This document shows positions 1 to 64,000 of a DNA stretch of 64,000 nucleotides, piece after piece (within the stretch, counting starts at the first letter, position 1; every line of letters begins with the position of its first letter). This DNA is from Aggregicoccus sp. 17bor-14 (lineage in GTDB: Bacteria; Myxococcota; Myxococcia; Myxococcales; Myxococcaceae): contig NZ_VJZZ01000007.1 in assembly GCF_009659535.1 (NCBI RefSeq), forward strand, positions 124,001 to 188,000, written 5' to 3'. The notes beneath the pieces are model-generated. The model did not search any database, was not told where the DNA came from, and worked only from the letters and a program-made list of their open reading frames with translations. The position numbers and the translations under genes are program-made.

Positions 1-351
1 CGGGGCGCGGCGCACCGGCACCTCGCCCCCGTGCTCGGCCACGAGCTGCCGCGCCGCCGCCACCAGGTTCTTCGCCTTCGCGCGGTAGAGCCCCAGCGAC
101 TGGATGAAGGGCCGCACCTCGGCCTCGTCCGCCTGCGCGAGCGAGCGCGCGTCCGGGAAGCGGCGGAAGAGGGCAGGGGTGACCATGTTCACCCGCCGGT
201 CCGTGCACTGCGCGCTGAGGATGACCGCCACCAGCAGCTCGTAGGGCGAGCGGTGGTCCAGCTCGATGCGCGCGTCCGGCATCGCCTCGCCCAGCAGCGT
301 GAGGATGCGCTGCGCCCGCTCGGCCCGGGCCGCCCTGCTCTCGCGCGCCAC
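1..351 (-). CDS. nth: Endonuclease III (partial, 3' end beyond window)
   Basis: Base-excision-repair DNA glycosylase/AP lyase acting on oxidised pyrimidines. The 117 visible residues align along their length with the N-terminal half of E. coli Nth: a helical start, then [17 protein letters not shown] (family consensus SPFELLIAVLLSAQATD), then a region ending [12 protein letters not shown], equivalent to IGLYNSKAENI. The helix-hairpin-helix, the catalytic Lys and Asp and the iron-sulfur Cys cluster would lie past the left edge and cannot be judged. The start is taken as the GTG at 351, with a GGGGAGG-like ribosome site upstream; no in-frame ATG lies near. It is divergent from the threonine aldolase gene, leaving about 120 bases for two promoters. 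The identity rests on family knowledge and is firm. Confidence 0.9.
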
Positions 352-472
352 TGCTCGAAAGACCTCCCCGGGCGGAAGCCCCGCCGCGAGTCCGCTGTAT
401 GTCACAGGGCCCCTCGCCTATGAAGGGCCTCCCTGCCGGCCACCGGCCTTCACTCCCCGAGGTCTCCCGCCC

Positions 473-1504
<1,032 letters not shown>

Positions 1505-1552
1505 GGGGTGGGATAGGGGGCCGGGCAGGCGCGTGCTAGCCTCGGGCGCGCC

Positions 1553-2173
1553 GTGCGCCGCCGTGCCCTCCTCCCGCTCTCCCTCCTCTCGCTCGGTGCG
1601 GCCCTCGCGGGCTGCGCGAGTGCTCCTGCGCCGAAGCTGAGCTTCGCGGAGCTGTACGCGCGTCCCGAGGCCCCGGTGCCGCCGCCGGCCCCGCCGCGCC
1701 CCGCGCCGAGGCCCCCTCCGCCCCCGCTCGTGCTCGAGTGGCCCGTCGCCCCCGTCGCGGTGACCAGCCTCTTCGGCCAGCGGCTGCATCCCATCACCGG
1801 CACCCTGCGCGCCCACGAGGGCCTGGACCTCGCCGCCCGCGAGGGGACGCTGGTGGCCACCGCGGCCGAGGGGGTGGTGCTCAGCGCCGGCTGGTGCGGC
1901 GGCTACGGGCTGCAGGTGGAGGTGCTGCACCCGGACGGCCTGCACTCGCGCTACGGCCACCTCTCGCGCATCCTCGTGGAGCCCGGCATGGTGCTCGAGG
2001 CCGGCGTCGTGCTGGGGCTCGTGGGCAGCACGGGCCTGTCCACCGGCCCGCACCTGCACTTCGAGCTGTGGCGCGCGGGGCACGCGCTGGACCCGCTGCG
2101 GGTGCTGGGCCTGCCGCTCGCCGGAGCCCAGACGCGCGAAGGGCGCCGCCCTTCCGGACGACGCCCCCTCTGA
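1553..2173 (+). CDS. M23 (LytM/LysM-type) zinc metallopeptidase lipoprotein
   Basis: Predicted envelope peptidoglycan endopeptidase or amidase activator. The 206 residues begin with an n-region RRR, a hydrophobic core and a lipobox LAGC, giving a lipidated Cys21. A Pro-rich spacer (residues 40-60) leads to the M23 domain: HPITG at 79-83, the zinc motif HEGLD (His88, Asp92), RYGHLS (His136) and GPHLHFELW with ligand His169. All catalytic positions are present, so an active enzyme is likely, unlike the degenerate EnvC type. The start is GTG 1553, which places the signal peptide correctly. It is convergent with the HU-family gene. Confidence 0.88.
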   Translation: MRRRALLPLSLLSLGAALAGCASAPAPKLSFAELYARPEAPVPPPAPPRPAPRPPPPPLVLEWPVAPVAVTSLFGQRLHPITGTLRAHEGLDLAAREGTLVATAAEGVVLSAGWCGGYGLQVEVLHPDGLHSRYGHLSRILVEPGMVLEAGVVLGLVGSTGLSTGPHLHFELWRAGHALDPLRVLGLPLAGAQTREGRRPSGRRPL

Positions 2174-2190
2174 CGCGGAGTCCTCGCGCG

Positions 2191-2206
2191 GCGCTCGCTC
2201 GAGCGC
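2191..2206. terminator. Short hairpin between convergent genes (candidate terminator)
   Basis: A perfect 7-base inverted repeat, GCGCTCG and CGAGCGC, separated by two bases, lies in the 42-base gap between the convergent M23 peptidase and HU-family genes. No T-tract follows on either strand, so intrinsic termination is only possible. Confidence 0.3.
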
Positions 2207-2215
2207 TCGCCGGCA

Positions 2216-2485
2216 CTACAGCGTCTGCTTCAGCTCCTTGGCCGGCCGGAAGCCGATGGTCTTCGAGGCCTTGAGCTTCATCATCTCGTTGGTCTGGGGG
2301 TTGCGGATCTTGCGCGCCTTGCGGCTGCGCAGCGACCACGTCCCGAAGCCCGGGTAGCTGAAGCGCGAGTCCTTCTTCACCGCCTTGCCGATGTTGGCGA
2401 AGACGATGTCCAGGATCTCCGACGCGTTCTTCTTCGTCAGCTTCGACTGCGCCGCCACCGCCTCCACGAGCTCTGCCTTGGTCAT
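2216..2485 (-). CDS. HU/IHF-family DNA-bending protein
   Basis: Small basic nucleoid protein of the bacterial histone-like family, 89 residues, the usual length for HU. The sequence opens MTKAELVEAVAAQSKLTKKNA and contains FSYPGFGTWSLRSRKARKIRNPQTNE; the beta-arm signature RNPxT at about residues 61-65 inserts into the DNA minor groove. Gly replaced by Asn in RNPQTN and the Trp in the body differ slightly from canonical HU. It acts in the cytosol as a dimer, probably as a general architectural factor. The ATG at 2485 is preceded by GGAGGGGTGA. Upstream lies an unusually AT-rich stretch that should carry its promoter. Confidence 0.9.
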   Translation of the reverse strand: MTKAELVEAVAAQSKLTKKNASEILDIVFANIGKAVKKDSRFSYPGFGTWSLRSRKARKIRNPQTNEMMKLKASKTIGFRPAKELKQTL

Positions 2486-2792
2486 TCACCCCTCCGGGGA
2501 TGCGTCGAATGTGCGAAAGCTCGCGGTTGGTAACAAATCGCCGTTATCGCCGTCAATGCTCCATCCGCGCCCGAGGCCGATTTTTCGGCCCCGGAGACGA
2601 AAATTGACGTCTGTCACAGCTGCTCTAGAGAGAAGAACTGATCGCTTCGAAACAATCCCTCGCACCCGCTTGCCCAGCAGTCAGCGGGGCGTCCGATCGC
2701 GTGAAATAAAAAACTCGTGTTATTTCGATCGCTTGGCGGCCGCGGCTGATCGGCCGCGCCCCGGTGGGGGTGCGCCGGGCTAGGGTGGCGGG
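2486..2792. promoter_or_regulatory. AT-rich divergent intergenic region with candidate HU promoter
   Basis: This 307-base gap separates the HU-family gene (minus) from the beta-helix lipoprotein gene (plus) and is markedly richer in A and T than its surroundings. On the minus strand TTGACG (2556-2551) and TACCAA (2532-2527), 18 bases apart, form a plausible though imperfect promoter for the HU gene. A second TTGACG lies on the plus strand at 2604-2609 without a good -10 partner. An imperfect palindrome at 2694-2731 is listed separately. I see no gene in this gap. Confidence 0.45.
2694..2731. repeat. Imperfect palindrome in AT-rich spacer
   Basis: Arms GAAATAA (2703-2709) and TTATTTC (2720-2726) are perfect and are extended by CGATC on each outer side, with four unpaired bases (GCGT) in the left arm; the central loop is ten bases. 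It may be a protein-binding operator for one of the divergent genes or a transcript hairpin. The sequence does not decide between these. Confidence 0.45.
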
Positions 2793-4238
2793 GTGCTCCA
2801 CCGCCTCCGTTCCCGCGCCCTCCTGCTGTCGTGGCTCCTGCTGCTCGCCTGCCGGGGCGCAGGCTCCATGGACCCGGTCGCCTCACAGGGCGCGCCGCTG
2901 TGGGTGGACGTCCACGCTTCGCCTGGCGGAGACGGGACGAAGCTGCGTCCGCTCGCGAGCCTGCAGGAGGCGCTCGCCCGGGGGCCTGGCGTGCAGGTGA
3001 CGCTGGGGGCTGGCCGCTATCCGGGGCCGCTGACCCTGCCTGCCGGGGCGCGGCTACGGGGCACCGGGGCCGGGGTGGTGCTGGAGGGGGGCGTAGAGCT
3101 GCCGTCGGGTGGCGCGCTCGAGCACCTGACGGTGGAGGGCGGGGAGTGGGGCGTGCGCGCTGCGGGCGAGGTCACCCTCCGGGACGTGACCCTCGTGGAC
3201 GGGCGCCTCGGAGGCGTGCAGGTGCAGGCGGGGCGGCTGATGGTCGAGCAGCTGCAGGTGCGCGCAGCCGCGGATGCGGCCGCGCGCAGGGAGCGGGTGA
3301 GGCCGATCGGGCTCGCGCTCGGGGGAGCGGTGCAGGCGCAGCTCCGCGAGCTCGTTCTCCTGGGCGCGCTGCGCCGGGGGGTGGAAGTCTCCGACCAGGC
3401 CGAGGTCCACTTGGACACGCTGCGCGTGGTGGGTCCTGGGACGGCGGTGCACCAGCGCGGGGGCCGGGTGGAGCTGCGCCGCGCGGCGGTGGCGGGCGGC
3501 TGGGGCCCCGGCTTCTTCGTGTCCAGCGGCACCCTGGAGCTCGCGGACGTCATCGTGGTGGGGCACGAGTACGGGCTGCAGGGCGCACGCGGAGGGATCG
3601 TGATCGCGCGGGGCTTTTCCTCCGTGGGCGCCCACCTCGCGGGGCTCGCGCTGGTGGCGAGCCGAGGCGACCTGCAGGACATCCAGGTGCTGGGCGCGGG
3701 GACCTTCGGCGCGGTGCAGCTGCTGGAGTCGGACGTGCGGCTGCGCCGCTTCGGCCTGCAGGACTCGGCTGCCTCCGGTCTGATGCTGGATTCGGGGCGC
3801 CTCTTCGCCGCCGAGGGCACCATCGTGCGCACACGCGCGGACGATCCCGATCTGGGCGACGCGGTGCACCTGCGCCGGGGGGAGTCGGAGCTACGGACGT
3901 TGCGCGTGCGCGTGGCCGCCGGCATCGGGCTGCTCGCCGCGCAGCGCGCCCACGTGAAGGTGCGGGACCTGGAGCTCGAGCGCTGTCAGACCGGAGGCGT
4001 GCTCGCCGAGGGCAGGGCGCAGCTCGCACTGCGCGGGGTGAAGGTGCAGCAGGGGGCAGCGCCCGCCGTAGCGCTGCTGCGCCAGGCCGAGGCCGGGCTC
4101 GAGGTGGTGAGCGCCCCGGGCACCTCCGAGCTGCTGTGGGCCGACTGCGCGGACGGGGTGCGCGCGCGCGTGGGCTTCGGCATCTCGCCGCGCGACTACG
4201 CGCTGGGGGCCGCCTGCGTGCGCACGGACGCGCCCTGA
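2793..4238 (+). CDS. Right-handed beta-helix surface lipoprotein
   Basis: A 481-residue exported protein of unknown exact role. It starts with a signal peptide ending LLLLAC (lipidated Cys near residue 20), then VDVHASPGGDGTKLRPLASLQEAL, the DUF1565-like segment that typically opens parallel beta-helix proteins. The rest consists of short repeating turns rich in Gly and Val such as LRDVTLVDGRLGGVQVQAG and LELADVIVVGHEYGLQG, the pattern of PbH1 repeats. No pectate-lyase or other catalytic signature is evident, so it could be a structural or sugar-binding surface protein. The start is GTG 2793. Its 3' end overlaps the convergent hydrolase gene by 43 bases. Confidence 0.72.
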   Translation: MLHRLRSRALLLSWLLLLACRGAGSMDPVASQGAPLWVDVHASPGGDGTKLRPLASLQEALARGPGVQVTLGAGRYPGPLTLPAGARLRGTGAGVVLEGGVELPSGGALEHLTVEGGEWGVRAAGEVTLRDVTLVDGRLGGVQVQAGRLMVEQLQVRAAADAAARRERVRPIGLALGGAVQAQLRELVLLGALRRGVEVSDQAEVHLDTLRVVGPGTAVHQRGGRVELRRAAVAGGWGPGFFVSSGTLELADVIVVGHEYGLQGARGGIVIARGFSSVGAHLAGLALVASRGDLQDIQVLGAGTFGAVQLLESDVRLRRFGLQDSAASGLMLDSGRLFAAEGTIVRTRADDPDLGDAVHLRRGESELRTLRVRVAAGIGLLAAQRAHVKVRDLELERCQTGGVLAEGRAQLALRGVKVQQGAAPAVALLRQAEAGLEVVSAPGTSELLWADCADGVRARVGFGISPRDYALGAACVRTDAP

Positions 4239-5350
4239 GCCTCTTCCTGCGCGCGCGGGGTGGCGCGCGCCTGCAGCCACCCGCACATGAGCGGGTACAC
4301 CTCGAGCGGCGCGCCCTCGCCGAAGATGAGGTCGCCGTGCCCGTAGTCCATGCGGTCGCCGCGGTCGCGCCCGAACACGTGCAGCGTCTTGTCCTCGGAG
4401 CCGGCCAGCGCGTACTGGGCGCGCACGGACTCGGGCGGCGCCAGCCGGTCCGCGCTGCCTCCCATCACCAGCAGCGGGAGGCGCAGCCCGGCGATGCCCG
4501 CGCGCCAGTCCACGCGGCGATCGAAGGAGCGGAAGGCGTCGTGGCGGATCCAGTCGTGGAACTGCACCAGCACGCGGCGGCTCACCGAGGCCACCATGTT
4601 CGCGTACACCTGGCGCTGGACCCGCGGCGGGATGTGGCGCGGGTTGACCACCAGGTCCGAGAGCGGCAGCGGCACGTAGCCCAGGAAGGGAGCGAGCCCC
4701 ACGCTCGTCCACTCGTGCCGCAGCCGGCGCGGCCACGCGGCGCGCACCCCCAGCCCCACCAGCGCCTGCAGGAAGGGCCGGTACTGGAAGTACACGGGCG
4801 CACCCAGGGCGAGCAGCCCCTTGAGCCGCGCGCCCTCGGGCCCCTGGGCCACGCCGTAGCCCACCAGTCCCCCGAGCGAGTGGCCGAGCCAGAAGGCCTC
4901 GCGGGCGCCGCTCTGCGCGAGCGCGAGGGCGAGCAGCGCCGGGCCGTCCTGCAGGATGTGATCGTCCACGCTGAAGTCCGTGGCGCGCCGGCCGCGCGGC
5001 GGCCGGCGTGAGCCTCCGGTGCCGCGCCACTCCACGCTGTAGCAGTCGAAGCCCGCCTCGTTGAGCGCGTGGGCGACGGAGTAGGGCGGCTCGAAGTCGA
5101 AGGTGTAGCGGTTGGCCGCAAGCCCGTGGCACAGCAGCACGGGTTCCTCGAAGCGGCGCACCGCGGCGCGCCGCACGTACACCGCCAGCTCCCAGCCGTC
5201 CGCGCACACGGCGCGCAGCAGCTCGGGCGCCGGCCCCCGCAGCCGGTAGTAGCGGCGCACCCCGAGCACCCAGAGCACGTTGAGCAGGGCGAGCGCGGCG
5301 AGCGCCACGGTCCCCCACATCGCCCACCGCTCCGCCTGCGCCCACGTCAT
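4196..5350 (-). CDS. Membrane-anchored alpha/beta-hydrolase
   Basis: Predicted esterase/lipase-like hydrolase of 384 residues with one N-terminal membrane segment (residues 10-30, followed by RRYY) so the catalytic domain sits at a membrane face. The fold is shown by the oxyanion motif LLCHGLAANRYTFDFEP, the nucleophile elbow GHSLGG, the acid-containing VMGGSADRLAPPE and the late histidine in DYGHGDLIFG. The architecture resembles poly(3-hydroxyalkanoate) synthase- and gastric-lipase-like hydrolases, but the substrate is unknown. The ATG at 5350 follows GGGAGGGGCG. The longer upstream frame is rejected because it reads antisense to pssA. The C-terminus overlaps the beta-helix gene. Confidence 0.82.
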   Translation of the reverse strand: MTWAQAERWAMWGTVALAALALLNVLWVLGVRRYYRLRGPAPELLRAVCADGWELAVYVRRAAVRRFEEPVLLCHGLAANRYTFDFEPPYSVAHALNEAGFDCYSVEWRGTGGSRRPPRGRRATDFSVDDHILQDGPALLALALAQSGAREAFWLGHSLGGLVGYGVAQGPEGARLKGLLALGAPVYFQYRPFLQALVGLGVRAAWPRRLRHEWTSVGLAPFLGYVPLPLSDLVVNPRHIPPRVQRQVYANMVASVSRRVLVQFHDWIRHDAFRSFDRRVDWRAGIAGLRLPLLVMGGSADRLAPPESVRAQYALAGSEDKTLHVFGRDRGDRMDYGHGDLIFGEGAPLEVYPLMCGWLQARATPRAQEEAQGASVRTQAAPSA

Positions 5351-5452
5351 CGCCCCTCCCAACCCGGACAAATAAAAGCTTGTTATGCTCGGTTCAGGCT
5401 TGCGCCCGGTACCGGCGCGGCTCCCCCGCGTCCACAGGAGAGCAGGAGCGAG

Positions 5453-6307
5453 ATGAAGCTGCGCAAACTGATGTTCGTCCTGCCCAACCTGTTCACGGTG
5501 ACGTCCATCTTCTGTGGCTTCTATGCCCTCACGCTGTGCGCGGGCGAGCCCACGCCGGTGCACCTCTACCAGGCGGCGCTGGCCATCTTCTTCGCCATCT
5601 TCTTCGACGGGTTCGACGGCCGCGTCGCGCGCCTCACCCGCACGCAGAGCCAGTTCGGCATGGAGCTCGACAGCCTGGCGGACGTGGTCTCGTTCGGGGC
5701 CGCGCCTGCCATGCTGGTGTACAAGTGGGCGCTCGCGCCCCTGGGCTTCGTGGGGCTGTTCCTCTCCTTCGCCTTCCTCGCCTGCGGCGCGCTGCGCCTC
5801 GCGCGCTTCAACGTGATCGCCCAGCGCGCGCCGTCGGGCGGCGGCGGCCGCTTCTTCGTGGGGCTGCCCATTCCGCTCGCCGCCGGCGTGCTCATCTCGC
5901 TCGTCATCGCGCACCACGCCGCGCGCGGCGACGTGCTGAGCACCGGCGCGCGCGTGCCCATCGCGGTCGCCGTGGGCGCGCTCTCGCTGCTGATGGTGTC
6001 CACGGTGCGCTACCGCACCTTCAAGGACCTGCGCCTCAGCCGCACCTCGGCCATGGTGTTCATGCTGGTGCTGGGCGGCGGGCTGGTGATCGCCACGCAG
6101 CTGCACCCGGCCTACGTGCTCGTCGCGTACTTCTCCACGTACCTCGCGCTGGGGCTCATCGAGTCCATCTTCCTGCTGCGCAGCCACCTCGTCTCGCGCC
6201 GCATGGCGGGCGGGGCGGCGGCCGGCGGCGCCGCGGCCCTGCTCGCGGACGACGCCGACGACGGCGAGGACGAGGACCCGGACGACGAGGACGAGGACTT
6301 CCTCTAG
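5453..6307 (+). CDS. pssA: CDP-diacylglycerol--serine O-phosphatidyltransferase
   Basis: Makes phosphatidylserine, precursor of phosphatidylethanolamine, in the inner membrane. The 284-residue protein has the full CDP-alcohol phosphotransferase signature DG-x2-AR-x8-G-x3-D-x3-D, visible as DGRVARLTRTQSQFG followed by MELDSLAD, near residues 48-70. About seven to eight hydrophobic segments follow. The opening KLRKLMFVLPNLFTVTSIFCGFYAL is typical of the type II (Bacillus-like) enzyme. An unusual acidic C-terminal tail of roughly 25 residues (DDADDGEDED and so on) extends past the last membrane segment. The start ATG 5453 follows AGGAGCGAG. A PS decarboxylase gene is not in this window. Confidence 0.93.
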   Translation: MKLRKLMFVLPNLFTVTSIFCGFYALTLCAGEPTPVHLYQAALAIFFAIFFDGFDGRVARLTRTQSQFGMELDSLADVVSFGAAPAMLVYKWALAPLGFVGLFLSFAFLACGALRLARFNVIAQRAPSGGGGRFFVGLPIPLAAGVLISLVIAHHAARGDVLSTGARVPIAVAVGALSLLMVSTVRYRTFKDLRLSRTSAMVFMLVLGGGLVIATQLHPAYVLVAYFSTYLALGLIESIFLLRSHLVSRRMAGGAAAGGAAALLADDADDGEDEDPDDEDEDFL

Positions 6308-6377
6308 CCCACGCTCCCGGGCCCCGCTCCCGAGCTTCCCCTGGCTCCGCCGGCGCTTGCCGCTAGGATGCCGCGCC

Positions 6378-7637
6378 ATGCGCGTGGAGCTTGTGTGCAC
6401 CGGTGACGAGCTCGTCACCGGCCTCATCGCCGACACCAACAGCCCCTACTTCGAGGCGCGCCTCTTCGACCTGGGCGTGAAGGTGCAGCGCGTGACGCTG
6501 GTCGGGGACGTGCGCGAGGACATCACCCGCGCGCTTCAGGAGGCGGCCGCGCGCGCGGACGCGGTGCTGGTGTCCGGGGGGCTGGGGCCCACGGCGGACG
6601 ACTTCACGGCCGAGTGCGCGGCGCGCGCGGCGGGCGTCGAGCTGGTGGAGGACGCGCGCGCGCTCGCCGCCATCCGCGAGCGCTTCGCGCGCCGGGGCAC
6701 CGCCTTCACCCCCAACAACGCGCGCCCCGCGCAGGTGCCCGCGGGCGCCGAGGTGGTGCTCAACCCCGTGGGCACCGCGCCCATGTTCATCCTGCAGCTC
6801 GGCGCCTGCCGCTTCTACTTCGTGCCCGGCGTGCCGCGCGAGTACCGGGCGCTGGTGGACGGCGAGGTGCTGCCGCGGCTGCGCGCGCAAGTGCAGGCGC
6901 AGCCGGGCCGCACCCACCGGGCCTTCCGCCTGCTGCGCACGGTGGGGCTGCCGGAGAGCCACCTGGATGCCGCGGTGGCGCCGCTCGCCCAGGCCCACCC
7001 GCGGGTCGTCTTCGGGTTTCGCACCGAGGCGCCCGAGAACCACCTGAAGCTGATGGCCGAGGCGCCGAGCCAGGCGGAGGCGGAAGCGGCGCTCGCCGAG
7101 GCCGAGGCCGCCGCGCGCGCGGTGCTGGGCAGCGCGGTGTACGCGGCGGACGCGGAGGACTACGCGCAGGCGCTCGTGCGCCGGCTCGCGGACGCAGGGC
7201 GCACGCTCGCCGTGGCCGAGAGCTGCACGGGCGGGCTGATCAGCGCGCAGCTCACGGACGTGTCCGGTGCGAGCCGCGTCTTCCTCGGCGGCGCGGTGGT
7301 GTACGCGGAGGCGATGAAGTCCACCTGGGCGAGCGTCGCGCCCTCGCTGCTCGCGGCGCACGGCGCGGTGAGCCGCGAGGTGGCCGAGGCGCTGGCCTCG
7401 GGCGTGCGCGCCCAGGCGGGTGCGGACTACGGGCTCGCGGTCACCGGCTTCGCGGGGCCCGGCGGCGGCACCCCGGAGAACCCCGTGGGCACGGTCTACT
7501 GCGCGCTCGCGGGCCCCGCGGGGCTGCTGCGCTGCGAGCGCCGCCACTTCGCCGGCGGCCGCGAGCGCGTGCGCCTCTTCGCGGCGAGCGCCACCCTCGA
7601 GCTGCTGCGCCAGCACCTGCTGTCCTCCACGCCATGA
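6378..7637 (+). CDS. cinA: CinA-family competence/damage-inducible protein (NMN deamidase)
   Basis: A 419-residue two-domain protein. The N-terminal MoCF/COG1058 domain shows GDELVTGLIADTNSPYFE, SGGLGPTADD and NARPAQVP; the C-terminal CinA domain begins ADAGRTLAVAESCTGGLISAQLTDV and includes GFAGPGGGTPENPVGTVY. In characterised homologues the C-terminal domain deamidates nicotinamide mononucleotide in the pyridine nucleotide cycle and the N-terminal domain has ADP-ribose pyrophosphatase activity. Both motifs look intact. The ATG at 6378 gives the correct N-terminus. Its stop overlaps the start of the next gene by four bases, so the two are translationally coupled. Confidence 0.92.
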   Translation: MRVELVCTGDELVTGLIADTNSPYFEARLFDLGVKVQRVTLVGDVREDITRALQEAAARADAVLVSGGLGPTADDFTAECAARAAGVELVEDARALAAIRERFARRGTAFTPNNARPAQVPAGAEVVLNPVGTAPMFILQLGACRFYFVPGVPREYRALVDGEVLPRLRAQVQAQPGRTHRAFRLLRTVGLPESHLDAAVAPLAQAHPRVVFGFRTEAPENHLKLMAEAPSQAEAEAALAEAEAAARAVLGSAVYAADAEDYAQALVRRLADAGRTLAVAESCTGGLISAQLTDVSGASRVFLGGAVVYAEAMKSTWASVAPSLLAAHGAVSREVAEALASGVRAQAGADYGLAVTGFAGPGGGTPENPVGTVYCALAGPAGLLRCERRHFAGGRERVRLFAASATLELLRQHLLSSTP

Positions 7638-8980
7638 ACTCACCCGCTCCGGCCGCCCCGGCCGCTCCGACCCGCGCCCCGCCGCTGCGCCGCTGGGTGC
7701 ACGCCCACCGCATCGAGCTGCTCGTCTTCGCGTTCGCGTACGTGGCGCTCGCCTGCTTCAGCGCCCAGCGCTTCCTGCGCCAGAGCGCGGCGCCGCACTT
7801 CGTGTACCAGGCGCAGGCCTGGCTCGAGGGCCGGCTGGACGTGGACCCCGCCGTGCTGCCGAACCTCGAGGACTGGGCCTGCGTGCGCGAGGTGCAGGGG
7901 CACAAGGTGCGCTGCGAGGGGCCGGTGCGCGCCACGGACCGCTGGTACGTGAGCTTCCCGTCCTTCCCCGCCGTGGTGATGCTGCCCTTCGTGGCGCTGC
8001 ACGGCTACCAGTTCAACGACACCTCCTTCGGCGTCTTCGTGGGGGCGCTGGCGCTCGCGCTCTTCTGCGGGCTCCTGCGCGCGCTCGCGCGCCAGGGAGA
8101 GCTGCGGCGCTCGCCCGGGGAGAGCGCCGCGCTCGCGCTCGTGCTGGGCTTCGGCACGCTCTTCTTCTATTGCGCGCTGCGCGGCGAGGTGTGGTTCAGC
8201 GCCGAGGTGATGGGGGTGGCGCTCACCTGCCTCTACCTGCGCTGCGCGGTGGGCGCGCGCCGCCCGCTGCTCGCCGGGCTGCTCTTCTCCATGGCCACGC
8301 TCACGCGCACGCCGCTCGTCTTCACCGGCCTCTTCTTCGTGCTCGAGGCACTGCTGCCGGGGCCGGCCCGGCGCGCGCAGCTGGGGCGGCTGGGGGAGCG
8401 GCTGCGCGCGGCGCTGCGCCCGCTCGGGCTCTTCGCGGCCGGTGCGGCGCCGCTCGCGCTCCTCGCGGCGGCCTACAACGCCTACCGCTTCGGGCGGGTG
8501 GGCGAGTTCGGCCACGCATTCCTCTACAACAACCGCGTCAACGCGGACATCGACCGCTTCGGCCTCTTCGACCTGCACTACCTGCCGCGCAACCTGGAGG
8601 CGGCCTTCCTGCTGCTGCCGCGCCTCTCGCTGCAGCCGCTGCGCCTGGGCTACGACCCGCGGGGCCTGAGCCTCCTGCTCACGCTGCCGCTGCTCGTCCT
8701 GCTCGTGGTGCCGCGCGAGCGCGCGCGCCTGCAGCTGCCGCTGTGGCTCAGCGTGGCCGCGTGCGCGCTGCCGGGGCTGCTGTACCAGAACACGGGCTAC
8801 ATGCAGTTCGGCTTCCGCTTCAGCCTCGACTACACGCCCTACCTCCTGCTGCTCCTCGCCGCGGGCGGCTGGAGCCTGCGCAAGCCGGGCGTGCTCGCGC
8901 TGCTCCTGCTGGGGGTGGTGGTGAACTTCTGGGGGGCGGTGGCCTTCCGGGGGTACACCGAGCTGATGCGCAACTGGTAG
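7634..8980 (+). CDS. Polytopic membrane protein, GT-C glycosyltransferase-like
   Basis: A 448-residue integral membrane protein of unknown function. After a short Pro/Ala N-terminus and RRWVHAHRIE, about ten hydrophobic stretches can be counted, including LLVFAFAYVALACF, VFVGALALALFCGLL and the final VLALLLLGVVVNFWGAVAF. A hydrophilic loop of about 70 residues after the first segment (HFVYQAQAWLEGRLDVDP onward) resembles the first periplasmic loop of dolichyl-phosphate-mannose type transferases, where an acidic pair binds metal. That placement is inference only. It starts on the ATGA overlapping cinA. Confidence 0.6.
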   Translation: MNSPAPAAPAAPTRAPPLRRWVHAHRIELLVFAFAYVALACFSAQRFLRQSAAPHFVYQAQAWLEGRLDVDPAVLPNLEDWACVREVQGHKVRCEGPVRATDRWYVSFPSFPAVVMLPFVALHGYQFNDTSFGVFVGALALALFCGLLRALARQGELRRSPGESAALALVLGFGTLFFYCALRGEVWFSAEVMGVALTCLYLRCAVGARRPLLAGLLFSMATLTRTPLVFTGLFFVLEALLPGPARRAQLGRLGERLRAALRPLGLFAAGAAPLALLAAAYNAYRFGRVGEFGHAFLYNNRVNADIDRFGLFDLHYLPRNLEAAFLLLPRLSLQPLRLGYDPRGLSLLLTLPLLVLLVVPRERARLQLPLWLSVAACALPGLLYQNTGYMQFGFRFSLDYTPYLLLLLAAGGWSLRKPGVLALLLLGVVVNFWGAVAFRGYTELMRNW

Positions 8981-9034
8981 CGCCCGGGGCGGGCCGCGCT
9001 TGACGGGGCCGCCCTTGCTGCGCACTAAAGGGGC

Positions 9035-9517
9035 GTGGACACCCCTTCTCCAGGCAAGCGCTGGCACACGCGCGAGGACAGCGGCATCCGGCTGGATCGC
9101 GCCCTGCGCTGGTGGCACGACGACGAGCCCATCGAGCACCCGCGCATCGTCGAGCTCTTCAACACCTCGCTCGGCCTCGACGAGACGGGCCGCTACGTGC
9201 TGCGCATCGGGCAGGACTGGTGCGTGGTGCAGGTGGAGGACGCGGCCTTCGAGGTGCGCGCCGTGGACGTCACCGGCGACGGGCGGGTCTCGGTGCGCCT
9301 GAGCGACCGCACCGCCGAGGCGCTCGCGCCGGAGTCGCTCGCCCCCGGCGCGGACGGCGTGCTCACCTGCCGGGTGAAGGGCGGCCAGGCGCGGGCCCGC
9401 TTCTCGCGCGATGCGCAGTACCAGCTCGGCCTCCTCCTCGAGGAGGGGCCGGACGGCGCGCTGGGGCTGCGGGCGGGGGAGGCCTGGCTGCCGGTCCCCC
9501 CGGACGCCCTGCGCTAG
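9035..9517 (+). CDS. DUF1285-like conserved protein
   Basis: A 160-residue soluble protein with no signal peptide. The arrangement WHTREDSGIRLDRALRWWHDDEPIEHPRIVELFNTSLG, then ETGRYVLRIGQDWCVVQVEDAAFEV, matches what I recall of DUF1285 proteins, where a pattern of input (W.H.G.PI), helix and beta strands recurs. Its function is unknown. The start is GTG 9035. It is convergent with recA, with only ten bases between stop codons. Confidence 0.6.
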   Translation: MDTPSPGKRWHTREDSGIRLDRALRWWHDDEPIEHPRIVELFNTSLGLDETGRYVLRIGQDWCVVQVEDAAFEVRAVDVTGDGRVSVRLSDRTAEALAPESLAPGADGVLTCRVKGGQARARFSRDAQYQLGLLLEEGPDGALGLRAGEAWLPVPPDALR

Positions 9518-9527
9518 CGGCCCCGCC

Positions 9528-10562
9528 TCAGGCCGCCTCCTCAAGCGCCGCCGGGGTGGGGGCCGCTGCCTGCGGCGCAGCGCCCAGCAGCTCCGCGGCG
9601 AGCGCCTCGAGCGCCTCGGGGTGCTCCCGCAGCCACTCGCTCGCGCGCTCGCGGCCCTGCCCGATGCGCTCGCCCTTGAGGCTGAAGTGGCTGCCGGACT
9701 TGTCCACCCGGCCGGCCTGCACGGCCAGGTCCAGCACCTCGCCCGCGCGGTGGATGCCGGTGCCGTAGAGCAGGTCGAACTCGGCCTCGTGGAAGGGTGG
9801 GGCGACCTTGTTCTTCACCACCTTCACCCGCGTGCGCGTGCCGATGACGCTCTCGCCCTCCTTGAGGTTGCCCGTGCGGCGGATCTCCATGCGCACCGAG
9901 GAGTAGAACTTGAGCGCATTGCCGCCCGTGGTGGTCTCCGGGTTGCCGAACATCACGCCGATCTTCATGCGGATCTGGTTGATGAAGATGATGCAGGTGC
10001 CCGAGCGGCTCACCGCGCCGGTGAGCTTGCGCAGCGCCTGGCTCATGAGGCGCGCCTGCACGCCCATGTGCGCGTCCCCCATCTCGCCCTCGATCTCGGC
10101 GCGCGGGACCAGCGCGGCCACCGAGTCCACCACGATGAGGTCCACCGCCCCCGAGCGCACCAGCTGCTCGGTGATCTCGAGCGCCTGCTCGCCCGTGTCG
10201 GGCTGGGAGATGAGCAGCTCCTCCACGCGCACCCCGAGCTTGCGCGCGTAGTTCACGTCCAGGGCGTGCTCCGCGTCGATGAACGCCGCCACCCCGCCCT
10301 GCGACTGCACCTGCGCGATCGCGTGCAGGGTGAGGGTGGTCTTCCCGCTCGACTCGTTGCCGAAGATCTCCACCACCCGCCCGCGCGGATAGCCCCCCAC
10401 GCCCAGCGCGCGGTCGATGCCCACCGAGCCGGAGGGGATGACCGCGATGCGCTGCTCGCGCGCCTCGCCGCCCAGGGGCATCACCGCACCCTTGCCGAAC
10501 TGCTTCTCGATCGCCGCCACCGCCGCCGCCACCGCCTTCAGCTTCTCCGTCAGCTTGCTCAT
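9528..10562 (-). CDS. recA: Recombinase A
   Basis: ATP-dependent strand-exchange protein for homologous recombination and SOS co-protease activity. The 344 residues show the whole family core: Walker [10 protein letters not shown] at 68-76, [30 protein letters not shown], the L1/L2 DNA-binding loops around [16 protein letters not shown] and [27 protein letters not shown]. Walker A carries Asn where E. coli RecA has Pro (GPESSGKTT). The C-terminus is Ala/Pro-rich. The start is ATG 10562 after GGAGGGAGGCTGCG. The 293 bases upstream hold no SOS box that I recognise. Confidence 0.97.
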
Positions 10563-10855
10563 CGCAGCCTCCCTCCCTCGCCCACGCACCGGGGCTCGCG
10601 CTGGCAGGCCGGAAGTGGCCCGCGCGCGTCCGGAGAGGAGACTGAGCAACGCACGTGCCGCGCACGCGCGAGAGCGAGCCGGAGCGGCGCAGGCGTCCGA
10701 GAGGACGCGCAGCGTCCGGCACGCGGGAGCGACAGCCGTGTCTCTCGATGGCCGAGAGGCGCGGGAACGCGAGGCACCCTCTCCAGGGGCGCAGCGCCGC
10801 GCGCAGCGGGAGGCCCGCGTCCGGAGCGCCGAGGGGTGGGAGGACCGGGCTGCGC

Positions 10856-11659
10856 TCAGCCCGCGCGCTGCAGGGACCGCGCGGGGCGCCCCTCGGTGCC
10901 CGCGTCGGCGATCGCCTCGGGCACCCCGCCCGCGCCGCCGATGTCCTTCTGCAGCTGGATGAGCGCGTCGCGCACCTCCACCAGCAGCGCATCGCGCTCG
11001 GAGCGCGCGCGGTGGGCCGTCTCGATGGGACGGCCCAGCTTCATGCGGATGGCGCTGCGGCGCAGCCGGAAGCTGCCCGCGGGCAGCACCTGGCCGGTGC
11101 CGTCGATCGCCACGGGGATGATGGGCACCTTCGCTTCGAGCGCGAGCAGGAAGGGCCCCTTCTTGAAGGGCAGGATGCGGCCGTCCTTCGAGCGCGTGCC
11201 CTCCGGGAAGGCGAGGATGTTGGCGCCCGCGCGGATGCGCTCGCCGGCGAGCGTGAGGCTCGCCATCGCCTTGCGGCGGTCCGAGCGGTTCACGAAGATC
11301 ATTCCCGTGAGCGCCATGTACCAGCCGAGGAAGGGCACGTACTTGAGCGTGTGCTTCGCGACGAAGCGGATGTTGGCGGGGATGGCCGCGAAGGCGCAGG
11401 GGATATCCATCATCGACTGATGGTTCATCACGAAGATGTGGGGCTTGCTCCAGTCCACGTCCGGCAGCGGCTCCACGCTCAGGCTCGAGCCGGTGATGCG
11501 CCAGTGCATCGAGGCCCAGCAGCGCCGCGCCATCGCCAGGGGCACGTCCTTGTTGAGCGTGAGCAGGCCGGCCACCCCGGAGAGGGTGATCCAGAACACG
11601 CTCCACAGGGCGAGGAAGACGAGCTGCAGCAGGTGGAGCGGGGCGAGGAGGAGCGTCAT
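10856..11659 (-). CDS. plsC: 1-acyl-sn-glycerol-3-phosphate acyltransferase (PlsC family)
   Basis: Second acylation step of phosphatidic acid synthesis, at the inner face of the inner membrane. The 267-residue product has an N-terminal hydrophobic anchor ([21 protein letters not shown]), the catalytic NHQSMMD (NHx4D) motif, the [10 protein letters not shown] block, the glycerol-phosphate-binding [10 protein letters not shown] and the final VPIIPVAI. All four acyltransferase blocks are present. ATG 11659 is preferred; the longer frame starting near 11758 adds an unlikely Pro/Arg-rich extension. It lies upstream of recA on the same strand with 293 bases between, so cotranscription is uncertain. 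Confidence 0.9.
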
Positions 11660-11824
11660 GGGGCTCGGAGGGGCTCGGGCCCGGGGGCCAGAAAATGGAG
11701 CGCGGCAGTGTGGCCGAAGCAGGGGTGGCCTGTCATCGGAACACCGCGCCACGCCCACACCTGCCGCGCCTCACGCCTGCATGACGACCAGGCAGGAAGG
11801 GCCCGCCGTGACGCAGCGCGCCTC

Positions 11825-13438
11825 CTAATGGCCGCTCGCGCCCACCGTCTCGTCCCAGTTGTGGGCCTGCGCCTCGGCGCTCGCGCTCTTCGGCTTGTCC
11901 CGGTCCCCGGGCCTGCGGTCGAGCACCCGGCAGCTGAGCGCGAGGTGCATGTCCTTTTCCTCGATGCGCTCGTGCCCTTCGAGGTCGGCGCGCGAGCGCG
12001 CAATCTTGAGGATGCGGTCGTGGGCGCGCGCGGAGAGGCCGAGGCTCTTCACGTTGTGGGCGAGCTGGCGCTCCGCCTTTGCGCTCATCCGGCAGTGCGT
12101 GCGCAGCAGGCGGGGCGTCATCTGGGCATTGCAGTGCACGCCGGGCTCGTCGCGGAAGCGCACCCGCTGGCGCTCGCGCGCCTCCTCCACGCGCGCGCGG
12201 TAGTGGCTCGAGGGCAGGTCGTAGGCGCTCAGCCGGTAGAGGTCGGACACACCCACCGGCCGCGTCTGCAGGGTCATGTCCACGCGGTCGAGCAGCGGGC
12301 CGCTCACGCGTGCCTTGTACTCGTCGACCTTCGACTCCTTGCAGCGGCACACGCGCTCCGGCACACCGTGGAAGCCGCAGGGGCAGGGGTTCATCGCGGC
12401 CACGAGCATCACCCGGCAGGGGTAGGTGAGGTGCTGGCTCGCGCGGGCGAGGTGGATGACGCCCTCTTCGAGCGGCTGGCGCAGCACCTCGAGCACGTTC
12501 TTGCGGAACTCGGGCAGCTCGTCGAGGAAGAGCACGCCGTGGTGGGCGAGCGAGAGCTCGCCGGGCCGGGTCGTGGGCCCGCCGCCCACGAGGCCCGCAT
12601 CCGAGATGGTGTGGTGCGGCGAGCGGAAGGGGCGCTCGCGAAGCAGCCCCTGGTCCTCGGCCAGCAGGCCGAGCACCGAGTAGATCTTCGTCACCTCCAG
12701 CGCCTCGCCGAAGGTCATGGCGGGGAGGATGCCGGGCAGGCGCCGCGCGAGCATGGTCTTGCCCGAGCCCGGAGGGCCGCTCATCAGCACGTTGTGGCCC
12801 CCGGCGGCCGCGAGCTCCAGCGCGAGCTTCACGTCCGGCTGGCCACGCACCTCGGACATGTCGGGCTGGGTCGGCGGGGGGCTCGCGCGGGCCTCGGGGG
12901 CGCCCCGCACGAAGCGCGGGAGGGGCGCCGTGCCCGCCAGGTGCTCCACCGCCTCGCGCAGGTGGCGCACCGGGTAGACGTGCAGCCCCTCCACGAGCGC
13001 CGCCTCGGCGGCGTTCGCCGCGGGAACCATCACGCCGTGGTATCCGCCGTCGCGCGCGGCGACCGCGAGCGGCAGCACGCCCCGGATGGGCTTCACCGCG
13101 CCGTCCAGCGAGAGCTCCCCCCCGAAGAGGAGGGTCGCGAGCGGCTCCTCGTCCAGGAGGCGCGCGGCCGCGAGGACCCCGAGCGCGATGGGCAGCTCGA
13201 ACGCGGCGCCCTCCTTGCGGATGTCCGCCGGGGCGAGGTTCACCGTGATGCGCTTCTGCGGCAGGTCGTAGCCCGAGTTCTTCAGGGCCGAGACCACCCG
13301 GACCTTGGACTCGCGGGCGGCGCCATCCGGAAGCCCCACCACGTTGAAGTAGGGCAGGCCCAGCGCCATGTCGACCTCGCAGTCCACCACAACCGCGTCG
13401 ATGCCGACCAACGCTCCGCTGCGCACCCTCGCCAGCAT
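11825..13438 (-). CDS. ComM/YifB-family Mg-chelatase-like AAA+ ATPase
   Basis: A 537-residue ATPase of the YifB/ComM family. In naturally competent bacteria ComM is a hexameric helicase promoting branch migration during transformation; elsewhere the role is uncertain. The N-terminal Lon-like domain begins MLARVRSGALVGIDA and includes FNVVGLPDGAARESKVRV. The AAA+ core holds Walker A SGPPGSGKTML, RSPHHTISDAGLVGGG, Walker B LFLDELPEF and the zinc-like segment NPCPCGFHG followed by CRCKESKVDEYKARVSGPLLDRVD. The C-terminal Mg_chelatase_C region is complete. ATG 13438 is preceded by GGGAGGGGGACGG. It is alone on its strand between plsC and DUF2378. Confidence 0.92.
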   Translation of the reverse strand: MLARVRSGALVGIDAVVVDCEVDMALGLPYFNVVGLPDGAARESKVRVVSALKNSGYDLPQKRITVNLAPADIRKEGAAFELPIALGVLAAARLLDEEPLATLLFGGELSLDGAVKPIRGVLPLAVAARDGGYHGVMVPAANAAEAALVEGLHVYPVRHLREAVEHLAGTAPLPRFVRGAPEARASPPPTQPDMSEVRGQPDVKLALELAAAGGHNVLMSGPPGSGKTMLARRLPGILPAMTFGEALEVTKIYSVLGLLAEDQGLLRERPFRSPHHTISDAGLVGGGPTTRPGELSLAHHGVLFLDELPEFRKNVLEVLRQPLEEGVIHLARASQHLTYPCRVMLVAAMNPCPCGFHGVPERVCRCKESKVDEYKARVSGPLLDRVDMTLQTRPVGVSDLYRLSAYDLPSSHYRARVEEARERQRVRFRDEPGVHCNAQMTPRLLRTHCRMSAKAERQLAHNVKSLGLSARAHDRILKIARSRADLEGHERIEEKDMHLALSCRVLDRRPGDRDKPKSASAEAQAHNWDETVGASGH

Positions 13439-13635
13439 CCGTCCCCCTCCCGCTCCCGCCGCCGCCTTGCGTCGGGGACCGGGACAGAGCAAGCGCCGTA
13501 CCCGGGGCCCGGCCTCCCAGGCGCTCCGCCATGGCGTCCGGAGGGGTGGGGGAGGGGTCCAGGAGGCCGGAGCGGCGTGCGTGCGCCAGCGGGGCTCTCA
13601 GGCCGCGAGAACGGGGAGGGCCGTGGCTGCGCCTG

Positions 13636-14259
13636 CTAGCGCGTGCTGACCGCCCCGGACCTCCGCGAGGACCGGGAGGCGCCGCTGCCGCGCAGCCCCG
13701 GAGACGCCGAGGCCTCGCTCCAGCTGATGCGGTAGGTGCAGGCGTGCCCGTCGTGCTCGGTGGCCTCGATGTGGACCTGGCTCGCCCCGGCGACCTCCAG
13801 GCCCGCCTCGATGATGCCGGCGGTGAAGCCCGGGTAGGCGCCCACCTCGTTCATCCACAGCTCGAAGGAGCGGGGGCCGCGCTCCACGAGCCGGCTCTCG
13901 GTGTAGTTGTTGCCCGAGCGGAAGTTCTGCGTGGCGCGCGCGAGTGCGCGGCGGGGCCCCAGCACGCGCAGGAGCGAGAGCACCGCGCGCCCCAGCATGG
14001 TGTCGCGGTAGCCCGCGATGTGGGCCCGGCCCAGCTGCCGGCAGCCCTCGTCCACGCTGAGCTCGGGGAAGAGCTCCTCCGCGGCGATGCGCAGGAAGGC
14101 CATCCAGGCGTTGATGGGGTAGGCCGGCCGCAGCTTCTGGTCCAGGTCCAGGCCGGCCTGGCGCAGGCGCGCCTTGCAGCGGGCGTCCATGCGCCCCTGG
14201 AGCCCCCGCAGGAAGAGGGCCTCGAGGGTCTGCTCAAACACCAGGAGCTCGTCGGCCAT
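13636..14259 (-). CDS. DUF2378 / TIGR02265 family protein
   Basis: A 207-residue soluble protein of the myxobacterial DUF2378 family, which occurs in many copies per genome in Myxococcales and has no established function. Family features visible are EQTLEALFLRGLQG, a central YRDTMLGRAVLSLLRVLGPRRALARATQNFRSGNNYTE, and FELWMNEVGAYPGFTAGIIEAGLEVAGA. The start ATG 14259 fits the family. It lies 54 bases downstream of the exbD genes on the same strand and could be the last gene of that operon. The C-terminal 25 residues are Ser/Arg-rich and probably disordered. Confidence 0.85.
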   Translation of the reverse strand: MADELLVFEQTLEALFLRGLQGRMDARCKARLRQAGLDLDQKLRPAYPINAWMAFLRIAAEELFPELSVDEGCRQLGRAHIAGYRDTMLGRAVLSLLRVLGPRRALARATQNFRSGNNYTESRLVERGPRSFELWMNEVGAYPGFTAGIIEAGLEVAGASQVHIEATEHDGHACTYRISWSEASASPGLRGSGASRSSRRSGAVSTR

Positions 14260-14313
14260 GGGTGCAATCTAGCCGAGCGAGCTCCTGGGGTGAAACGGAC
14301 TGCGGGCTGCTGC

Positions 14314-14814
14314 CTACGGGCTGCCCGGAGTGGGCGGGGCCGGCGGCGGCGGCGCGTTCGGGTCGGCGCCCGGCGCGGGAGCGGTCGGCTCCTCGGTGGC
14401 CATGCCCAGCGTGACCTTGGGGTCCGCCTGGCGCGTCATGTCCAGCGCCGCGATGAGCTTGCCGTAGTTGGCCTTGTCGTCGGCGAGGAAGAAGACGACC
14501 TTGTCCTCAAGCTTCGTCTTCGCCGCGAGCACGCGGCGCATCCGCTCGAGGTACTGGTCCGCCGGGATGGTCTCCGCGTTGAGCTTGTAGTTGCCCTGCG
14601 CGTCGATCTCGACCACCAGCTGGCCCTGCGGCACCTCGGACTGGTCCTGCACGTCCTCGGTCTCGGGCACGCGCACGTCGATGTCCTTCTCGAGCAGCGG
14701 CGTCACCACCATGAAGATGATGAGGAGCACGAGCACCACGTCCACGAGCGGCGTGACGTTGATGTCCGAGTTGGGCCGGCCCTGGATGGCCGCCATGCTT
14801 CTGCGCTTGTGCAT
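14314..14814 (-). CDS. exbD: ExbD/TolR-family biopolymer transport protein (second copy)
   Basis: Inner-membrane proton-channel subunit that works with ExbB to energise TonB. The 166 residues contain the family signature SDINVTPLVDVVLVLLIIFMVVTPLL, with the essential membrane aspartate in LVDVVLV near residue 25, and then a periplasmic domain ending in a Pro/Ala-rich tail. The start is ATG 14814, directly after the stop of the preceding exbD with GGAGA ten bases upstream; a second ATG seven codons in is possible. The two ExbD paralogues differ in the periplasmic part, so they may form a heteromer or serve different partners. Confidence 0.9.
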   Translation of the reverse strand: MHKRRSMAAIQGRPNSDINVTPLVDVVLVLLIIFMVVTPLLEKDIDVRVPETEDVQDQSEVPQGQLVVEIDAQGNYKLNAETIPADQYLERMRRVLAAKTKLEDKVVFFLADDKANYGKLIAALDMTRQADPKVTLGMATEEPTAPAPGADPNAPPPPAPPTPGSP

Positions 14815-14816
14815 GG

Positions 14817-15236
14817 TTATTTCTTCTCCTGCACGGCGAGCTTGATGCTCTTGAACTGGGCCTTGCGCGCGCTCTCCATCACCTTGCGCACGTCGCCCAC
14901 CTGCAGGGTGGAGTCACCCTTCAGGAGCAGCTGCTCGGTCGGATCGGTGGCGATCTTCACGCGCAGGGCCTCCTGCAGCCGGCTCGCGTCCGGCATCAGG
15001 TCGTCCTCCACGTAGATCTCCTTCTGCGCGGTGATGGAGAGCACGACGGGGTCGGCATCCTTGTGCTTCTCCTCGCCCTTCTCCTTCTCCGCCTTCGGCA
15101 GCTCCACGGACTTGCCGCGCTGGAGCATCGGCGTCACGACCATGAAGATGATGAGGAGCACGAGCACCACGTCCACCAGCGGCGTGACGTTGATCTCGCT
15201 TTTGACGCCCCCCTTACCGCCTGCTGACATTGCCAT
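14817..15236 (-). CDS. exbD: ExbD/TolR-family biopolymer transport protein (first copy)
   Basis: A 139-residue ExbD with SEINVTPLVDVVLVLLIIFMVVTPML, one membrane segment bearing the proton-carrying Asp, and a periplasmic domain of about 100 residues containing a Lys/Glu-rich linker (KAEKEKGEEKHKDAD). It forms the ion-conducting unit with the ExbB encoded 116 bases upstream. The start is ATG 15236, with an AGGAAG-type ribosome site. It is followed after two bases by the second exbD, a tight pair. A strong hairpin sits upstream in the exbB-exbD gap. Confidence 0.92.
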   Translation of the reverse strand: MAMSAGGKGGVKSEINVTPLVDVVLVLLIIFMVVTPMLQRGKSVELPKAEKEKGEEKHKDADPVVLSITAQKEIYVEDDLMPDASRLQEALRVKIATDPTEQLLLKGDSTLQVGDVRKVMESARKAQFKSIKLAVQEKK

Positions 15237-15274
15237 TGTTGCACCTGCTTCCTGAAAAAGGCCCGCCCGACCGC

Positions 15275-15305
15275 AGGGGCCCTCGCGTGCTGCTCGAGGG
15301 CCCCT
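15275..15305 (-). terminator. Perfect 11-bp hairpin between exbB and exbD (attenuator or partial terminator)
   Basis: Arms CGAGGGCCCCT (15295-15305) and AGGGGCCCTCG (15275-15285) enclose a nine-base loop. In the direction of transcription a run of five T's follows about 14 bases beyond the stem, so this is not a textbook terminator. It may reduce readthrough from exbB into exbD or protect the exbB mRNA end. Confidence 0.5.
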
Positions 15306-15352
15306 CTACGCGCGGCGGAAACGGGCCTTGGGGGGTGGGACCGAGCCGGAGA

Positions 15353-16012
15353 TTAGTGAGAAGCGCCGGCCTGGCGGGCCACCACGTCCAGGAACTCGTT
15401 GGAGGACTCGCTGATGTCCACCGCGCGCGCGTCCACCCAGCCCTGGAGGAAGTTGTACGCCATCACGGCGGGGATCGCCACGAGCAGACCGAACGCGGTG
15501 GTCACGAGCGCCTCGGCGATACCGGCCGAGATGGTGCCCAGACCGCCCGAGCCCGCGGCCGCCATGAGCTGGAACGCGTTCACGATGCCCATCGTGGTGC
15601 CGAGCAGACCCACGAACGGCGCCGTGGAGCCCACGGTGGCGAGCAGGCCGAGGCCGCGCTTGAGGCTCTGCACCTCGCGCTGCGCCTGGCGCTCGAGCGC
15701 GCGCGCCACGCTCTCCACCTGCGCCTCGCCGCGGGTGCCCTTGTAGGCGGTGAGGCCGGCGTTGATCACGCGGCCCAGGTGGCCCACGTCCTTGCCCAGG
15801 TTGGTGTTGGCGGCCGTGTTCAGGTCGCCCTTGGAGAGGATGGCGCCCATCTTGGCGGCGAAGGTGCGGCTGTCCCGGCGGGTCTTGCGGAAGACCACCA
15901 TGCGCTCGGCCATCACGATGAGGGACGACAGCGACATGACCGCCATGACACAGACGACCATCCGCGCGAAGAGGCCCATGTGGGCCCACAGATCAGAGAG
16001 AGTGAATTGCAT
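15353..16012 (-). CDS. exbB: ExbB/TolQ/MotA-family proton channel protein
   Basis: A 219-residue inner-membrane protein that forms the pentameric proton channel energising TonB. Three hydrophobic segments are visible: MGLFARMVVCVMAVMSLSSLIV near the start, GLGLLATVGSTAPFVGLLGTTMGIVNAF, and ISAGIAEALVTTAFGLLVAIPAVMAYNFL. The last two include the family consensus GLLGTVxGIxxAF and the Thr residues lining the channel. A cytoplasmic stretch rich in Arg and Gln (ALERQAQREVQSLKRG) separates them. The start is ATG 16012. It lies between tonB and the two exbD genes, each gap of about 116 bases holding a strong hairpin. Confidence 0.93.
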   Translation of the reverse strand: MQFTLSDLWAHMGLFARMVVCVMAVMSLSSLIVMAERMVVFRKTRRDSRTFAAKMGAILSKGDLNTAANTNLGKDVGHLGRVINAGLTAYKGTRGEAQVESVARALERQAQREVQSLKRGLGLLATVGSTAPFVGLLGTTMGIVNAFQLMAAAGSGGLGTISAGIAEALVTTAFGLLVAIPAVMAYNFLQGWVDARAVDISESSNEFLDVVARQAGASH

Positions 16013-16096
16013 GGTTGGGAGAGCGCTCCTCCTCGAGCGCGGGTGAGAGCTTCTGGGGCGGCTGCTGAAGACGGAAGACGACGGGCAGGGGAGAGC

Positions 16097-16118
16097 GGGG
16101 CCCCGTCACCGGGGCCCC
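16097..16118 (-). terminator. Perfect 9-bp hairpin between tonB and exbB
   Basis: GGGGCCCCG (16097-16105) and CGGGGCCCC (16110-16118) pair perfectly around a four-base loop, twelve bases past the tonB stop. No T-tract follows, so it may act as a Rho-blocking mRNA-end stabiliser or attenuator rather than a full terminator. Confidence 0.45.
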
Positions 16119-16129
16119 GGGAGACGGCG

Positions 16130-16864
16130 TTAGCGGGGCAGCTTCAGCTGGATGGTGAACGTGTAGTCCACCGCCGTGGGCTTGCCCTGGTAGAGGACCG
16201 GCGTGTAGCGGGTGCTGTAGAGCGAGTCGAGCACGGCCGCCTCCATGTGGGGCAGCGGCTTGATGATGCGGCACTTCTCCAGCTTGCCCTCGACGGTGAT
16301 GATGCACTTCACGATCATCACGCCCTCGACGCGGGCAACCAGGGCCTCCTGGGTGTACTGGATGTTGCGTCCCGAGATCTTCGTCGGGCGGGTCATGCCC
16401 TGGCCGAAGGGCAGCACGTCCGTGCCGGTTCCGCCCAGCTGGCCGCCGAGCACACCACCCACCACGCCACCGACGACGCCGCCGACCACGCCGCCCTCGA
16501 CACCGCCCTCCACGCCCCCCTCGACCTCCTCCTCCTGGGAGGACTCCTCCTCCTGGGGCTCGGTCTCGGGCGGCTTCTCGGTGGGGATCTCCTTCGGCTT
16601 GACGATGGTGTCCGGCTTCTTCGTCGGCTTCTTCTTGGTAGTGGAGGAGTGGGACGCCGGCGGGGGCGGCGGAGGCGGAGGCGGCGGAGGAGCCATTGCC
16701 TGCTTGAAGGTCACCTCCACGTCGCCCTCTTCCGCTTCCGGAGTGCGGGTGGAGAGCCAGAGCGCGAGGGCCACGAGGCCCACGTGGAGCAGGACCGATA
16801 GAACTGCTCCGGTGCCGAACCGAGACTTCGGTCCAACACCGCGGCCGAGGACAGAGTCGAACAT
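16130..16864 (-). CDS. tonB: TonB-family energy transducer with Gly-Gly repeat linker
   Basis: A 244-residue TonB: short cytoplasmic N-terminus, one membrane anchor (VLSVLLHVGLVALALWL), a periplasmic linker and a C-terminal TonB domain (QYTQEALVARVEGVMIVKCIITVEGKLEKCRI ... STRYTPVLYQGKPTAVDYTFTIQLKL). The linker has a run of twelve prolines, a Lys/Thr-rich and then Glu-rich part, and about nine tandem four-residue units of the form V-x-G-G (residues 112-148). The domain's YTPVLYQGKPT block is normal. It should transmit ExbBD energy to the divergent Oar-like receptor. The start is ATG 16864 after AAGGAGTGACGCCTC. Confidence 0.92.
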   Translation of the reverse strand: MFDSVLGRGVGPKSRFGTGAVLSVLLHVGLVALALWLSTRTPEAEEGDVEVTFKQAMAPPPPPPPPPPPASHSSTTKKKPTKKPDTIVKPKEIPTEKPPETEPQEEESSQEEEVEGGVEGGVEGGVVGGVVGGVVGGVLGGQLGGTGTDVLPFGQGMTRPTKISGRNIQYTQEALVARVEGVMIVKCIITVEGKLEKCRIIKPLPHMEAAVLDSLYSTRYTPVLYQGKPTAVDYTFTIQLKLPR

Positions 16865-16928
16865 GAGGCGTCACTCCTTGGGACCACAGAGACCGACCAC
16901 GCCCATCCAGGTTCAAAAAAGGCGCGCT

Positions 16929-16956
16929 ACCATACAGAAACGAGGGTCGGGTTCAA
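16929..16956 (-). promoter_or_regulatory. Sigma-70-type promoter for tonB-exbB-exbD-exbD
   Basis: On the minus strand TTGAAC (16956-16951) and TATGGT (16934-16929) are separated by 16 bases, with the tonB ATG about 65 bases downstream. Both hexamers are close to consensus in a very GC-rich background. Confidence 0.6.
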
Positions 16957-17026
16957 GCATACTGATCGCTCGCCTGATCCGCGGCACGCGCCAATGCCCC
17001 AAGGGTCACCAAAAAGCAACGGTCTA

Positions 17027-17054
17027 TTGACAAGGATGCCCTGTCCGCTATTTT
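17027..17054 (+). promoter_or_regulatory. Sigma-70-type promoter for the Oar-like receptor gene
   Basis: A perfect TTGACA (17027-17032) and TATTTT (17049-17054) with a 16-base spacer. It is the best sigma-70 match in the window and agrees with the high expression expected of a major outer-membrane receptor. Confidence 0.72.
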
Positions 17055-17165
17055 GCGCGCCCTGTGTAGTGGCGTCTTCAGGATCAGGAGACCGCCACTT
17101 CAGCTAGTCAGCAGTCGCTGTCCCGGTAGCACGCTGTAGCCGTTCACCTTGGAGGGGTTTTCGGT

Positions 17166-20100
17166 ATGCAATTGACTCGTGTACTCCGGGCAACCGGAGC
17201 GTTCCTGGTCGCGGGCCTGCTGTTCGGCACCGCGGCTCATGCCCAGAGCGGCGTCATCACCGGTACGGTGAGCGACGCTTCAACCAAGCAGCCCGCGGCC
17301 GACGTGGTGGTGACTGCGACCTCGCCCAACCTTCAGGGTGAGCAGGTCGTTGTGACTGACGCGCAGGGCCAGTACCGTATTCCCCAGCTGCCGACTGGTA
17401 ACTACAGCCTGCGGTTCGAGAAGGAGTCCTTCCAGCCGTACAGCCGCTCCGGCATCCAGCTGCGCGTCGACCGCACCATCCGCGTGAACGTGGAGCTGCT
17501 GCCGACGGGCCTGCAGGAGACGGTGGTGGTGCAGGGTACCGCGCCGACCATCGACGTGGGCTCCACCTCCACGGGCGTCAACGTGGGCGCGGACTTCGTG
17601 CGCAACATCGCGGTGGTGCGCCCCACGGGCAAGGGCGGCGCGGCGCGCTCGTTCGAGTCCCTGGCGGACATCGCCCCGGGCGCGAACGCCGACCAGTACG
17701 GCGTGTCCATCAGCGGCACCACGTCCCCCGAGAACTCCTTCGTCATCGACGGTCTGTCCGTCAATGACCCCGGCTTCGGCGTGCTCGGCACCCCGCTGTC
17801 CGTGGAGTTCATCCAGGACGTGAACGTGATCACGGGCGGCTACATGCCCGAGTACGGCCGCTCCACCGGTGGCGTGCTCAACGCGGTGACCAAGTCGGGC
17901 TCCAACGAGTTCCACGGCTCGGTGTTCGCGAACTTCACCCCCGGCAGCCTCGAGGGCACGGCGACCCCGGTCGTCTCCCAGGCGAGCGCCTTCTCCAACA
18001 CCTCCACCCTGCACAACCTGGGTGACTTCGGTGCGGAGCTCGGCGGTCCCATCCTCAAGGACAAGCTGTGGTTCTACGCGGGCGTGGCCCCCTCGTTCAC
18101 GCGGTTCAACGAGGAGCGCAACGTCAACCACCGCATCCCCTGCACGGACGCGAACGGCACGAACAACTGCTTCAACGGCCTGCTCCGCATCCCGGGCTCC
18201 TCCGGCACCCTCACGGCGCGCAGCCTCTTCGCCTCTGAGCGCGTCCCGGGCACCACCATCAACCGCTTCGCGGACCAGAAGACCCTGCAGTACATCGGCA
18301 AGCTGACCTACCTGATCAACCAGGATCACAACATCAGCCTGTCCGTGTACGGCTCGCCCTCGAAGTCGGGCGGCAGCAGCAGCTTCCCGTTCGACAACCA
18401 GGACGGCACGGCGACCGTGGGCGTGAACGGCGTGTTCGGCGCGCTGTCCACGATCAACAAGGCGAACAGCCTCGACGTGGCCCTCAAGACCGCGTCCTCG
18501 TTCATGGACAAGAAGTTCCTCCTGGACGTGACGGCCGGCTGGCACCACCAGGATGCGGACATCCTCCCGGTGGACGGCACCTCCGTGGGTGACGGCCAGG
18601 GTCTGTCCGCCACGCCGCTCGTGCAGTTCCGCGGCTCGGGCGCTGGCGCGTACCGCGTCACCGACTTCGAGTACGCCAACAACGCGGACGTGGTCGCGGC
18701 CTGCACCGGCCCCGGCGGCAGCAACCTCTGCCCCGTGACCTCGTACGCGGTGGGCGGCCCCGGCTTCATCACCGAGGACAAGCTCGACCGCTACCAGGCG
18801 AAGGGCGTGGGCACCTACCTCGCCACCCTCGCGGGCCGTCACGTGTTCAAGGCCGGCGTGGACTTCGAGTACCTGAACTACGACCGCAACAAGGCGTACT
18901 CCGGTACCACCTGGCTGCGCGAGCAGATCCGCTCGGGCGCGGCGCCTGGCGCCTACTTCGAGGAGATCCGCAACTACGGCTACCTGACTGGTCCGAACCA
19001 GTTCACCCGTCAGGCGTCCGTGCCGGCGACCACCACCAGCACCACCATCGGTGGCTTCCTGCAGGACAGCTGGAGCGTGCTCGACCTCTTCACCATCAAC
19101 GCCGGCGTTCGCTACGACCAGCAGAAGATGTACGGCGATGACGACATCCTCGCGCTCAACCTGGGCAACCAGTGGAGCCCGCGCGTCGGCGTCCTGTACG
19201 ACTTCACCCAGCAGGGCCGCTCCAAGATCTACGCGAACTACGCGCGCTTCTACGAGCAGGTTCCCCTCGACCTGGCCGACCGTCAGTTCCCCGGTGAGCG
19301 CCAGGCGTACATGCGCCACAACCGCGTGGGCGGCGCTGGCTGCAACATGACCGCCGCGAACGGCGTGGTGGACATCTCCGCCGCGACCGGCAGCTGCCTC
19401 GACATCGGTCCGGGCAGCCTCCGCCCGATCAGCGACGACAGCGACCCGAACCAGTTCCTCTCGCCCACCGGCGGTGTCCGCAGCCCTGTGGACCCCGACC
19501 TGAAGCCCCAGAGCTCGGACGAGTTCGTGGTCGGCGCCGAGTACGAGGTGATCAGCAACGGCCGTTTCGGTGCGAGCTACACCCGCCGCTACATGAACCA
19601 GGTCATCGAGGACATGAGCCGCGATGAGGCGAACACCTACTTCATCGGCAACCCGGGTACGGGCGTGGCCTCGGACTTCCCCAAGGCGACGCGCGACTAC
19701 GACGCGGTGACGGTCTTCTTCGACAAGACCTTCGCCGACCTGTGGCTCGCCCAGGTCAGCTACACCTGGAGCAAGCTCGAGGGTAACTACGCCGGTCTGT
19801 TCCGTCCCGAGACGGGCCAGCTGGACCCGAACATCAACTCCGACTTCGACCTCATCTCGCTGCTCGCGAACCGCACCGGCCGTCTGCCCGGTGACCGTAC
19901 GCACAGCATCAAGGTGTTCGCGGCGAAGGAGTTCGTCCTCACCGACGCGTTCAGCTTCAACCTCGGCGCCACCTACCGTGGCCGCACGGGCACGCCCATC
20001 AGCTACCTGGGCGCGCACCCGGTCTACGGCGCCCAGGAGGCCTTCCTCGCTGAGCGCGGCATCGCGGGTCGCACCCCGTGGCGCAACGACATCGATGGTC

Positions 20101-20378
20101 GCCTCGGCCTCAACTACAAGCTGAGCGAGAACAACCTCATCACCGTCGGCGTGGACGTGTTCAACCTGTTCAACTTCCAGACGGCGACGTCGGTTGACCA
20201 GGCCTACACGGCGCTCCCCGTCACGCCCTGCACGGGCAACCCGCAGACCGAGGACGCGGTTCACCAGTGCTTCCTCGACCAGGGCTACACCGACAACGAG
20301 CTGAACCCGAACTTCCGCAACGCCACGGCCTACCAGGCGCCTCGCTCCGTCCGCTTCGGGGCGAAGGTGACCTTCTAA
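17166..20378 (+). CDS. oar: Oar-like TonB-dependent receptor with N-terminal carboxypeptidase-regulatory domain
   Basis: A 1070-residue outer-membrane protein. Residues 1-27 are a signal peptide (cleavage near AHA-QS). Residues 28-110 form a carboxypeptidase-regulatory-like beta-sandwich (GVITGTVSDASTKQPAADVV ... GNYSLRFEKESF). ETVVVQG at 118-124 resembles a TonB box. The plug follows (PENSFVIDGLSVNDPGFG, PEYGRSTGGVLNAVTKSGSNEFHG), then a large barrel ending in the aromatic residue Phe (KVTF). This matches Oar of Myxococcus xanthus, required for development and linked to TonB-dependent secretion of the protease PopC. A leader promoter and an ExbBD-TonB operon adjoin it. Codon use is less extreme in GC than its neighbours, as for a highly expressed gene. 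Residues 78-146 match the DUF4139 protein at 61.7 kb. Confidence 0.9.
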   Translation: MQLTRVLRATGAFLVAGLLFGTAAHAQSGVITGTVSDASTKQPAADVVVTATSPNLQGEQVVVTDAQGQYRIPQLPTGNYSLRFEKESFQPYSRSGIQLRVDRTIRVNVELLPTGLQETVVVQGTAPTIDVGSTSTGVNVGADFVRNIAVVRPTGKGGAARSFESLADIAPGANADQYGVSISGTTSPENSFVIDGLSVNDPGFGVLGTPLSVEFIQDVNVITGGYMPEYGRSTGGVLNAVTKSGSNEFHGSVFANFTPGSLEGTATPVVSQASAFSNTSTLHNLGDFGAELGGPILKDKLWFYAGVAPSFTRFNEERNVNHRIPCTDANGTNNCFNGLLRIPGSSGTLTARSLFASERVPGTTINRFADQKTLQYIGKLTYLINQDHNISLSVYGSPSKSGGSSSFPFDNQDGTATVGVNGVFGALSTINKANSLDVALKTASSFMDKKFLLDVTAGWHHQDADILPVDGTSVGDGQGLSATPLVQFRGSGAGAYRVTDFEYANNADVVAACTGPGGSNLCPVTSYAVGGPGFITEDKLDRYQAKGVGTYLATLAGRHVFKAGVDFEYLNYDRNKAYSGTTWLREQIRSGAAPGAYFEEIRNYGYLTGPNQFTRQASVPATTTSTTIGGFLQDSWSVLDLFTINAGVRYDQQKMYGDDDILALNLGNQWSPRVGVLYDFTQQGRSKIYANYARFYEQVPLDLADRQFPGERQAYMRHNRVGGAGCNMTAANGVVDISAATGSCLDIGPGSLRPISDDSDPNQFLSPTGGVRSPVDPDLKPQSSDEFVVGAEYEVISNGRFGASYTRRYMNQVIEDMSRDEANTYFIGNPGTGVASDFPKATRDYDAVTVFFDKTFADLWLAQVSYTWSKLEGNYAGLFRPETGQLDPNINSDFDLISLLANRTGRLPGDRTHSIKVFAAKEFVLTDAFSFNLGATYRGRTGTPISYLGAHPVYGAQEAFLAERGIAGRTPWRNDIDGRLGLNYKLSENNLITVGVDVFNLFNFQTATSVDQAYTALPVTPCTGNPQTEDAVHQCFLDQGYTDNELNPNFRNATAYQAPRSVRFGAKVTF

Positions 20379-20420
20379 GTCTTGGTTGGAACTTCACAGG
20401 ACATCGAGGAAAGACCACAG

Positions 20421-21152
20421 ATGAAGACCCGTCTTATGAAGTCCCTCCTCGCGGTGGGCGCCCTCTCCCTGCTCGGTGGTTGTGACACTGAGCAGGCGGC
20501 GGTGACCTGCCGTGCGGCGAGTGCGAACATTCCCTTCGCGGTGAAGTACACCCCGGTGGGTACCCCGGCTGCCGGCTGCGACGTCAGCCCTGGCGAGCTG
20601 ATGCAGCTGTCCACGTACGCTCCGCCCACTGGCGAGCGTCCCTCCATCGCGATTGGTCCGGGCAACGCCCTGACCTTCGACGCCGATGGCAACGTGACCA
20701 GCACGGGCAACAAGTTCGCGGTCGGCGCCTTCGCCACCGACGCGGCGGACGCCAACAACACCTGCTCCGTCCCGCAGCTCACGACGGTGTCCCAGACGGA
20801 CGCGACGACTGGCACGACGACCTACACGTTCAGCAACGTGCAGACCTACGTCAGCGCCGCGAACCAGGGCACGCAGCTCAAGGGCGACGTGACCATCGCG
20901 AACGGCGCCTGCAGCGTGAGCTACAAGATGCTCGGCATCTGGCCGGCGGTGGACTGCACCCTGGTGGATGCGAAGGGCAAGCCGGTCAAGGATGCCCAGG
21001 GCCACCTGCAGCCGGACGACACCGTCTGCCAGGCGACCGACACGGGTATCAACCCGGACGTGGTCAAGGCGGGTGGCGTCACCTGCTCCCCCACGCTGCT
21101 CACCTGCGTGATCAAGGGTGATGACTTCGTGAAGACCGGCGGCGACCAGTAA
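20421..21152 (+). CDS. Putative outer-membrane lipoprotein partner of the receptor
   Basis: A 243-residue lipoprotein: MKTRLMKSLLAVGALSLLGGC gives a lipobox with Cys21, followed by a Thr/Ala/Asp-rich mature domain with several cysteines (Cys30, CDVSP, CSVPQ, CSVSYK, CTLVD, CQATD, CSPTLLTC), which could form disulphides in the periplasm or at the cell surface. No family is recognised. It lies 42 bases downstream of the receptor gene in the same transcript and is followed by a strong terminator, so a joint function, for example as a surface lipoprotein accessory like those of SusCD-type systems, is a reasonable inference. ATG 20421 follows GAGGAAAGACCACAG. Confidence 0.7.
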   Translation: MKTRLMKSLLAVGALSLLGGCDTEQAAVTCRAASANIPFAVKYTPVGTPAAGCDVSPGELMQLSTYAPPTGERPSIAIGPGNALTFDADGNVTSTGNKFAVGAFATDAADANNTCSVPQLTTVSQTDATTGTTTYTFSNVQTYVSAANQGTQLKGDVTIANGACSVSYKMLGIWPAVDCTLVDAKGKPVKDAQGHLQPDDTVCQATDTGINPDVVKAGGVTCSPTLLTCVIKGDDFVKTGGDQ

Positions 21153-21174
21153 GCGTCGCAGCCTGTCGGTAGCG

Positions 21175-21225
21175 CCTCGGCCCCGGATGCCCCTCCCTCG
21201 CGGGAGTGGCCCTCCGGGGCCGAGG
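21175..21225 (+). terminator. Strong nested-hairpin terminator after the receptor operon
   Basis: A perfect 13-base inverted repeat, CCTCGGCCCCGGA (21175-21187) and TCCGGGGCCGAGG (21213-21225), encloses a second small hairpin (CTCCC and GGGAG around TCGC), and TGTTTAT follows. It ends the receptor-lipoprotein transcript. Its 3' arm also contains the GAGG that would serve as ribosome site for the next gene. Confidence 0.78.
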
Positions 21226-21230
21226 TGTTT

Positions 21231-22856
21231 ATGCAGTCCAGCAACCCACAGCAGGGCCCCGGCAGCCGGGGGCCAGGAGCGCATTTGGAAGGCCGCTACG
21301 CACTCGTCGACGCAGTCCGCACCCGCCTGGCGGACGAGCAGGGGACCCTGCGCAAGGAGGCCCCCTACCGGGTGGCCCTCTGCTACCCGAGCCCCTACCA
21401 CGTCGGCATGAGCTCGCTCGGCTACCAGACCATCTACCGCGAGGTGCACGCGCATCCGGGGGCGACGGCGGAGCGCGCCTTCCTCCCGGACGACGTGGAG
21501 GCCTACCGGCGCACGCGCACGGCGCTGTTCACCTACGAGTCCCAGGCGCCGGTCTCCGGCTTCGACATGCTCGCGTTCTCGGTGGCCTACGAGCTGGAGC
21601 TCAGCGGCCTCTTCGAGATGCTGGAGCTCTCGGGCATCCCCGTGCTGCGCGAGGCGCGCGGGGAGGGCCATCCGCTCATCGTCGCGGGCGGGCCGCTCAC
21701 CTTCTCCAACCCCGACCCGCTCGAGCCCTTCGTGGACGTGCTCGTGCAGGGCGAGGCCGACGAGCTCGTGCACACGCTCCTGGAGGCGGCGCGCGCGCAC
21801 CCGCCCCGCGAGCAGCTGCTCTCGCAGCTCGCGCGCACGCCGGGCTTCCTCGTGCCGGGGCGCGGCGGGGTGCGCTACCACGTGGCCAAGGCCACGGACG
21901 CGAACCTCCCGGCGCGCTCGCAGATCATCACGCCGCACACCGAGCTGCGCTCGATGTTCCTCATCGAGCCGGAGCGCGGTTGCTCGCGCGGCTGCCACTA
22001 CTGCGTGATGCGCCGCACCACCAACGGCGGCATGCGCACGGTGCCCCCGGAGCGGGTGCTCTCGCTCGTGCCCGAGGCCGCCCGGCGCGTGGGGCTGGTG
22101 GGCGCCGCGGTGACGGACCACCCGCGCATCGTGCCCCTGCTGCGCACGCTCGTGGACTCCGGCCGTGAGGTGGGGGTCTCCTCGCTGCGCGCCGACCGGC
22201 TCACCCAGGAGCTCGTGAGCACCCTGCACGCGGGCGGGGCGCAGAGCCTCACCGTGGCCTCGGACGGCGCGAGCCAGCGCATGCGCGACTTCATCGACCG
22301 AAAGCACTCCGAGGAGCAGATCGTGCGCGCGGCCACCTTCGCGCGCACCGCCGGGATGAAGCAGCTGAAGGTGTACAACATGGTGGGCCTGCCGCTGGAG
22401 GAGGACGCGGACATCGACGAGCTCATCCGCTTCACCACCGAGCTCAGCCGCATCCTGCCCCTCTCGCTCGGGGTGGCGCCCTTCGTGGCCAAGCGCAACA
22501 CGCCGCTGGACGGCGCGCCCTTCGCGGGCATCCGCGAGGTGGAGAACCGGCTCGATCGGCTGCGGCGCGGCCTGCGCGGGCGCGCCGAGGTGCGGCCCAC
22601 CTCGGCCCGCTGGGCCTGGGTGGAGTACATGCTCGCGCAGTGCGGCCCCGAGGCGGGGCTCGCCGCGATGGATGCGTGGCGCGCCGGCGGCTCCTTTGCC
22701 GCCTACAAGCGCGCCTTCCAGGAGCGCGGCTGCACGCCGTACCTCGCCCGCCGGGTGGAGGACGGGCGGCGCAAGGCCACCGTCTGGCCCACCGTGCCGA
22801 ACGTGGCGCCCCCGGGCGCCGCCAGCGCTGCCCCTGGCGCCGCTCCCGCCGCCTGA
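21231..22856 (+). CDS. B12-binding-type radical SAM protein
   Basis: A 541-residue radical SAM enzyme with the iron-sulfur motif CSRGCHYC (C-x3-C-x2-C) beginning near residue 251. The N-terminal part (YRVALCYPSPYHVGMSSLGYQTIYREVH ... FDMLAFSVAYELEL) resembles the B12-binding-like region of the TIGR03960-type or YgiQ-type families. Downstream strands include RADRLTQELV, SLTVASDGASQRMRDFIDRKHSEEQI and LKVYNMVGLPLEEDADI, all usual for this fold. The C-terminal tail is Ala/Pro-rich. The substrate is unknown. ATG 21231 is preferred over GTG 21225; both are very close to the preceding terminator, and no better internal start fits the family. Confidence 0.85.
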   Translation: MQSSNPQQGPGSRGPGAHLEGRYALVDAVRTRLADEQGTLRKEAPYRVALCYPSPYHVGMSSLGYQTIYREVHAHPGATAERAFLPDDVEAYRRTRTALFTYESQAPVSGFDMLAFSVAYELELSGLFEMLELSGIPVLREARGEGHPLIVAGGPLTFSNPDPLEPFVDVLVQGEADELVHTLLEAARAHPPREQLLSQLARTPGFLVPGRGGVRYHVAKATDANLPARSQIITPHTELRSMFLIEPERGCSRGCHYCVMRRTTNGGMRTVPPERVLSLVPEAARRVGLVGAAVTDHPRIVPLLRTLVDSGREVGVSSLRADRLTQELVSTLHAGGAQSLTVASDGASQRMRDFIDRKHSEEQIVRAATFARTAGMKQLKVYNMVGLPLEEDADIDELIRFTTELSRILPLSLGVAPFVAKRNTPLDGAPFAGIREVENRLDRLRRGLRGRAEVRPTSARWAWVEYMLAQCGPEAGLAAMDAWRAGGSFAAYKRAFQERGCTPYLARRVEDGRRKATVWPTVPNVAPPGAASAAPGAAPAA

Positions 22857-22970
22857 GCGGGCGGCCGGGCCGCTTCCCCCCGCCGAAGGTCCCCCGCGCC
22901 CCTGGAGGGCTGCTAGAAGGCGCGCCCGGAGCCCCTGGCGCAGCGGGGGCCGGTGCCAGGAGGCGAGCGC

Positions 22971-23882
22971 GTGACGACGCAGCGGGTGGAGAAGACGTGG
23001 CAGAAGCAGGGGCTGGGGGGCTACGCGACCGAGGCCATCGTGGGCACGCTCGCCCACTACGGCGTCGCGGTGGACGAGGCGGGCTTCCGGCAGCGCGCCC
23101 AGTCGTCCTACCCCTCGGGCATCGCCGAGGAGTGGGAGGAGGGCTGGAAGGGCACGGGGCCCTTCGCCTCCTTCCCGGCGCACGCCGCCGCCGAGCTGTG
23201 GCGCCGCTGGGTGCCGGACCAGCTGTCGCCCGAGGACTTCGCCGAGGCGCTCGCCGCGCTGATGAACGCGCTCGCGATGCGCATCAACGGCGAGGCCGGA
23301 GCGCCCGTCGCCGCCGCCTTCGAGGCCTTCGGCAAGGCGCGCGCGCGCATGCCGCTCGCGCCGGACGGCTCCCCGGACGAGAGCTTCCTCGAGGACTCGC
23401 TGGGCGCCTTCGACGAGGAGGCCGTGGAGCTGTTCGACGAGCTGGCCGAGGCGCTCGCCGAGGAGGGGCACGTGGCGGACGCGGAGGCCTTCGCCGAGCT
23501 GGAGGAGTTCCTCCTCCCGGCGCGCAAGGGCATCGCGAGCGCCGTGGTGCGCGCGGCGCGCGGGGAGCGCGACCCGGCCATCGCCTCGCTCGTGGCGCTC
23601 TCGGCGGACGCCGGGCGCAGCCGCGACAGCCGCCTGCTCGCCACCGACGGCCTGCTGCACCTCGAGGCGTACCCCGAGGGGGCGGCCGCCGCGAAGGCGC
23701 TGCTCGCCGAGGCGGAGACGGAGAAGGACTACCACCTCGCGCTCGACCTCTGCGCGCGGCTGGAGCACACCTACAAGGCCCTCGACGATCGCGCGGCACT
23801 CGCCGCACTGGCGAAGGACCAGAAGCGCCTGGAGCAGGCGCACGACGCGGCCCATCCCGGCCACCGGCACCGCCACGGCTGA
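22971..23882 (+). CDS. Conserved hypothetical acidic helical protein
   Basis: A 303-residue protein not assigned to a family. It is strongly acidic and Ala/Glu-rich, predicted mostly helical, with a stretch at residues 130-175 (FDEEAVELFDELAEALAEEGHVADAEAFAELEEFL) that could be a coiled coil, and a C-terminal part with TPR-like character (AKALLAEAETEKDYHLALDLCARLEHTYKAL), ending HPGHRHRHG. No signal peptide. GTG 22971 is chosen because AGGAGG lies six bases upstream; an earlier GTG at 22953 would put the ribosome site inside the gene. It may follow the radical SAM gene in one transcript. Confidence 0.7.
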   Translation: MTTQRVEKTWQKQGLGGYATEAIVGTLAHYGVAVDEAGFRQRAQSSYPSGIAEEWEEGWKGTGPFASFPAHAAAELWRRWVPDQLSPEDFAEALAALMNALAMRINGEAGAPVAAAFEAFGKARARMPLAPDGSPDESFLEDSLGAFDEEAVELFDELAEALAEEGHVADAEAFAELEEFLLPARKGIASAVVRAARGERDPAIASLVALSADAGRSRDSRLLATDGLLHLEAYPEGAAAAKALLAEAETEKDYHLALDLCARLEHTYKALDDRAALAALAKDQKRLEQAHDAAHPGHRHRHG

Positions 23883-23898
23883 GGCTGCGGCCGCACCG

Positions 23899-23922
23899 AC
23901 CGGCGGCGAGCCGCCGCCCGGT
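23899..23922. terminator. GC-rich hairpin between convergent genes
   Basis: ACCGG-CGGCG and CGCCG-C-CCGGT pair around AGC with a single bulged base, 17 bases past the stop of the acidic protein. No T-run follows. It is a plausible bidirectional terminator for this gene and the convergent nuclease-like gene 165 bases away. Confidence 0.4.
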
Positions 23923-24086
23923 CACCCCGGGGCGCTCCCAAGTCCGCGGACCGGCGGGACGCCCCGTGGGCCGCCGCGCCTGCGGGCGCAGTCGCCACCG
24001 ATGCGGCGCCGGGAACGCTCGCGCAGCCAGGCGCGGAGCTGCAGCTCACGCCGCCGCGGCGAGGGCGCCGCGCGAGGCCGCGTCGC

Positions 24087-24626
24087 TCAGGCTGCGGCGG
24101 GGGAGGGCGGCGCGCTTGTGGCGCGCGGCAGGCGCACCACCTGCACCTCCGCCACCGCCTCGAGCACCTCGCGCACGGGGACCACGGCGCCCACGGTGGT
24201 GTAGCGCACGGCGCCGGTCTGCGTGAACGCGCGCTTGAGGCTGTAGAGGCGCGCGCGGGGCAGGAACCACTCGCGCACCGCGCGCAGCGGGAGCAGGTGC
24301 AGCTCGCCCTGCGCGAGGAAGACGTAGGTGAGCAGGTCCGCGCTGCTGTAGAGGAAGCAGCCCGGGGTGTCGCGCTCCACGTTGGAGACGAGCTCGAAGA
24401 AGTAGTTGCGGCGGCGCGGCTGGCGGTCGCCCTTCACCTCGACGCCGCGCACCTCGCCGGTGGGCAGCTCCCAGAGCAGGTCCACGCCGCGGTGCTGGAA
24501 GCGCGGGTCCTCCTGGACGTCGTGCACGCGCGAGCCCGGCGCCTGCGCGAGCAGGTGGCTGCGCACGTGCTGGACGGCCCGGTCCGCGGCGCCCTGCACG
24601 CCGCGCATGCTGAAGCTGCGCGCCAT
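24087..24626 (-). CDS. Uncharacterised protein with PD-(D/E)xK nuclease-like signature
   Basis: A 179-residue soluble protein. Residues 30-70 read GSRVHDVQEDPRFQHRGVDLLWELPTGEVRGVEVKGD. Asp49 in GVDLLW, followed after 14 residues by Glu63-x-Lys65 in VEVKGD, is the metal-binding and catalytic arrangement of the PD-(D/E)xK (restriction-endonuclease) fold. A hydrophobic stretch FELVSNVERDTPGCFLYSSADLLTYVFLAQGELHLLPL follows, as in Holliday-junction-resolvase-like members. No known family is recognised, so nuclease activity is an inference. ATG 24626 lies 11 bases downstream of the DUF4920 stop, indicating an operon. Confidence 0.6.
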   Translation of the reverse strand: MARSFSMRGVQGAADRAVQHVRSHLLAQAPGSRVHDVQEDPRFQHRGVDLLWELPTGEVRGVEVKGDRQPRRRNYFFELVSNVERDTPGCFLYSSADLLTYVFLAQGELHLLPLRAVREWFLPRARLYSLKRAFTQTGAVRYTTVGAVVPVREVLEAVAEVQVVRLPRATSAPPSPAAA

Positions 24627-24637
24627 GGCCCGCGCGC

Positions 24638-25231
24638 CTAGCGCCGCAGCTCCACGCCGCTCGCCACCAGCTGCACCTCGCGCGGCTTGCCGTCCGCGCC
24701 GCGCGGCACGGTGGCGCCCTCGGAGGTGTAGTGCTGGGCGCGCGCCTCGGAGAGCTCGGCCACCTGCACCACGCCCTCCACCCGGGCGCTCGCGCCCGCA
24801 GAGTCCAGCGGCACGAAGAAGCCGTAGTCCTTGAAGGTCACCCGCACGCCCGGGCCCTTGGAGCCCGAGGCTCCCTCGGCCAGCTCGAGCCAGCAGCCCT
24901 TGCGCTCGCAGGCCCGGCGCACCTGGCCCTCCACCCGCACCCTCTTCCCGGCGTGGGCCTCGGGCGCGCGCAGCAGCTCGGCGAGCGTCACGGTGGGCGC
25001 GCCCTTCAGGGGCTCTCCGCGGGTGAGCACCCAGCCCTCGCCCGCCGCGGGCGCCTTCGCCGCCGCCGCCTTGGCCGGCTCCGGAGGATGGTGGCACTCG
25101 CCGCCCTCTGCGTGGGCGTGGCCGGGGGCAGCAGTCGGCGCGGCCGCCGGCGCCTTCGCCTTGGGGGCCGCGAGCGCGAGGGGGAGGGGGAGGGCGACCA
25201 GGAGGAGCAGGGCGGCGCGCAGGGTCTTCAT
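24638..25231 (-). CDS. DUF4920-family exported protein with His-rich N-terminus
   Basis: A 197-residue secreted protein. The signal peptide spans MKTLRAALLLLVALPLPLALA. The mature N-terminus is Ala/Pro-rich and carries GHAHAEGGECHHPP (His38, His40, Cys46, His47, His48), a possible metal site. The conserved domain (residues 75-180) shows GKRVRVEGQVRRACERKGCWLEL, then VRVTFKDYGFFVPLDSAGASARVEGVV, the DUF4920 pattern with an OB-like fold and two Cys (C-x3-C). Function is unknown. It is the first gene of a two-gene operon with the nuclease-like gene. Confidence 0.75.
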   Translation of the reverse strand: MKTLRAALLLLVALPLPLALAAPKAKAPAAAPTAAPGHAHAEGGECHHPPEPAKAAAAKAPAAGEGWVLTRGEPLKGAPTVTLAELLRAPEAHAGKRVRVEGQVRRACERKGCWLELAEGASGSKGPGVRVTFKDYGFFVPLDSAGASARVEGVVQVAELSEARAQHYTSEGATVPRGADGKPREVQLVASGVELRR

Positions 25232-25318
25232 GACCCACAGCCCTTAGCGCAGCCGCCCGCACGCGGGCAACCCGCGGGGCTGAACTGCGCGCCCGGGCCG
25301 GTTAGACTGGCAACCACC

Positions 25319-25747
25319 GTGAAGATCCACCTCCCCGCCCCCAACCGCCGCCTCGAGGCGCTCGACGTGCTCGGCCTCGTGGGCCTCGTGGGCCTGCTCG
25401 TGGCGCGCTACATCCCGGTCGCGCGCCTCGTGCCCTTCTGGGGCTGCGTGCTGCGCCAGCGGACGGGCTGGCCCTGCCCCGGCTGCGGGCTCACCCGGGT
25501 GGCGGACCACGTGGCGCACCTGCACTTCGCCGCGGCGTGGGCCGTCAATCCGCTGGGCACCGTGGCGGCGCTGCTCTTCGCGCTCGCGGCCGTGGCGGCG
25601 CTGCTGCACCTCGCCTTCAAGCTGCCGCTGCCGCGCGTGGAGCTCAGCGCGCGCGAGGCCTCCGCCCTGAAGGCGACGCTGCTGGTCCTCTTCGTCGTCA
25701 ACTACGCCTGGGTGGTGATGAAGGCGAAGTTCCCCCACCTGCTCTAG
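25319..25747 (+). CDS. DUF2752 membrane protein
   Basis: A 142-residue inner-membrane protein with three to four hydrophobic segments. The family signature is WPCPGCGLTRVADHVAHLHFAAAWAVNPLGTVAALL, with CPxCGLTR near residue 57. The function of DUF2752 is not established; the two cysteines are nearly invariant. GTG 25319 is the start. It is followed six bases later by plsY, so the pair is probably cotranscribed. Confidence 0.85.
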   Translation: MKIHLPAPNRRLEALDVLGLVGLVGLLVARYIPVARLVPFWGCVLRQRTGWPCPGCGLTRVADHVAHLHFAAAWAVNPLGTVAALLFALAAVAALLHLAFKLPLPRVELSAREASALKATLLVLFVVNYAWVVMKAKFPHLL

Positions 25748-25753
25748 GCCCCC

Positions 25754-26332
25754 GTGTCCGTCTCCCTCCTGCTGCTCGGCTACCTCTGTGGCTCGGTGCC
25801 CTTCGGGGTGCTGCTCACGCGCTGGCGGCGCGGGGTGGACGTGCGTGCGGCGGGCAGCGGCAACATCGGCGCGACGAACGTCACGCGCGTGGCGGGCAAG
25901 CGGCTGGGGGCGGTGGTGCTGGGGCTCGACGCGCTGAAGGGCGCGCTGCCGGTGCTGCTCAGCGTGCAGCTGCAGCCCGCGGCGCCCGCGCTGCACGCGG
26001 CGGTGGGGCTCGCGGCCTTCTTCGGCCACGTCTACCCCATCTGGCTGCGGCTGCGCGGCGGCAAGGGCGTGGCCACGGCGCTCGGCGTGCTGCTCGCGCT
26101 GGTGCCGCAGGCGGCGCTCGCGGGCGCGGTCGTCTACGTGGCGGTGGTGGCGGCGCGGCGGGTCAGCTCGCTGGGCTCGCTCGCCGGCGCGCTGACGGCG
26201 GTGGCGGTGGCCGTGGCCACCGCGCGCGCCCCCGAGTACGTGCTGCTCGCGATGCTGCTGCTGCTGCTCGTGGTGTGGACCCACCGCGGCAACATCGCGC
26301 GCATCGTGCGCCGCAGCGAGCGGCGCTTCTAA
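25754..26332 (+). CDS. plsY: Acyl-phosphate:glycerol-3-phosphate acyltransferase
   Basis: First acylation step of phospholipid synthesis, using acyl phosphate made by PlsX, in the inner membrane. The 192-residue protein has all three motifs: GSGNIGATNVTRVAGK (motif 1, residues 34-50), FFGHVYPIWLRLRGGKGVAT (motif 2) and VVWTHRGNIARI (motif 3 near the end). Five or so hydrophobic segments surround these. The start is GTG 25754. The end overlaps the convergent THUMP methyltransferase stop by four bases. With pssA and plsC in this window, three steps of phospholipid synthesis are represented. Confidence 0.95.
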   Translation: MSVSLLLLGYLCGSVPFGVLLTRWRRGVDVRAAGSGNIGATNVTRVAGKRLGAVVLGLDALKGALPVLLSVQLQPAAPALHAAVGLAAFFGHVYPIWLRLRGGKGVATALGVLLALVPQAALAGAVVYVAVVAARRVSSLGSLAGALTAVAVAVATARAPEYVLLAMLLLLLVVWTHRGNIARIVRRSERRF

Positions 26333-27561
26333 GCCTCTCCCGGCTCCTTCGGGGGCGCCTCGTGCGTCCCTTCCATCGGCCCAGGCGTCCCCGGAGCCGC
26401 CGCGTCCGGCCGCACGTACACCGGGCGGTAGGCGAGCAGCGCGCAGGGGATGGGGCCGTTCCACAGGTCGCGCCGGCTCACGGGGCGGGCGTGGAAGGCG
26501 CTCTCGAAGGCGGGGTTGCCGCTGAGCACGTAGATGCGCCAGCCGGTGAGCTCGCGCAGCCGCTCGCCCAGCTTGAAGTAGAAGCTCTTCATCCCCTTCT
26601 GGCCGCCGGCGCCGCCGATGCGGTCGCCGTAGGGCGGGTTGGTGATGAGCAGGCCGGGCGAGGCGGGCACCTCGAAGTGCTTCATCGCGTCGCCCTCGGA
26701 GACCTGGACCTCCTCGGCGAGCCGCGCGGCGCGCACGTTGCGGCGCGCGGCCTCCACGGCCTCGGGGTCCTTGTCGTAGCCGACGATGGGCTGCTCCACC
26801 TTGCGCTCGTTGCGCCGCGCGTCCGCGCGCAGGTCCTCGAGCAGCTCCTTCGCCCGGGTGCCGAGGAAGGGCCAGCGCTCCACCGCGAAGTCGCGCGCGA
26901 TGCCGGGGGCGCGCCGGCGCGCGATGAGGCCCGCCTCGATGAGCAGGGTGCCGCTGCCGCACATGGGATCCAGCAGGGGCTCGGCGCCCGTGTAGCCGCT
27001 GCTGCGCAGGAGCGCCGCGGCGAGCGTCTCCTTGAGCGGCGCGGGGGTGGGGCGCACGCGGTAGCCGCGCCGGTGCAGGGGCTCACCGCACAGGTCCAGC
27101 GAGAGCGAGAGCCGCTCTTTCACGAGGTGCGCGACCACGCCCACGTGCGGGTGCTTCGTGTCCACGTCCGGCCGGCTGCCCGTCTTCTGGCGCATCCGGT
27201 CCACGATGGCGTCCTTCACCTTGAGGGCGACGAAGCCGGAGTGGCTGTGCTCGCTGTCCTTGAGCGTGGCCTCCACCGCGAAGGTGTGGCCGGGGGTGAG
27301 GTGCTGCTCCCAGGGGACGCTGGCCACCGCGTCGTAGAGGCCCTCGGCGCCGCGCGCCTCGAACTCGCCGAGCGGGTAGAGGACCCGCATCGCGATGCGG
27401 CTCCAGAGGCAGACCTTGAGGGCCTCGTCGAGCGAGGCCATGAAGCGCACGCCGCCGCGGTCCTGGCGGATGCGCTTGGCGCCCAGCTCGCCGAGCTCCT
27501 CCGCGAGGAGGTCCTCGGTGCCGCGGGCGGTGGTGGCGAAGAGGGCGAGGCGTTCGGCCAT
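26329..27561 (-). CDS. THUMP-domain class I SAM-dependent RNA methyltransferase
   Basis: A 410-residue methyltransferase, likely modifying guanosine N2 in 23S rRNA (RlmL-like) or tRNA. It opens with the ferredoxin-like and THUMP domains (LALFATTARGTEDLLAEELGELGAKRIRQDRGGVRF; VKDAIVDRMRQKTGSRPDVD). The methyltransferase half has the binding motif LLDPMCGSGTLLIEAGLIA and the catalytic NPPY motif in LLITNPPYGDRIGG. It is shorter than E. coli RlmKL because the RlmK half is missing, as in YpsC. The C-terminal 25 residues are Pro-rich. The start is ATG 27561. Confidence 0.88.
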   Translation of the reverse strand: MAERLALFATTARGTEDLLAEELGELGAKRIRQDRGGVRFMASLDEALKVCLWSRIAMRVLYPLGEFEARGAEGLYDAVASVPWEQHLTPGHTFAVEATLKDSEHSHSGFVALKVKDAIVDRMRQKTGSRPDVDTKHPHVGVVAHLVKERLSLSLDLCGEPLHRRGYRVRPTPAPLKETLAAALLRSSGYTGAEPLLDPMCGSGTLLIEAGLIARRRAPGIARDFAVERWPFLGTRAKELLEDLRADARRNERKVEQPIVGYDKDPEAVEAARRNVRAARLAEEVQVSEGDAMKHFEVPASPGLLITNPPYGDRIGGAGGQKGMKSFYFKLGERLRELTGWRIYVLSGNPAFESAFHARPVSRRDLWNGPIPCALLAYRPVYVRPDAAAPGTPGPMEGTHEAPPKEPGEA

Positions 27562-27575
27562 GGTCTGGCCTTATC

Positions 27576-27857
27576 TCAGGACGCGACGACCTCGTACATG
27601 GAGAAGCTCGCGTCCTGGGCGGTGCTCTGCGCCTTCACCGTGCGGAAGTCCTGGCTCTTCATGTACGCGCGCAGCGCCTCGCGGTCCGCCCAGCGGGTGA
27701 CGAGGAGGAACTCGGGCACGGGCTCGAAGGAGCGCAGCACCTCGAGGCCGAGGAAGCCCGGGTGCCCGTCCACCGCGCGGGTGCGGGCCTCGAACTGCTG
27801 CACCAGGCGCTCGGCGTCCTCGGGCGGGGGGCGGAAGCGGGAGATGGCGACGATCAT
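27576..27857 (-). CDS. Antibiotic biosynthesis monooxygenase (ABM) domain protein
   Basis: A 93-residue single-domain dimeric alpha/beta barrel protein. The pattern is typical of ABM and heme-degrading-like small proteins: MIVAISRFRPPPEDAERLVQQFEARTRAVDGHPGFLGLEVLRS, EFLLVTRWADREALRAYMKSQDFR. The reaction cannot be told from sequence; many such proteins oxidise quinones or degrade haem. It lies 14 bases upstream of the THUMP methyltransferase start, so an operon is likely. A strong hairpin separates it from ftsK upstream. Confidence 0.82.
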   Translation of the reverse strand: MIVAISRFRPPPEDAERLVQQFEARTRAVDGHPGFLGLEVLRSFEPVPEFLLVTRWADREALRAYMKSQDFRTVKAQSTAQDASFSMYEVVAS

Positions 27858-27871
27858 GGCGGAGGAGGGTA

Positions 27872-27894
27872 GCGCGCGCCCAGGGGGCGCGCGC
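27872..27894 (-). terminator. Perfect 10-bp GC hairpin between ftsK and the ABM gene
   Basis: GCGCGCGCCC (27872-27881) and GGGCGCGCGC (27885-27894) pair perfectly around AGG, starting eight bases past the ftsK stop. No T-tract follows. It is a likely stop or stabiliser for the long ftsK transcript. Confidence 0.45.
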
Positions 27895-27902
27895 CCCGTG
27901 CG

Positions 27903-30900
27903 CTACATCGCGCCTGCGCCCGGCATCTCGCCCACCTGGCGGATGAGCACCTCGCGGGGCTTGGCGCCGTCCGCGGGGCCGACCACGCCGTCGCGCTCCA
28001 TGCGCTCGATCATGCGCGCCGCGCGGTTGTAGCCGATGCGCATCTTGCGCTGGAGCATGGAGATGGAGACGGCGCGCATCTCGCTGACGGTGGCGAGCGC
28101 CTGGTCGTAGAGCTCGTCGGACAGCTCGTCCTCCTCGCCGCCGGCCTCCACGTCCTCGTCGCGCGGCTTGAGGATGGACTCGTCGAAGACGGGCTTGCCC
28201 TGGGCCTTGAGGTGGTCGACGACCTTCTTGATCTCGCCCTCGGACACGTAGGCGCCGTGCACGCGCTGCAGGTGCGCGCTGGTGGGCGGCATGATGAGCA
28301 TGTCGCCCATGCCGAGCAGGGCCTCCGCGCCCACCGTCCCCAGGATGGTCATGGAGTCCGGCTTGGAGCGCAGCATGAAGCTCACGCGGGTGGGGAAGTT
28401 GGCCTTGATGATGCCGGTGACCACGTCCGTGGAGGGGCGCTGGGTGGCGACCATCAGGTGGATGCCGGCGGCGCGCGCCATCTGCGCGAGGCGCGCCACG
28501 TAGGTCTCCACCTCGCGGCTCGCGACCATCATGAGGTCCGCGAGCTCGTCGATGATGACCACGATGTAGGGCAGCTTCTTGAGCTCCTTCTTCTCCGAGG
28601 CGCTCCGCTCCGCCGCGCTCGCGTCGCCGTCCGCCGCCGCGTCGATCGCCGCATCCAGCGCGTCGTCGTTGGTATCGCCGGCGTCGGGCGCCTCGGCCGG
28701 GGCGCCGGTGAGCGCCTCGCGCACGTCCTCGGGCTCGTCGCGCGGGGCGGCCACGCCGGGGGCGGAGACGCCCTCCGTCGCCTGACGCGCGAGCGCCTCG
28801 TCCTCGGTCTCGCCCTCGGCCACGTCGATGATGAGCGCGCTCTTCTTGGGCTTCTGCGCCTTCTTGCCTTCGACCGGCTTCACCACCGTGGCGCTGCTCT
28901 CCACGAACTTGTTGTAGCCGGCGATGTTGCGCACGCCCGCCTCGGAGAGCAGGTGGTAGCGCCGCTCCATCTCCTCCACGGCCCAGCGCAGCGCGAGCGC
29001 CGCCTTCTTCGCGTCCGTCACCACGGGCAGCAGCAGGTGCGGGATGCCCTCGTACACGGAGAGCTCGAGCATCTTCGGGTCCACCATGATGAAGCGGACC
29101 TCCTCGGGCGTGCTCTTGAGGAGGATGCTCATGATCATGGAGTTCACGGCCACGGACTTGCCCGAGCCGGTGGTGCCCGCGATGAGCAGGTGGGGCGCCT
29201 TGGCGAGGTCCAGGACGTAGGGCATGCCCTCGATGTCCTTGCCCACGCACATGGTGAGGCGGCTCGCGCTCTGGCGGAACGCGTCCTGCTCGGCGACCTC
29301 CTTGAGAAACACGGTCTCGCGGTCCCGGTTGGGCACCTCGATGCCGACCACGCCCTTGCCGGGGATGGGCGCGACGATGCGCACGCGCATGGCCTCCATC
29401 GCCATGGCGAGGTCGTCCTGCAGCGCGGCGATCTTGCTCACCTTGATGCCGGGTCCCGGGAGGAACTCGTACATGGTGACGACGGGGCCGGGGCGGATCT
29501 CCACCACCTCGCCCACGATGCCGAAGTCCGCGAGCTTCGCGCGCAGCTTCTCCGCGGTGACGAGGAACGCGTCCTTGTCCAGCTCGCCGCGCTCCTGCTT
29601 GTCGCACTCGAGCACGTCGAGCGGGGGCAGGGTGAAGCTCTTGCGGTCGCCGACGAACTCGAAGTCCTCGGCCTTCTTGGTCGGCTTGGGCGGGGCCTTG
29701 GGCTCCACGATCACCGGCATGCGCGCGAGCGCGGCGGCGGCGGGCGGGGGCGGCAGCGGGGCGACGGGAGCGAGCGCGGTGCTCGCCACCGCCACGGCGG
29801 GCTCCGCCGCGAGCTGCGCCACGGCGGGCGCGACGGCGGCGCTCGCGGCCGCGAGCGTGGCGGCAGGGATGCTGGCGGCCGCCGGGGCCGCGGGCGCGGT
29901 GACGATGGCGGGCGCCTTGCGCTCGCGCTTCCGGGGCGCCTCGGCCTCCGCCGCGGGCAGGGCCGCGGCCTGCACCGGGGCGAGGGCGCTCGCCCACGCG
30001 GGGTCCGCACCGGGCGACGGGCGGCGCTCGGCGAGCGAGGCGGGGGCGGGCAGGGAGACGACGTTGGACGCGGCCACGGCAGCGGCCCCGGCCGCGAGCT
30101 GGCGCGGCTCCTTCGCGGGCTTCTTCTCCTTCTCGCCGCGCTCGAGCGCCTTCTTGTCCTCGGTGGCCTTCGCCAGGCGCACGGCCTCCTCGGCCATGGC
30201 CTCGGCCTCCATCGCCTCGCGCTCGGCCTCGAGCAGCTCCTCCTCGTCCGCCTCGAGCTGGGCGAGGAACGCGGCCTCCTCCTCACGCGCGGCGGCCGCG
30301 CGCTCCTGGCGCTCGCGGTGGGCCTCCTTCTGCTGCTCGAGGAAGGCCGCGAAGGCGACGCCCGCGCGGCGCGCGAGCACGCCCGCTGCCTCCCAGGCGA
30401 GCGAGCACAGGCGCAGGAAGGTGTACTGGGTGCCGACGATGAGCGCGGCGATGCACACGGCCGTCACCAGGATGACGGTGCCGACGGTGGAGAAGAGCCC
30501 CTCGAGCAGGCCCGCGAGCCCCGCGCCGATGGCGCCACCGGGCGGGTGCGACCAGCCCGGCTGATCCGCGAGGGTGATGTGCGCGAGCACCGCGGCGCTG
30601 AGCGCGAGCAGCCCCAGCGAGAGCACCTGCGGCCAGCGCCGGCGCTCGCGGTTGCCCACGAAGAGCACCCCCGAGGCGTAGAGGCCGCACAGCGGGACGA
30701 GGTAGGCGACGAGCCCGAGCAGGCCGCGCAGGCCGCTGGCGAGCAGGTGCCCCACCGGGCCCACCGAGTTGTGGAAGCCGGGGCCCACGCGGTCGCGCGG
30801 GTCGTAGGTCGCCACGGAGAGCAGGGTGAGCAGCGAGCCGGCGAGGAGGAACACGCCGACCAGGGCCCGCTTTCCGGCGCCCCCCGTCTGCATCTTCTTC

Positions 30901-30980
30901 TCCTGCAGCGCCTTGCGACGCGTGGCAATCTCCTGCCGGGAGAGGACGCCCTTGTCTGCCCTCGCCTTCTTGGCCGTCAT
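27903..30980 (-). CDS. ftsK: DNA translocase FtsK
   Basis: Septal, ATP-driven DNA pump that clears chromosomes from the division site. The 1025-residue protein has four N-terminal membrane segments (about residues 40-200), a Glu/Ala-rich coiled coil (residues 230-330), an Ala/Pro linker, then the RecA-like motor: Walker A AGTTGSGKSVAVNSM near residue 601-609, Walker B YIVVIIDELADLMM near 802-815 and ATQRPSTDVVTGIIKANFPTRVSF. The C-terminal winged-helix gamma domain (ISMLQRKMRIGYNRAARMIERMERDGVVG) should read KOPS-like sequences. Between Walker A and B sits an acidic, Ala-rich insert of about 100 residues. ATG 30980 follows GAGGGAAGCACACC; the longer upstream frame is rejected. Confidence 0.95.
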   Translation of the reverse strand: MTAKKARADKGVLSRQEIATRRKALQEKKMQTGGAGKRALVGVFLLAGSLLTLLSVATYDPRDRVGPGFHNSVGPVGHLLASGLRGLLGLVAYLVPLCGLYASGVLFVGNRERRRWPQVLSLGLLALSAAVLAHITLADQPGWSHPPGGAIGAGLAGLLEGLFSTVGTVILVTAVCIAALIVGTQYTFLRLCSLAWEAAGVLARRAGVAFAAFLEQQKEAHRERQERAAAAREEEAAFLAQLEADEEELLEAEREAMEAEAMAEEAVRLAKATEDKKALERGEKEKKPAKEPRQLAAGAAAVAASNVVSLPAPASLAERRPSPGADPAWASALAPVQAAALPAAEAEAPRKRERKAPAIVTAPAAPAAASIPAATLAAASAAVAPAVAQLAAEPAVAVASTALAPVAPLPPPPAAAALARMPVIVEPKAPPKPTKKAEDFEFVGDRKSFTLPPLDVLECDKQERGELDKDAFLVTAEKLRAKLADFGIVGEVVEIRPGPVVTMYEFLPGPGIKVSKIAALQDDLAMAMEAMRVRIVAPIPGKGVVGIEVPNRDRETVFLKEVAEQDAFRQSASRLTMCVGKDIEGMPYVLDLAKAPHLLIAGTTGSGKSVAVNSMIMSILLKSTPEEVRFIMVDPKMLELSVYEGIPHLLLPVVTDAKKAALALRWAVEEMERRYHLLSEAGVRNIAGYNKFVESSATVVKPVEGKKAQKPKKSALIIDVAEGETEDEALARQATEGVSAPGVAAPRDEPEDVREALTGAPAEAPDAGDTNDDALDAAIDAAADGDASAAERSASEKKELKKLPYIVVIIDELADLMMVASREVETYVARLAQMARAAGIHLMVATQRPSTDVVTGIIKANFPTRVSFMLRSKPDSMTILGTVGAEALLGMGDMLIMPPTSAHLQRVHGAYVSEGEIKKVVDHLKAQGKPVFDESILKPRDEDVEAGGEEDELSDELYDQALATVSEMRAVSISMLQRKMRIGYNRAARMIERMERDGVVGPADGAKPREVLIRQVGEMPGAGAM

Positions 30981-31030
30981 GGTGTGCTTCCCTCGTAACT
31001 TCCCGTAGCAAGCTGTAGCGAACGCCCGGC

Positions 31031-31058
31031 AGTGTAGGGACAGGGGGGGAGGGGTCAA
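31031..31058 (-). promoter_or_regulatory. Sigma-70-type promoter for ftsK
   Basis: On the minus strand TTGACC (31058-31053) and TACACT (31036-31031), 16 bases apart, lie about 50 bases upstream of the ftsK ATG. The spacer is an unusual pyrimidine run. The hexamers fit consensus well. Confidence 0.55.
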
Positions 31059-31162
31059 TTTTCCGGCCAGGTCACAGGGCGCCCGGGAGGGCGCACTTTG
31101 TGCCTGCAGGCCGCAGTGGAAAATGTATGGTGCGCCCGGTCGCTTCCGGGCAGGCGGGGTGC

Positions 31163-32602
31163 ATGGACGTACGTTGCGAGCGGTGCAAGACCGAATACGA
31201 GTTCGACGACGCGCGCATCACCGAAGCGGGTGTCACGGTCCGCTGCACCACGTGCCAGCACGTCTTCATGGTGAAGAAGAAGGCGCTGGTGGTCACCGTG
31301 CCGGTGAAGGCCGGCGGCGGGGCCGAGGCCGGCAGCGCCACGCCCCTCACCGCGGCGCCCACCGGCGGCGCCAGCGCTGCGCCCGAGAAGACGCGCGAGT
31401 GGCGGGTGCGCCAGGCGAGCGGCACCGTCCTGACCTTCCGTGAGCTGACCACGCTCCAGAAGTGGATCGTCGAGCGCAAGGTGACGCGCGACGACGAGAT
31501 CTCCCTCACCGGCGAGAGCTGGAAGCGCCTGGGCAACATCGCCGAGCTGGCGAGCTTCTTCCAGGTGGTGGACGAGGCCCAGCGCGCGGCAGGGCTCGCC
31601 GCCGCCTCTGCGCAGGCCGCACCGCAGCCGCCTCCCGCTGCGCCGCCGCCGCGTCCCGCCACCGCGCCGCCCCCGGCCGCCGAGCCGCTCGAGGCCGCCG
31701 CGCCGCCCCCCGCCCGCAGCGAGCCGCTCGCCGAGGCGCCCTTTCGCCGCGAGGCGGCGGCCGTGCGCAGCGGCTCCGCGGAGCGCAGGGCGCCCGAGCA
31801 GCGCAGCGGGGCGCGTCCGCTGCTGTGGCTGCTGGTGCTCGCGGTGTTGGGCGCCGGTGCCTACGCCGCGTACACGCAGCTGTGGGAGCCCCGCGAGTCC
31901 GCGGCCCCGCCCGTCGCGCCCCCGCCGCCCCGCCCCGCCGCGCGCCCGGCCGAGGCGCCCGATGCCTCCCCGGCCCCCGCGGCCGCTGCGACTGCCGCGC
32001 CCGAGGCGGCGGGAACGACCGAGGCGACGGGAGCGACCGAGGACGGGGGCGCGCCCGCGCAGGGCGCAGCGGCTCCCGGCGCGCTCGCCGCAGCGGGCGC
32101 CGCCGATGCCGGGCTCGCCGAGGCTTCCGCGGCCGCCGACGCGGGCAGCAGCGCCGCGGAGGATGCCGGCGTGCGCGTGGCGACCCCCGCTCCGCCCGCA
32201 GGCGCAGGGGTGGACGGCGGCAGCGCCGCGGCGCAGGGCAAGGACTTCGCCACGTACATCGCGCAGGGAGACCGGCTGCGCATGCGCGAGCGGCCGGACT
32301 CGGCGCTCTTCGCGTACGCGCGTGCCCAGGAGCTGGAGCCCACGCGCCCCGAGCCGCACGTGGGCCGGGGGCTCGCGTACCTGGACCAGGGGCGCTTCGT
32401 GTTCGCGGAGCGCTCCTTCCAGCAGGCGCTGCGGCTGGACCCCAAGTCGGGCGCGGCGCTGATGGGGCTCGCGGAGACCTACCGCGCGCAGGGGCAGAAG
32501 GCGAACGCCCAGCGCTACTACGAGCAGTACCTCCAGGTGATGCCGGACGGGCCGGATGCGCGCGCCGCGCGCAACGCGCTCGAGCGGCTGAAGAAGGACT
32601 AG
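31163..32602 (+). CDS. Zinc-ribbon/GYF-like/TM/TPR protein (AgmX-style architecture)
   Basis: A 479-residue protein with an N-terminal MJ0042-type zinc ribbon (Cys5, Cys8, Cys28, Cys31 in DVRCERCKTEYEFDDARI and RCTTCQHVFMV), a GYF_2-like region (WRVRQASGTVLTFRELTTLQKWIVERKVTRDDEISLTGESWKRLGN), a long Pro/Ala linker, one membrane segment (LLWLLVLAVLGAGAYAAY near residue 222), a second Ala/Asp linker and C-terminal TPRs (residues 370-470). In myxobacteria, zinc-ribbon plus GYF plus membrane-segment proteins include the gliding-motility protein AgmX/GltJ; that role is only suggested here, since the TonB-like end of GltJ is replaced by TPRs. ATG 31163 follows GGCGGGGTGC. It is divergent from ftsK. 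Confidence 0.75.
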   Translation: MDVRCERCKTEYEFDDARITEAGVTVRCTTCQHVFMVKKKALVVTVPVKAGGGAEAGSATPLTAAPTGGASAAPEKTREWRVRQASGTVLTFRELTTLQKWIVERKVTRDDEISLTGESWKRLGNIAELASFFQVVDEAQRAAGLAAASAQAAPQPPPAAPPPRPATAPPPAAEPLEAAAPPPARSEPLAEAPFRREAAAVRSGSAERRAPEQRSGARPLLWLLVLAVLGAGAYAAYTQLWEPRESAAPPVAPPPPRPAARPAEAPDASPAPAAAATAAPEAAGTTEATGATEDGGAPAQGAAAPGALAAAGAADAGLAEASAAADAGSSAAEDAGVRVATPAPPAGAGVDGGSAAAQGKDFATYIAQGDRLRMRERPDSALFAYARAQELEPTRPEPHVGRGLAYLDQGRFVFAERSFQQALRLDPKSGAALMGLAETYRAQGQKANAQRYYEQYLQVMPDGPDARAARNALERLKKD

Positions 32603-32646
32603 GACACCCACCCGCAGCACCACGACGACTCCGGAAGGACGAGCCC

Positions 32647-32973
32647 ATGTCGGATCTGGACAAGCCCTCGACGCAGGAAGACGAGTACTTCGCGCGCGAG
32701 GACATCGAGAAGAAGCGCAAGCTCGCGCTGCAGCAGGCGCAGGAGACCGCGCAGAAGGAGCGCGAGGCGCTGCGCCAGCTGCACCACATGAAGTGCCCGC
32801 GCTGCGGCTTCGACCTGCACAGCCTCAAGCGCGGCGAGGTGGAGGTGGACACCTGCTTCCACTGCCACGGGATGTGGCTGGACGCGGGCGAGCTCGAGAA
32901 GCTCCTCGCGCACGAGCAGCACCCGCAGCGCGGCGCCGTGATGCGCTCCGTGCTGAACCTCATCCGCAAGTAG
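32647..32973 (+). CDS. zf-TFIIB domain protein
   Basis: A 108-residue protein with a charged helical N-terminus (REDIEKKRKLALQQAQETAQKEREALRQL) and a TFIIB-type zinc finger: KCPRCGFDLHSLKRGEVEVDTCFHCHGMWLDAGELEKLL. The two CxxC pairs are intact. Such small proteins are common in proteobacteria without assigned function. The start is ATG 32647 after GGAAGGACGAGCCC. It lies 44 bases after the TPR protein and 31 bases before gatC, so all may share one transcript. Confidence 0.88.
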   Translation: MSDLDKPSTQEDEYFAREDIEKKRKLALQQAQETAQKEREALRQLHHMKCPRCGFDLHSLKRGEVEVDTCFHCHGMWLDAGELEKLLAHEQHPQRGAVMRSVLNLIRK

Positions 32974-33004
32974 CCGCCCGGCGGCGGGCCGGGGAGGACC
33001 CCGC

Positions 33005-33316
33005 ATGCGCCTCACCCTCGAGCAGGTGCGCCACGTGGCCCGCCTCGCGCGCCTCGCGCTCACGCCCGGGGAGGAGGAGGCCTACCGGGAGCAGCTCTCG
33101 GCCATCCTCGAGGCGGCCGAGCAGCTGCAGGGGCTCGACGTGAGCGGCGTCGAGCCCACCTCGCACGCGGGCCTCGCGGCCTCGCTCGCGGGTGCCGTGC
33201 CCGCGCCGCCGCTGCGCGAGGACGCGGTGCGCCCCTCGCTGCCGCCGGAGGCCGCGCTGGCGAACGCGCCCGAGCGGAGCGGCACCCGCTTCTGCGTCCC
33301 CCGGGTGCTGGAGTGA
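33005..33316 (+). CDS. gatC: Asp/Glu-tRNA amidotransferase subunit C
   Basis: The 103-residue small subunit of the GatCAB complex, which converts Glu-tRNA(Gln) and/or Asp-tRNA(Asn) to the correct amide form. The sequence [52 protein letters not shown] is classic GatC, and the C-terminal RFCVPRVLE tail that wraps GatA is present. ATG 33005 follows GGGGAGGACCCCGC. It is followed four bases later by gatA. Confidence 0.95.
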
Positions 33317-33320
33317 CGCC

Positions 33321-34781
33321 GTGGCGCTGACGGACCTCGGCGTGCTCGAGCTGTCGCAGGCGCTCGCGCGGCGGGAGACCTCCTCGGTGGAGGCCACGCG
33401 CGCCTGCCTCGCGCGCATCGCGCAGGTGGATGGCCAGGTCGGCGCCTTCCTGTGCGTGGACGAGGCGCGGGCGCTCGCGGCCGCCGAGGCGAGCGACGCG
33501 CGCCGCGCCGCAGGGAGCCCCCGCGGCCCCCTGGACGGGGTGCCGGTGGCGGTGAAGGACAACCTGCTCACGCAAGGGCTGGAGACCACCTGCGGCTCGC
33601 GCGCGCTGGAGGGCTTCGTGCCGCCCTACAGCGCGACCGCGGTGCGCCTGCTGGAGGAGGCGGGGCTGCCCCTGCTGGGCAAGCTCAACCAGGACGAGTT
33701 CGCGATGGGCTCCTCGAGCGAGACCAGCGCGTACGGGCCGTGCAGGAACCCGTGGGAGCTCACCCGCTCGCCGGGCGGAAGCTCCGGCGGCAGCGCGGCG
33801 GCAGTGGCCGCGCGCGAGGCGTACGCGAGCCTGGGCACGGACACGGGCGGCTCCATCCGCCAGCCCGCGGCGCTCACGAACCTGGTCGGGCTCAAGCCCA
33901 CGTACGGGCGGGTGAGCCGCCATGGCGTCATCGCCTTCGCGAGCTCGCTGGACCAGGTGGGTCCGCTCACCCGCACGGTGGGGGACGCCGCTGCGCTGCT
34001 CCAGATCCTCGCCCGGCACGACCCGCAGGACTCCACCAGCGCGGCCGTGCCCACGCCCGACTACGCGGCCGGGCTGGAGGTGGGGGTGGAGGGGCTGCGC
34101 CTGGGCGTGCCGCGCGAGTACTTCGAAGCAGAGGGCGTGGACCCCGAGGTGCGCGCGCGGGTGCAGGAGGCGCTCGCGACGTACGCGCGGCTGGGGGCGC
34201 GCCTCGTGGACGTGAGCCTGCCGCACACGAAGTACGCGCTCGCGACCTACCACCTCATCGCCCCGGCCGAGGCCTCGGCGAACCTCGCCCGCTACGATGG
34301 CGTGCGCTACGGCCGCAGGGCGCAAGGGGCGCGCGGGCTGCAGGAGCTCTACGCGCGCACGCGCGAGGAGGGCTTCGGCCCCGAGGTGAAGCGGCGCATC
34401 ATGCTGGGCACCTACGCGCTCTCCGCGGGCTACTACGACGCGTACTACCTGCGCGCCCAGAAGGTGCGCACGCTCATCGCCGAGGACTTCCGCCGGGCCT
34501 TCGCGCAGGTGGACGCGCTCGTCTCGCCGACGAGCCCGGTGCCCGCCTTCCGGCTCGGCGAGGTGAAGGACCCGCTGTCCATGTACCTGCTGGACGTGTT
34601 CACGCTGCCGTGCAACCTCGCGGGGCTGCCGGGCCTCTCCGTGCCCTGCGGCTTCACCGGCGCGGGGCTGCCGGTAGGGCTGCAGCTGCTGGGGCGCCCC
34701 TTCGACGAGGCCACGCTCCTGCGCGCCGCGCGCGCGCTGGAGCGCGAGCACGACTGCGCGCGCCGCCTCGCGCCGCTCTAG
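33321..34781 (+). CDS. gatA: Asp/Glu-tRNA amidotransferase subunit A
   Basis: The 486-residue amidase subunit, releasing ammonia from glutamine for the GatB kinase/transferase site. The amidase signature is complete: catalytic Lys in GVPVAVKDN near residue 78, cis-Ser in [15 protein letters not shown] near 153-158 and nucleophile Ser in [14 protein letters not shown] near 176-178, forming the Ser-cisSer-Lys triad. The C-terminal [15 protein letters not shown] is normal. GTG 33321 sits four bases after the gatC stop, evidence of tight coupling. Confidence 0.96.
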
Positions 34782-34791
34782 GGAGAGCGCC

Positions 34792-36225
<1,434 letters not shown>

Positions 36226-36354
36226 CGCCTGCCCGCCTGCCCGGGGAGCCCTGGCTGGTCAAGGTAGGGGTGAGTCTGTTTTTATCCGCCCCCAGCGCTC
36301 GCCCGTGCTCCCCGCCGCCCTGCGGGGAGTGAGCGCCGCAGGAGCTCCCCGCCC

Positions 36355-38319
36355 GTGTCGTCCTCGCCCGTCACCGTCTGCCCGCTGTGTGGCCATGCCC
36401 ATGCGGCGAGCGCCCCGTGCGTGTGGACGGGCGGCGTGCGCACGCAGCCGGACACCCCGATGCACAGCTTCACCACGGAGCTGCCGGGGGGCTCCGGGGG
36501 CTTCGTGGACGAGGTCGCGGGGAGCCGCCCCACGATGGTGGGCGCGCAGCTGGGCTCCTTCCGGCTGGTGCGGCTGCTGGGGCAGGGCGGGATGGGCTCG
36601 GTGTACCTCGGCGAGCACACGGCCATCGGGAGCCGGGTGGCGGTGAAGGTGCTGCACCGGCACCTGGCGAGCGACCCGCAGCTGGTGGCGCGCTTCTACG
36701 CCGAGGCGCGCGCGGTGAACCTCATCGGGCACGAGAACATCGTCAGCATCTACGACCTGTGCGCCGACCGCGAGCGCCCCTACCTCATCATGGAGTACCT
36801 GGAGGGGCAGTCGCTCGCGCAGCTGCTCGAGCGCGGGGCGCTGGACGTGGAGGTGCTGGTGCCGGTGCTCGCGCAGATCTGCGACGCGCTGCAGGCCGCG
36901 CACCTGCAGGGCATCGTGCACCGCGACCTGAAGCCGGAGAACATCTTCCTCACCCGCCGCGGGAGGGACGAGCGCTTCGTGAAGGTGCTCGACTTCGGAA
37001 TCGCCAAGCTCTACCACCGCGCCACGCGCGCGCGCACCAGCGTGGGGCTGGTGGTGGGCACGCCCGAGTACATGGCGCCGGAGCAGAGCACCGCGGGCGA
37101 GGTGGACGGGCGCGCGGACCTGTACGCGCTCGGGGTGATGGCCTTCCAGCTCGCCACCGGGCGGCTGCCCTTCGAGGCGGGCGGGCTCACCGGCCAGCTG
37201 CTCGCGCACCAGACCCAGGCGCCGCCCAACCCGAGCGACGTGAGCCCGCGCGTGCCCCGGGCCTTCTCCGAGGTGGTGCTGCGCGCGCTCGCCAAGCGCC
37301 CCGAGGACCGCTACCCGGACGCCGCCGCGATGCGCGCCGCGCTCGAGGCGAGCCTCGCCGCTGCGCCGCCGCCCGCGCGCGCCCCCGCGCCGCCGCCCCC
37401 GCCCGTGGCCGCGCCGCCGCCCCCGCCTGCGCGCGCCTTCCAGCCGGTGCCCGCGCGGGTGCGGCTGCCGGGCGTGGCCGCGCCGGTGCGCATGCGCTGC
37501 ACGGAGCTGTCGCGCGGGGGGCTGTTCCTCGCGACGGACGCGAGCCTGCCCCCGCTGCACGCGCGCGTGGAGGTGACCCTGGAGCTCGCGAGCACCGAGC
37601 TGCCGCTGACGGGCGAGGTGGTGCGCCACGTGCCGCCCGAGCAGTCGAAGGCGTGGGGCATGGCGCCCGGCTTCGCGCTGCAGCTGGTGGAGGCGACCCC
37701 GGCGCTGCGCGCGGCGATCGGCCTCTTGCTCAAGGGGGACGCGCCCCCGCCTCCGCCCCCCGCGGCCCCGGAGCCCGCCGAGGACGCGGCGCTCGCGGCG
37801 GCGCTCGAGCCCTACCGGCGCCGCGGCGGCTCGGACCCCTACGTGCTGCTCGCCCTGCCGCAGGACGCCTCGCAGGACGCGGTGCGGGCCCGGGCGCGCG
37901 AGGCGCGCGGCGAGCTGGAGGCGCTGCTCAAGCGGCCGCTGCCCGCGGCGCAGCGCGCGGCCGCCGAGGCCACGCTCGCGCGGGTGCGCGAGGCGGGAGA
38001 GCAGCTGGGCAACGCCGAGCGGCGCGCGCTCCACGACGCGCAGCGGGGCAACCACCGCGGGGTGGCGGCCTGCATCGCGGCGGGGCTCACCGTGACGCGC
38101 CTGGAGGCGCTGCGCGGCGAGCACCTGGCGGCGAGCCCGGCGGCGGCGGGCCGCGCGCACGTGCTGCTCCTGACGGGCCAGGCCTTCGAGAAGGACGGCC
38201 AGGCGGCGCGTGCACTGGAGAGCTATGAGCGGGCGCTCGCGCTGGACCCCCTGCACCTGGAGTTGCAACAGCGTTACCGTGCGCTCAAGCGGCAGCTCGC
38301 CGCGCGGGGGTCTGCATGA
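36355..38319 (+). CDS. Ser/Thr protein kinase with PilZ, J-like and TPR regions
   Basis: A 654-residue Hanks-type kinase. An N-terminal CPLCGHAHAAS zinc-like motif precedes the kinase domain (about residues 66-345): GQGGMGSVYLG, Lys98 in VAVKVL, HRDLKPENIF with Asp near 190, DFGIAKL at 213 and GTPEYMAPEQ, so it should be an active RD kinase. A Pro-rich linker leads to a PilZ-like region (about 362-460, RVRLPGVAAPVRMRCTELSRGGLFLATDASLP), then a J-like helical region with DPYVLLALPQDASQDAVRARAREARGEL and C-terminal TPR-like helices. No transmembrane segment is clear. PilZ may bind c-di-GMP. GTG 36355 follows AGGAG. It overlaps the FHA gene by four bases. Confidence 0.86.
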   Translation: MSSSPVTVCPLCGHAHAASAPCVWTGGVRTQPDTPMHSFTTELPGGSGGFVDEVAGSRPTMVGAQLGSFRLVRLLGQGGMGSVYLGEHTAIGSRVAVKVLHRHLASDPQLVARFYAEARAVNLIGHENIVSIYDLCADRERPYLIMEYLEGQSLAQLLERGALDVEVLVPVLAQICDALQAAHLQGIVHRDLKPENIFLTRRGRDERFVKVLDFGIAKLYHRATRARTSVGLVVGTPEYMAPEQSTAGEVDGRADLYALGVMAFQLATGRLPFEAGGLTGQLLAHQTQAPPNPSDVSPRVPRAFSEVVLRALAKRPEDRYPDAAAMRAALEASLAAAPPPARAPAPPPPPVAAPPPPPARAFQPVPARVRLPGVAAPVRMRCTELSRGGLFLATDASLPPLHARVEVTLELASTELPLTGEVVRHVPPEQSKAWGMAPGFALQLVEATPALRAAIGLLLKGDAPPPPPPAAPEPAEDAALAAALEPYRRRGGSDPYVLLALPQDASQDAVRARAREARGELEALLKRPLPAAQRAAAEATLARVREAGEQLGNAERRALHDAQRGNHRGVAACIAAGLTVTRLEALRGEHLAASPAAAGRAHVLLLTGQAFEKDGQAARALESYERALALDPLHLELQQRYRALKRQLAARGSA

Positions 38320-38846
38320 AGAGCTTTCTCGTCTCGCAGCTGGCGCGCACGTACCCGGGAGCCGGGGGAGCCGCCGGCCCGGAGGCCTTCGTGCGCGCGC
38401 ACCCGCATGCGTGGGTGCTCTGGGAGCCGGGCGCATGGCGGCCGCCGGGCAAGAGCACCACCACGGTGGTGGCGCTGCCCCAGGTGGCGGCGGACGCGCG
38501 CGCCGGTGAGGCGCTGGCGCTCGCGCTGGAGGGGCGCCCCGACGCGCCGGGCCGGGTGCGGCTGGGGCGCGCGCCGGAGTGCGAGCTCGTGATCAACGAC
38601 GGCACCCTCTCCTCGGTCCACCTGCTCTTCCTGCGCGAGCCGGGAGGGGCGCCGGGCGGCGGGTGGACGGTGCGCGACGGGGGCAGCCGCAACGGCAGCT
38701 GGCTGGACGGGGTGCGGCTCGCCCCGGGGCAGCCGCAGGCGCTCGCGTCAGGGGCCCGGCTGCAGGCGGCGCAGGTGAGCCTGACCTTCTACACCCCCGA
38801 GGGGCTCCTGGAGCGGCTGCGGGGGGTGGCGGCGCCGCGACCCTGA
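38316..38846 (+). CDS. FHA-domain protein
   Basis: A 176-residue protein with a C-terminal forkhead-associated domain (residues 75-160): VRLGRAPECELVINDGTLSSVHLLF, then VRDGGSRNGSWLDGVRL. The conserved GR, S-x-x-H and NG residues for phosphothreonine recognition are all present. The N-terminal 60 residues are unassigned. The ATG overlaps the kinase stop (ATGA), so it is almost certainly translated with the kinase and is a likely reader of its autophosphorylation. Confidence 0.88.
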   Translation: MKSFLVSQLARTYPGAGGAAGPEAFVRAHPHAWVLWEPGAWRPPGKSTTTVVALPQVAADARAGEALALALEGRPDAPGRVRLGRAPECELVINDGTLSSVHLLFLREPGGAPGGGWTVRDGGSRNGSWLDGVRLAPGQPQALASGARLQAAQVSLTFYTPEGLLERLRGVAAPRP

Positions 38847-38943
38847 TCCCGGCCGGGCAGGCTGCCGGGCGGGTTGGAGGGGAGGCAGGCGCCCCGGAAG
38901 GGAGGGCCTTTGCGGGGCAGGGGGGCGAAGTGGCCGCATCTGC

Positions 38944-38972
38944 TTGACTCGCCCGCCGCTATCCCTTATGTC
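38944..38972 (+). promoter_or_regulatory. Sigma-70-type promoter for rplU-rpmA
   Basis: TTGACT (38944-38949), a 17-base spacer and TATGTC (38967-38972) lie about 97 bases upstream of rplU. This is a close match to consensus and marks the start of the ribosomal protein operon. Confidence 0.65.
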
Positions 38973-39068
38973 CGCCGTCCTTTGCGCGATCAGGAGTGGC
39001 TCTGTCCCTCTCGAAATGCGCGCGTGGAGCTACGGGTTTCACGACCCGAATCGACCAGGGGTTTGACG

Positions 39069-39377
39069 ATGTACGCTGTGATTCGCACGGGCGGGAAGCA
39101 GTACCGCGTTGCCGAGGGCGACGTCTTCCGGATCGAGAAGGTCGCCGGGGACGTGGGCGCCAACGTGACGTTCGATGACATCCTTCTTCTGGGCGGCAGC
39201 GACAGCCCGAAGATCGGCAAGCCGACCGTGGCGGGCGCCAAGGTGGTGGGGACGATCCTCCGCCAGGACAAGGCCCGTCGCGTCCTCCACTTCCGCAAGG
39301 AGAAGGAGGGCTGGACCCGCCGCCGCGGCCACCGTCAGCCGTTCACCGAGGTGAAGGTCACCTCCATCTCCGGCTAA
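39069..39377 (+). CDS. rplU: Ribosomal protein bL21
   Basis: Large-subunit protein binding 23S rRNA. The 102-residue product begins [18 protein letters not shown] and contains [40 protein letters not shown], a bL21 C-terminal core. Length is normal. ATG 39069. It is the first gene of the rplU-rpmA-obgE block, the usual bacterial order. Confidence 0.97.
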
Positions 39378-39406
39378 AGCCGGTCATTTTCACGGCCGGG
39401 GTGCCC

Positions 39407-39446
39407 GGCGCGCACCTGCCCCTCCGCGAGGAGGGGACTGCGCGCC
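39407..39446 (+). other. Compound hairpin between rplU and rpmA
   Basis: GGCGCGCA (39407-39414) pairs with TGCGCGCC (39439-39446) around an inner stem CCCCTCC / GGAGGGG (39419-39425, 39430-39436) closed by GCGA. No T-tract follows, so it is more likely a processing or stability element, or a protein-binding site, than a terminator. Confidence 0.45.
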
Positions 39447-39482
39447 ACAGCTCCGGACCTTCAGCACGCAGGGACAGGTGTC

Positions 39483-39755
39483 ATGGCTCATAAAAAGGGA
39501 CAGGGTTCTTCTCGCAACGGCCGCGACTCGAATGCGCAGCGGCGCGGGGTCAAGGTCTACGCCGGTGAGACGGTCAGCGCGGGCAGCATCCTCGTGCGCC
39601 AGCTCGGCACGGTGATCCACCCGGGCACCAACGTGAAGCTGGGGCGTGACTACACGCTCTTCTCCACGGTGGACGGCGTGGTGAAGTACGAGCGCCAGGG
39701 CAAGGACCGCAAGAAGGTCTCCGTGTACCCCGCCGAGGCCGTCGCCCAGGCGTAG
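39483..39755 (+). CDS. rpmA: Ribosomal protein bL27
   Basis: A 90-residue large-subunit protein whose N-terminal tail reaches the peptidyl-transferase centre. The start [29 protein letters not shown] is diagnostic, with no cleavable Firmicute-type N-extension. It follows rplU after 105 bases that hold a hairpin, and precedes obgE by 198 bases with alternative stem-loops. Confidence 0.97.
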
Positions 39756-41447
<1,692 letters not shown>

Positions 41448-41450
41448 GCG

Positions 41451-42131
41451 ATGGGCGGGGGAGGGGCTCGCTACGAGCGCTATGCGCGCGAGGCACCGGA
41501 CGCGGAGTCCCTGGTGCTCGACGTGCGCAAGGAGAAGATCGACCGCGTGGTGTCCCTGCGCACGCGCACCTTCACCGTGGTGCTCGACCGGCTCGAGGAC
41601 AGCTTCAACATGGCCGCGGTGATGCGCACCTGCGAGGGGCTCGGCGTGCAGGAGGTGCACGTCGTGGAGAACCCCGACGCGCCCTTCGTGCCCAACTCGA
41701 AGGTGGCCCAGGGCTGCGACAAGTGGCTGGACGTGAAGCTCTACAAGGACTTCGCGAGCTGCCGCACGCACCTCAAGGAGCGCGGCTTCACGCTGCTCGC
41801 CTCCGCCATCCGCGAGGACTCGAAGAGCGTGTACTCGCTGCGCTTCGACCAGAAGCTCGCGGTCGTCTTCGGCAACGAGCGCTTCGGGGTGAGCGAGGAG
41901 GTGCTCGCGGGCGTGGACGGCACCTTCTGGATCCCCATGCGGGGCTTCACCCAGAGCTTCAACATCTCCGCGGCCGCCAGCGCGACGATCAGCCGGGCGG
42001 TCGCCTGGCGGGAAGAGCACCTGGGGGGCATGGGCGACCTGTCCCCCGAAGAGGCGCACACCCTGCGCGAGCGCTTCTACGTGCTGAGCGTGAAGCAGCG
42101 AAAGCGCATCTTCCGGGACGCGCCGCGCTAG
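41451..42131 (+). CDS. trmH: tRNA (guanosine-2'-O)-methyltransferase, TrmH family
   Basis: A 226-residue SPOUT methyltransferase, the length of E. coli TrmH, which methylates G18 of tRNA. Motif 1 is LDRLEDSFNMAAVMRTCEGLGVQEVHVVE, with conserved Asn and Arg; motif 2 is LAVVFGNERFGVSEEVL; motif 3 is IPMRGFTQSFNISAAASATI. The C-terminal extension (LRERFYVLSVKQRKRIFR) is also TrmH-like. The knotted catalytic core is complete. ATG 41451 lies three bases after the obgE stop, so the two are coupled. Confidence 0.9.
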   Translation: MGGGGARYERYAREAPDAESLVLDVRKEKIDRVVSLRTRTFTVVLDRLEDSFNMAAVMRTCEGLGVQEVHVVENPDAPFVPNSKVAQGCDKWLDVKLYKDFASCRTHLKERGFTLLASAIREDSKSVYSLRFDQKLAVVFGNERFGVSEEVLAGVDGTFWIPMRGFTQSFNISAAASATISRAVAWREEHLGGMGDLSPEEAHTLRERFYVLSVKQRKRIFRDAPR

Positions 42132-42219
42132 GGGCACCCGGTGAATGCCGGACAGGCCCCCTGCGTCCCACTCCCAAGACGCTGGACCTGCAGGCCCCCC
42201 ACCTGGAGACTGCCCGACC

Positions 42220-43035
42220 ATGATTTTCGACCATGCTGCCCTCGTAGCCCTCGCTGTCGCCGTGGCCCAGGCCGCCGCGCCTGCAGCCAAGCCCGACGCG
42301 GGCACCCCCGCCGCGGCCGTGCAGAAGGCCCCCGCGAGCAAGACTCCCGCCGCCAAGGCCCCGGCCGCGAAGGCTCCTGAGGCCGAGGCCCCCGCGGCGT
42401 CCGCCGCCCCGGCTGCCGCCCCCGCCGCCGCGAAGAAGACGGACCCTGCGGTGACGGCGCTCGTGGACCGGATGCAGGCCTTCTACGAGAAGACCCAGGA
42501 CTTCCGCGCCGGCTTCCACCAGGAGTACACGTACAAGACCTTCAAGCGGAAGCAGGTCTCCAGCGGCACGGTGACCTTCATGAAGCCGGGCCGCATGCGC
42601 TGGGAGTACACGAGCCCCGCGCCCAAGACCTTCGTGCTCGCGAACGAGAAGGCCTACGCCTATGACCCCGCGGCGCAGAGCCTCACCGTGGCGAAGCTGG
42701 ACACGAACCAGCTCTCCGCCTCCGTCACCTTCCTCTTCGGCAAGGGCAAGCTCGCGGACGAGTTCGCCATCAGCCGCGCCGACTGCAGCACGTGCAAGGG
42801 CACGCTGCTGGTGCTCGACCCGCTCAAGGCCGAGACGCGCTTCCGCCAGGTGCGGCTCGAGGTGGACCCCACGAGCGCCCAGGTGCTCAAGAGCACCGTG
42901 GTGGACCCGGACGGCAGCGAGAACGTGATCTCCTTCCTCGACCTGAAGACGAACGTCGGCGTGAAGCCCGAGTTCTTCGCCATCAACCCGCCCGCGGACA
43001 CGCACATCGAGGACTTCACCAAGGCGAAGAAGTAG
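42220..43035 (+). CDS. lolA: LolA-family outer-membrane lipoprotein carrier
   Basis: A 271-residue periplasmic chaperone for lipoproteins. The signal peptide runs MIFDHAALVALAVAVAQAAA. A Lys/Ala/Pro-rich spacer (residues 22-72) is unusual for LolA and resembles the linker style of other proteins here. The LolA domain follows: VTALVDRMQAFYEKTQDFRAGFHQEYTYKTFKRKQVSSGTVTFMKPGRMRWEYTSPAPKTFVLANEKAYAYDPAAQSLTV, ending near NPPADTHIEDF. Classical LolA Arg43 corresponds to the Arg in FMKPGRMRWEY. ATG 42220 is chosen; an earlier GTG would precede the signal peptide with a hydrophilic stretch. The next gene starts immediately after its stop. Confidence 0.88.
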   Translation: MIFDHAALVALAVAVAQAAAPAAKPDAGTPAAAVQKAPASKTPAAKAPAAKAPEAEAPAASAAPAAAPAAAKKTDPAVTALVDRMQAFYEKTQDFRAGFHQEYTYKTFKRKQVSSGTVTFMKPGRMRWEYTSPAPKTFVLANEKAYAYDPAAQSLTVAKLDTNQLSASVTFLFGKGKLADEFAISRADCSTCKGTLLVLDPLKAETRFRQVRLEVDPTSAQVLKSTVVDPDGSENVISFLDLKTNVGVKPEFFAINPPADTHIEDFTKAKK

Positions 43036-44427
43036 GTGCGCCCGGTCCGCACGCTGCTGCTGGCGGGGCTGCTGCTCGGCGCCTCCGCCTGCCACCGCGG
43101 AGGCGCGCCGGCGCGCGCGCCCGCGGACAGCCTCGCGGGCCTCACCCTGCCGCTCGTGGCGCAGCCCGCGCTGCGCCTGGAGCTGCAGGGGCAGGTGGGC
43201 GCGCTGCCCGCCCAGGTGTTCCTGGACCTCTCGCGCCCGCTGAGCACGGCGTCCCCCGGCTGCTTTCCCGAGGGGCCTCCGCGCGCGAAGGAGCGCGCGC
43301 GGGTGCCCGAGCCCACCGGCGGCTTCAGCACCTGGGAGCGCGTCCCGCTCGAGGGCGCGCAGCTGGGCCGCGCGCAGCTGGGCAGCCTCTCGGTGGGACT
43401 CTCGCGCGAGGAGGGCTGCGTGCTCGCGCTGGGGCAGGACGTGCTCGCTCCCTACGCGCTCGAGGTGGACCCGCTGCGCCGCGAGCTGCGCTTCTCGCGC
43501 TCGCGGCCGCGCGAGGCGTATCTGCGGGCGCCCGCGGTGGCCGGGGAGGAGCGCTTCGTGCTGGAGCTCTCGCGCGAGCCCACCGCGGACTGGCCCCTGG
43601 TGGCGGTGCGCGTGCGCGCACGGGAGCGCGAGCTCGCCGGCGCCTTCGTGCTCGGCACGCGCGAGCCCTTCACCCGGCTCGCGGGCAACGCGGCGCAGGG
43701 CGCGGGGCTCGCGCCGGTTCCGGGGCAGGCGCGCCAGGCCTTCCTCGTGGACAGCGTGGCGCTCGCCGAGGGCGCCGCCGCGGGGCCCCTGCTGCTCGAG
43801 GTGGGCGCGGGCTGGAGCCACGCGGGCACGCTGGGCCGCCTGGGGCCGGACGTGTGGGGGCGCTTCCTGGCCACGCTCGACTTCGCGGGGCATACGCTGC
43901 TCCTGCGCCGCCCCGCGCAGGTCCCGGGTGCGCGCGCCGCCTGCGGCCCGGGTGAGAGCGAGGAGGGCTGCTACGGGCTTCAGGTCAGGCGCGAGCCCGA
44001 TGGGCGCCTGTCCGTCTCGGGCGCGGTGTGGCGCGACCTGCCGCGCGGCGGGCGGCTCGAGCTCGAGCCGGTGGGCGCGGACCCGAGCCTCGCGCGCAGC
44101 GCCTGCCGGCTGGGGCTCACCTTCGCGCCCGGGCTGAAGGGACAGAACACGCAGCACGTCGTGCCGTGGCCGGTGCTCGCGCAGCAGCAGCCCGAGTGCG
44201 CGCAGGTGCTCGCGCATGCAGAGGGGTTCACGCCGGCGCTGTTCGAGGAGGACGCGCTCGACTACTGCCCGGCGACGTGCGCCTACGTGCACCAGCTCGT
44301 GACGCGCCGGTTTACCTGCGACTGCCAGCCCACTCCGCTCGGGCGCGGGGCGCTGTCGGTGAAGGTGCAGGCCCCGGAAAAGAAGACGCCGGCCCCGCGT
44401 GAGCAGGAGCCGGCGGATCCGGAGTAG
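43036..44427 (+). CDS. Lipoprotein with degenerate retropepsin-like repeats
   Basis: A 463-residue exported protein: signal peptide with lipobox ASAC (Cys19). It contains two similar halves. Each has a segment like the retropepsin flap and strand pattern: VFLDLSRPLSTA then LALGQDVLAPYALEVDPLRRELRFSR, and AFVLGTREPFTRLAGN then LGRLGPDVWGRFLATLDFAGHTLLLRR. In true aspartic proteases the first element would be D-T/S-G; here it reads DLS and LGT, so catalysis is doubtful. The C-terminal third has several Cys and no recognised domain. The start GTG 43036 abuts the lolA stop, suggesting coupled expression with the lipoprotein carrier. The fold assignment is inference. Confidence 0.62.
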   Translation: MRPVRTLLLAGLLLGASACHRGGAPARAPADSLAGLTLPLVAQPALRLELQGQVGALPAQVFLDLSRPLSTASPGCFPEGPPRAKERARVPEPTGGFSTWERVPLEGAQLGRAQLGSLSVGLSREEGCVLALGQDVLAPYALEVDPLRRELRFSRSRPREAYLRAPAVAGEERFVLELSREPTADWPLVAVRVRARERELAGAFVLGTREPFTRLAGNAAQGAGLAPVPGQARQAFLVDSVALAEGAAAGPLLLEVGAGWSHAGTLGRLGPDVWGRFLATLDFAGHTLLLRRPAQVPGARAACGPGESEEGCYGLQVRREPDGRLSVSGAVWRDLPRGGRLELEPVGADPSLARSACRLGLTFAPGLKGQNTQHVVPWPVLAQQQPECAQVLAHAEGFTPALFEEDALDYCPATCAYVHQLVTRRFTCDCQPTPLGRGALSVKVQAPEKKTPAPREQEPADPE

Positions 44428-44436
44428 GGCGTACTT

Positions 44437-44474
44437 CCCTCACCCCGACCCCCTCCCAGAGGGAGAGGGAGGAC
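44437..44474. repeat. Interspersed palindromic repeat, copy A
   Basis: A 38-base element starting CCCTCACCCCGACC and containing the hairpin CTCCC/GGGAG around AGA. A near-identical copy lies at 46983-47020. It occupies the gap between the convergent lipoprotein gene and rimO and probably doubles as a bidirectional terminator. Confidence 0.6.
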
Positions 44475-44478
44475 TCGG

Positions 44479-45888
44479 TCAGCGCTGCGAGGCGATGTGC
44501 ACGGGCAGCGGGAAGCTGTCGCGCGCGGTGTGCTTGCGCTGCTTCGGGTCGGGGCGGGAGACCACGCGGCCCACGAGATCGTAGTCGTGCGCCTCGGTGA
44601 CCTCGATGGTCACGAACTCGCCCGGGTAGGCGAGGCCGTCGTTGATGTAGACCTGCCCGTCGATCTCCGGCGCCTGGCCCTCGTGGCGGCCCACCAGCAG
44701 GTGCTCGCTCTCGGGGCTGGGGCCCTCCACCAGCACCTCGATCTGCTTGCCCACCAGCTTCTTGTTCTGCTCGCGGTTGATGCGCTTCTGGATGGCCATC
44801 ACCTCGCGCCAGCGCCGCTCGATGGTCTTCTGCGGCACCTTGTCCGCCATCTCGGCCGCCGCGGTGCCCTCCTCGTCGGAGTACTGGAACACGCCCAGGC
44901 GCTCGAAGCGCTGCGTGCGCACGAACTCCTTGAGCAGCTCGAAGTCCTCCTCGGTCTCGCCGGGCAGGCCCACGATCATCGACGTGCGCATGACGAGGCC
45001 CGGCACGCGCGCGCGCAGCTTCGCGAGCAGGTCGGTGAGGAACTGGCTGTTGCGCCCGCGCTTCATCGCCATCAGCAGCTTGTCGCTCGCGTGCTGCAGC
45101 GGCATGTCCAGGTACTTGGCGATCTTCGGCTCCGAGGCCATCACCTCGATGAGCTCGTCCGGGAACACGCGCGGGTAGGCGTAGTGGAGGCGGATCCACT
45201 TCACGTCCACCTTCACCAGCTCCTTGAGCAGCTCGTGAAGCTTCGGCTTGCCGGGCAGGTCATGGCCGTACGCCGTGAGGTCCTGCGCGACGAGGTTCAG
45301 CTCCTGCACGCCGGAGGCGGCGAGGCGCTGGGCCTCCGCCACGATGTCCGCCACGGTGCGCGAGCGCTGGCCGCCGCGCAGCGTGGGGATGATGCAGAAG
45401 GCGCAGGCGTTGTCGCAGCCCTCGGAGACCTTCAGGTATGCCGTGTACGACGGCATCGAGTTCTCGCGCGGGGTGTGCGCGTCGTGGATGTAGTCGGGAT
45501 CCGGGATGACCTGGCGCGGCGTGGCCTCGGCCGCGAGCAGGTCGCCGATCTGCGCGTAGGCGCTGGTGCCCAGGAAGTGGTCGACCTCCGGCATGTCCTT
45601 GGCGAGCTCGGTGCTGTAGCGCTGGCTGAGGCAGCCCGTCACCACCAGCGTGCTGCAGTGGCCGCTCTTCTTGAACTCGGCCATCTCCAGGATGGAGTCC
45701 ACCGACTCCTGCTTCGCCGGACCGATGAAGGCGCAGGTGTTGACGACGATGACCTCGGCGGCGGCAGGGTCCTGCACCAGCTGGTAGCCGCGGTGCTTGA
45801 GGGTGCCCAGCATCACCTCGGAGTCCACCCTGTTCTTCGGGCAGCCGAGGGTCATCATGTAGAGGCTCTTCGGTTCGGGAGTTGCCAC
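44479..45888 (-). CDS. rimO: Ribosomal protein uS12 methylthiotransferase
   Basis: Radical SAM enzyme that methylthiolates Asp of ribosomal protein S12. The 469 residues show the MTTase N-terminal domain ([30 protein letters not shown]; its Cys ligate the auxiliary cluster), the radical SAM motif [23 protein letters not shown] (C-x3-C-x2-C) and the TRAM domain ending [19 protein letters not shown]. The DxxLxxP-like and GYARCPxP features separate it from MiaB; the [11 protein letters not shown] start is RimO-like. The start is taken as GTG 45888, after AGCAGGTAAGCA. It is eight bases past the stop of the preceding gene, so cotranscription is likely. Confidence 0.92.
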
Positions 45889-45895
45889 TGCTCGC

Positions 45896-47047
45896 TTACC
45901 TGCTTCCGAGTTCGGTTCGCTCGAAGTGGTCTCCACTCCAGGCGAAGTTGACGGTCGCGCCGTTCGAATAACCCATCGTGAGCGCGCCCGGAGCGTCACT
46001 ATCACCCTCTCCGAGCTGCATCGAGAGGACACGCCCCAGCGCGCAGGTCGAGGCCGGCCAGTCGAGGACGCGCTGGGCGGTCTTTCCCTTCACGAGAAAG
46101 AGCCCAACACGCAGCTCCTGCTCGGCATTGCACTGGCCGTCCCGGGCGTACGGGTCCTTGCCCGAGAGCACGCTGAAGAGGATGCGCCCGTCCGGCAGCC
46201 GCAGCTGCTCGGGCACGCCCACCCGGGCCGCCTTCGCCTCCACCGGCGTCCCGGCGACCAGGCGCCCGAGCGATTGCTGGGTGAGCGGGGAGTCGGACTG
46301 GACCCAGGAGGGGACGGGCAGGTCGCCGTAGCCGAGCCAGCCGCCCTCGCGGCCCTCGAGCGTGAGGACGTCCTTGGGGGGCTGGAGCTTGAGGGAGGCG
46401 CGGAAGGCGTCCGGGAGCTGCAGGGGGCCGCTCAGCGGCGCGCCGCCGGCGCAGGTGGAGGGATGGGGGGCGTCCCCGGAGGTCTCCAGGGTGAGGCAGA
46501 GGTCCACGAGGAGCGGGCCCGTCGCAGGGAAGCGGGGCAGGGCGCGGGCCGGGAGGAGGACCTCGAGGCCGAGGCCCGCGGCGCTCACCTTGGTCGCGGC
46601 CTTGATGGCGGCAGGCGCGGGCTCGGCAGCGCCCGTGTCGCCCAGCTGCTGCACGCGGCCGTCCGGGGTGATGCGCAGGCGCAGGCCCGGAGCGGTGGGG
46701 CCGGCGCCGGGGAAGTAGACCGCGAGCTCGAAGGGGGCGGCGGAGGCGCCGGGCTGGGCGCGCAGCTCCGCGGCCACGTAGAGCGCGGAAGGAGAGGTCC
46801 AGGCGGCGCGCGCGCTGAGGCCCTGCGCAGGCTCGGACACGGTGAGGGTGCGGGCCGCGCGGGCGTCCTGGGTGACGCCGTCGACGATGGGAGCCTTCGG
46901 GAGCGCGGGGAGCGGAGCGGGGCGGGGGGCCGCGGCGGTCAGGAGCAGCGCCAGGGCCGCGAGGGGCACGGTGCGGCGCAATCCCTCACCCCGACCCTCT
47001 CCCAGGGGAAGAGGGAGGACACGGTGTCGACGAGAGGGAGTGCGCAT
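45896..47047 (-). CDS. Exported protein of unknown function (start uncertain)
   Basis: Up to 383 residues. The first 25 (reading [15 protein letters not shown]) are encoded by an interspersed repeat, so the true start is probably one of the inner codons: TTG 46981 or GTG 46969, the latter giving 357 residues and a normal signal peptide ([15 protein letters not shown]). The mature part is Pro/Ala-rich with a CBM9-like or beta-sandwich feel ([44 protein letters not shown]); the second half has [18 protein letters not shown] and [27 protein letters not shown]. No catalytic motif is evident. It precedes rimO by eight bases. Confidence 0.62.
46983..47020. repeat. Interspersed palindromic repeat, copy B
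   Basis: The second copy of the 38-base element at 44437, with the same start CCCTCACCCCGACCC and end GGAAGAGGGAGGAC and only a few changed bases. It forms a hairpin (CTCTCCC / GGAAGAG around AGG). It lies in the 5' end of the preceding open frame, where it either codes for a few residues or, more likely, sits just upstream of the true start codon. Confidence 0.6.
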
Positions 47048-47058
47048 GACCGGGGCCT

Positions 47059-47556
47059 CTAGTCGCGGAAGTTGGTGAACTGCATGTCCAGCTTCAGCAC
47101 GTCCTGCTGGCCGCGGAACAGCGCGATGGCCTCCTGCAGGTCGTCGCGGTTCTTGCCCGTCACGCGCAGCTGGTCCGCCTGGATGCTGGCCTGCACCTTG
47201 ATCTTGGACTCCTTGAGGACCTTGATCAGCTCCTTGCTCTTCTCCACCGGGATGCCCTGCTGCAGCTTGATCAGCTGCTTCACGTTGGAGAGGCCGGTCT
47301 TCTCGATGTCCTCGTACTGCAGCACCCGCAGGCTGATGCCGCGCTTGGCGAGCTTCGCCAGCAGCACCTCCTTCGCGGCCTGCACGCGCTCCTCGCTGTT
47401 GGCCTTCACCGTGAGCGAGGTGTGGTCCGGGGCGACGACCACGTCGGCCTGGACACCCTGGAAGTCGTAGCGGGTGCTCAGCTCCTTCTTGGTCTGGTTC
47501 ACCGCGTTGTCCAGCTCGGCCAGATCGATCTTGGAGACGACGTCGAAAGAGGGCAT
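47059..47556 (-). CDS. YajQ-family cyclic-di-GMP-binding protein
   Basis: A 165-residue protein of the YajQ/DUF520 family, the usual length of about 160-165. It opens MPSFDVVSKIDLAELDNAVNQTKKELSTRYDFQG and ends with ALFRGQQDVLKLDMQFTNFRD, both diagnostic. Some members bind c-di-GMP and act as co-regulators; older literature links others to nucleotide or tRNA binding. With a PilZ-containing kinase elsewhere in the window, c-di-GMP signalling is a plausible theme. ATG 47556. Confidence 0.93.
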   Translation of the reverse strand: MPSFDVVSKIDLAELDNAVNQTKKELSTRYDFQGVQADVVVAPDHTSLTVKANSEERVQAAKEVLLAKLAKRGISLRVLQYEDIEKTGLSNVKQLIKLQQGIPVEKSKELIKVLKESKIKVQASIQADQLRVTGKNRDDLQEAIALFRGQQDVLKLDMQFTNFRD

Positions 47557-47586
47557 GGCGAGCCCGCCCTTATCAGACTTTGCCGC

Positions 47587-49233
47587 TCAGATCTTCACCA
47601 CCAGTGGCACCACCGGCGCGCGCTTGGCCGTGTACAGCTTGAAGGCCCGCTTCACCGCCCGCGTGAGCTCCTCGCGCAAGAGCGCGTCGTCCCCGTAGAG
47701 GCTGGGGCTGAGCTCCTGGAAGATGCGCTTCGCCTCCTCGGCCACCCGCCCCAGCTGCACCTGCTCGTCCAGCCCCAGGCCCTGCCCGGAGAGCTGGGGC
47801 CCGGCCAGCAGCACGTTGCGGCTGCGGTCGACGACGATTGCCGCGACGAGCAGCCCCGTCTCGGCGAGCCGGTTGCGCTCGGTCACGGCCTCCGGCGTCA
47901 CCTCGCTGCGGCTGAAGCGGTCGCGCAGCGTGCGCCCGTAGGGGACGCTGCCGGCGAAGCGGCCGCGGCCCTCGTCGAAGGCGAGCAGGTCGCCGTCCTT
48001 GGCGAGCAGCAGGTGCTCGGGCGCCATGCCCAGCTCGCGCGCGGTGCCCAGGTGGCGCACCAGCATGCGCAGCTCGCCGTGCACCGGGACGAAGTTCTTC
48101 GGCCGCACCGCCTGCAGCACCCGCTGCTGCTGCGGCTTGCTCGCGTGACCGGACACGTGCACGCCGGGTTCCAGCGCGGCGTAGGCCACCTTGCAGCCGC
48201 GCCAGTAGAGCTGGTCGATGAGCGCGCCCACGCCCCGCTCGTTGCCGGGAATCGGGCGCGAGCTGAGGATGACCAGGTCATCCGGGCCCAGGCGCACGGG
48301 CCCGTCTCCGGTGGCCAGCGTCACGAGCCCCGAGCGCGGCTCGGCCTGGCTGCCGGTGGTGAAGATGGCGACCTGCTTCGGCGGCAGGCTCGCCGCGTCC
48401 TCCATGTTGATGAAGAGGTCCGAGCGCGCGGTGATGTAGCCGAGCTCGCGCGCCATCTCCACGTTGCGCACCATGCTGCGCCCCGCGAGCGCCACTTTGC
48501 GCCCCAGCCGCTCGCACGAGCCGAGCGCGTGGCGCAGCCGGTGGATGTTGGAGGCGAAGGTGGCGACCACCACGCGGCCCGGGGCCTCGCGCAAGAGCCG
48601 CTCCAGCGTGGCCTCCACCACGCGCTCGCTGCCCGTCTCGTGGGTGTGCTCGGAGTTGGTCGAGTCGGAGAGGAGGCAGAGCACGCCCTCGTCGCCGTAC
48701 TCGCCCCAGCGCTCGAGGTCCGTCTTCAGCCCGTCGATGGGGTCCGGGTCCAGCTTGAAGTCGCCGGTGTGGATGACCGTGCCCTCGGGCGTGCGCACCG
48801 CGTACCCCACTGCGTCCGGCACGGTGTGCGTCACGCGCGTGGCCTCGACGGTGAAGAGGCTGCCCACGCCGAAGGGGTGGCGCGGCTCGATGACGCGAAG
48901 GTCCGCCTCGATGCCCGCCTCCTCCAGGCGGTGGCGCACCAGCGCGAGCGTGAAGCGGGTGCCGTAGACGGGCACCTTGCGCGGCGCGAGCTCCGAGAGG
49001 AGGAAGGGCAGGGCGCCCACGTGGTCCTCGTGCCCGTGCGTGAGCACGATGCCTTGCAGGCCGCCGCCGCGGGTGAGGTGCGTGAAGTCCGGGACGATGA
49101 TGTCCACGCCGGGCATGGACTCGGGCGGGAACATCAGCCCGCAGTCGATGAGCAGGGACTCCCCGCGGCAGGCGAGCACCAGGGCATTGAGGCCGAACTC
49201 TCCGAGGCCGCCGAGCGGGATGACGTGGAGCAT
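47587..49233 (-). CDS. rnj: Ribonuclease J
   Basis: Metallo-beta-lactamase-fold exo/endonuclease for mRNA and rRNA processing, 548 residues, typical length. The active-site motif is LTHGHEDHVGALP (His66, His68, Asp70, His71). Further ligands and the beta-CASP domain follow: TGDFKLDPDP, LLSDSTNSEHTHETGSE, IFTTGSQAEPRSGL, and HVSGHASKPQQQRVLQAVRPKNFVPVHGE. The beta-CASP H-x-x-GH segment (VHVSGHAS) is present. The last part is the shorter C-terminal domain. ATG 49233. Confidence 0.93.
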   Translation of the reverse strand: MLHVIPLGGLGEFGLNALVLACRGESLLIDCGLMFPPESMPGVDIIVPDFTHLTRGGGLQGIVLTHGHEDHVGALPFLLSELAPRKVPVYGTRFTLALVRHRLEEAGIEADLRVIEPRHPFGVGSLFTVEATRVTHTVPDAVGYAVRTPEGTVIHTGDFKLDPDPIDGLKTDLERWGEYGDEGVLCLLSDSTNSEHTHETGSERVVEATLERLLREAPGRVVVATFASNIHRLRHALGSCERLGRKVALAGRSMVRNVEMARELGYITARSDLFINMEDAASLPPKQVAIFTTGSQAEPRSGLVTLATGDGPVRLGPDDLVILSSRPIPGNERGVGALIDQLYWRGCKVAYAALEPGVHVSGHASKPQQQRVLQAVRPKNFVPVHGELRMLVRHLGTARELGMAPEHLLLAKDGDLLAFDEGRGRFAGSVPYGRTLRDRFSRSEVTPEAVTERNRLAETGLLVAAIVVDRSRNVLLAGPQLSGQGLGLDEQVQLGRVAEEAKRIFQELSPSLYGDDALLREELTRAVKRAFKLYTAKRAPVVPLVVKI

Positions 49234-49437
49234 GTGCTCCGATTATGGCCACCGCGCTCCGACACGTCTGCCGCTTTCATGCGCTGCGCGCACGACGGCC
49301 TGCCCGGAGAAGCACCTTGCCCCGGGTGGGAAAAGAACTGCCCATGCACGGAAGGCCCTCGCCCAGACGCCCCCCTCAACGCGCTCCCGTGCAGGGACAG
49401 CAGGCGGGGTTCTGCAAGGAGCGGGCTCAGCAGATGC

Positions 49438-49902
49438 TCAGGGAGCCGGCAGGCCGACGCCTGCGTGCAGGTCTTCGGGGAAGTCGTCGTCGGAGACGCC
49501 CGGCGAGGGGCGCTCCGAGAGCAGCTCCACGAGCGCTCGCAGGGCGTCCGAGCGGGTGAAGATGCCCAGCAGGCGGCGCTCCTCCACCACCGCCACCGCG
49601 CCGTGCTTCTCCTGCCACATGCGCGCGACCACCGTCTCCAGCGCGGCGCCCGGCGACACGCGGGGCACGTCCGCGCGCAGCGCCTCGCTCACGGCCACGT
49701 CCCCGGGGTCCACGCCCTGCAGCGTCTCCATGAGGTAGATGTCGCGCTGGGAGAGCACCCCGCGCAGGAGCCCCTCCTCGAGCACGGGCAGGTGGCGGAT
49801 GCGGCGCTCGCGCATGAGGCGCTGGGCCTCGGCGAGCGTGTCCTCCGGGCCCACCGTGCGCGGGCTGCGGGTCATGTACTGCGCCACCGTGCGTGTGCTC
49901 AT
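49438..49902 (-). CDS. Two-CBS-domain protein
   Basis: A 154-residue protein made almost entirely of a CBS pair (Bateman module): VAQYMTRSPRTVGPEDTLAEAQRLMRERRIRHLPVLEEGLLRGVLSQRDIYL, and VSEALRADVPRVSPGAALETVVARMWQEKHGAVAVVEERRLLGIFTRSDALRAL. Such modules sense adenine nucleotides. There is no attached effector, so it probably acts on a partner. The ATG at 49902 faces the divergent CBS gene at 50098, leaving 195 bases for shared control. Confidence 0.88.
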   Translation of the reverse strand: MSTRTVAQYMTRSPRTVGPEDTLAEAQRLMRERRIRHLPVLEEGLLRGVLSQRDIYLMETLQGVDPGDVAVSEALRADVPRVSPGAALETVVARMWQEKHGAVAVVEERRLLGIFTRSDALRALVELLSERPSPGVSDDDFPEDLHAGVGLPAP

Positions 49903-50097
49903 GGAGACCTCTGCGTTCTTCAACCCCCGAACGTGCGGCCTCCCCCGGCGGTTGGCAGGCAGGAAGCTCCCGACGGCGCGGACGAGCGCGTGCCCTGCGG
50001 CCGGGAGACCGCCGTCGAGGGTCTGCGGCACGCCCCGCGGGTGCCCACCTTTGCCGCCTCTGGACGCCCACAGAACCCCTTCCCCAGGAGGACCCCC

Positions 50098-51303
50098 ATG
50101 GCCCACAAGCAGCCGGACTTCCGTCAAGGCACGAACCCCTCCAACCCCAACCGCGGTGCCTCCAGCGACACCCCGCGCACCGACGAGGTGATCGGCAACT
50201 TCCAGCCCTCGGCGACCTCGTCGCAGGCCTCGAGCGGACGCACCGAGCAGGGCTTCGGCCGCGAGGACACGGGGCGCGGCGGCGGGCTGGGCCGCTTCTT
50301 CCGCGCCGCGAGCGAACGTCTCAAGGGCCGCTCGTTCGGGAGCTCGGACGACGAGCGCTGGGAGTCGCGCGGGCGTGAGGGCTATGGCGACTACGGACGC
50401 TCGATCCGCGAGGGCTCCTACCGCGACGACTCGCGCAGCTTCGACGACACCCCGAGCCGCGACGAGCGGCGCTACGGCCGCAGCGGCGCGGACTCCGATG
50501 GGGACGTGGACTCGTCCTTCGAGCGCAGCCGCCGGACCGGGCGCGAGGTGAACGAGCGCGAGACGCGCTACACGCAGACGCCCCAGCAGGAGCTGCGCGA
50601 CATCCAGCGCCGCGGCTACCCGGAGGCGGGCTACGGCACGGGGATGCGCGAGGACCGCGGGCTGTACTCGGACTACGGCCGGCGCGAGGGGGGCTTCGAG
50701 AGCGGCGCGTACGGCGAGGGCAGCCGCATGGCCGAGGGCGGCAGGGACTTCGCGCGCCGGCCAGATGGCCAGGGCTACATGCGCACGGGGGCGACGGGGG
50801 CGATGGGGTCCTCCATGGGCTCGGCGACCCAGCGCGGGCGCTGGCAGCGCGAGCCGCTCACCGCGCAGGAGATCATGACCCGCAACCCGCGCACGGTGCG
50901 CCGCGACAGCCCGCTGCGCGATGCGGCGCAGATCATGAAGGACGAGAACGTGGGCATCGTGCCGGTGGTGGACGAGAACCTGCGCCTGGTGGGTGTGCTC
51001 ACCGACCGCGACGTGGTGGTGCGCGCCTTCGTGGACGAGCGCCAGCCCCACACCCTGCGCGTGTCCGACGTGATGACGGACGACGTGGAGGCGGTGACGC
51101 CGGAGGAGAGCATCCACGAGCTCATCGAGCTGATGGGCCGCAAGCAGATCCGCCGCGTGCCGGTGGTGGACCGCGAGGACCGGCTGCTGGGCATCATCGC
51201 CATGGCGGACATCGCGAACCGGGCGGAGCAGGACGAGGAGCTGCAGGCCGCGCTCGAGCGCATCTCCTCGCGCCGCTCCTTCTGGAGCCGCTCGTTCACC
51301 TAG
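50098..51303 (+). CDS. CBS-domain protein with long disordered Arg/Gly/Asp-rich N-terminus
   Basis: A 401-residue protein. Residues 1-255 are low-complexity, rich in Arg, Gly, Asp, Ser and Tyr (RSFGSSDDERWESRGREGYGDYGRSIREG and similar), with no domain. Residues 256-375 form a CBS pair: AQEIMTRNPRTVRRDSPLRDAAQIMKDENVGIVPVVDENLRLVGVLTDRDVVVRAF, then VSDVMTDDVEAVTPEESIHELIELMGRKQIRRVPVVDREDRLLGIIAMADIA. The pair is a close paralogue of the neighbour at 49438. The N-terminus looks suited to phase separation or protein scaffolding. ATG 50098 follows CCAGGAGGACCCCC. Confidence 0.85.
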   Translation: MAHKQPDFRQGTNPSNPNRGASSDTPRTDEVIGNFQPSATSSQASSGRTEQGFGREDTGRGGGLGRFFRAASERLKGRSFGSSDDERWESRGREGYGDYGRSIREGSYRDDSRSFDDTPSRDERRYGRSGADSDGDVDSSFERSRRTGREVNERETRYTQTPQQELRDIQRRGYPEAGYGTGMREDRGLYSDYGRREGGFESGAYGEGSRMAEGGRDFARRPDGQGYMRTGATGAMGSSMGSATQRGRWQREPLTAQEIMTRNPRTVRRDSPLRDAAQIMKDENVGIVPVVDENLRLVGVLTDRDVVVRAFVDERQPHTLRVSDVMTDDVEAVTPEESIHELIELMGRKQIRRVPVVDREDRLLGIIAMADIANRAEQDEELQAALERISSRRSFWSRSFT

Positions 51304-51389
51304 GCCCCGGAGGCGCCGGGGGGCAGGCAGCCAGGCGGGGTGCAGAAGGGGCCGCAGAGCAGGCGGAAAGGCGTTAAAGAAGCCGGCCC

Positions 51390-53753
<2,364 letters not shown>

Positions 53754-53924
53754 GGCGGCGCGCGGGCCGCTCCCCTGATGCCCCGGAGTTCCCGGAATGA
53801 CGGGCGCTCGTCCGGGGAGCTCCCGCCGAGGGCTCGCTCGCTGGTGTTGAGTAGCCGAGGAGGCCCTGGCCAGCGGACCACTTGGCAGATGACGGGGTGC
53901 ATGGGGCGTGAGCACGGTGCGGGC

Positions 53925-55505
53925 ATGCTCAAGAGTGACACCGCCTCGCGGCTGATCCCCACCGGCGTCTCCGGACTCGATGAAGTGCTGTTCGGCGGGG
54001 TGACGCGCAACAACATCATCCTGGTGGAGGGGGCGCCGGGCACCGGGAAGACCACGCTGGGCCTGGGCTTCATCCACGCGGGCGCGCGGCGCTTCGACGA
54101 GCCGGGCGTCATCGTCACCTTCGAGCTCTCGCCGCAGAAGCTGCTGCGCGACGCGCGCGGCTACGACTGGGACTTCGAGGAGCTGGAGCGCCAGCGCAAG
54201 GTGAAGATCCTCTACACCAGTCCCTCGGTGCTCATGGACGAGCTGCAGTCCACCGACGGGGTGCTGGCGAGCGAGATCGCCGCGCTGGGCGCGAAGCGCC
54301 TGCTCATCGACGGGCTCACACCCCTGCAGTTGCTCGCGCAGAGCCGCCACCAGCGCTCCTACCGCGAGAGCCTGCACCTGCTGGTCGAGGGGCTGCAGCG
54401 GCTGGGCATCACCGCGCTGCTCACCCGGGAGATCGAGGGCCCGGGGCCGGAGGAGACGAGCCACGCGCACGAGCGCTTCGTCTGCGACACCATCATCACG
54501 CTGGGCACCCAGCGGCGGCGGCGCGGCATGCTGCGCACGCTCGAGGTGGTGAAGTCACGCGGCCAGGAGTTCCTCACCGGCCAGCACACGCTGCGCATCG
54601 AGGCGGGGCATGGCATCCAGGTGTACCGCCGCAGCCAGTCGCGGCCGCATGCCTTCGTGGACCAGCCCACCTCGATGGAGCGGGTGTCCAGCGGCTGTCC
54701 CGCGCTCGACGGCCTCATGCAGGGCGGGCTCTACCGCGGCTCGGTGACGCTCACGGTGGGCATCTCCGGCACGGGCAAGACCGTTTCCGCGGTGCAGTTC
54801 CTCACCGACGGGGCGAAGCGCGGCGAGCGCGGGCTGCTGGTGACGCTGGACGAGCACCCGCAGCAGCTCATCCGCAACGCCGCCACGCTGGGGCTGGACC
54901 TCGCGGGCCCCCTCGCGCAGGAGAAGCTCTTCATCCACTACGAGAGCCCGCTCGAGCTGGAGCTGGACGTGCACTTCGACCGCATCGCGCGGCTGGTGGA
55001 GCAGCACCACATCCAGCGCGTGGTGCTCGACTCGGTCGCCGCCTACGAGGCGGCGAGCCCCGAGGAGGCCACCGACTTCATGTACGCGCTGGCCACCTAC
55101 CTCAAGCGCCGGCTGTGCACGGTGATGTGCAACTACGAGAGCCCGGAGCTGCTGGGCGTGTCGCAGATCAGCGAGAACCTGAAGGCCTCGCACCTCGTCG
55201 ACAACATCATCCTCTTCAACTACGTGGAGGTCTCCACCCGGCTGCGCCGCGCCATCACCATCCCCAAGGTGCGCGGCAGCAAGAACGTGCAGAAGACACG
55301 CGAGTACGTGATCGGCCAGGGCGGCATCTCGCTGCTGGACGAGGACTCGGGCGAGGCGGCCGCGCTGCCCGAGGTGCCGCAGCTGCCCTTCTCCAGCTAT
55401 TACGGGCTGCTCTCGCGCTCCCCGGCACGCCAGAGCCCGGTCATCGAGACGGCGCTGCAGGACGGGGGGCACCTGCCCCGGTCCCCTCGCATCCCGAAGG
55501 AGTAG
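53925..55505 (+). CDS. KaiC-like double-domain ATPase
   Basis: A 526-residue RecA-like protein with two KaiC domains. CI has Walker A EGAPGTGKTTLGLGF (residues 36-43) and TFELSPQKLL; CII has Walker A GISGTGKTVSAVQF (279-286), TLDEHPQQLIRNA and VVLDSVAAYEAA. The end resembles KaiC (LVDNIILFNYVEVSTRLRRAITIPKVRGSKN). By eye, the Ser431/Thr432 phosphosites of cyanobacterial KaiC align with ASHLVD here: Ser is kept and Thr becomes His, so dual autophosphorylation is doubtful. Non-cyanobacterial KaiC proteins act in stress or signalling. The start ATG 53925 fits homologues; ATG 53889 is possible. It is followed three bases later by a histidine kinase. Confidence 0.86.
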   Translation: MLKSDTASRLIPTGVSGLDEVLFGGVTRNNIILVEGAPGTGKTTLGLGFIHAGARRFDEPGVIVTFELSPQKLLRDARGYDWDFEELERQRKVKILYTSPSVLMDELQSTDGVLASEIAALGAKRLLIDGLTPLQLLAQSRHQRSYRESLHLLVEGLQRLGITALLTREIEGPGPEETSHAHERFVCDTIITLGTQRRRRGMLRTLEVVKSRGQEFLTGQHTLRIEAGHGIQVYRRSQSRPHAFVDQPTSMERVSSGCPALDGLMQGGLYRGSVTLTVGISGTGKTVSAVQFLTDGAKRGERGLLVTLDEHPQQLIRNAATLGLDLAGPLAQEKLFIHYESPLELELDVHFDRIARLVEQHHIQRVVLDSVAAYEAASPEEATDFMYALATYLKRRLCTVMCNYESPELLGVSQISENLKASHLVDNIILFNYVEVSTRLRRAITIPKVRGSKNVQKTREYVIGQGGISLLDEDSGEAAALPEVPQLPFSSYYGLLSRSPARQSPVIETALQDGGHLPRSPRIPKE

Positions 55506-55508
55506 CGG

Positions 55509-56798
55509 ATGCGCATGAACGACCCGTCGTCCCCGGCCGGTGACGGCACAGCCGCATGGCCCGCCACCCTGGAGAACGCCCAGTGGGCGCCGGCCATCGA
55601 GCAGTTCTGCCAGGCCACCGGGCTCACCGCCTGCATCTACGATGCATCGGGGAAGCGCGTGGCCGGTCCGCTCTACTGCACCCCGCTGAGCGCGCTGCTG
55701 GTGGGCGCGGGGCTGTGGAGCCCCGCGGGGCCCGCGGACCGTGCCGAGGCCGAGCTGGTGCAGGAGGTGCTCCACACGCGCGAGCCGCTCTCGCGCCAGC
55801 TGTACGGCTCGCTGCGCGTGGACGCGCTTCCCCTGCTGGTGGGAGCGCGCCCCGTGGGCGCGGTGCTCTACGGCTGGGTGTTCGACCACTTCTCGGATCC
55901 CGTGGAGTGCGAGCGGCTGGGGCGCGCGCTGGGCATCGCGGGGCACACGCTGTGGAGCACTTCGCGCCTGCAGCAGCCGACGAGCGCGAGCCGCTTCGAG
56001 GTGGCAGGCACCCTGCTCAAGACGCTCGCCACGCAGAACCTCAACCAGCTCTCGGCGCTGAGCGCGATGCGGGAGCTCGCCCGGATGCGCGACGAGTTCC
56101 TGCTCGGCGTCTCCCATGAGCTGCGCACCCCGCTGCAGAGCCTGCGGCTGCGCATCGACCAGCTGCTGCGCACGCAGCTGGACGACCCGGAGAACATCCG
56201 CCGGCTGCTGCTGGCCATGAAGCGCAGCGTGGACGCCGAGGCGAAGCTGGTGGAGGACCTGCTCGAGGCCTCCCAGACGCTGAGCGGCAAGCTCACCGTG
56301 GAGCTGGAGCCGCTGCGGCTCGCCGCGATGGTGGCCGAGGCGATCGAGGCGTCGGAGCCTGCGGCGCACGCCAAGGGCATCACCCTGACCAGCAGCATTC
56401 CGCCCGCCTTCCACGGCGAGGTGCTGGGGGACGCGAGCCGGCTGCGCCAGGTGCTGTGGAACCTGCTGATCAACGCGCTGAAGTTCACGCCGGAGGGCGG
56501 CCGGGTGACGCTGCGGGTGAGCGAGTCCCCCGCCGGGGTGGAGCTCGCGGTGAGCGACACGGGCATCGGCATCCCCCGCGAGGTGCTGGGGCAGATCTTC
56601 GAGCCCTTCGCCCAGGGCAGCCTCACCCGCTCCCAGCGCAAGGGCGGACTCGGACTGGGGCTCGCCATCGCCCGGCACGTGGTGGAGCTGCACGGCGGCA
56701 CCATCTCGGTGGCCAGCGAGGGTCCGGGAACGGGCGCAACCTTTACCGTGCGCCTCCCGGTGCGCGCGCGCGCAGGTGCCGCGTGGCGCGCCCCCTGA
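55509..56798 (+). CDS. PocR-domain sensor histidine kinase
   Basis: A 429-residue soluble histidine kinase. The N-terminal region (residues 25-150; WAPAIEQFCQATGLTACIYDASGKRVAGPLYC ... PLLVGARPVGAVLYGWVFDHF) resembles PocR ligand-sensor domains, which bind small hydrocarbon-like ligands. The kinase core follows: H-box FLLGVSHELRTPLQSL with His203, N-box RQVLWNLLINALKFTPEGG, G1 VSDTGIGIPREV, F-box QIFEPFAQG and G2 GGLGLGLAIARHVVELHGG. No membrane segment or receiver is present. It is cotranscribed with the KaiC-like gene (three-base spacing), so the pair likely signals together. Confidence 0.87.
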   Translation: MRMNDPSSPAGDGTAAWPATLENAQWAPAIEQFCQATGLTACIYDASGKRVAGPLYCTPLSALLVGAGLWSPAGPADRAEAELVQEVLHTREPLSRQLYGSLRVDALPLLVGARPVGAVLYGWVFDHFSDPVECERLGRALGIAGHTLWSTSRLQQPTSASRFEVAGTLLKTLATQNLNQLSALSAMRELARMRDEFLLGVSHELRTPLQSLRLRIDQLLRTQLDDPENIRRLLLAMKRSVDAEAKLVEDLLEASQTLSGKLTVELEPLRLAAMVAEAIEASEPAAHAKGITLTSSIPPAFHGEVLGDASRLRQVLWNLLINALKFTPEGGRVTLRVSESPAGVELAVSDTGIGIPREVLGQIFEPFAQGSLTRSQRKGGLGLGLAIARHVVELHGGTISVASEGPGTGATFTVRLPVRARAGAAWRAP

Positions 56799-56841
56799 AC
56801 GCCGGAGCACGCACCGCCGCGCGCCGCGCGCGGACGGCGGC

Positions 56842-57372
56842 TCAGTCCCGGGTGAAGCGCTCGACCAGCTCCGGGTGGCCGGAGAGGACGCGGTGGAGCT
56901 CCGCGCGCGTTCCGAGCGTGAAGTCCTGGAAGTCGAAGCCCGGGCTGACGGTGCAGCCGCACAGCGTGTAGCGCGCGCCGAGGGGCCTCGCCGCCTGCCA
57001 GGCGCCCGCGGGGACCACCACCTGGGGCAGCTCGGCCTCCGAGAAGCGGGTGCCCAGCACGTGGCGCGTGGGGGTGCCGTGGGCATCGACGATGTGGAGC
57101 TCCAGTGAGTCCCCGTCGTAGTGGTGCCACACCTCGTCCGAGGTCACCCGGTGGAACGCCGAGAAGGTACCCGCCGGCAGGAGGAAGTAGATGGCCGTGG
57201 ACGCGGAGCGCGGAGCCCCGTGCGGGAGGCCCTCCAGCTGGAGTGGCGCGCGGAACGTCTCCCGGTAGAAGCCGCCCTCGGGATGGGGTGCGAGGCCGAG
57301 CTGCTCGACGAGGCGCCGGACCTCGTCTGTCAGGTCAGGCGCCGAAGGGGGAGGGGGAGGGCGTGCGGGCAT
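56842..57372 (-). CDS. Cupin_5 (DUF985) family protein
   Basis: A 176-residue cupin. The family pattern is LAPHPEGGFYRETFRA, STAIYFLLPAGTFSAFHRVTSDEVWHHYDGDSLELHIVD, LPQVVVPAGAWQAARPLGARYTLCGCTVSPGFDFQDFTLG. The His in FHRVTSDEVWH and the later Glu/His are the expected metal site. No enzyme function is established for this group. ATG 57372 (MPARPPPP) is chosen; a GTG further upstream is possible. It is convergent with the histidine kinase. Confidence 0.85.
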   Translation of the reverse strand: MPARPPPPPSAPDLTDEVRRLVEQLGLAPHPEGGFYRETFRAPLQLEGLPHGAPRSASTAIYFLLPAGTFSAFHRVTSDEVWHHYDGDSLELHIVDAHGTPTRHVLGTRFSEAELPQVVVPAGAWQAARPLGARYTLCGCTVSPGFDFQDFTLGTRAELHRVLSGHPELVERFTRD

Positions 57373-57436
57373 GGAGAGCAGCGTGCCACGCTCGCCGCCG
57401 GTGGGGGACACGGGTTTCGCCGCGGGCGCGATCGCT

Positions 57437-58327
57437 TCAGGGCGCTGGCGCCGCCGCCGCGAGGCCGTCGGCGGCCCGCCCGATCTGCTCCAAGAGCTCG
57501 TTCTCCTCCTCGACGGACGTGTCGTGCTCGACTCCGGCGTACTCGCGCAGCTCCGCGGAGTACCCGGCCTGCCGCAGCTCGGCGATCGAGGCGCGCGCGC
57601 TCCGGGTCGGCACCGCGAGGTCGGCGGCGCCGTGGAAGGCCGAAACCGGCGGGAGCGTTGCCGGTCGAGACCGCGAGCTGAGCGCGGCCGATGGGTAGAG
57701 CGAGGGCGGGAGCAGGCCGCTGATGGGGAAGGCGGCCGCCAGCGCCTCGGGGTGGGTGACCGCCAGGGCGAAGGTCATGATGCCGCCCTGCGAGAAGCCG
57801 GTGACGAGCGGCTTTCCAATGGTGGGGCGGGCGGCGACCAGCGCGGCGAGCGCGACGGCGAGCCGATCCGCTTCCCGCGTCACCACGGGCGCTGCGACGT
57901 CCTCGCGGACGGAGTCGAACCAGAGGTACATGCCGCCGCGCGGGTGGCCATACGGGAGGATGAGGCGGGCGCGGCGGTGGTAACGCCCGAGAATCGGGAG
58001 CAGGCCCTCGGGGTTCCCGCCCATGGGATGCAGCGCGACGATCATCGGCACCCGCTCTTCAGGTCGGGCCCCGCCCGTCATGTGCTCGAGGTAGCGCACG
58101 CCCGCGATCTCGCCCCGGGTCGTGCTCCCCGCTTCCTCGGCCGGGGGCTGAGCCGCTGTTGACGGTGACTCCGCACCGGCGTCGAAAGCCGTCCGCGCGG
58201 TCGCAGCGTCCCGTGAGCGGCAGGCAGGAGCGGACAGGAGCGCCACGACGACCAGGGCCCAGGCCGTGGAACGGCGGTCGTCCGGGTGCCGGAAGCGAGA
58301 CGGTGGAGTCGAGCGCAGCGTTCGCAT
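57437..58327 (-). CDS. Alpha/beta-hydrolase esterase lipoprotein
   Basis: A 296-residue exported hydrolase. A long N-terminus leads to a lipobox SAPAC (Cys36) after WALVVVALLS. The catalytic domain resembles carboxylesterase/phospholipase (Abhydrolase_2): IVALHPMGGNPEGLLP (oxyanion), GFSQGGIMTFALA with the nucleophile Ser, HGAADLAVPT with the Asp, and GVEHDTSVEEEN with the His. The GLLPPSLYPSAAL block near residue 210 is usual in this group. The substrate is unknown. The start is ATG 58327. Confidence 0.84.
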   Translation of the reverse strand: MRTLRSTPPSRFRHPDDRRSTAWALVVVALLSAPACRSRDAATARTAFDAGAESPSTAAQPPAEEAGSTTRGEIAGVRYLEHMTGGARPEERVPMIVALHPMGGNPEGLLPILGRYHRRARLILPYGHPRGGMYLWFDSVREDVAAPVVTREADRLAVALAALVAARPTIGKPLVTGFSQGGIMTFALAVTHPEALAAAFPISGLLPPSLYPSAALSSRSRPATLPPVSAFHGAADLAVPTRSARASIAELRQAGYSAELREYAGVEHDTSVEEENELLEQIGRAADGLAAAAPAP

Positions 58328-58609
58328 TCAGCCAGACAGTGACCCGGGCATGGCCAGAGTTTCGGAGGTGCACCCGCGGTCAGGGCTCAGGGAGCTCCGG
58401 GTCGTCTCGCGGCGCGCGCCACGCGCGGTACTGCCCTCCAGGACGAGTCGGCGCGCACCCTACACGCCACCTGCCCGCAGCCCGCACGACCGCGAGCCGC
58501 GATGAGTTGCGCCGCAGGGGGGAGCGATGCACGTTGAGGGCGCGGAAGGGCGAGGCGAGCCTGCGGGCCGCGCGCGGAGGCCGGTCATGCAGCGCAACCG
58601 AGGTGCGTG

Positions 58610-59290
58610 ATGGCCATCCACCCGCCCGAGCTGTTCTCCGTGGTGTGCCTCGCGCTGGTGCACCTGGGCGTGGGCCGCTTCGGCTTCAAGATCGGACCCC
58701 GCATCGACTCGGCCGCGGTGGGCTTCGCCCTCGGTTACGTGTTCCTCCACCTGCTCCCGGATGACGCCGAGCTGCAGCACCGCTTCGCCTCGCGGCTGCT
58801 GTTCCCCGGCCTGCAGCTGTGGCTCGTCGCGCTCTTCGGGCTGAGCGCGGTGATCGCCTATCTGGAGGCCGAGCGCGGGAGCAGGCGGCCGCGACGCGTC
58901 TACCTCCCGCTCCTCGCCTACAACCTGCTCCTCGGGGCCCTCATCGCGCGGGGCGACGCGGACTGGGCAGCAGTGCCGTTCCTGGTGGCGGGGCTCGGCG
59001 TGCACCTGGCTCACCTGGACCATGCCCTCTACCTGCGCGACGCCGCGGGCTGGCGCCGCTTCGGTCCGCTGCTCGCCGCTGCCGTGCTCGCGGGGTGGCT
59101 CGGTGCGCTCGTCGTGCACGTACCCCCCATCGTCCAGGCCCACGGCTTCGCGCTCGTCAGCGGGGCGGTGATTGCGCTCTCGTTCTTCGGCGAGCACGGC
59201 GGGCACGTCCACTTCGCGCCCCGGTGGCTCTTCGGCGGCGCCGTCGCCTCCGCGCTCGTGATCGCCGCGCTCGACGTGCTGCTGCACTGA
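58610..59290 (+). CDS. Seven-segment membrane protein with His-rich ends
   Basis: A 226-residue inner-membrane protein of unknown function. Six or seven hydrophobic stretches can be traced, for example ELFSVVCLALVHLGVG, LLFPGLQLWLVALFGLSAVIAYL and VASALVIAALDVLL. His/Asp clusters occur at loop edges: HLLPDDAELQHR, HLAHLDHALYLRDAAGW and FFGEHGGHVHF, which could hold metal, and recall ZIP-type transporters, but no family signature is seen. ATG 58610 is chosen; GTG 58607 is one codon earlier. It is isolated. Confidence 0.6.
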   Translation: MAIHPPELFSVVCLALVHLGVGRFGFKIGPRIDSAAVGFALGYVFLHLLPDDAELQHRFASRLLFPGLQLWLVALFGLSAVIAYLEAERGSRRPRRVYLPLLAYNLLLGALIARGDADWAAVPFLVAGLGVHLAHLDHALYLRDAAGWRRFGPLLAAAVLAGWLGALVVHVPPIVQAHGFALVSGAVIALSFFGEHGGHVHFAPRWLFGGAVASALVIAALDVLLH

Positions 59291-59317
59291 GCCTCGGCGC
59301 ACGGGCTCGAAGGCTTC

Positions 59318-59344
59318 GCCCGCCTCCCCGACCTGAAGGCGGGC
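59318..59344 (+). terminator. GC hairpin after the membrane-protein gene
   Basis: GCCCGCC (59318-59324) and GGCGGGC (59338-59344) pair perfectly around a 13-base loop, about 28 bases past the stop at 59290. No T-run follows, so termination strength is uncertain. Confidence 0.35.
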
Positions 59345-59455
59345 AGCCGGTGGTTGCGCTGCAGCCACGCCCGTGCCCCCCTTTGGTGCGGTTGCCGCCC
59401 ACCCGCATCGGCGTGATGGCTGCGCGCGCAGCAGACCCCAGCGCGGAGGCACCCC

Positions 59456-60544
59456 ATGATGCACACGCAGACGGACACGCGGACGGAGGCGGCGAGAGGC
59501 CGCGGAGCGGCAGCGGAACGGGCGCCTGCGCTCGACCCATCGGCCATTCTTCAGACGGGCTGGGGCTTCTGGCCTGCCAAGACGCTGCTCACCGCAGTCG
59601 AGCTCGGCCTCTTCACGCTGCTGGGCGACCACGGCCTCACGGGCGGCGAGATTGCCGAGCGGCTGCAGCTGCGCTCGCGCGCGGTGTTCGACTTCCTCGA
59701 CGGCCTGGTCGCGCTCCGCCTGCTCGAGCGCGAGGGCTCGGGGCCGGAGGCGCGGTACGCGAACACGCCCGAGACGGCGCAGTTCCTCGACTCCACGCGC
59801 CCGCAGTACATCGGCGGCATCCTCGAGATGGCCAATGCCCGGCTCTACGGCTTCTGGGGCGGGCTCACCGAGGCGCTGAAGACAGGCGAGCCGCAGAACG
59901 AGCTCAAGCGCTCGGGCCGCTCCATGTTCGAGGAGCTCTACGCGGACCCGGAGCGGCTCGAGCAGTTCATGCGCGCCATGTCCGGCATCTCCGCCGGCAA
60001 CTTCCGCATGCTCGCCGAGCGCTTCGACTTCTCGCGCTACGCCACCGTGTGCGACGTGGGCGGCGCCACGGGCCAGCTCTCCATCATCCTCGCCCAGAAG
60101 TACCCGCACCTGCGCTGCAAGAGCTTCGACCTGCCGGTGGTGGAGCCCATCGCCCGGCGCTCCATCGCCGCTGCCGGCGTGAGCGACCGCGTGACGCCCG
60201 TGTCGGGCGACTTCCTGCGCGAGCCGCTCCCGCGCGCGGATGTCATCACCATGGGGATGATCCTCCACGACTGGAACCTGGAGCGGAAGCTGCACCTCGT
60301 GCGCGCCGCCCACGCCGCGCTGCCCCCGGGCGGCGCCTTCATCGCGGTGGAGAACCTCATCGACGACGAGCGGCGCCAGAACGTGTTCGGCCTGATGATG
60401 TCCCTGAACATGCTCATCGAGTTCGGCGACGCCTTCGACTTCACCGGCGCGGACTTCCGGCAGTGGTGCCAGGCGGCCGGCTTCCGCGAGGTCCAGGTGC
60501 TGCCGCTCGCAGGCCCGGCGAGCGCCGCCATCGCGTACAAGTAG
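59456..60544 (+). CDS. O-methyltransferase of the acetylserotonin/COMT-like family
   Basis: A 362-residue SAM-dependent methyltransferase. The N-terminal helical dimerisation part includes LDPSAILQTGWGFWPAKTLLTAVELGLFTLL. The Rossmann core has VCDVGGATGQLSIILAQKYP, motif II SFDLPVVEPIA, MGMILHDWNLERKLHLV with the catalytic His in HDW, and FIAVENLIDDERRQ with Glu. These are all features of Methyltransf_2 (small-molecule O-methyltransferases in secondary metabolism). The acceptor cannot be told. ATG 59456. Confidence 0.84.
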   Translation: MMHTQTDTRTEAARGRGAAAERAPALDPSAILQTGWGFWPAKTLLTAVELGLFTLLGDHGLTGGEIAERLQLRSRAVFDFLDGLVALRLLEREGSGPEARYANTPETAQFLDSTRPQYIGGILEMANARLYGFWGGLTEALKTGEPQNELKRSGRSMFEELYADPERLEQFMRAMSGISAGNFRMLAERFDFSRYATVCDVGGATGQLSIILAQKYPHLRCKSFDLPVVEPIARRSIAAAGVSDRVTPVSGDFLREPLPRADVITMGMILHDWNLERKLHLVRAAHAALPPGGAFIAVENLIDDERRQNVFGLMMSLNMLIEFGDAFDFTGADFRQWCQAAGFREVQVLPLAGPASAAIAYK

Positions 60545-60629
60545 CGCCCGGTGCATGTCGAAATGGGCGCTCCCCGTTCGTCGGGGTGATGTGGGACAGC
60601 CCTGCACACCCCCTGACGAGGAGAAGGCC

Positions 60630-61112
60630 ATGGTCAGCAAGAACACGATTTGCCTCTGGTTCAACGGCACCGCGCTCGACGCCGCGACGTTCTACGCCAA
60701 GACGTTTCCGGACAGCGCGGTGGGGGCGGTGCACCGCGCCCCGGGCGACTTCCCGGACGGCAAGCAGGGCGACGTCCTGACGGTCGAGTTCACCGTGATG
60801 GGCATCCCGTGCCTCGGCCTCAACGGCGGCCCCACCTTCCAGCACAACGAGGCGTTCTCGTTCCAGGTCGCGACCGACGACCAGGCGGAGACCGACCGCC
60901 TGTGGGACGCGATCGTCGGCAACGGCGGACAGGAGAGCGCCTGCGGCTGGTGCAAGGACAAGTGGGGCGTGTCGTGGCAGATCACCCCGCGGGCCCTGAC
61001 CTCCGCCTTCACCGACCCCGACCGCGCCGCGGCCAAGCGCGCGTTCGAGGCGATGATGGGGATGCGGAAGATCGACATCGCGGCGATCGAGAAGGCCCGC
61101 CGCGGTCGCTGA
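60630..61112 (+). CDS. VOC-family PhnB-like protein
   Basis: A 160-residue protein of the vicinal-oxygen-chelate superfamily, PhnB/3-demethylubiquinone subgroup: NTICLWFNGTALDAATFYAKTFPDSAVGAVHRAP, then LTVEFTVMGIPCLGLNGGPTFQHNEAFSFQV and CGWCKDKWGVSWQITPRAL. Despite the old name, most members are not methyltransferases. ATG 60630 follows GAGGAGAAGGCC, so the earlier codon at 60555 is not used. It sits 125 bases before the YCII gene. Confidence 0.86.
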   Translation: MVSKNTICLWFNGTALDAATFYAKTFPDSAVGAVHRAPGDFPDGKQGDVLTVEFTVMGIPCLGLNGGPTFQHNEAFSFQVATDDQAETDRLWDAIVGNGGQESACGWCKDKWGVSWQITPRALTSAFTDPDRAAAKRAFEAMMGMRKIDIAAIEKARRGR

Positions 61113-61236
61113 CGCTGCTGCGGTGACCTTTGTCGAAGGGCCGTGTCGATCCGCGGCCGGGTCATTCGTCGCATTGATGAGGCGGGCGAATCGCGTCCGA
61201 GCTCATCCAACGACCCACGTCACCCAGGAGATCCCC

Positions 61237-61581
61237 GTGCGCTTCCTGTCCATGGTTCGAGTCCACGAGAACGGCCAGAAGCCCAGTGAGCGGCTGATGG
61301 CCGAGATGGGCAAGTTGATGCAGGAGATGACCGCGAAGGGCGCGCTGCTCGACACCGCGGGCCTGCACCCCACCGCCGAGGGCATCCGCCTGCGCAACGA
61401 CCACGGCAAGTACAGCCGCACCGACGGGCCGTTCACCGAGACGAAGGAGGTCATCGGCGGCTTCGCGCTGCTCAAGGCCGACTCGCTGGAAGAGGCGCTC
61501 GCGCTGACCCGCCGCTTCCTGGAGGTGCACGGCGACGAGTGGAACGTCGAGTGCGAGGTGAGGCAGATCGCTGATTTCTAG
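61237..61581 (+). CDS. YCII-related (DGPF) domain protein
   Basis: A 114-residue small protein: RFLSMVRVHENGQKPSERLMAEMGKLMQEMTAKGALLDTAGLHPT, then SRTDGPFTETKEVIGGFALLKADSLEEALALTRRFLE, the DGPF motif of this family. YCII/DGPF proteins are often beside ECF sigma factors and PhnB-like proteins; here only the PhnB-like neighbour is seen. GTG 61237 follows CAGGAGATCCCC; the longer frame from 61123 lacks a ribosome site. Confidence 0.86.
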   Translation: MRFLSMVRVHENGQKPSERLMAEMGKLMQEMTAKGALLDTAGLHPTAEGIRLRNDHGKYSRTDGPFTETKEVIGGFALLKADSLEEALALTRRFLEVHGDEWNVECEVRQIADF

Positions 61582-61713
61582 CGCCCGCTGCCGAGGGGGC
61601 GGCCGCGCTCGGACCCACGCGCCGAGGCGGCCGGCGCTCGTGCCGATACCGTGACGATTCGTGCCGAGAGTGTGCGGATGCCGTGAAGTCGGCGGCACCC
61701 TCCAACTTGCAGG

Positions 61714-63963
61714 ATGCAGTTCATGCTCCTGCTCCTGCTTCCAGCCCTCGGCACGCTCACGCTCGGTGCCATCGATGCTCCCGTCACCGACGTCACCGTC
61801 TTCAGCGACCGCGCCCGGGTGGTGCGCACCGCCCGGGTGAGTCTCTCCGGCACGGAGCGCGTGGAGCTCCCGCTGCTGCGCGAGGGCGTGGACCCGGAGA
61901 GCATCCGGGTGGAGGCGGACGGCGCCGAGGTGCTGCGGGTGGACATCCGCCCGGTGAGCCGTGCCGCCTTCGCCGCAGACCCCGCGCGCAAGGTGCTGGC
62001 GGAGCTGGAGCGGCTGGACGATGCCCTGACGCGTGCCCGCGCAGAGAAGGACGCGTACGAGGCGCAGCTGAAGGCGGTGGCGGGGCTGCAGCCGCAGGCG
62101 CCCGAGAGCCCGGTGGACGCGCCGCCGCCGCGCCTCAACGCCACGGGCTGGTCGGCCGCGGTCAGCTTCGTGGTGGAGACCACCGAGCGGCTGCAGGCGC
62201 GCGTGCGCGAGGTGGAAGAGCACATCGCGCAGCTCGAGCAGGCCCGCGAGCGGCAGGCGGAGGAGGCCGCACGGCTGGGCAATCCGCAGCGCCAGGGCGG
62301 GCTCGCGGTGGTGCCCGTGCTGCGCGGCCACGGCGCCGCCACCTTGCGCCTGAGCTACGCCACGCCTCGCGCGCGCTGGTTCCCCGCCTACGAGCTGCGG
62401 CTGCTGCCCGAGGCGAACCGCGTGGAGGTGGCCTTCTCGGGCCTGGTGAGCCAGGAGAGCGGAGAGGACTGGACGAACGCCCAGCTCACCCTGAGCACCG
62501 CGCTGCCCTCGGGCGCCACCGCCGTGCCGCGGCTCTCCACCTGGAAGGTGGGGCAGAAGGAGCGCTTCATCCCCACGCCCGAGACGCGCGTGGAGCAGGT
62601 GCGCGCGCCCCCACCCGAGCTGCCCCCGCTCCGCGCACAGGTGGACGCGGACCTCCTGCTGCGCCGGCGCCTGCTGGCCCTGGTGGGCAAGGAGCCCGAG
62701 GACCTCTCCATCCCCGAGCCGGCACCGCCAGAGGAGCCCCACGACGCCTCCGGCCAGCGTGCCCCGCCTCCGTCCGCGCCACCGCCGCGGCCCACGCAGG
62801 GCATCGCCCCGGGGCAGGGACAGAGCTTCATCGTGGGCGTCGTGAGTGATGCCTCGACGAAGCAGCCGGCGGCCGACGTGGTCGTCACTGCCACCAGTCC
62901 CAACATCAGCGGCGAGCAGGTGGTGGTCACCGATGCCGACGGCCGCTACCGCATCCCGCAGCTGCCCCCGGGCAACTACAGCCTGCGCTTCGAGAAGGAG
63001 TCCTTCCAGCCGTACAGCCGCTCCGGCGTCCAGCTGCGCGCGGACCGCACCATCCGCGTGAACGTGGAGCTGCTGCCGGCGGGCCTGCAGGAGACGTTGG
63101 TGGTGCAGGGCACCGCGCCGAGCATCGACGTGGGCTCCACCTCCACGGGCGTCAACGTGGGCGCGGACTTCGTGCGCGGCGTCACGGTGACGCGCCCTTC
63201 GGGCAGTGGCGGCGCGGCGCGCTCGTTCGAGGGGCTCACCGGCTCCTCCTCGCAGAGCGAGGCGGTGCTCACCTCGGTGGGGCTCGCTCCGCCCGCGGGC
63301 TGGGTGCGGCCGCAGCTGGATGCGCGCCTGCCGGCGGAGAGCGCAGGGGGCCGCGACCTGGACTTCCGTGCGGCGCGCCCGGAGACGGTGCGCACCGGCG
63401 GCAGCCTGCGCCAGGTGCCGCTGTTCAGCGAGAGCTGGCCGGTGAAGGTGGAGCGCGAGTTGTACCCGGCGCTCGCGCAGGACGCCTTCCTCGTCGCCGA
63501 GCTGAAGAGCCCCGCGCGCCAGGTGCTACCCGGCGGCGACGCGCAGCTCTACGTGGGCGCGGACCCGGCCGGCAGCGCACGGCTGCAGGTGGTGGCGCCC
63601 GGTGAGCCCTTCACGCTGCCGCTCGGGCTCGACCGCGCGGTGCACCCGGCGCGCAACGTGCAGCAGGTCACGGCGGAGCGGGGCTTCATCGGCAAGGACG
63701 AGGTGACGGAGTACCTCACCACCATCGAAGTGGCGAACCCGTACCCCTTCGCGCTGCCCGTGCGCGTCCACGACCAGTGGCCCCTGAGCCGCAGCGAGGA
63801 CGTGCAGGTGCGCCTGCTCAGCACCGAGCCCTATGCCGAGCAGGACGAGGTGAAGGGTGCGCTCACCTGGCGCCTCACCGTGCCCCCTTCCGGCAAGACC
63901 ACCGTCTCCTTCCGCTACTCCGTGCGCCGCCCCAAGGGCTGGCGCCTGCACCAGCAACAGTGA
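61714..63963 (+). CDS. DUF4140/DUF4139 protein with an inserted Oar-type regulatory domain and TonB-box-like segment
   Basis: A 749-residue exported protein of the mucoidy-inhibitor (MuiA)/DUF4139 group. Signal peptide 1-18; DUF4140-like strand set (VTDVTVFSDRARVVRTARVSL); coiled coil (residues 155-195); first DUF4139 part (RGHGAATLRLSYATPRARWFPAYELRLLP ... SGEDWTNAQLTLSTA). Residues about 375-509 then match the N-terminus of the receptor at 17166 (SDASTKQPAADVVVTATSPN, GNYSLRFEKESFQPYSRSG, ETLVVQG at 460-466). The second DUF4139 part follows (SWPVKVERELYPALAQDAFLVAELK ... VPPSGKTTVSFRYSVR). Both DUF4139 halves look intact, so the insert is a domain insertion. An ATG at 61723 has the better ribosome site (AGGA). 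RBS GAGGAC for the next gene follows. Confidence 0.85.
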   Translation: MQFMLLLLLPALGTLTLGAIDAPVTDVTVFSDRARVVRTARVSLSGTERVELPLLREGVDPESIRVEADGAEVLRVDIRPVSRAAFAADPARKVLAELERLDDALTRARAEKDAYEAQLKAVAGLQPQAPESPVDAPPPRLNATGWSAAVSFVVETTERLQARVREVEEHIAQLEQARERQAEEAARLGNPQRQGGLAVVPVLRGHGAATLRLSYATPRARWFPAYELRLLPEANRVEVAFSGLVSQESGEDWTNAQLTLSTALPSGATAVPRLSTWKVGQKERFIPTPETRVEQVRAPPPELPPLRAQVDADLLLRRRLLALVGKEPEDLSIPEPAPPEEPHDASGQRAPPPSAPPPRPTQGIAPGQGQSFIVGVVSDASTKQPAADVVVTATSPNISGEQVVVTDADGRYRIPQLPPGNYSLRFEKESFQPYSRSGVQLRADRTIRVNVELLPAGLQETLVVQGTAPSIDVGSTSTGVNVGADFVRGVTVTRPSGSGGAARSFEGLTGSSSQSEAVLTSVGLAPPAGWVRPQLDARLPAESAGGRDLDFRAARPETVRTGGSLRQVPLFSESWPVKVERELYPALAQDAFLVAELKSPARQVLPGGDAQLYVGADPAGSARLQVVAPGEPFTLPLGLDRAVHPARNVQQVTAERGFIGKDEVTEYLTTIEVANPYPFALPVRVHDQWPLSRSEDVQVRLLSTEPYAEQDEVKGALTWRLTVPPSGKTTVSFRYSVRRPKGWRLHQQQ
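62830..63240 (+). repeat. Copy of the Oar-like receptor N-terminal domain
   Basis: Bases encoding residues about 375-509 of the DUF4139 protein. The core, 62971-63177, matches 17397-17603 of the receptor gene at roughly 96% by eye, including perfect runs of 39 and 54 bases. The same domain upstream of this core is diverged at many third positions. Confidence 0.8.
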
Positions 63964-63971
63964 GGACTCCC

Positions 63972-64000
63972 ATGCGCTCCGTGTCCCCCTTCGTCGCCCT
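63972..64000 (+). CDS. Start of a further exported protein (partial)
   Basis: Only nine codons are visible: ATG CGC TCC GTG TCC CCC TTC GTC GCC, giving MRSVSPFVA, which looks like the beginning of a signal peptide. GAGGAC lies six bases upstream and the gap to the DUF4139 stop is eight bases, so coupled expression is likely. No function can be assigned. Confidence 0.45.

Follow-up and report, generated by a model that had tools for sequence, protein, structure and literature searches.

In the SusC-SusD systems of the Bacteroidota, and likewise in BtuB-BtuG and RagA-RagB, the gene for a TonB-dependent barrel is followed by that for an outer-membrane lipoprotein; in SusCD the barrel carries a carboxypeptidase-regulatory N-terminal extension, and several paralogous pairs are found per genome. 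The literature presents Oar as a TonB-dependent transporter for protein export: in Myxococcus xanthus it is required for secretion of PopC, its N-terminus binds the C-terminal domain of TonB1 in a bacterial two-hybrid assay, and E. coli carrying Oar, PopC and a Ton system secretes PopC, with about 0.2% as much PopC in the supernatant as in the lysate (PMC6434023). No M. xanthus lipoprotein is reported for that reconstitution in the main text of the paper, from which MXAN_1451 is absent and in which the word lipoprotein is confined to reference titles (PMC6434023). Here we analyse the oar locus in a 64,000-nucleotide stretch of DNA (hereafter the window; G000:C7:124001-188000), taken from a 6.9 Mb genome (G000) that is 99.95% complete.

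Organisation of the oar locus

The plus strand holds oar (17166..20378), which encodes a 1070 aa TonB-dependent transporter, and the gene of an MlpA-type lipoprotein (20421..21152; 243 aa) with its lipobox cysteine at residue 21 and eight more conserved cysteines. Divergent from oar, on the minus strand and across a 301 nt tonB-oar gap, lies a tonB-exbB-exbD-exbD set (14314-16864), made up of a tonB-like gene (16130..16864; 244 aa, PF03544, E 1e-9), a gene for an ExbB-like proton channel (15353..16012; 219 aa, PF01618, E 1.1e-33; its top NCBIfam match is tolQ, under the cut-off of that model), an exbD1-like gene (14817..15236; 139 aa, PF02472, E 1.2e-26) and, in the conserved order, an exbD2-like gene of the ExbD/TolR type (14314..14814; 166 aa, PF02472, E 2.5e-20). 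A first-pass annotation of this DNA had described a complete receptor-TonB-ExbB-ExbD-ExbD locus with a Cys-rich lipoprotein, the Oar-like receptor being divergent from its own ton genes; all of these genes are present, in an order and between flanks that match the Myxococcus oar/ton-oar locus, the receptor, tonB and lipoprotein genes lying inside the range it gave (16130-21152) whereas exbB and both exbD genes lie outside it. Beside exbD2 lies a DUF2378/TIGR02265 gene (13636..14259, minus strand; Pfam and NCBIfam); as this gene was not found in several relatives, we do not put it forward as part of the system, and neither do we put forward the radical-SAM gene on the other side (21225..22856, plus strand; Pfam), which is a syntenic flank.

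Good promoters had been proposed for both strands, and of these the plus-strand one was recovered: a scan for the sigma-70 consensus found a single promoter-like site (1 found, 0.3 expected), TTGACA-N16-TATTTT at 17027..17054 on the plus strand 5' of oar, and none on the minus strand, in a scan for this promoter type only. Behind the lipoprotein gene stands a terminator-like hairpin (21171..21229, plus strand; z -5.65, with a weak T tail) which extends over 21225, where the radical-SAM frame could start at the earliest, and because this strong hairpin comes after the lipoprotein gene, oar and the lipoprotein gene look like one two-gene unit. The start candidates of the lipoprotein are an ATG at 20421 and a longer TTG at 20382, of which the ATG appears likelier because a GAGGAAAG stretch lies immediately upstream of it.

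The Oar protein shows a CarboxypepD_reg N-terminal extension, a plug and a barrel in this order, with PF13620, PF07715 and PF00593 all above cut-off (the plug match, PF07715, by 24.4 against 23.9). It also matches PF13715 (35.7 bits, cut-off 32.2), the type of carboxypeptidase-regulatory N-terminal domain that we take to mark SusC. A putative TonB box lies within LQETVVVQG (by eye).

The Oar N-terminal module also occurs outside full-length transporters. A 749 aa DUF4140/DUF4139 (MuiA-like) protein in the same window (61714-63963, plus strand) contains an inserted copy, 66% identical to Oar over residues 28-226, with a carboxypeptidase-regulatory domain, a putative TonB box (LQETLVVQG, by eye) and the start of a plug; a TonB-box module in a barrel-less protein would be unusual. 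In two other genomes (G068 and G101; L072 and L078) the module is fused to a von Willebrand-type, YfbK-like protein (by eye), and a short open frame of G000 (L081, C3:445576-445989; 154 aa) contains the module alone. Near the second oar-mlpA pair of G000 lies a 1056 aa frame with ten carboxypeptidase-regulatory stretches (L034:16345-19515, minus strand).

Conservation and descent of the ton-linked locus

In 20 loci around selected mlpA matches, an Oar-like gene was directly upstream of mlpA in all 20, and in six of these an exbD-exbD-exbB-tonB set is divergent from oar, with comM and radical-SAM flanks and, in five of the six, the DUF2378 gene. Among all loci fetched, divergent ton-linked oar-mlpA loci number 20 in 14 genera, the window included, with radical SAM as the next gene in 19 and a contig end in the twentieth; the window itself has the divergent tonB-exbB-exbD-exbD set beside oar-mlpA that defines them. 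In one locus outside the family (L150) the ton genes come after the lipoprotein instead, all on one strand. The M. xanthus locus, oar (MXAN1450)-mlpA (MXAN1451)-tonB1 exbB1 exbD1 exbD2, has the same gene order and comM/radical-SAM flanks as the window. As a Myxococcus-type comparison we used genome G103, whose Oar has 1061 aa (ATG start) and lies 234 nt from tonB; this gap fits the 249 bp published for M. xanthus from the oar start to the end of the tonB1 deletion (PMC6434023), and we infer that G103 is M. xanthus or close to it.

Identity between the window and the six ton-linked loci differs from gene to gene: ExbB reaches 84-85%, radical SAM 79-83%, TonB 64-69% and the frame that comes next downstream 52-55%, against 52-54% for the receptor and 26-30% for the lipoprotein. 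The closest relatives of the window receptor are two paralogues of its own genome. Replacement of the gene in the oar slot by a paralogue was considered and set aside, shared promoter hexamers and synteny favouring descent in place with later duplication; gene conversion may have taken place. The hexamers and spacing ahead of oar are the same in all 10 ton-linked loci of a first comparison set, window included, while the exact TTGACA-N16-TATTTT is found in none of 10 more distant ton-linked loci (the nearest being TTGACA-N16-TATGTT, L149) and is absent ahead of both other full-length oar copies of G000. Most likely the oar locus is common to the family of the window by descent.

The MlpA lipoprotein family

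The lipoprotein had been presented as private to this locus and undescribed, and neither holds. It has the nine cysteines and the position directly behind oar by which we define the MlpA family, and its M. xanthus counterpart is already listed as MXAN1451, 'putative lipoprotein MlpA', in the outer-membrane fraction with 4 peptides (PMC3222651, Table 4), where its neighbour by number, Oar (MXAN1450), is represented by 40 (PMC3222651, Table 3); the family is thus named and located to the outer membrane in M. xanthus. In searches of open-licence papers the Myxococcus lipoprotein MlpA was met in PMC3222651 alone, a lead under mlpB proving to be an unrelated abbreviation. Nor is the gene unique: an MlpA match (1e-4) is found in 95 of 195 genomes of the phylum, comprising 92 of 96 in the family of the window and 3 of the 99 outside it. 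The locus is therefore a known one with a widely conserved, named lipoprotein.

The lipobox cysteine and the eight others form nine columns that are all invariant in 61 of 61 strong members (>150 bits; 61 of 89 distinct places). Ten members gave nothing usable in Pfam (one chance-level match in one member, and no SusD-family match for any), nor did the family in NCBIfam or PHROGs, and the MlpA profile had no match among PDB sequences of solved structures; residues 22-243 of the window protein, folded from the single sequence, gave a pLDDT of 39.4. A plasmid search gave no match, and a single Arthrobacter match from a scan of genome contigs was dropped, as the family profile finds nothing there. 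In the window lipoprotein (over 20481-20501) and in its Myxococcus-type counterpart (L039), position +7 of the mature protein is alanine, as it is in 9 of the 61 strong members. M. xanthus FibA needs a +7 alanine for targeting to the extracellular matrix, which some M. xanthus lipoproteins reach by an unknown route (PMC3222651).

Oar and MlpA are near-obligate neighbours in the genome

The 134 mlpA-like locus entries (131 with an Oar C-terminus upstream), many of them duplicates of one place, merge into 89 distinct places, which are the best-scoring and selected matches and hence a subset of all matches. At 86 of these 89 places an Oar C-terminus lies directly upstream on the same strand, and the three misses (L139, L141 and L145) are all within 60 nt of a contig end; the oar-mlpA gap has a median of 34 nt, is at most 100 nt in 85 of 86 cases and is 296 nt at its largest. 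The four family genomes without MlpA are also without an Oar match at 1e-40. By these counts the pairing of lipoprotein and oar is stronger than the first-pass annotation had proposed.

The reverse count covered seven genomes and 21 full-length Oar genes, of which one is read as two pieces within a single open frame; MlpA follows 19 of them (partial and more distant relatives were left out, among them a split 48-50% Oar copy in G042, L080, with no lipoprotein behind it). The two oar loci that lack MlpA are L061 and L075, and we count them against a partnership; one of these two MlpA-less genes is 87% identical to the window receptor and lies in the same genome. An 87% identical copy of G000 (L084:8227-11502, minus strand, on C10) has no MlpA match behind it and lacks the promoter hexamers. 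Elsewhere, L085 (G083:C2) is an Oar without MlpA, followed by an open frame that includes a lipobox-like stretch and gives no match to MlpA.

Trees built from 26 receptors and from 24 lipoproteins resolve the same five clades, with weak support for the order between clades, and the nearest neighbour falls in the same clade for both proteins in 24 of 24 pairs (the clades being named from those trees). The distances of Oar and MlpA correlate at 0.874, a value that none of 2000 free and none of 2000 within-clade permutations reached; as the within-clade permutations still average 0.741, part of this correlation is shared ancestry.

Near-obligate neighbourhood and congruent trees would also be expected to accompany a lipoprotein that is itself the cargo or client of Oar, moved by it to the cell surface, and the alanine on which FibA depends for its matrix targeting (PMC3222651) is present in both the window protein and L039. 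We nevertheless regard this explanation as improbable, as a cargo need not accompany every paralogue one to one and the +7 alanine is not a feature of the family. The two proteins might instead be neighbours in one pathway, for example in an envelope or development function, and form no direct complex, which would agree with the E. coli reconstitution lacking a reported lipoprotein (PMC6434023). This too appears unlikely, because the pair is found again as a unit at sites away from the ton genes, where no common neighbours were evident by eye, and because the two proteins diverge clade by clade together and are absent together. Inspection by eye of the genes around eight pair or receptor loci revealed no shared theme, no common neighbours of the ton-less pairs, and no recognisable polysaccharide-use genes in the frame lists. 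A direct partnership of Oar and MlpA is the reading we carry forward.

PopC is probably not the cargo in this organism

The first-pass annotation had raised the idea of a dedicated unit for export, comparable to Oar-PopC in M. xanthus, in which the lipoprotein would be a subunit. The locus is the same as that of M. xanthus oar, where PopC secretion needs Oar, and since only about 0.2% of lysate PopC is secreted by E. coli there is room left for a helper (PMC6434023). To follow PopC we took as proxy a subtilisin-family gene of G103 (L193), without a signal peptide (by eye) and with a C-terminal protease domain, encoding 472 aa and 50.5 kDa (the published mass of PopC is 50.8 kDa; PMC6434023) and followed by a 17.1 kDa frame. 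At 1e-60, 64 of the 96 family genomes have a putative orthologue. It is missing from G000, where the best match at a loose cut-off has an E-value of 3.1e-12 and 30% identity; of the 92 family genomes with MlpA, 28 are without it. PopC export is thus unlikely here and the cargo in this organism is probably not PopC; Oar may export some other cargo. Moreover, E. coli releases PopC with Oar and no reported M. xanthus lipoprotein (PMC6434023), a result which we count against partnership and which tells against an essential role of the lipoprotein in PopC export, while remaining compatible with a part in M. xanthus. An export unit of the M. xanthus kind is consequently a poor candidate for the window locus.

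In a larger receptor tree the ton-linked receptors of PopC genomes, together with the unlinked paralogue L085, form one clade (100/100). The window receptor is not a member of this clade; it groups (92/95, midpoint root) with several of the ton-linked receptors from genomes that lack PopC, those of L157, L160 and L161 being placed elsewhere. Recruitment of Oar for PopC was probably a later event.

A different lipoprotein in the oar slot of other families

Among 35 genomes without a strong MlpA match, 15 have Oar at 1e-40, one of them (G137) with a weak MlpA match. Loci were inspected in 11 of these 15 (G005, G014, G019 and G026 were left out), and in 11 of 11 a lipoprotein-like gene lies within about 250 nt behind oar; these loci are mutual relatives rather than independent trials, and the lipobox of L184 and L188 was assigned by eye. 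The L188 lipoprotein is MlpA-like. In L180-L184 and L189 it is of a 'CDPY' type, with exbB nearby and the lipoprotein-like gene behind oar as in the window, yet homology of this type to MlpA was detected no further than the signal peptide (hhalign probability 27.7 over 32 columns).

A proposed transporter-lipoprotein cassette comparable to SusCD

We favour as the probable explanation a two-gene transporter-lipoprotein cassette, in which Oar has MlpA as its dedicated outer-membrane partner and TonB-ExbB-ExbD1-ExbD2 as its motor, on a plan like that of SusCD with an unrelated lipoprotein. TonB would pull on the Oar plug through the TonB box, and MlpA would take a place at or on the barrel like that of SusD on SusC, serving as a lid that binds cargo or as a docking subunit; where oar-mlpA copies lack ton genes, they would probably borrow a motor encoded elsewhere. 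Import seems likelier than export as the direction of transport. A lid-like shape of MlpA is unsupported, because there is no usable Pfam, NCBIfam or PDB match and the fold has so low a pLDDT.

More tentatively, Oar-type transporters of the order may function as obligate two-gene machines of transporter and lipoprotein, a counterpart of SusCD that is independent of it. On this view the slot would have been kept filled while its lipoprotein family changed from one bacterial family to another; PopC export would not have been the ancestral job, and M. xanthus Oar would have been taken up for PopC once the pair already existed. In open-licence papers, outside which most subscription journals lie, we found no description of the near-obligate oar-mlpA pairing, of its spread as two-gene cassettes, of the pair without PopC or of a different lipoprotein in the oar slot of other families. 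Should Oar indeed have an obligate lipoprotein partner, and the pair be more widespread than its only known cargo, the mechanism and original function of Oar would need re-examination, and an independent transporter-lipoprotein design would exist outside the Bacteroidota.

Compared with the described systems, the window shares its locus with M. xanthus and differs in that no PopC orthologue was found in its genome. Its MlpA is unlike SusD in having no SusD-family, Pfam or solved-structure match, and capping of the barrel is proposed by analogy, whereas the pair as a whole is like SusCD in its barrel with a carboxypeptidase-regulatory extension, in the outer-membrane lipoprotein encoded next to it and in the occurrence of paralogous pairs.
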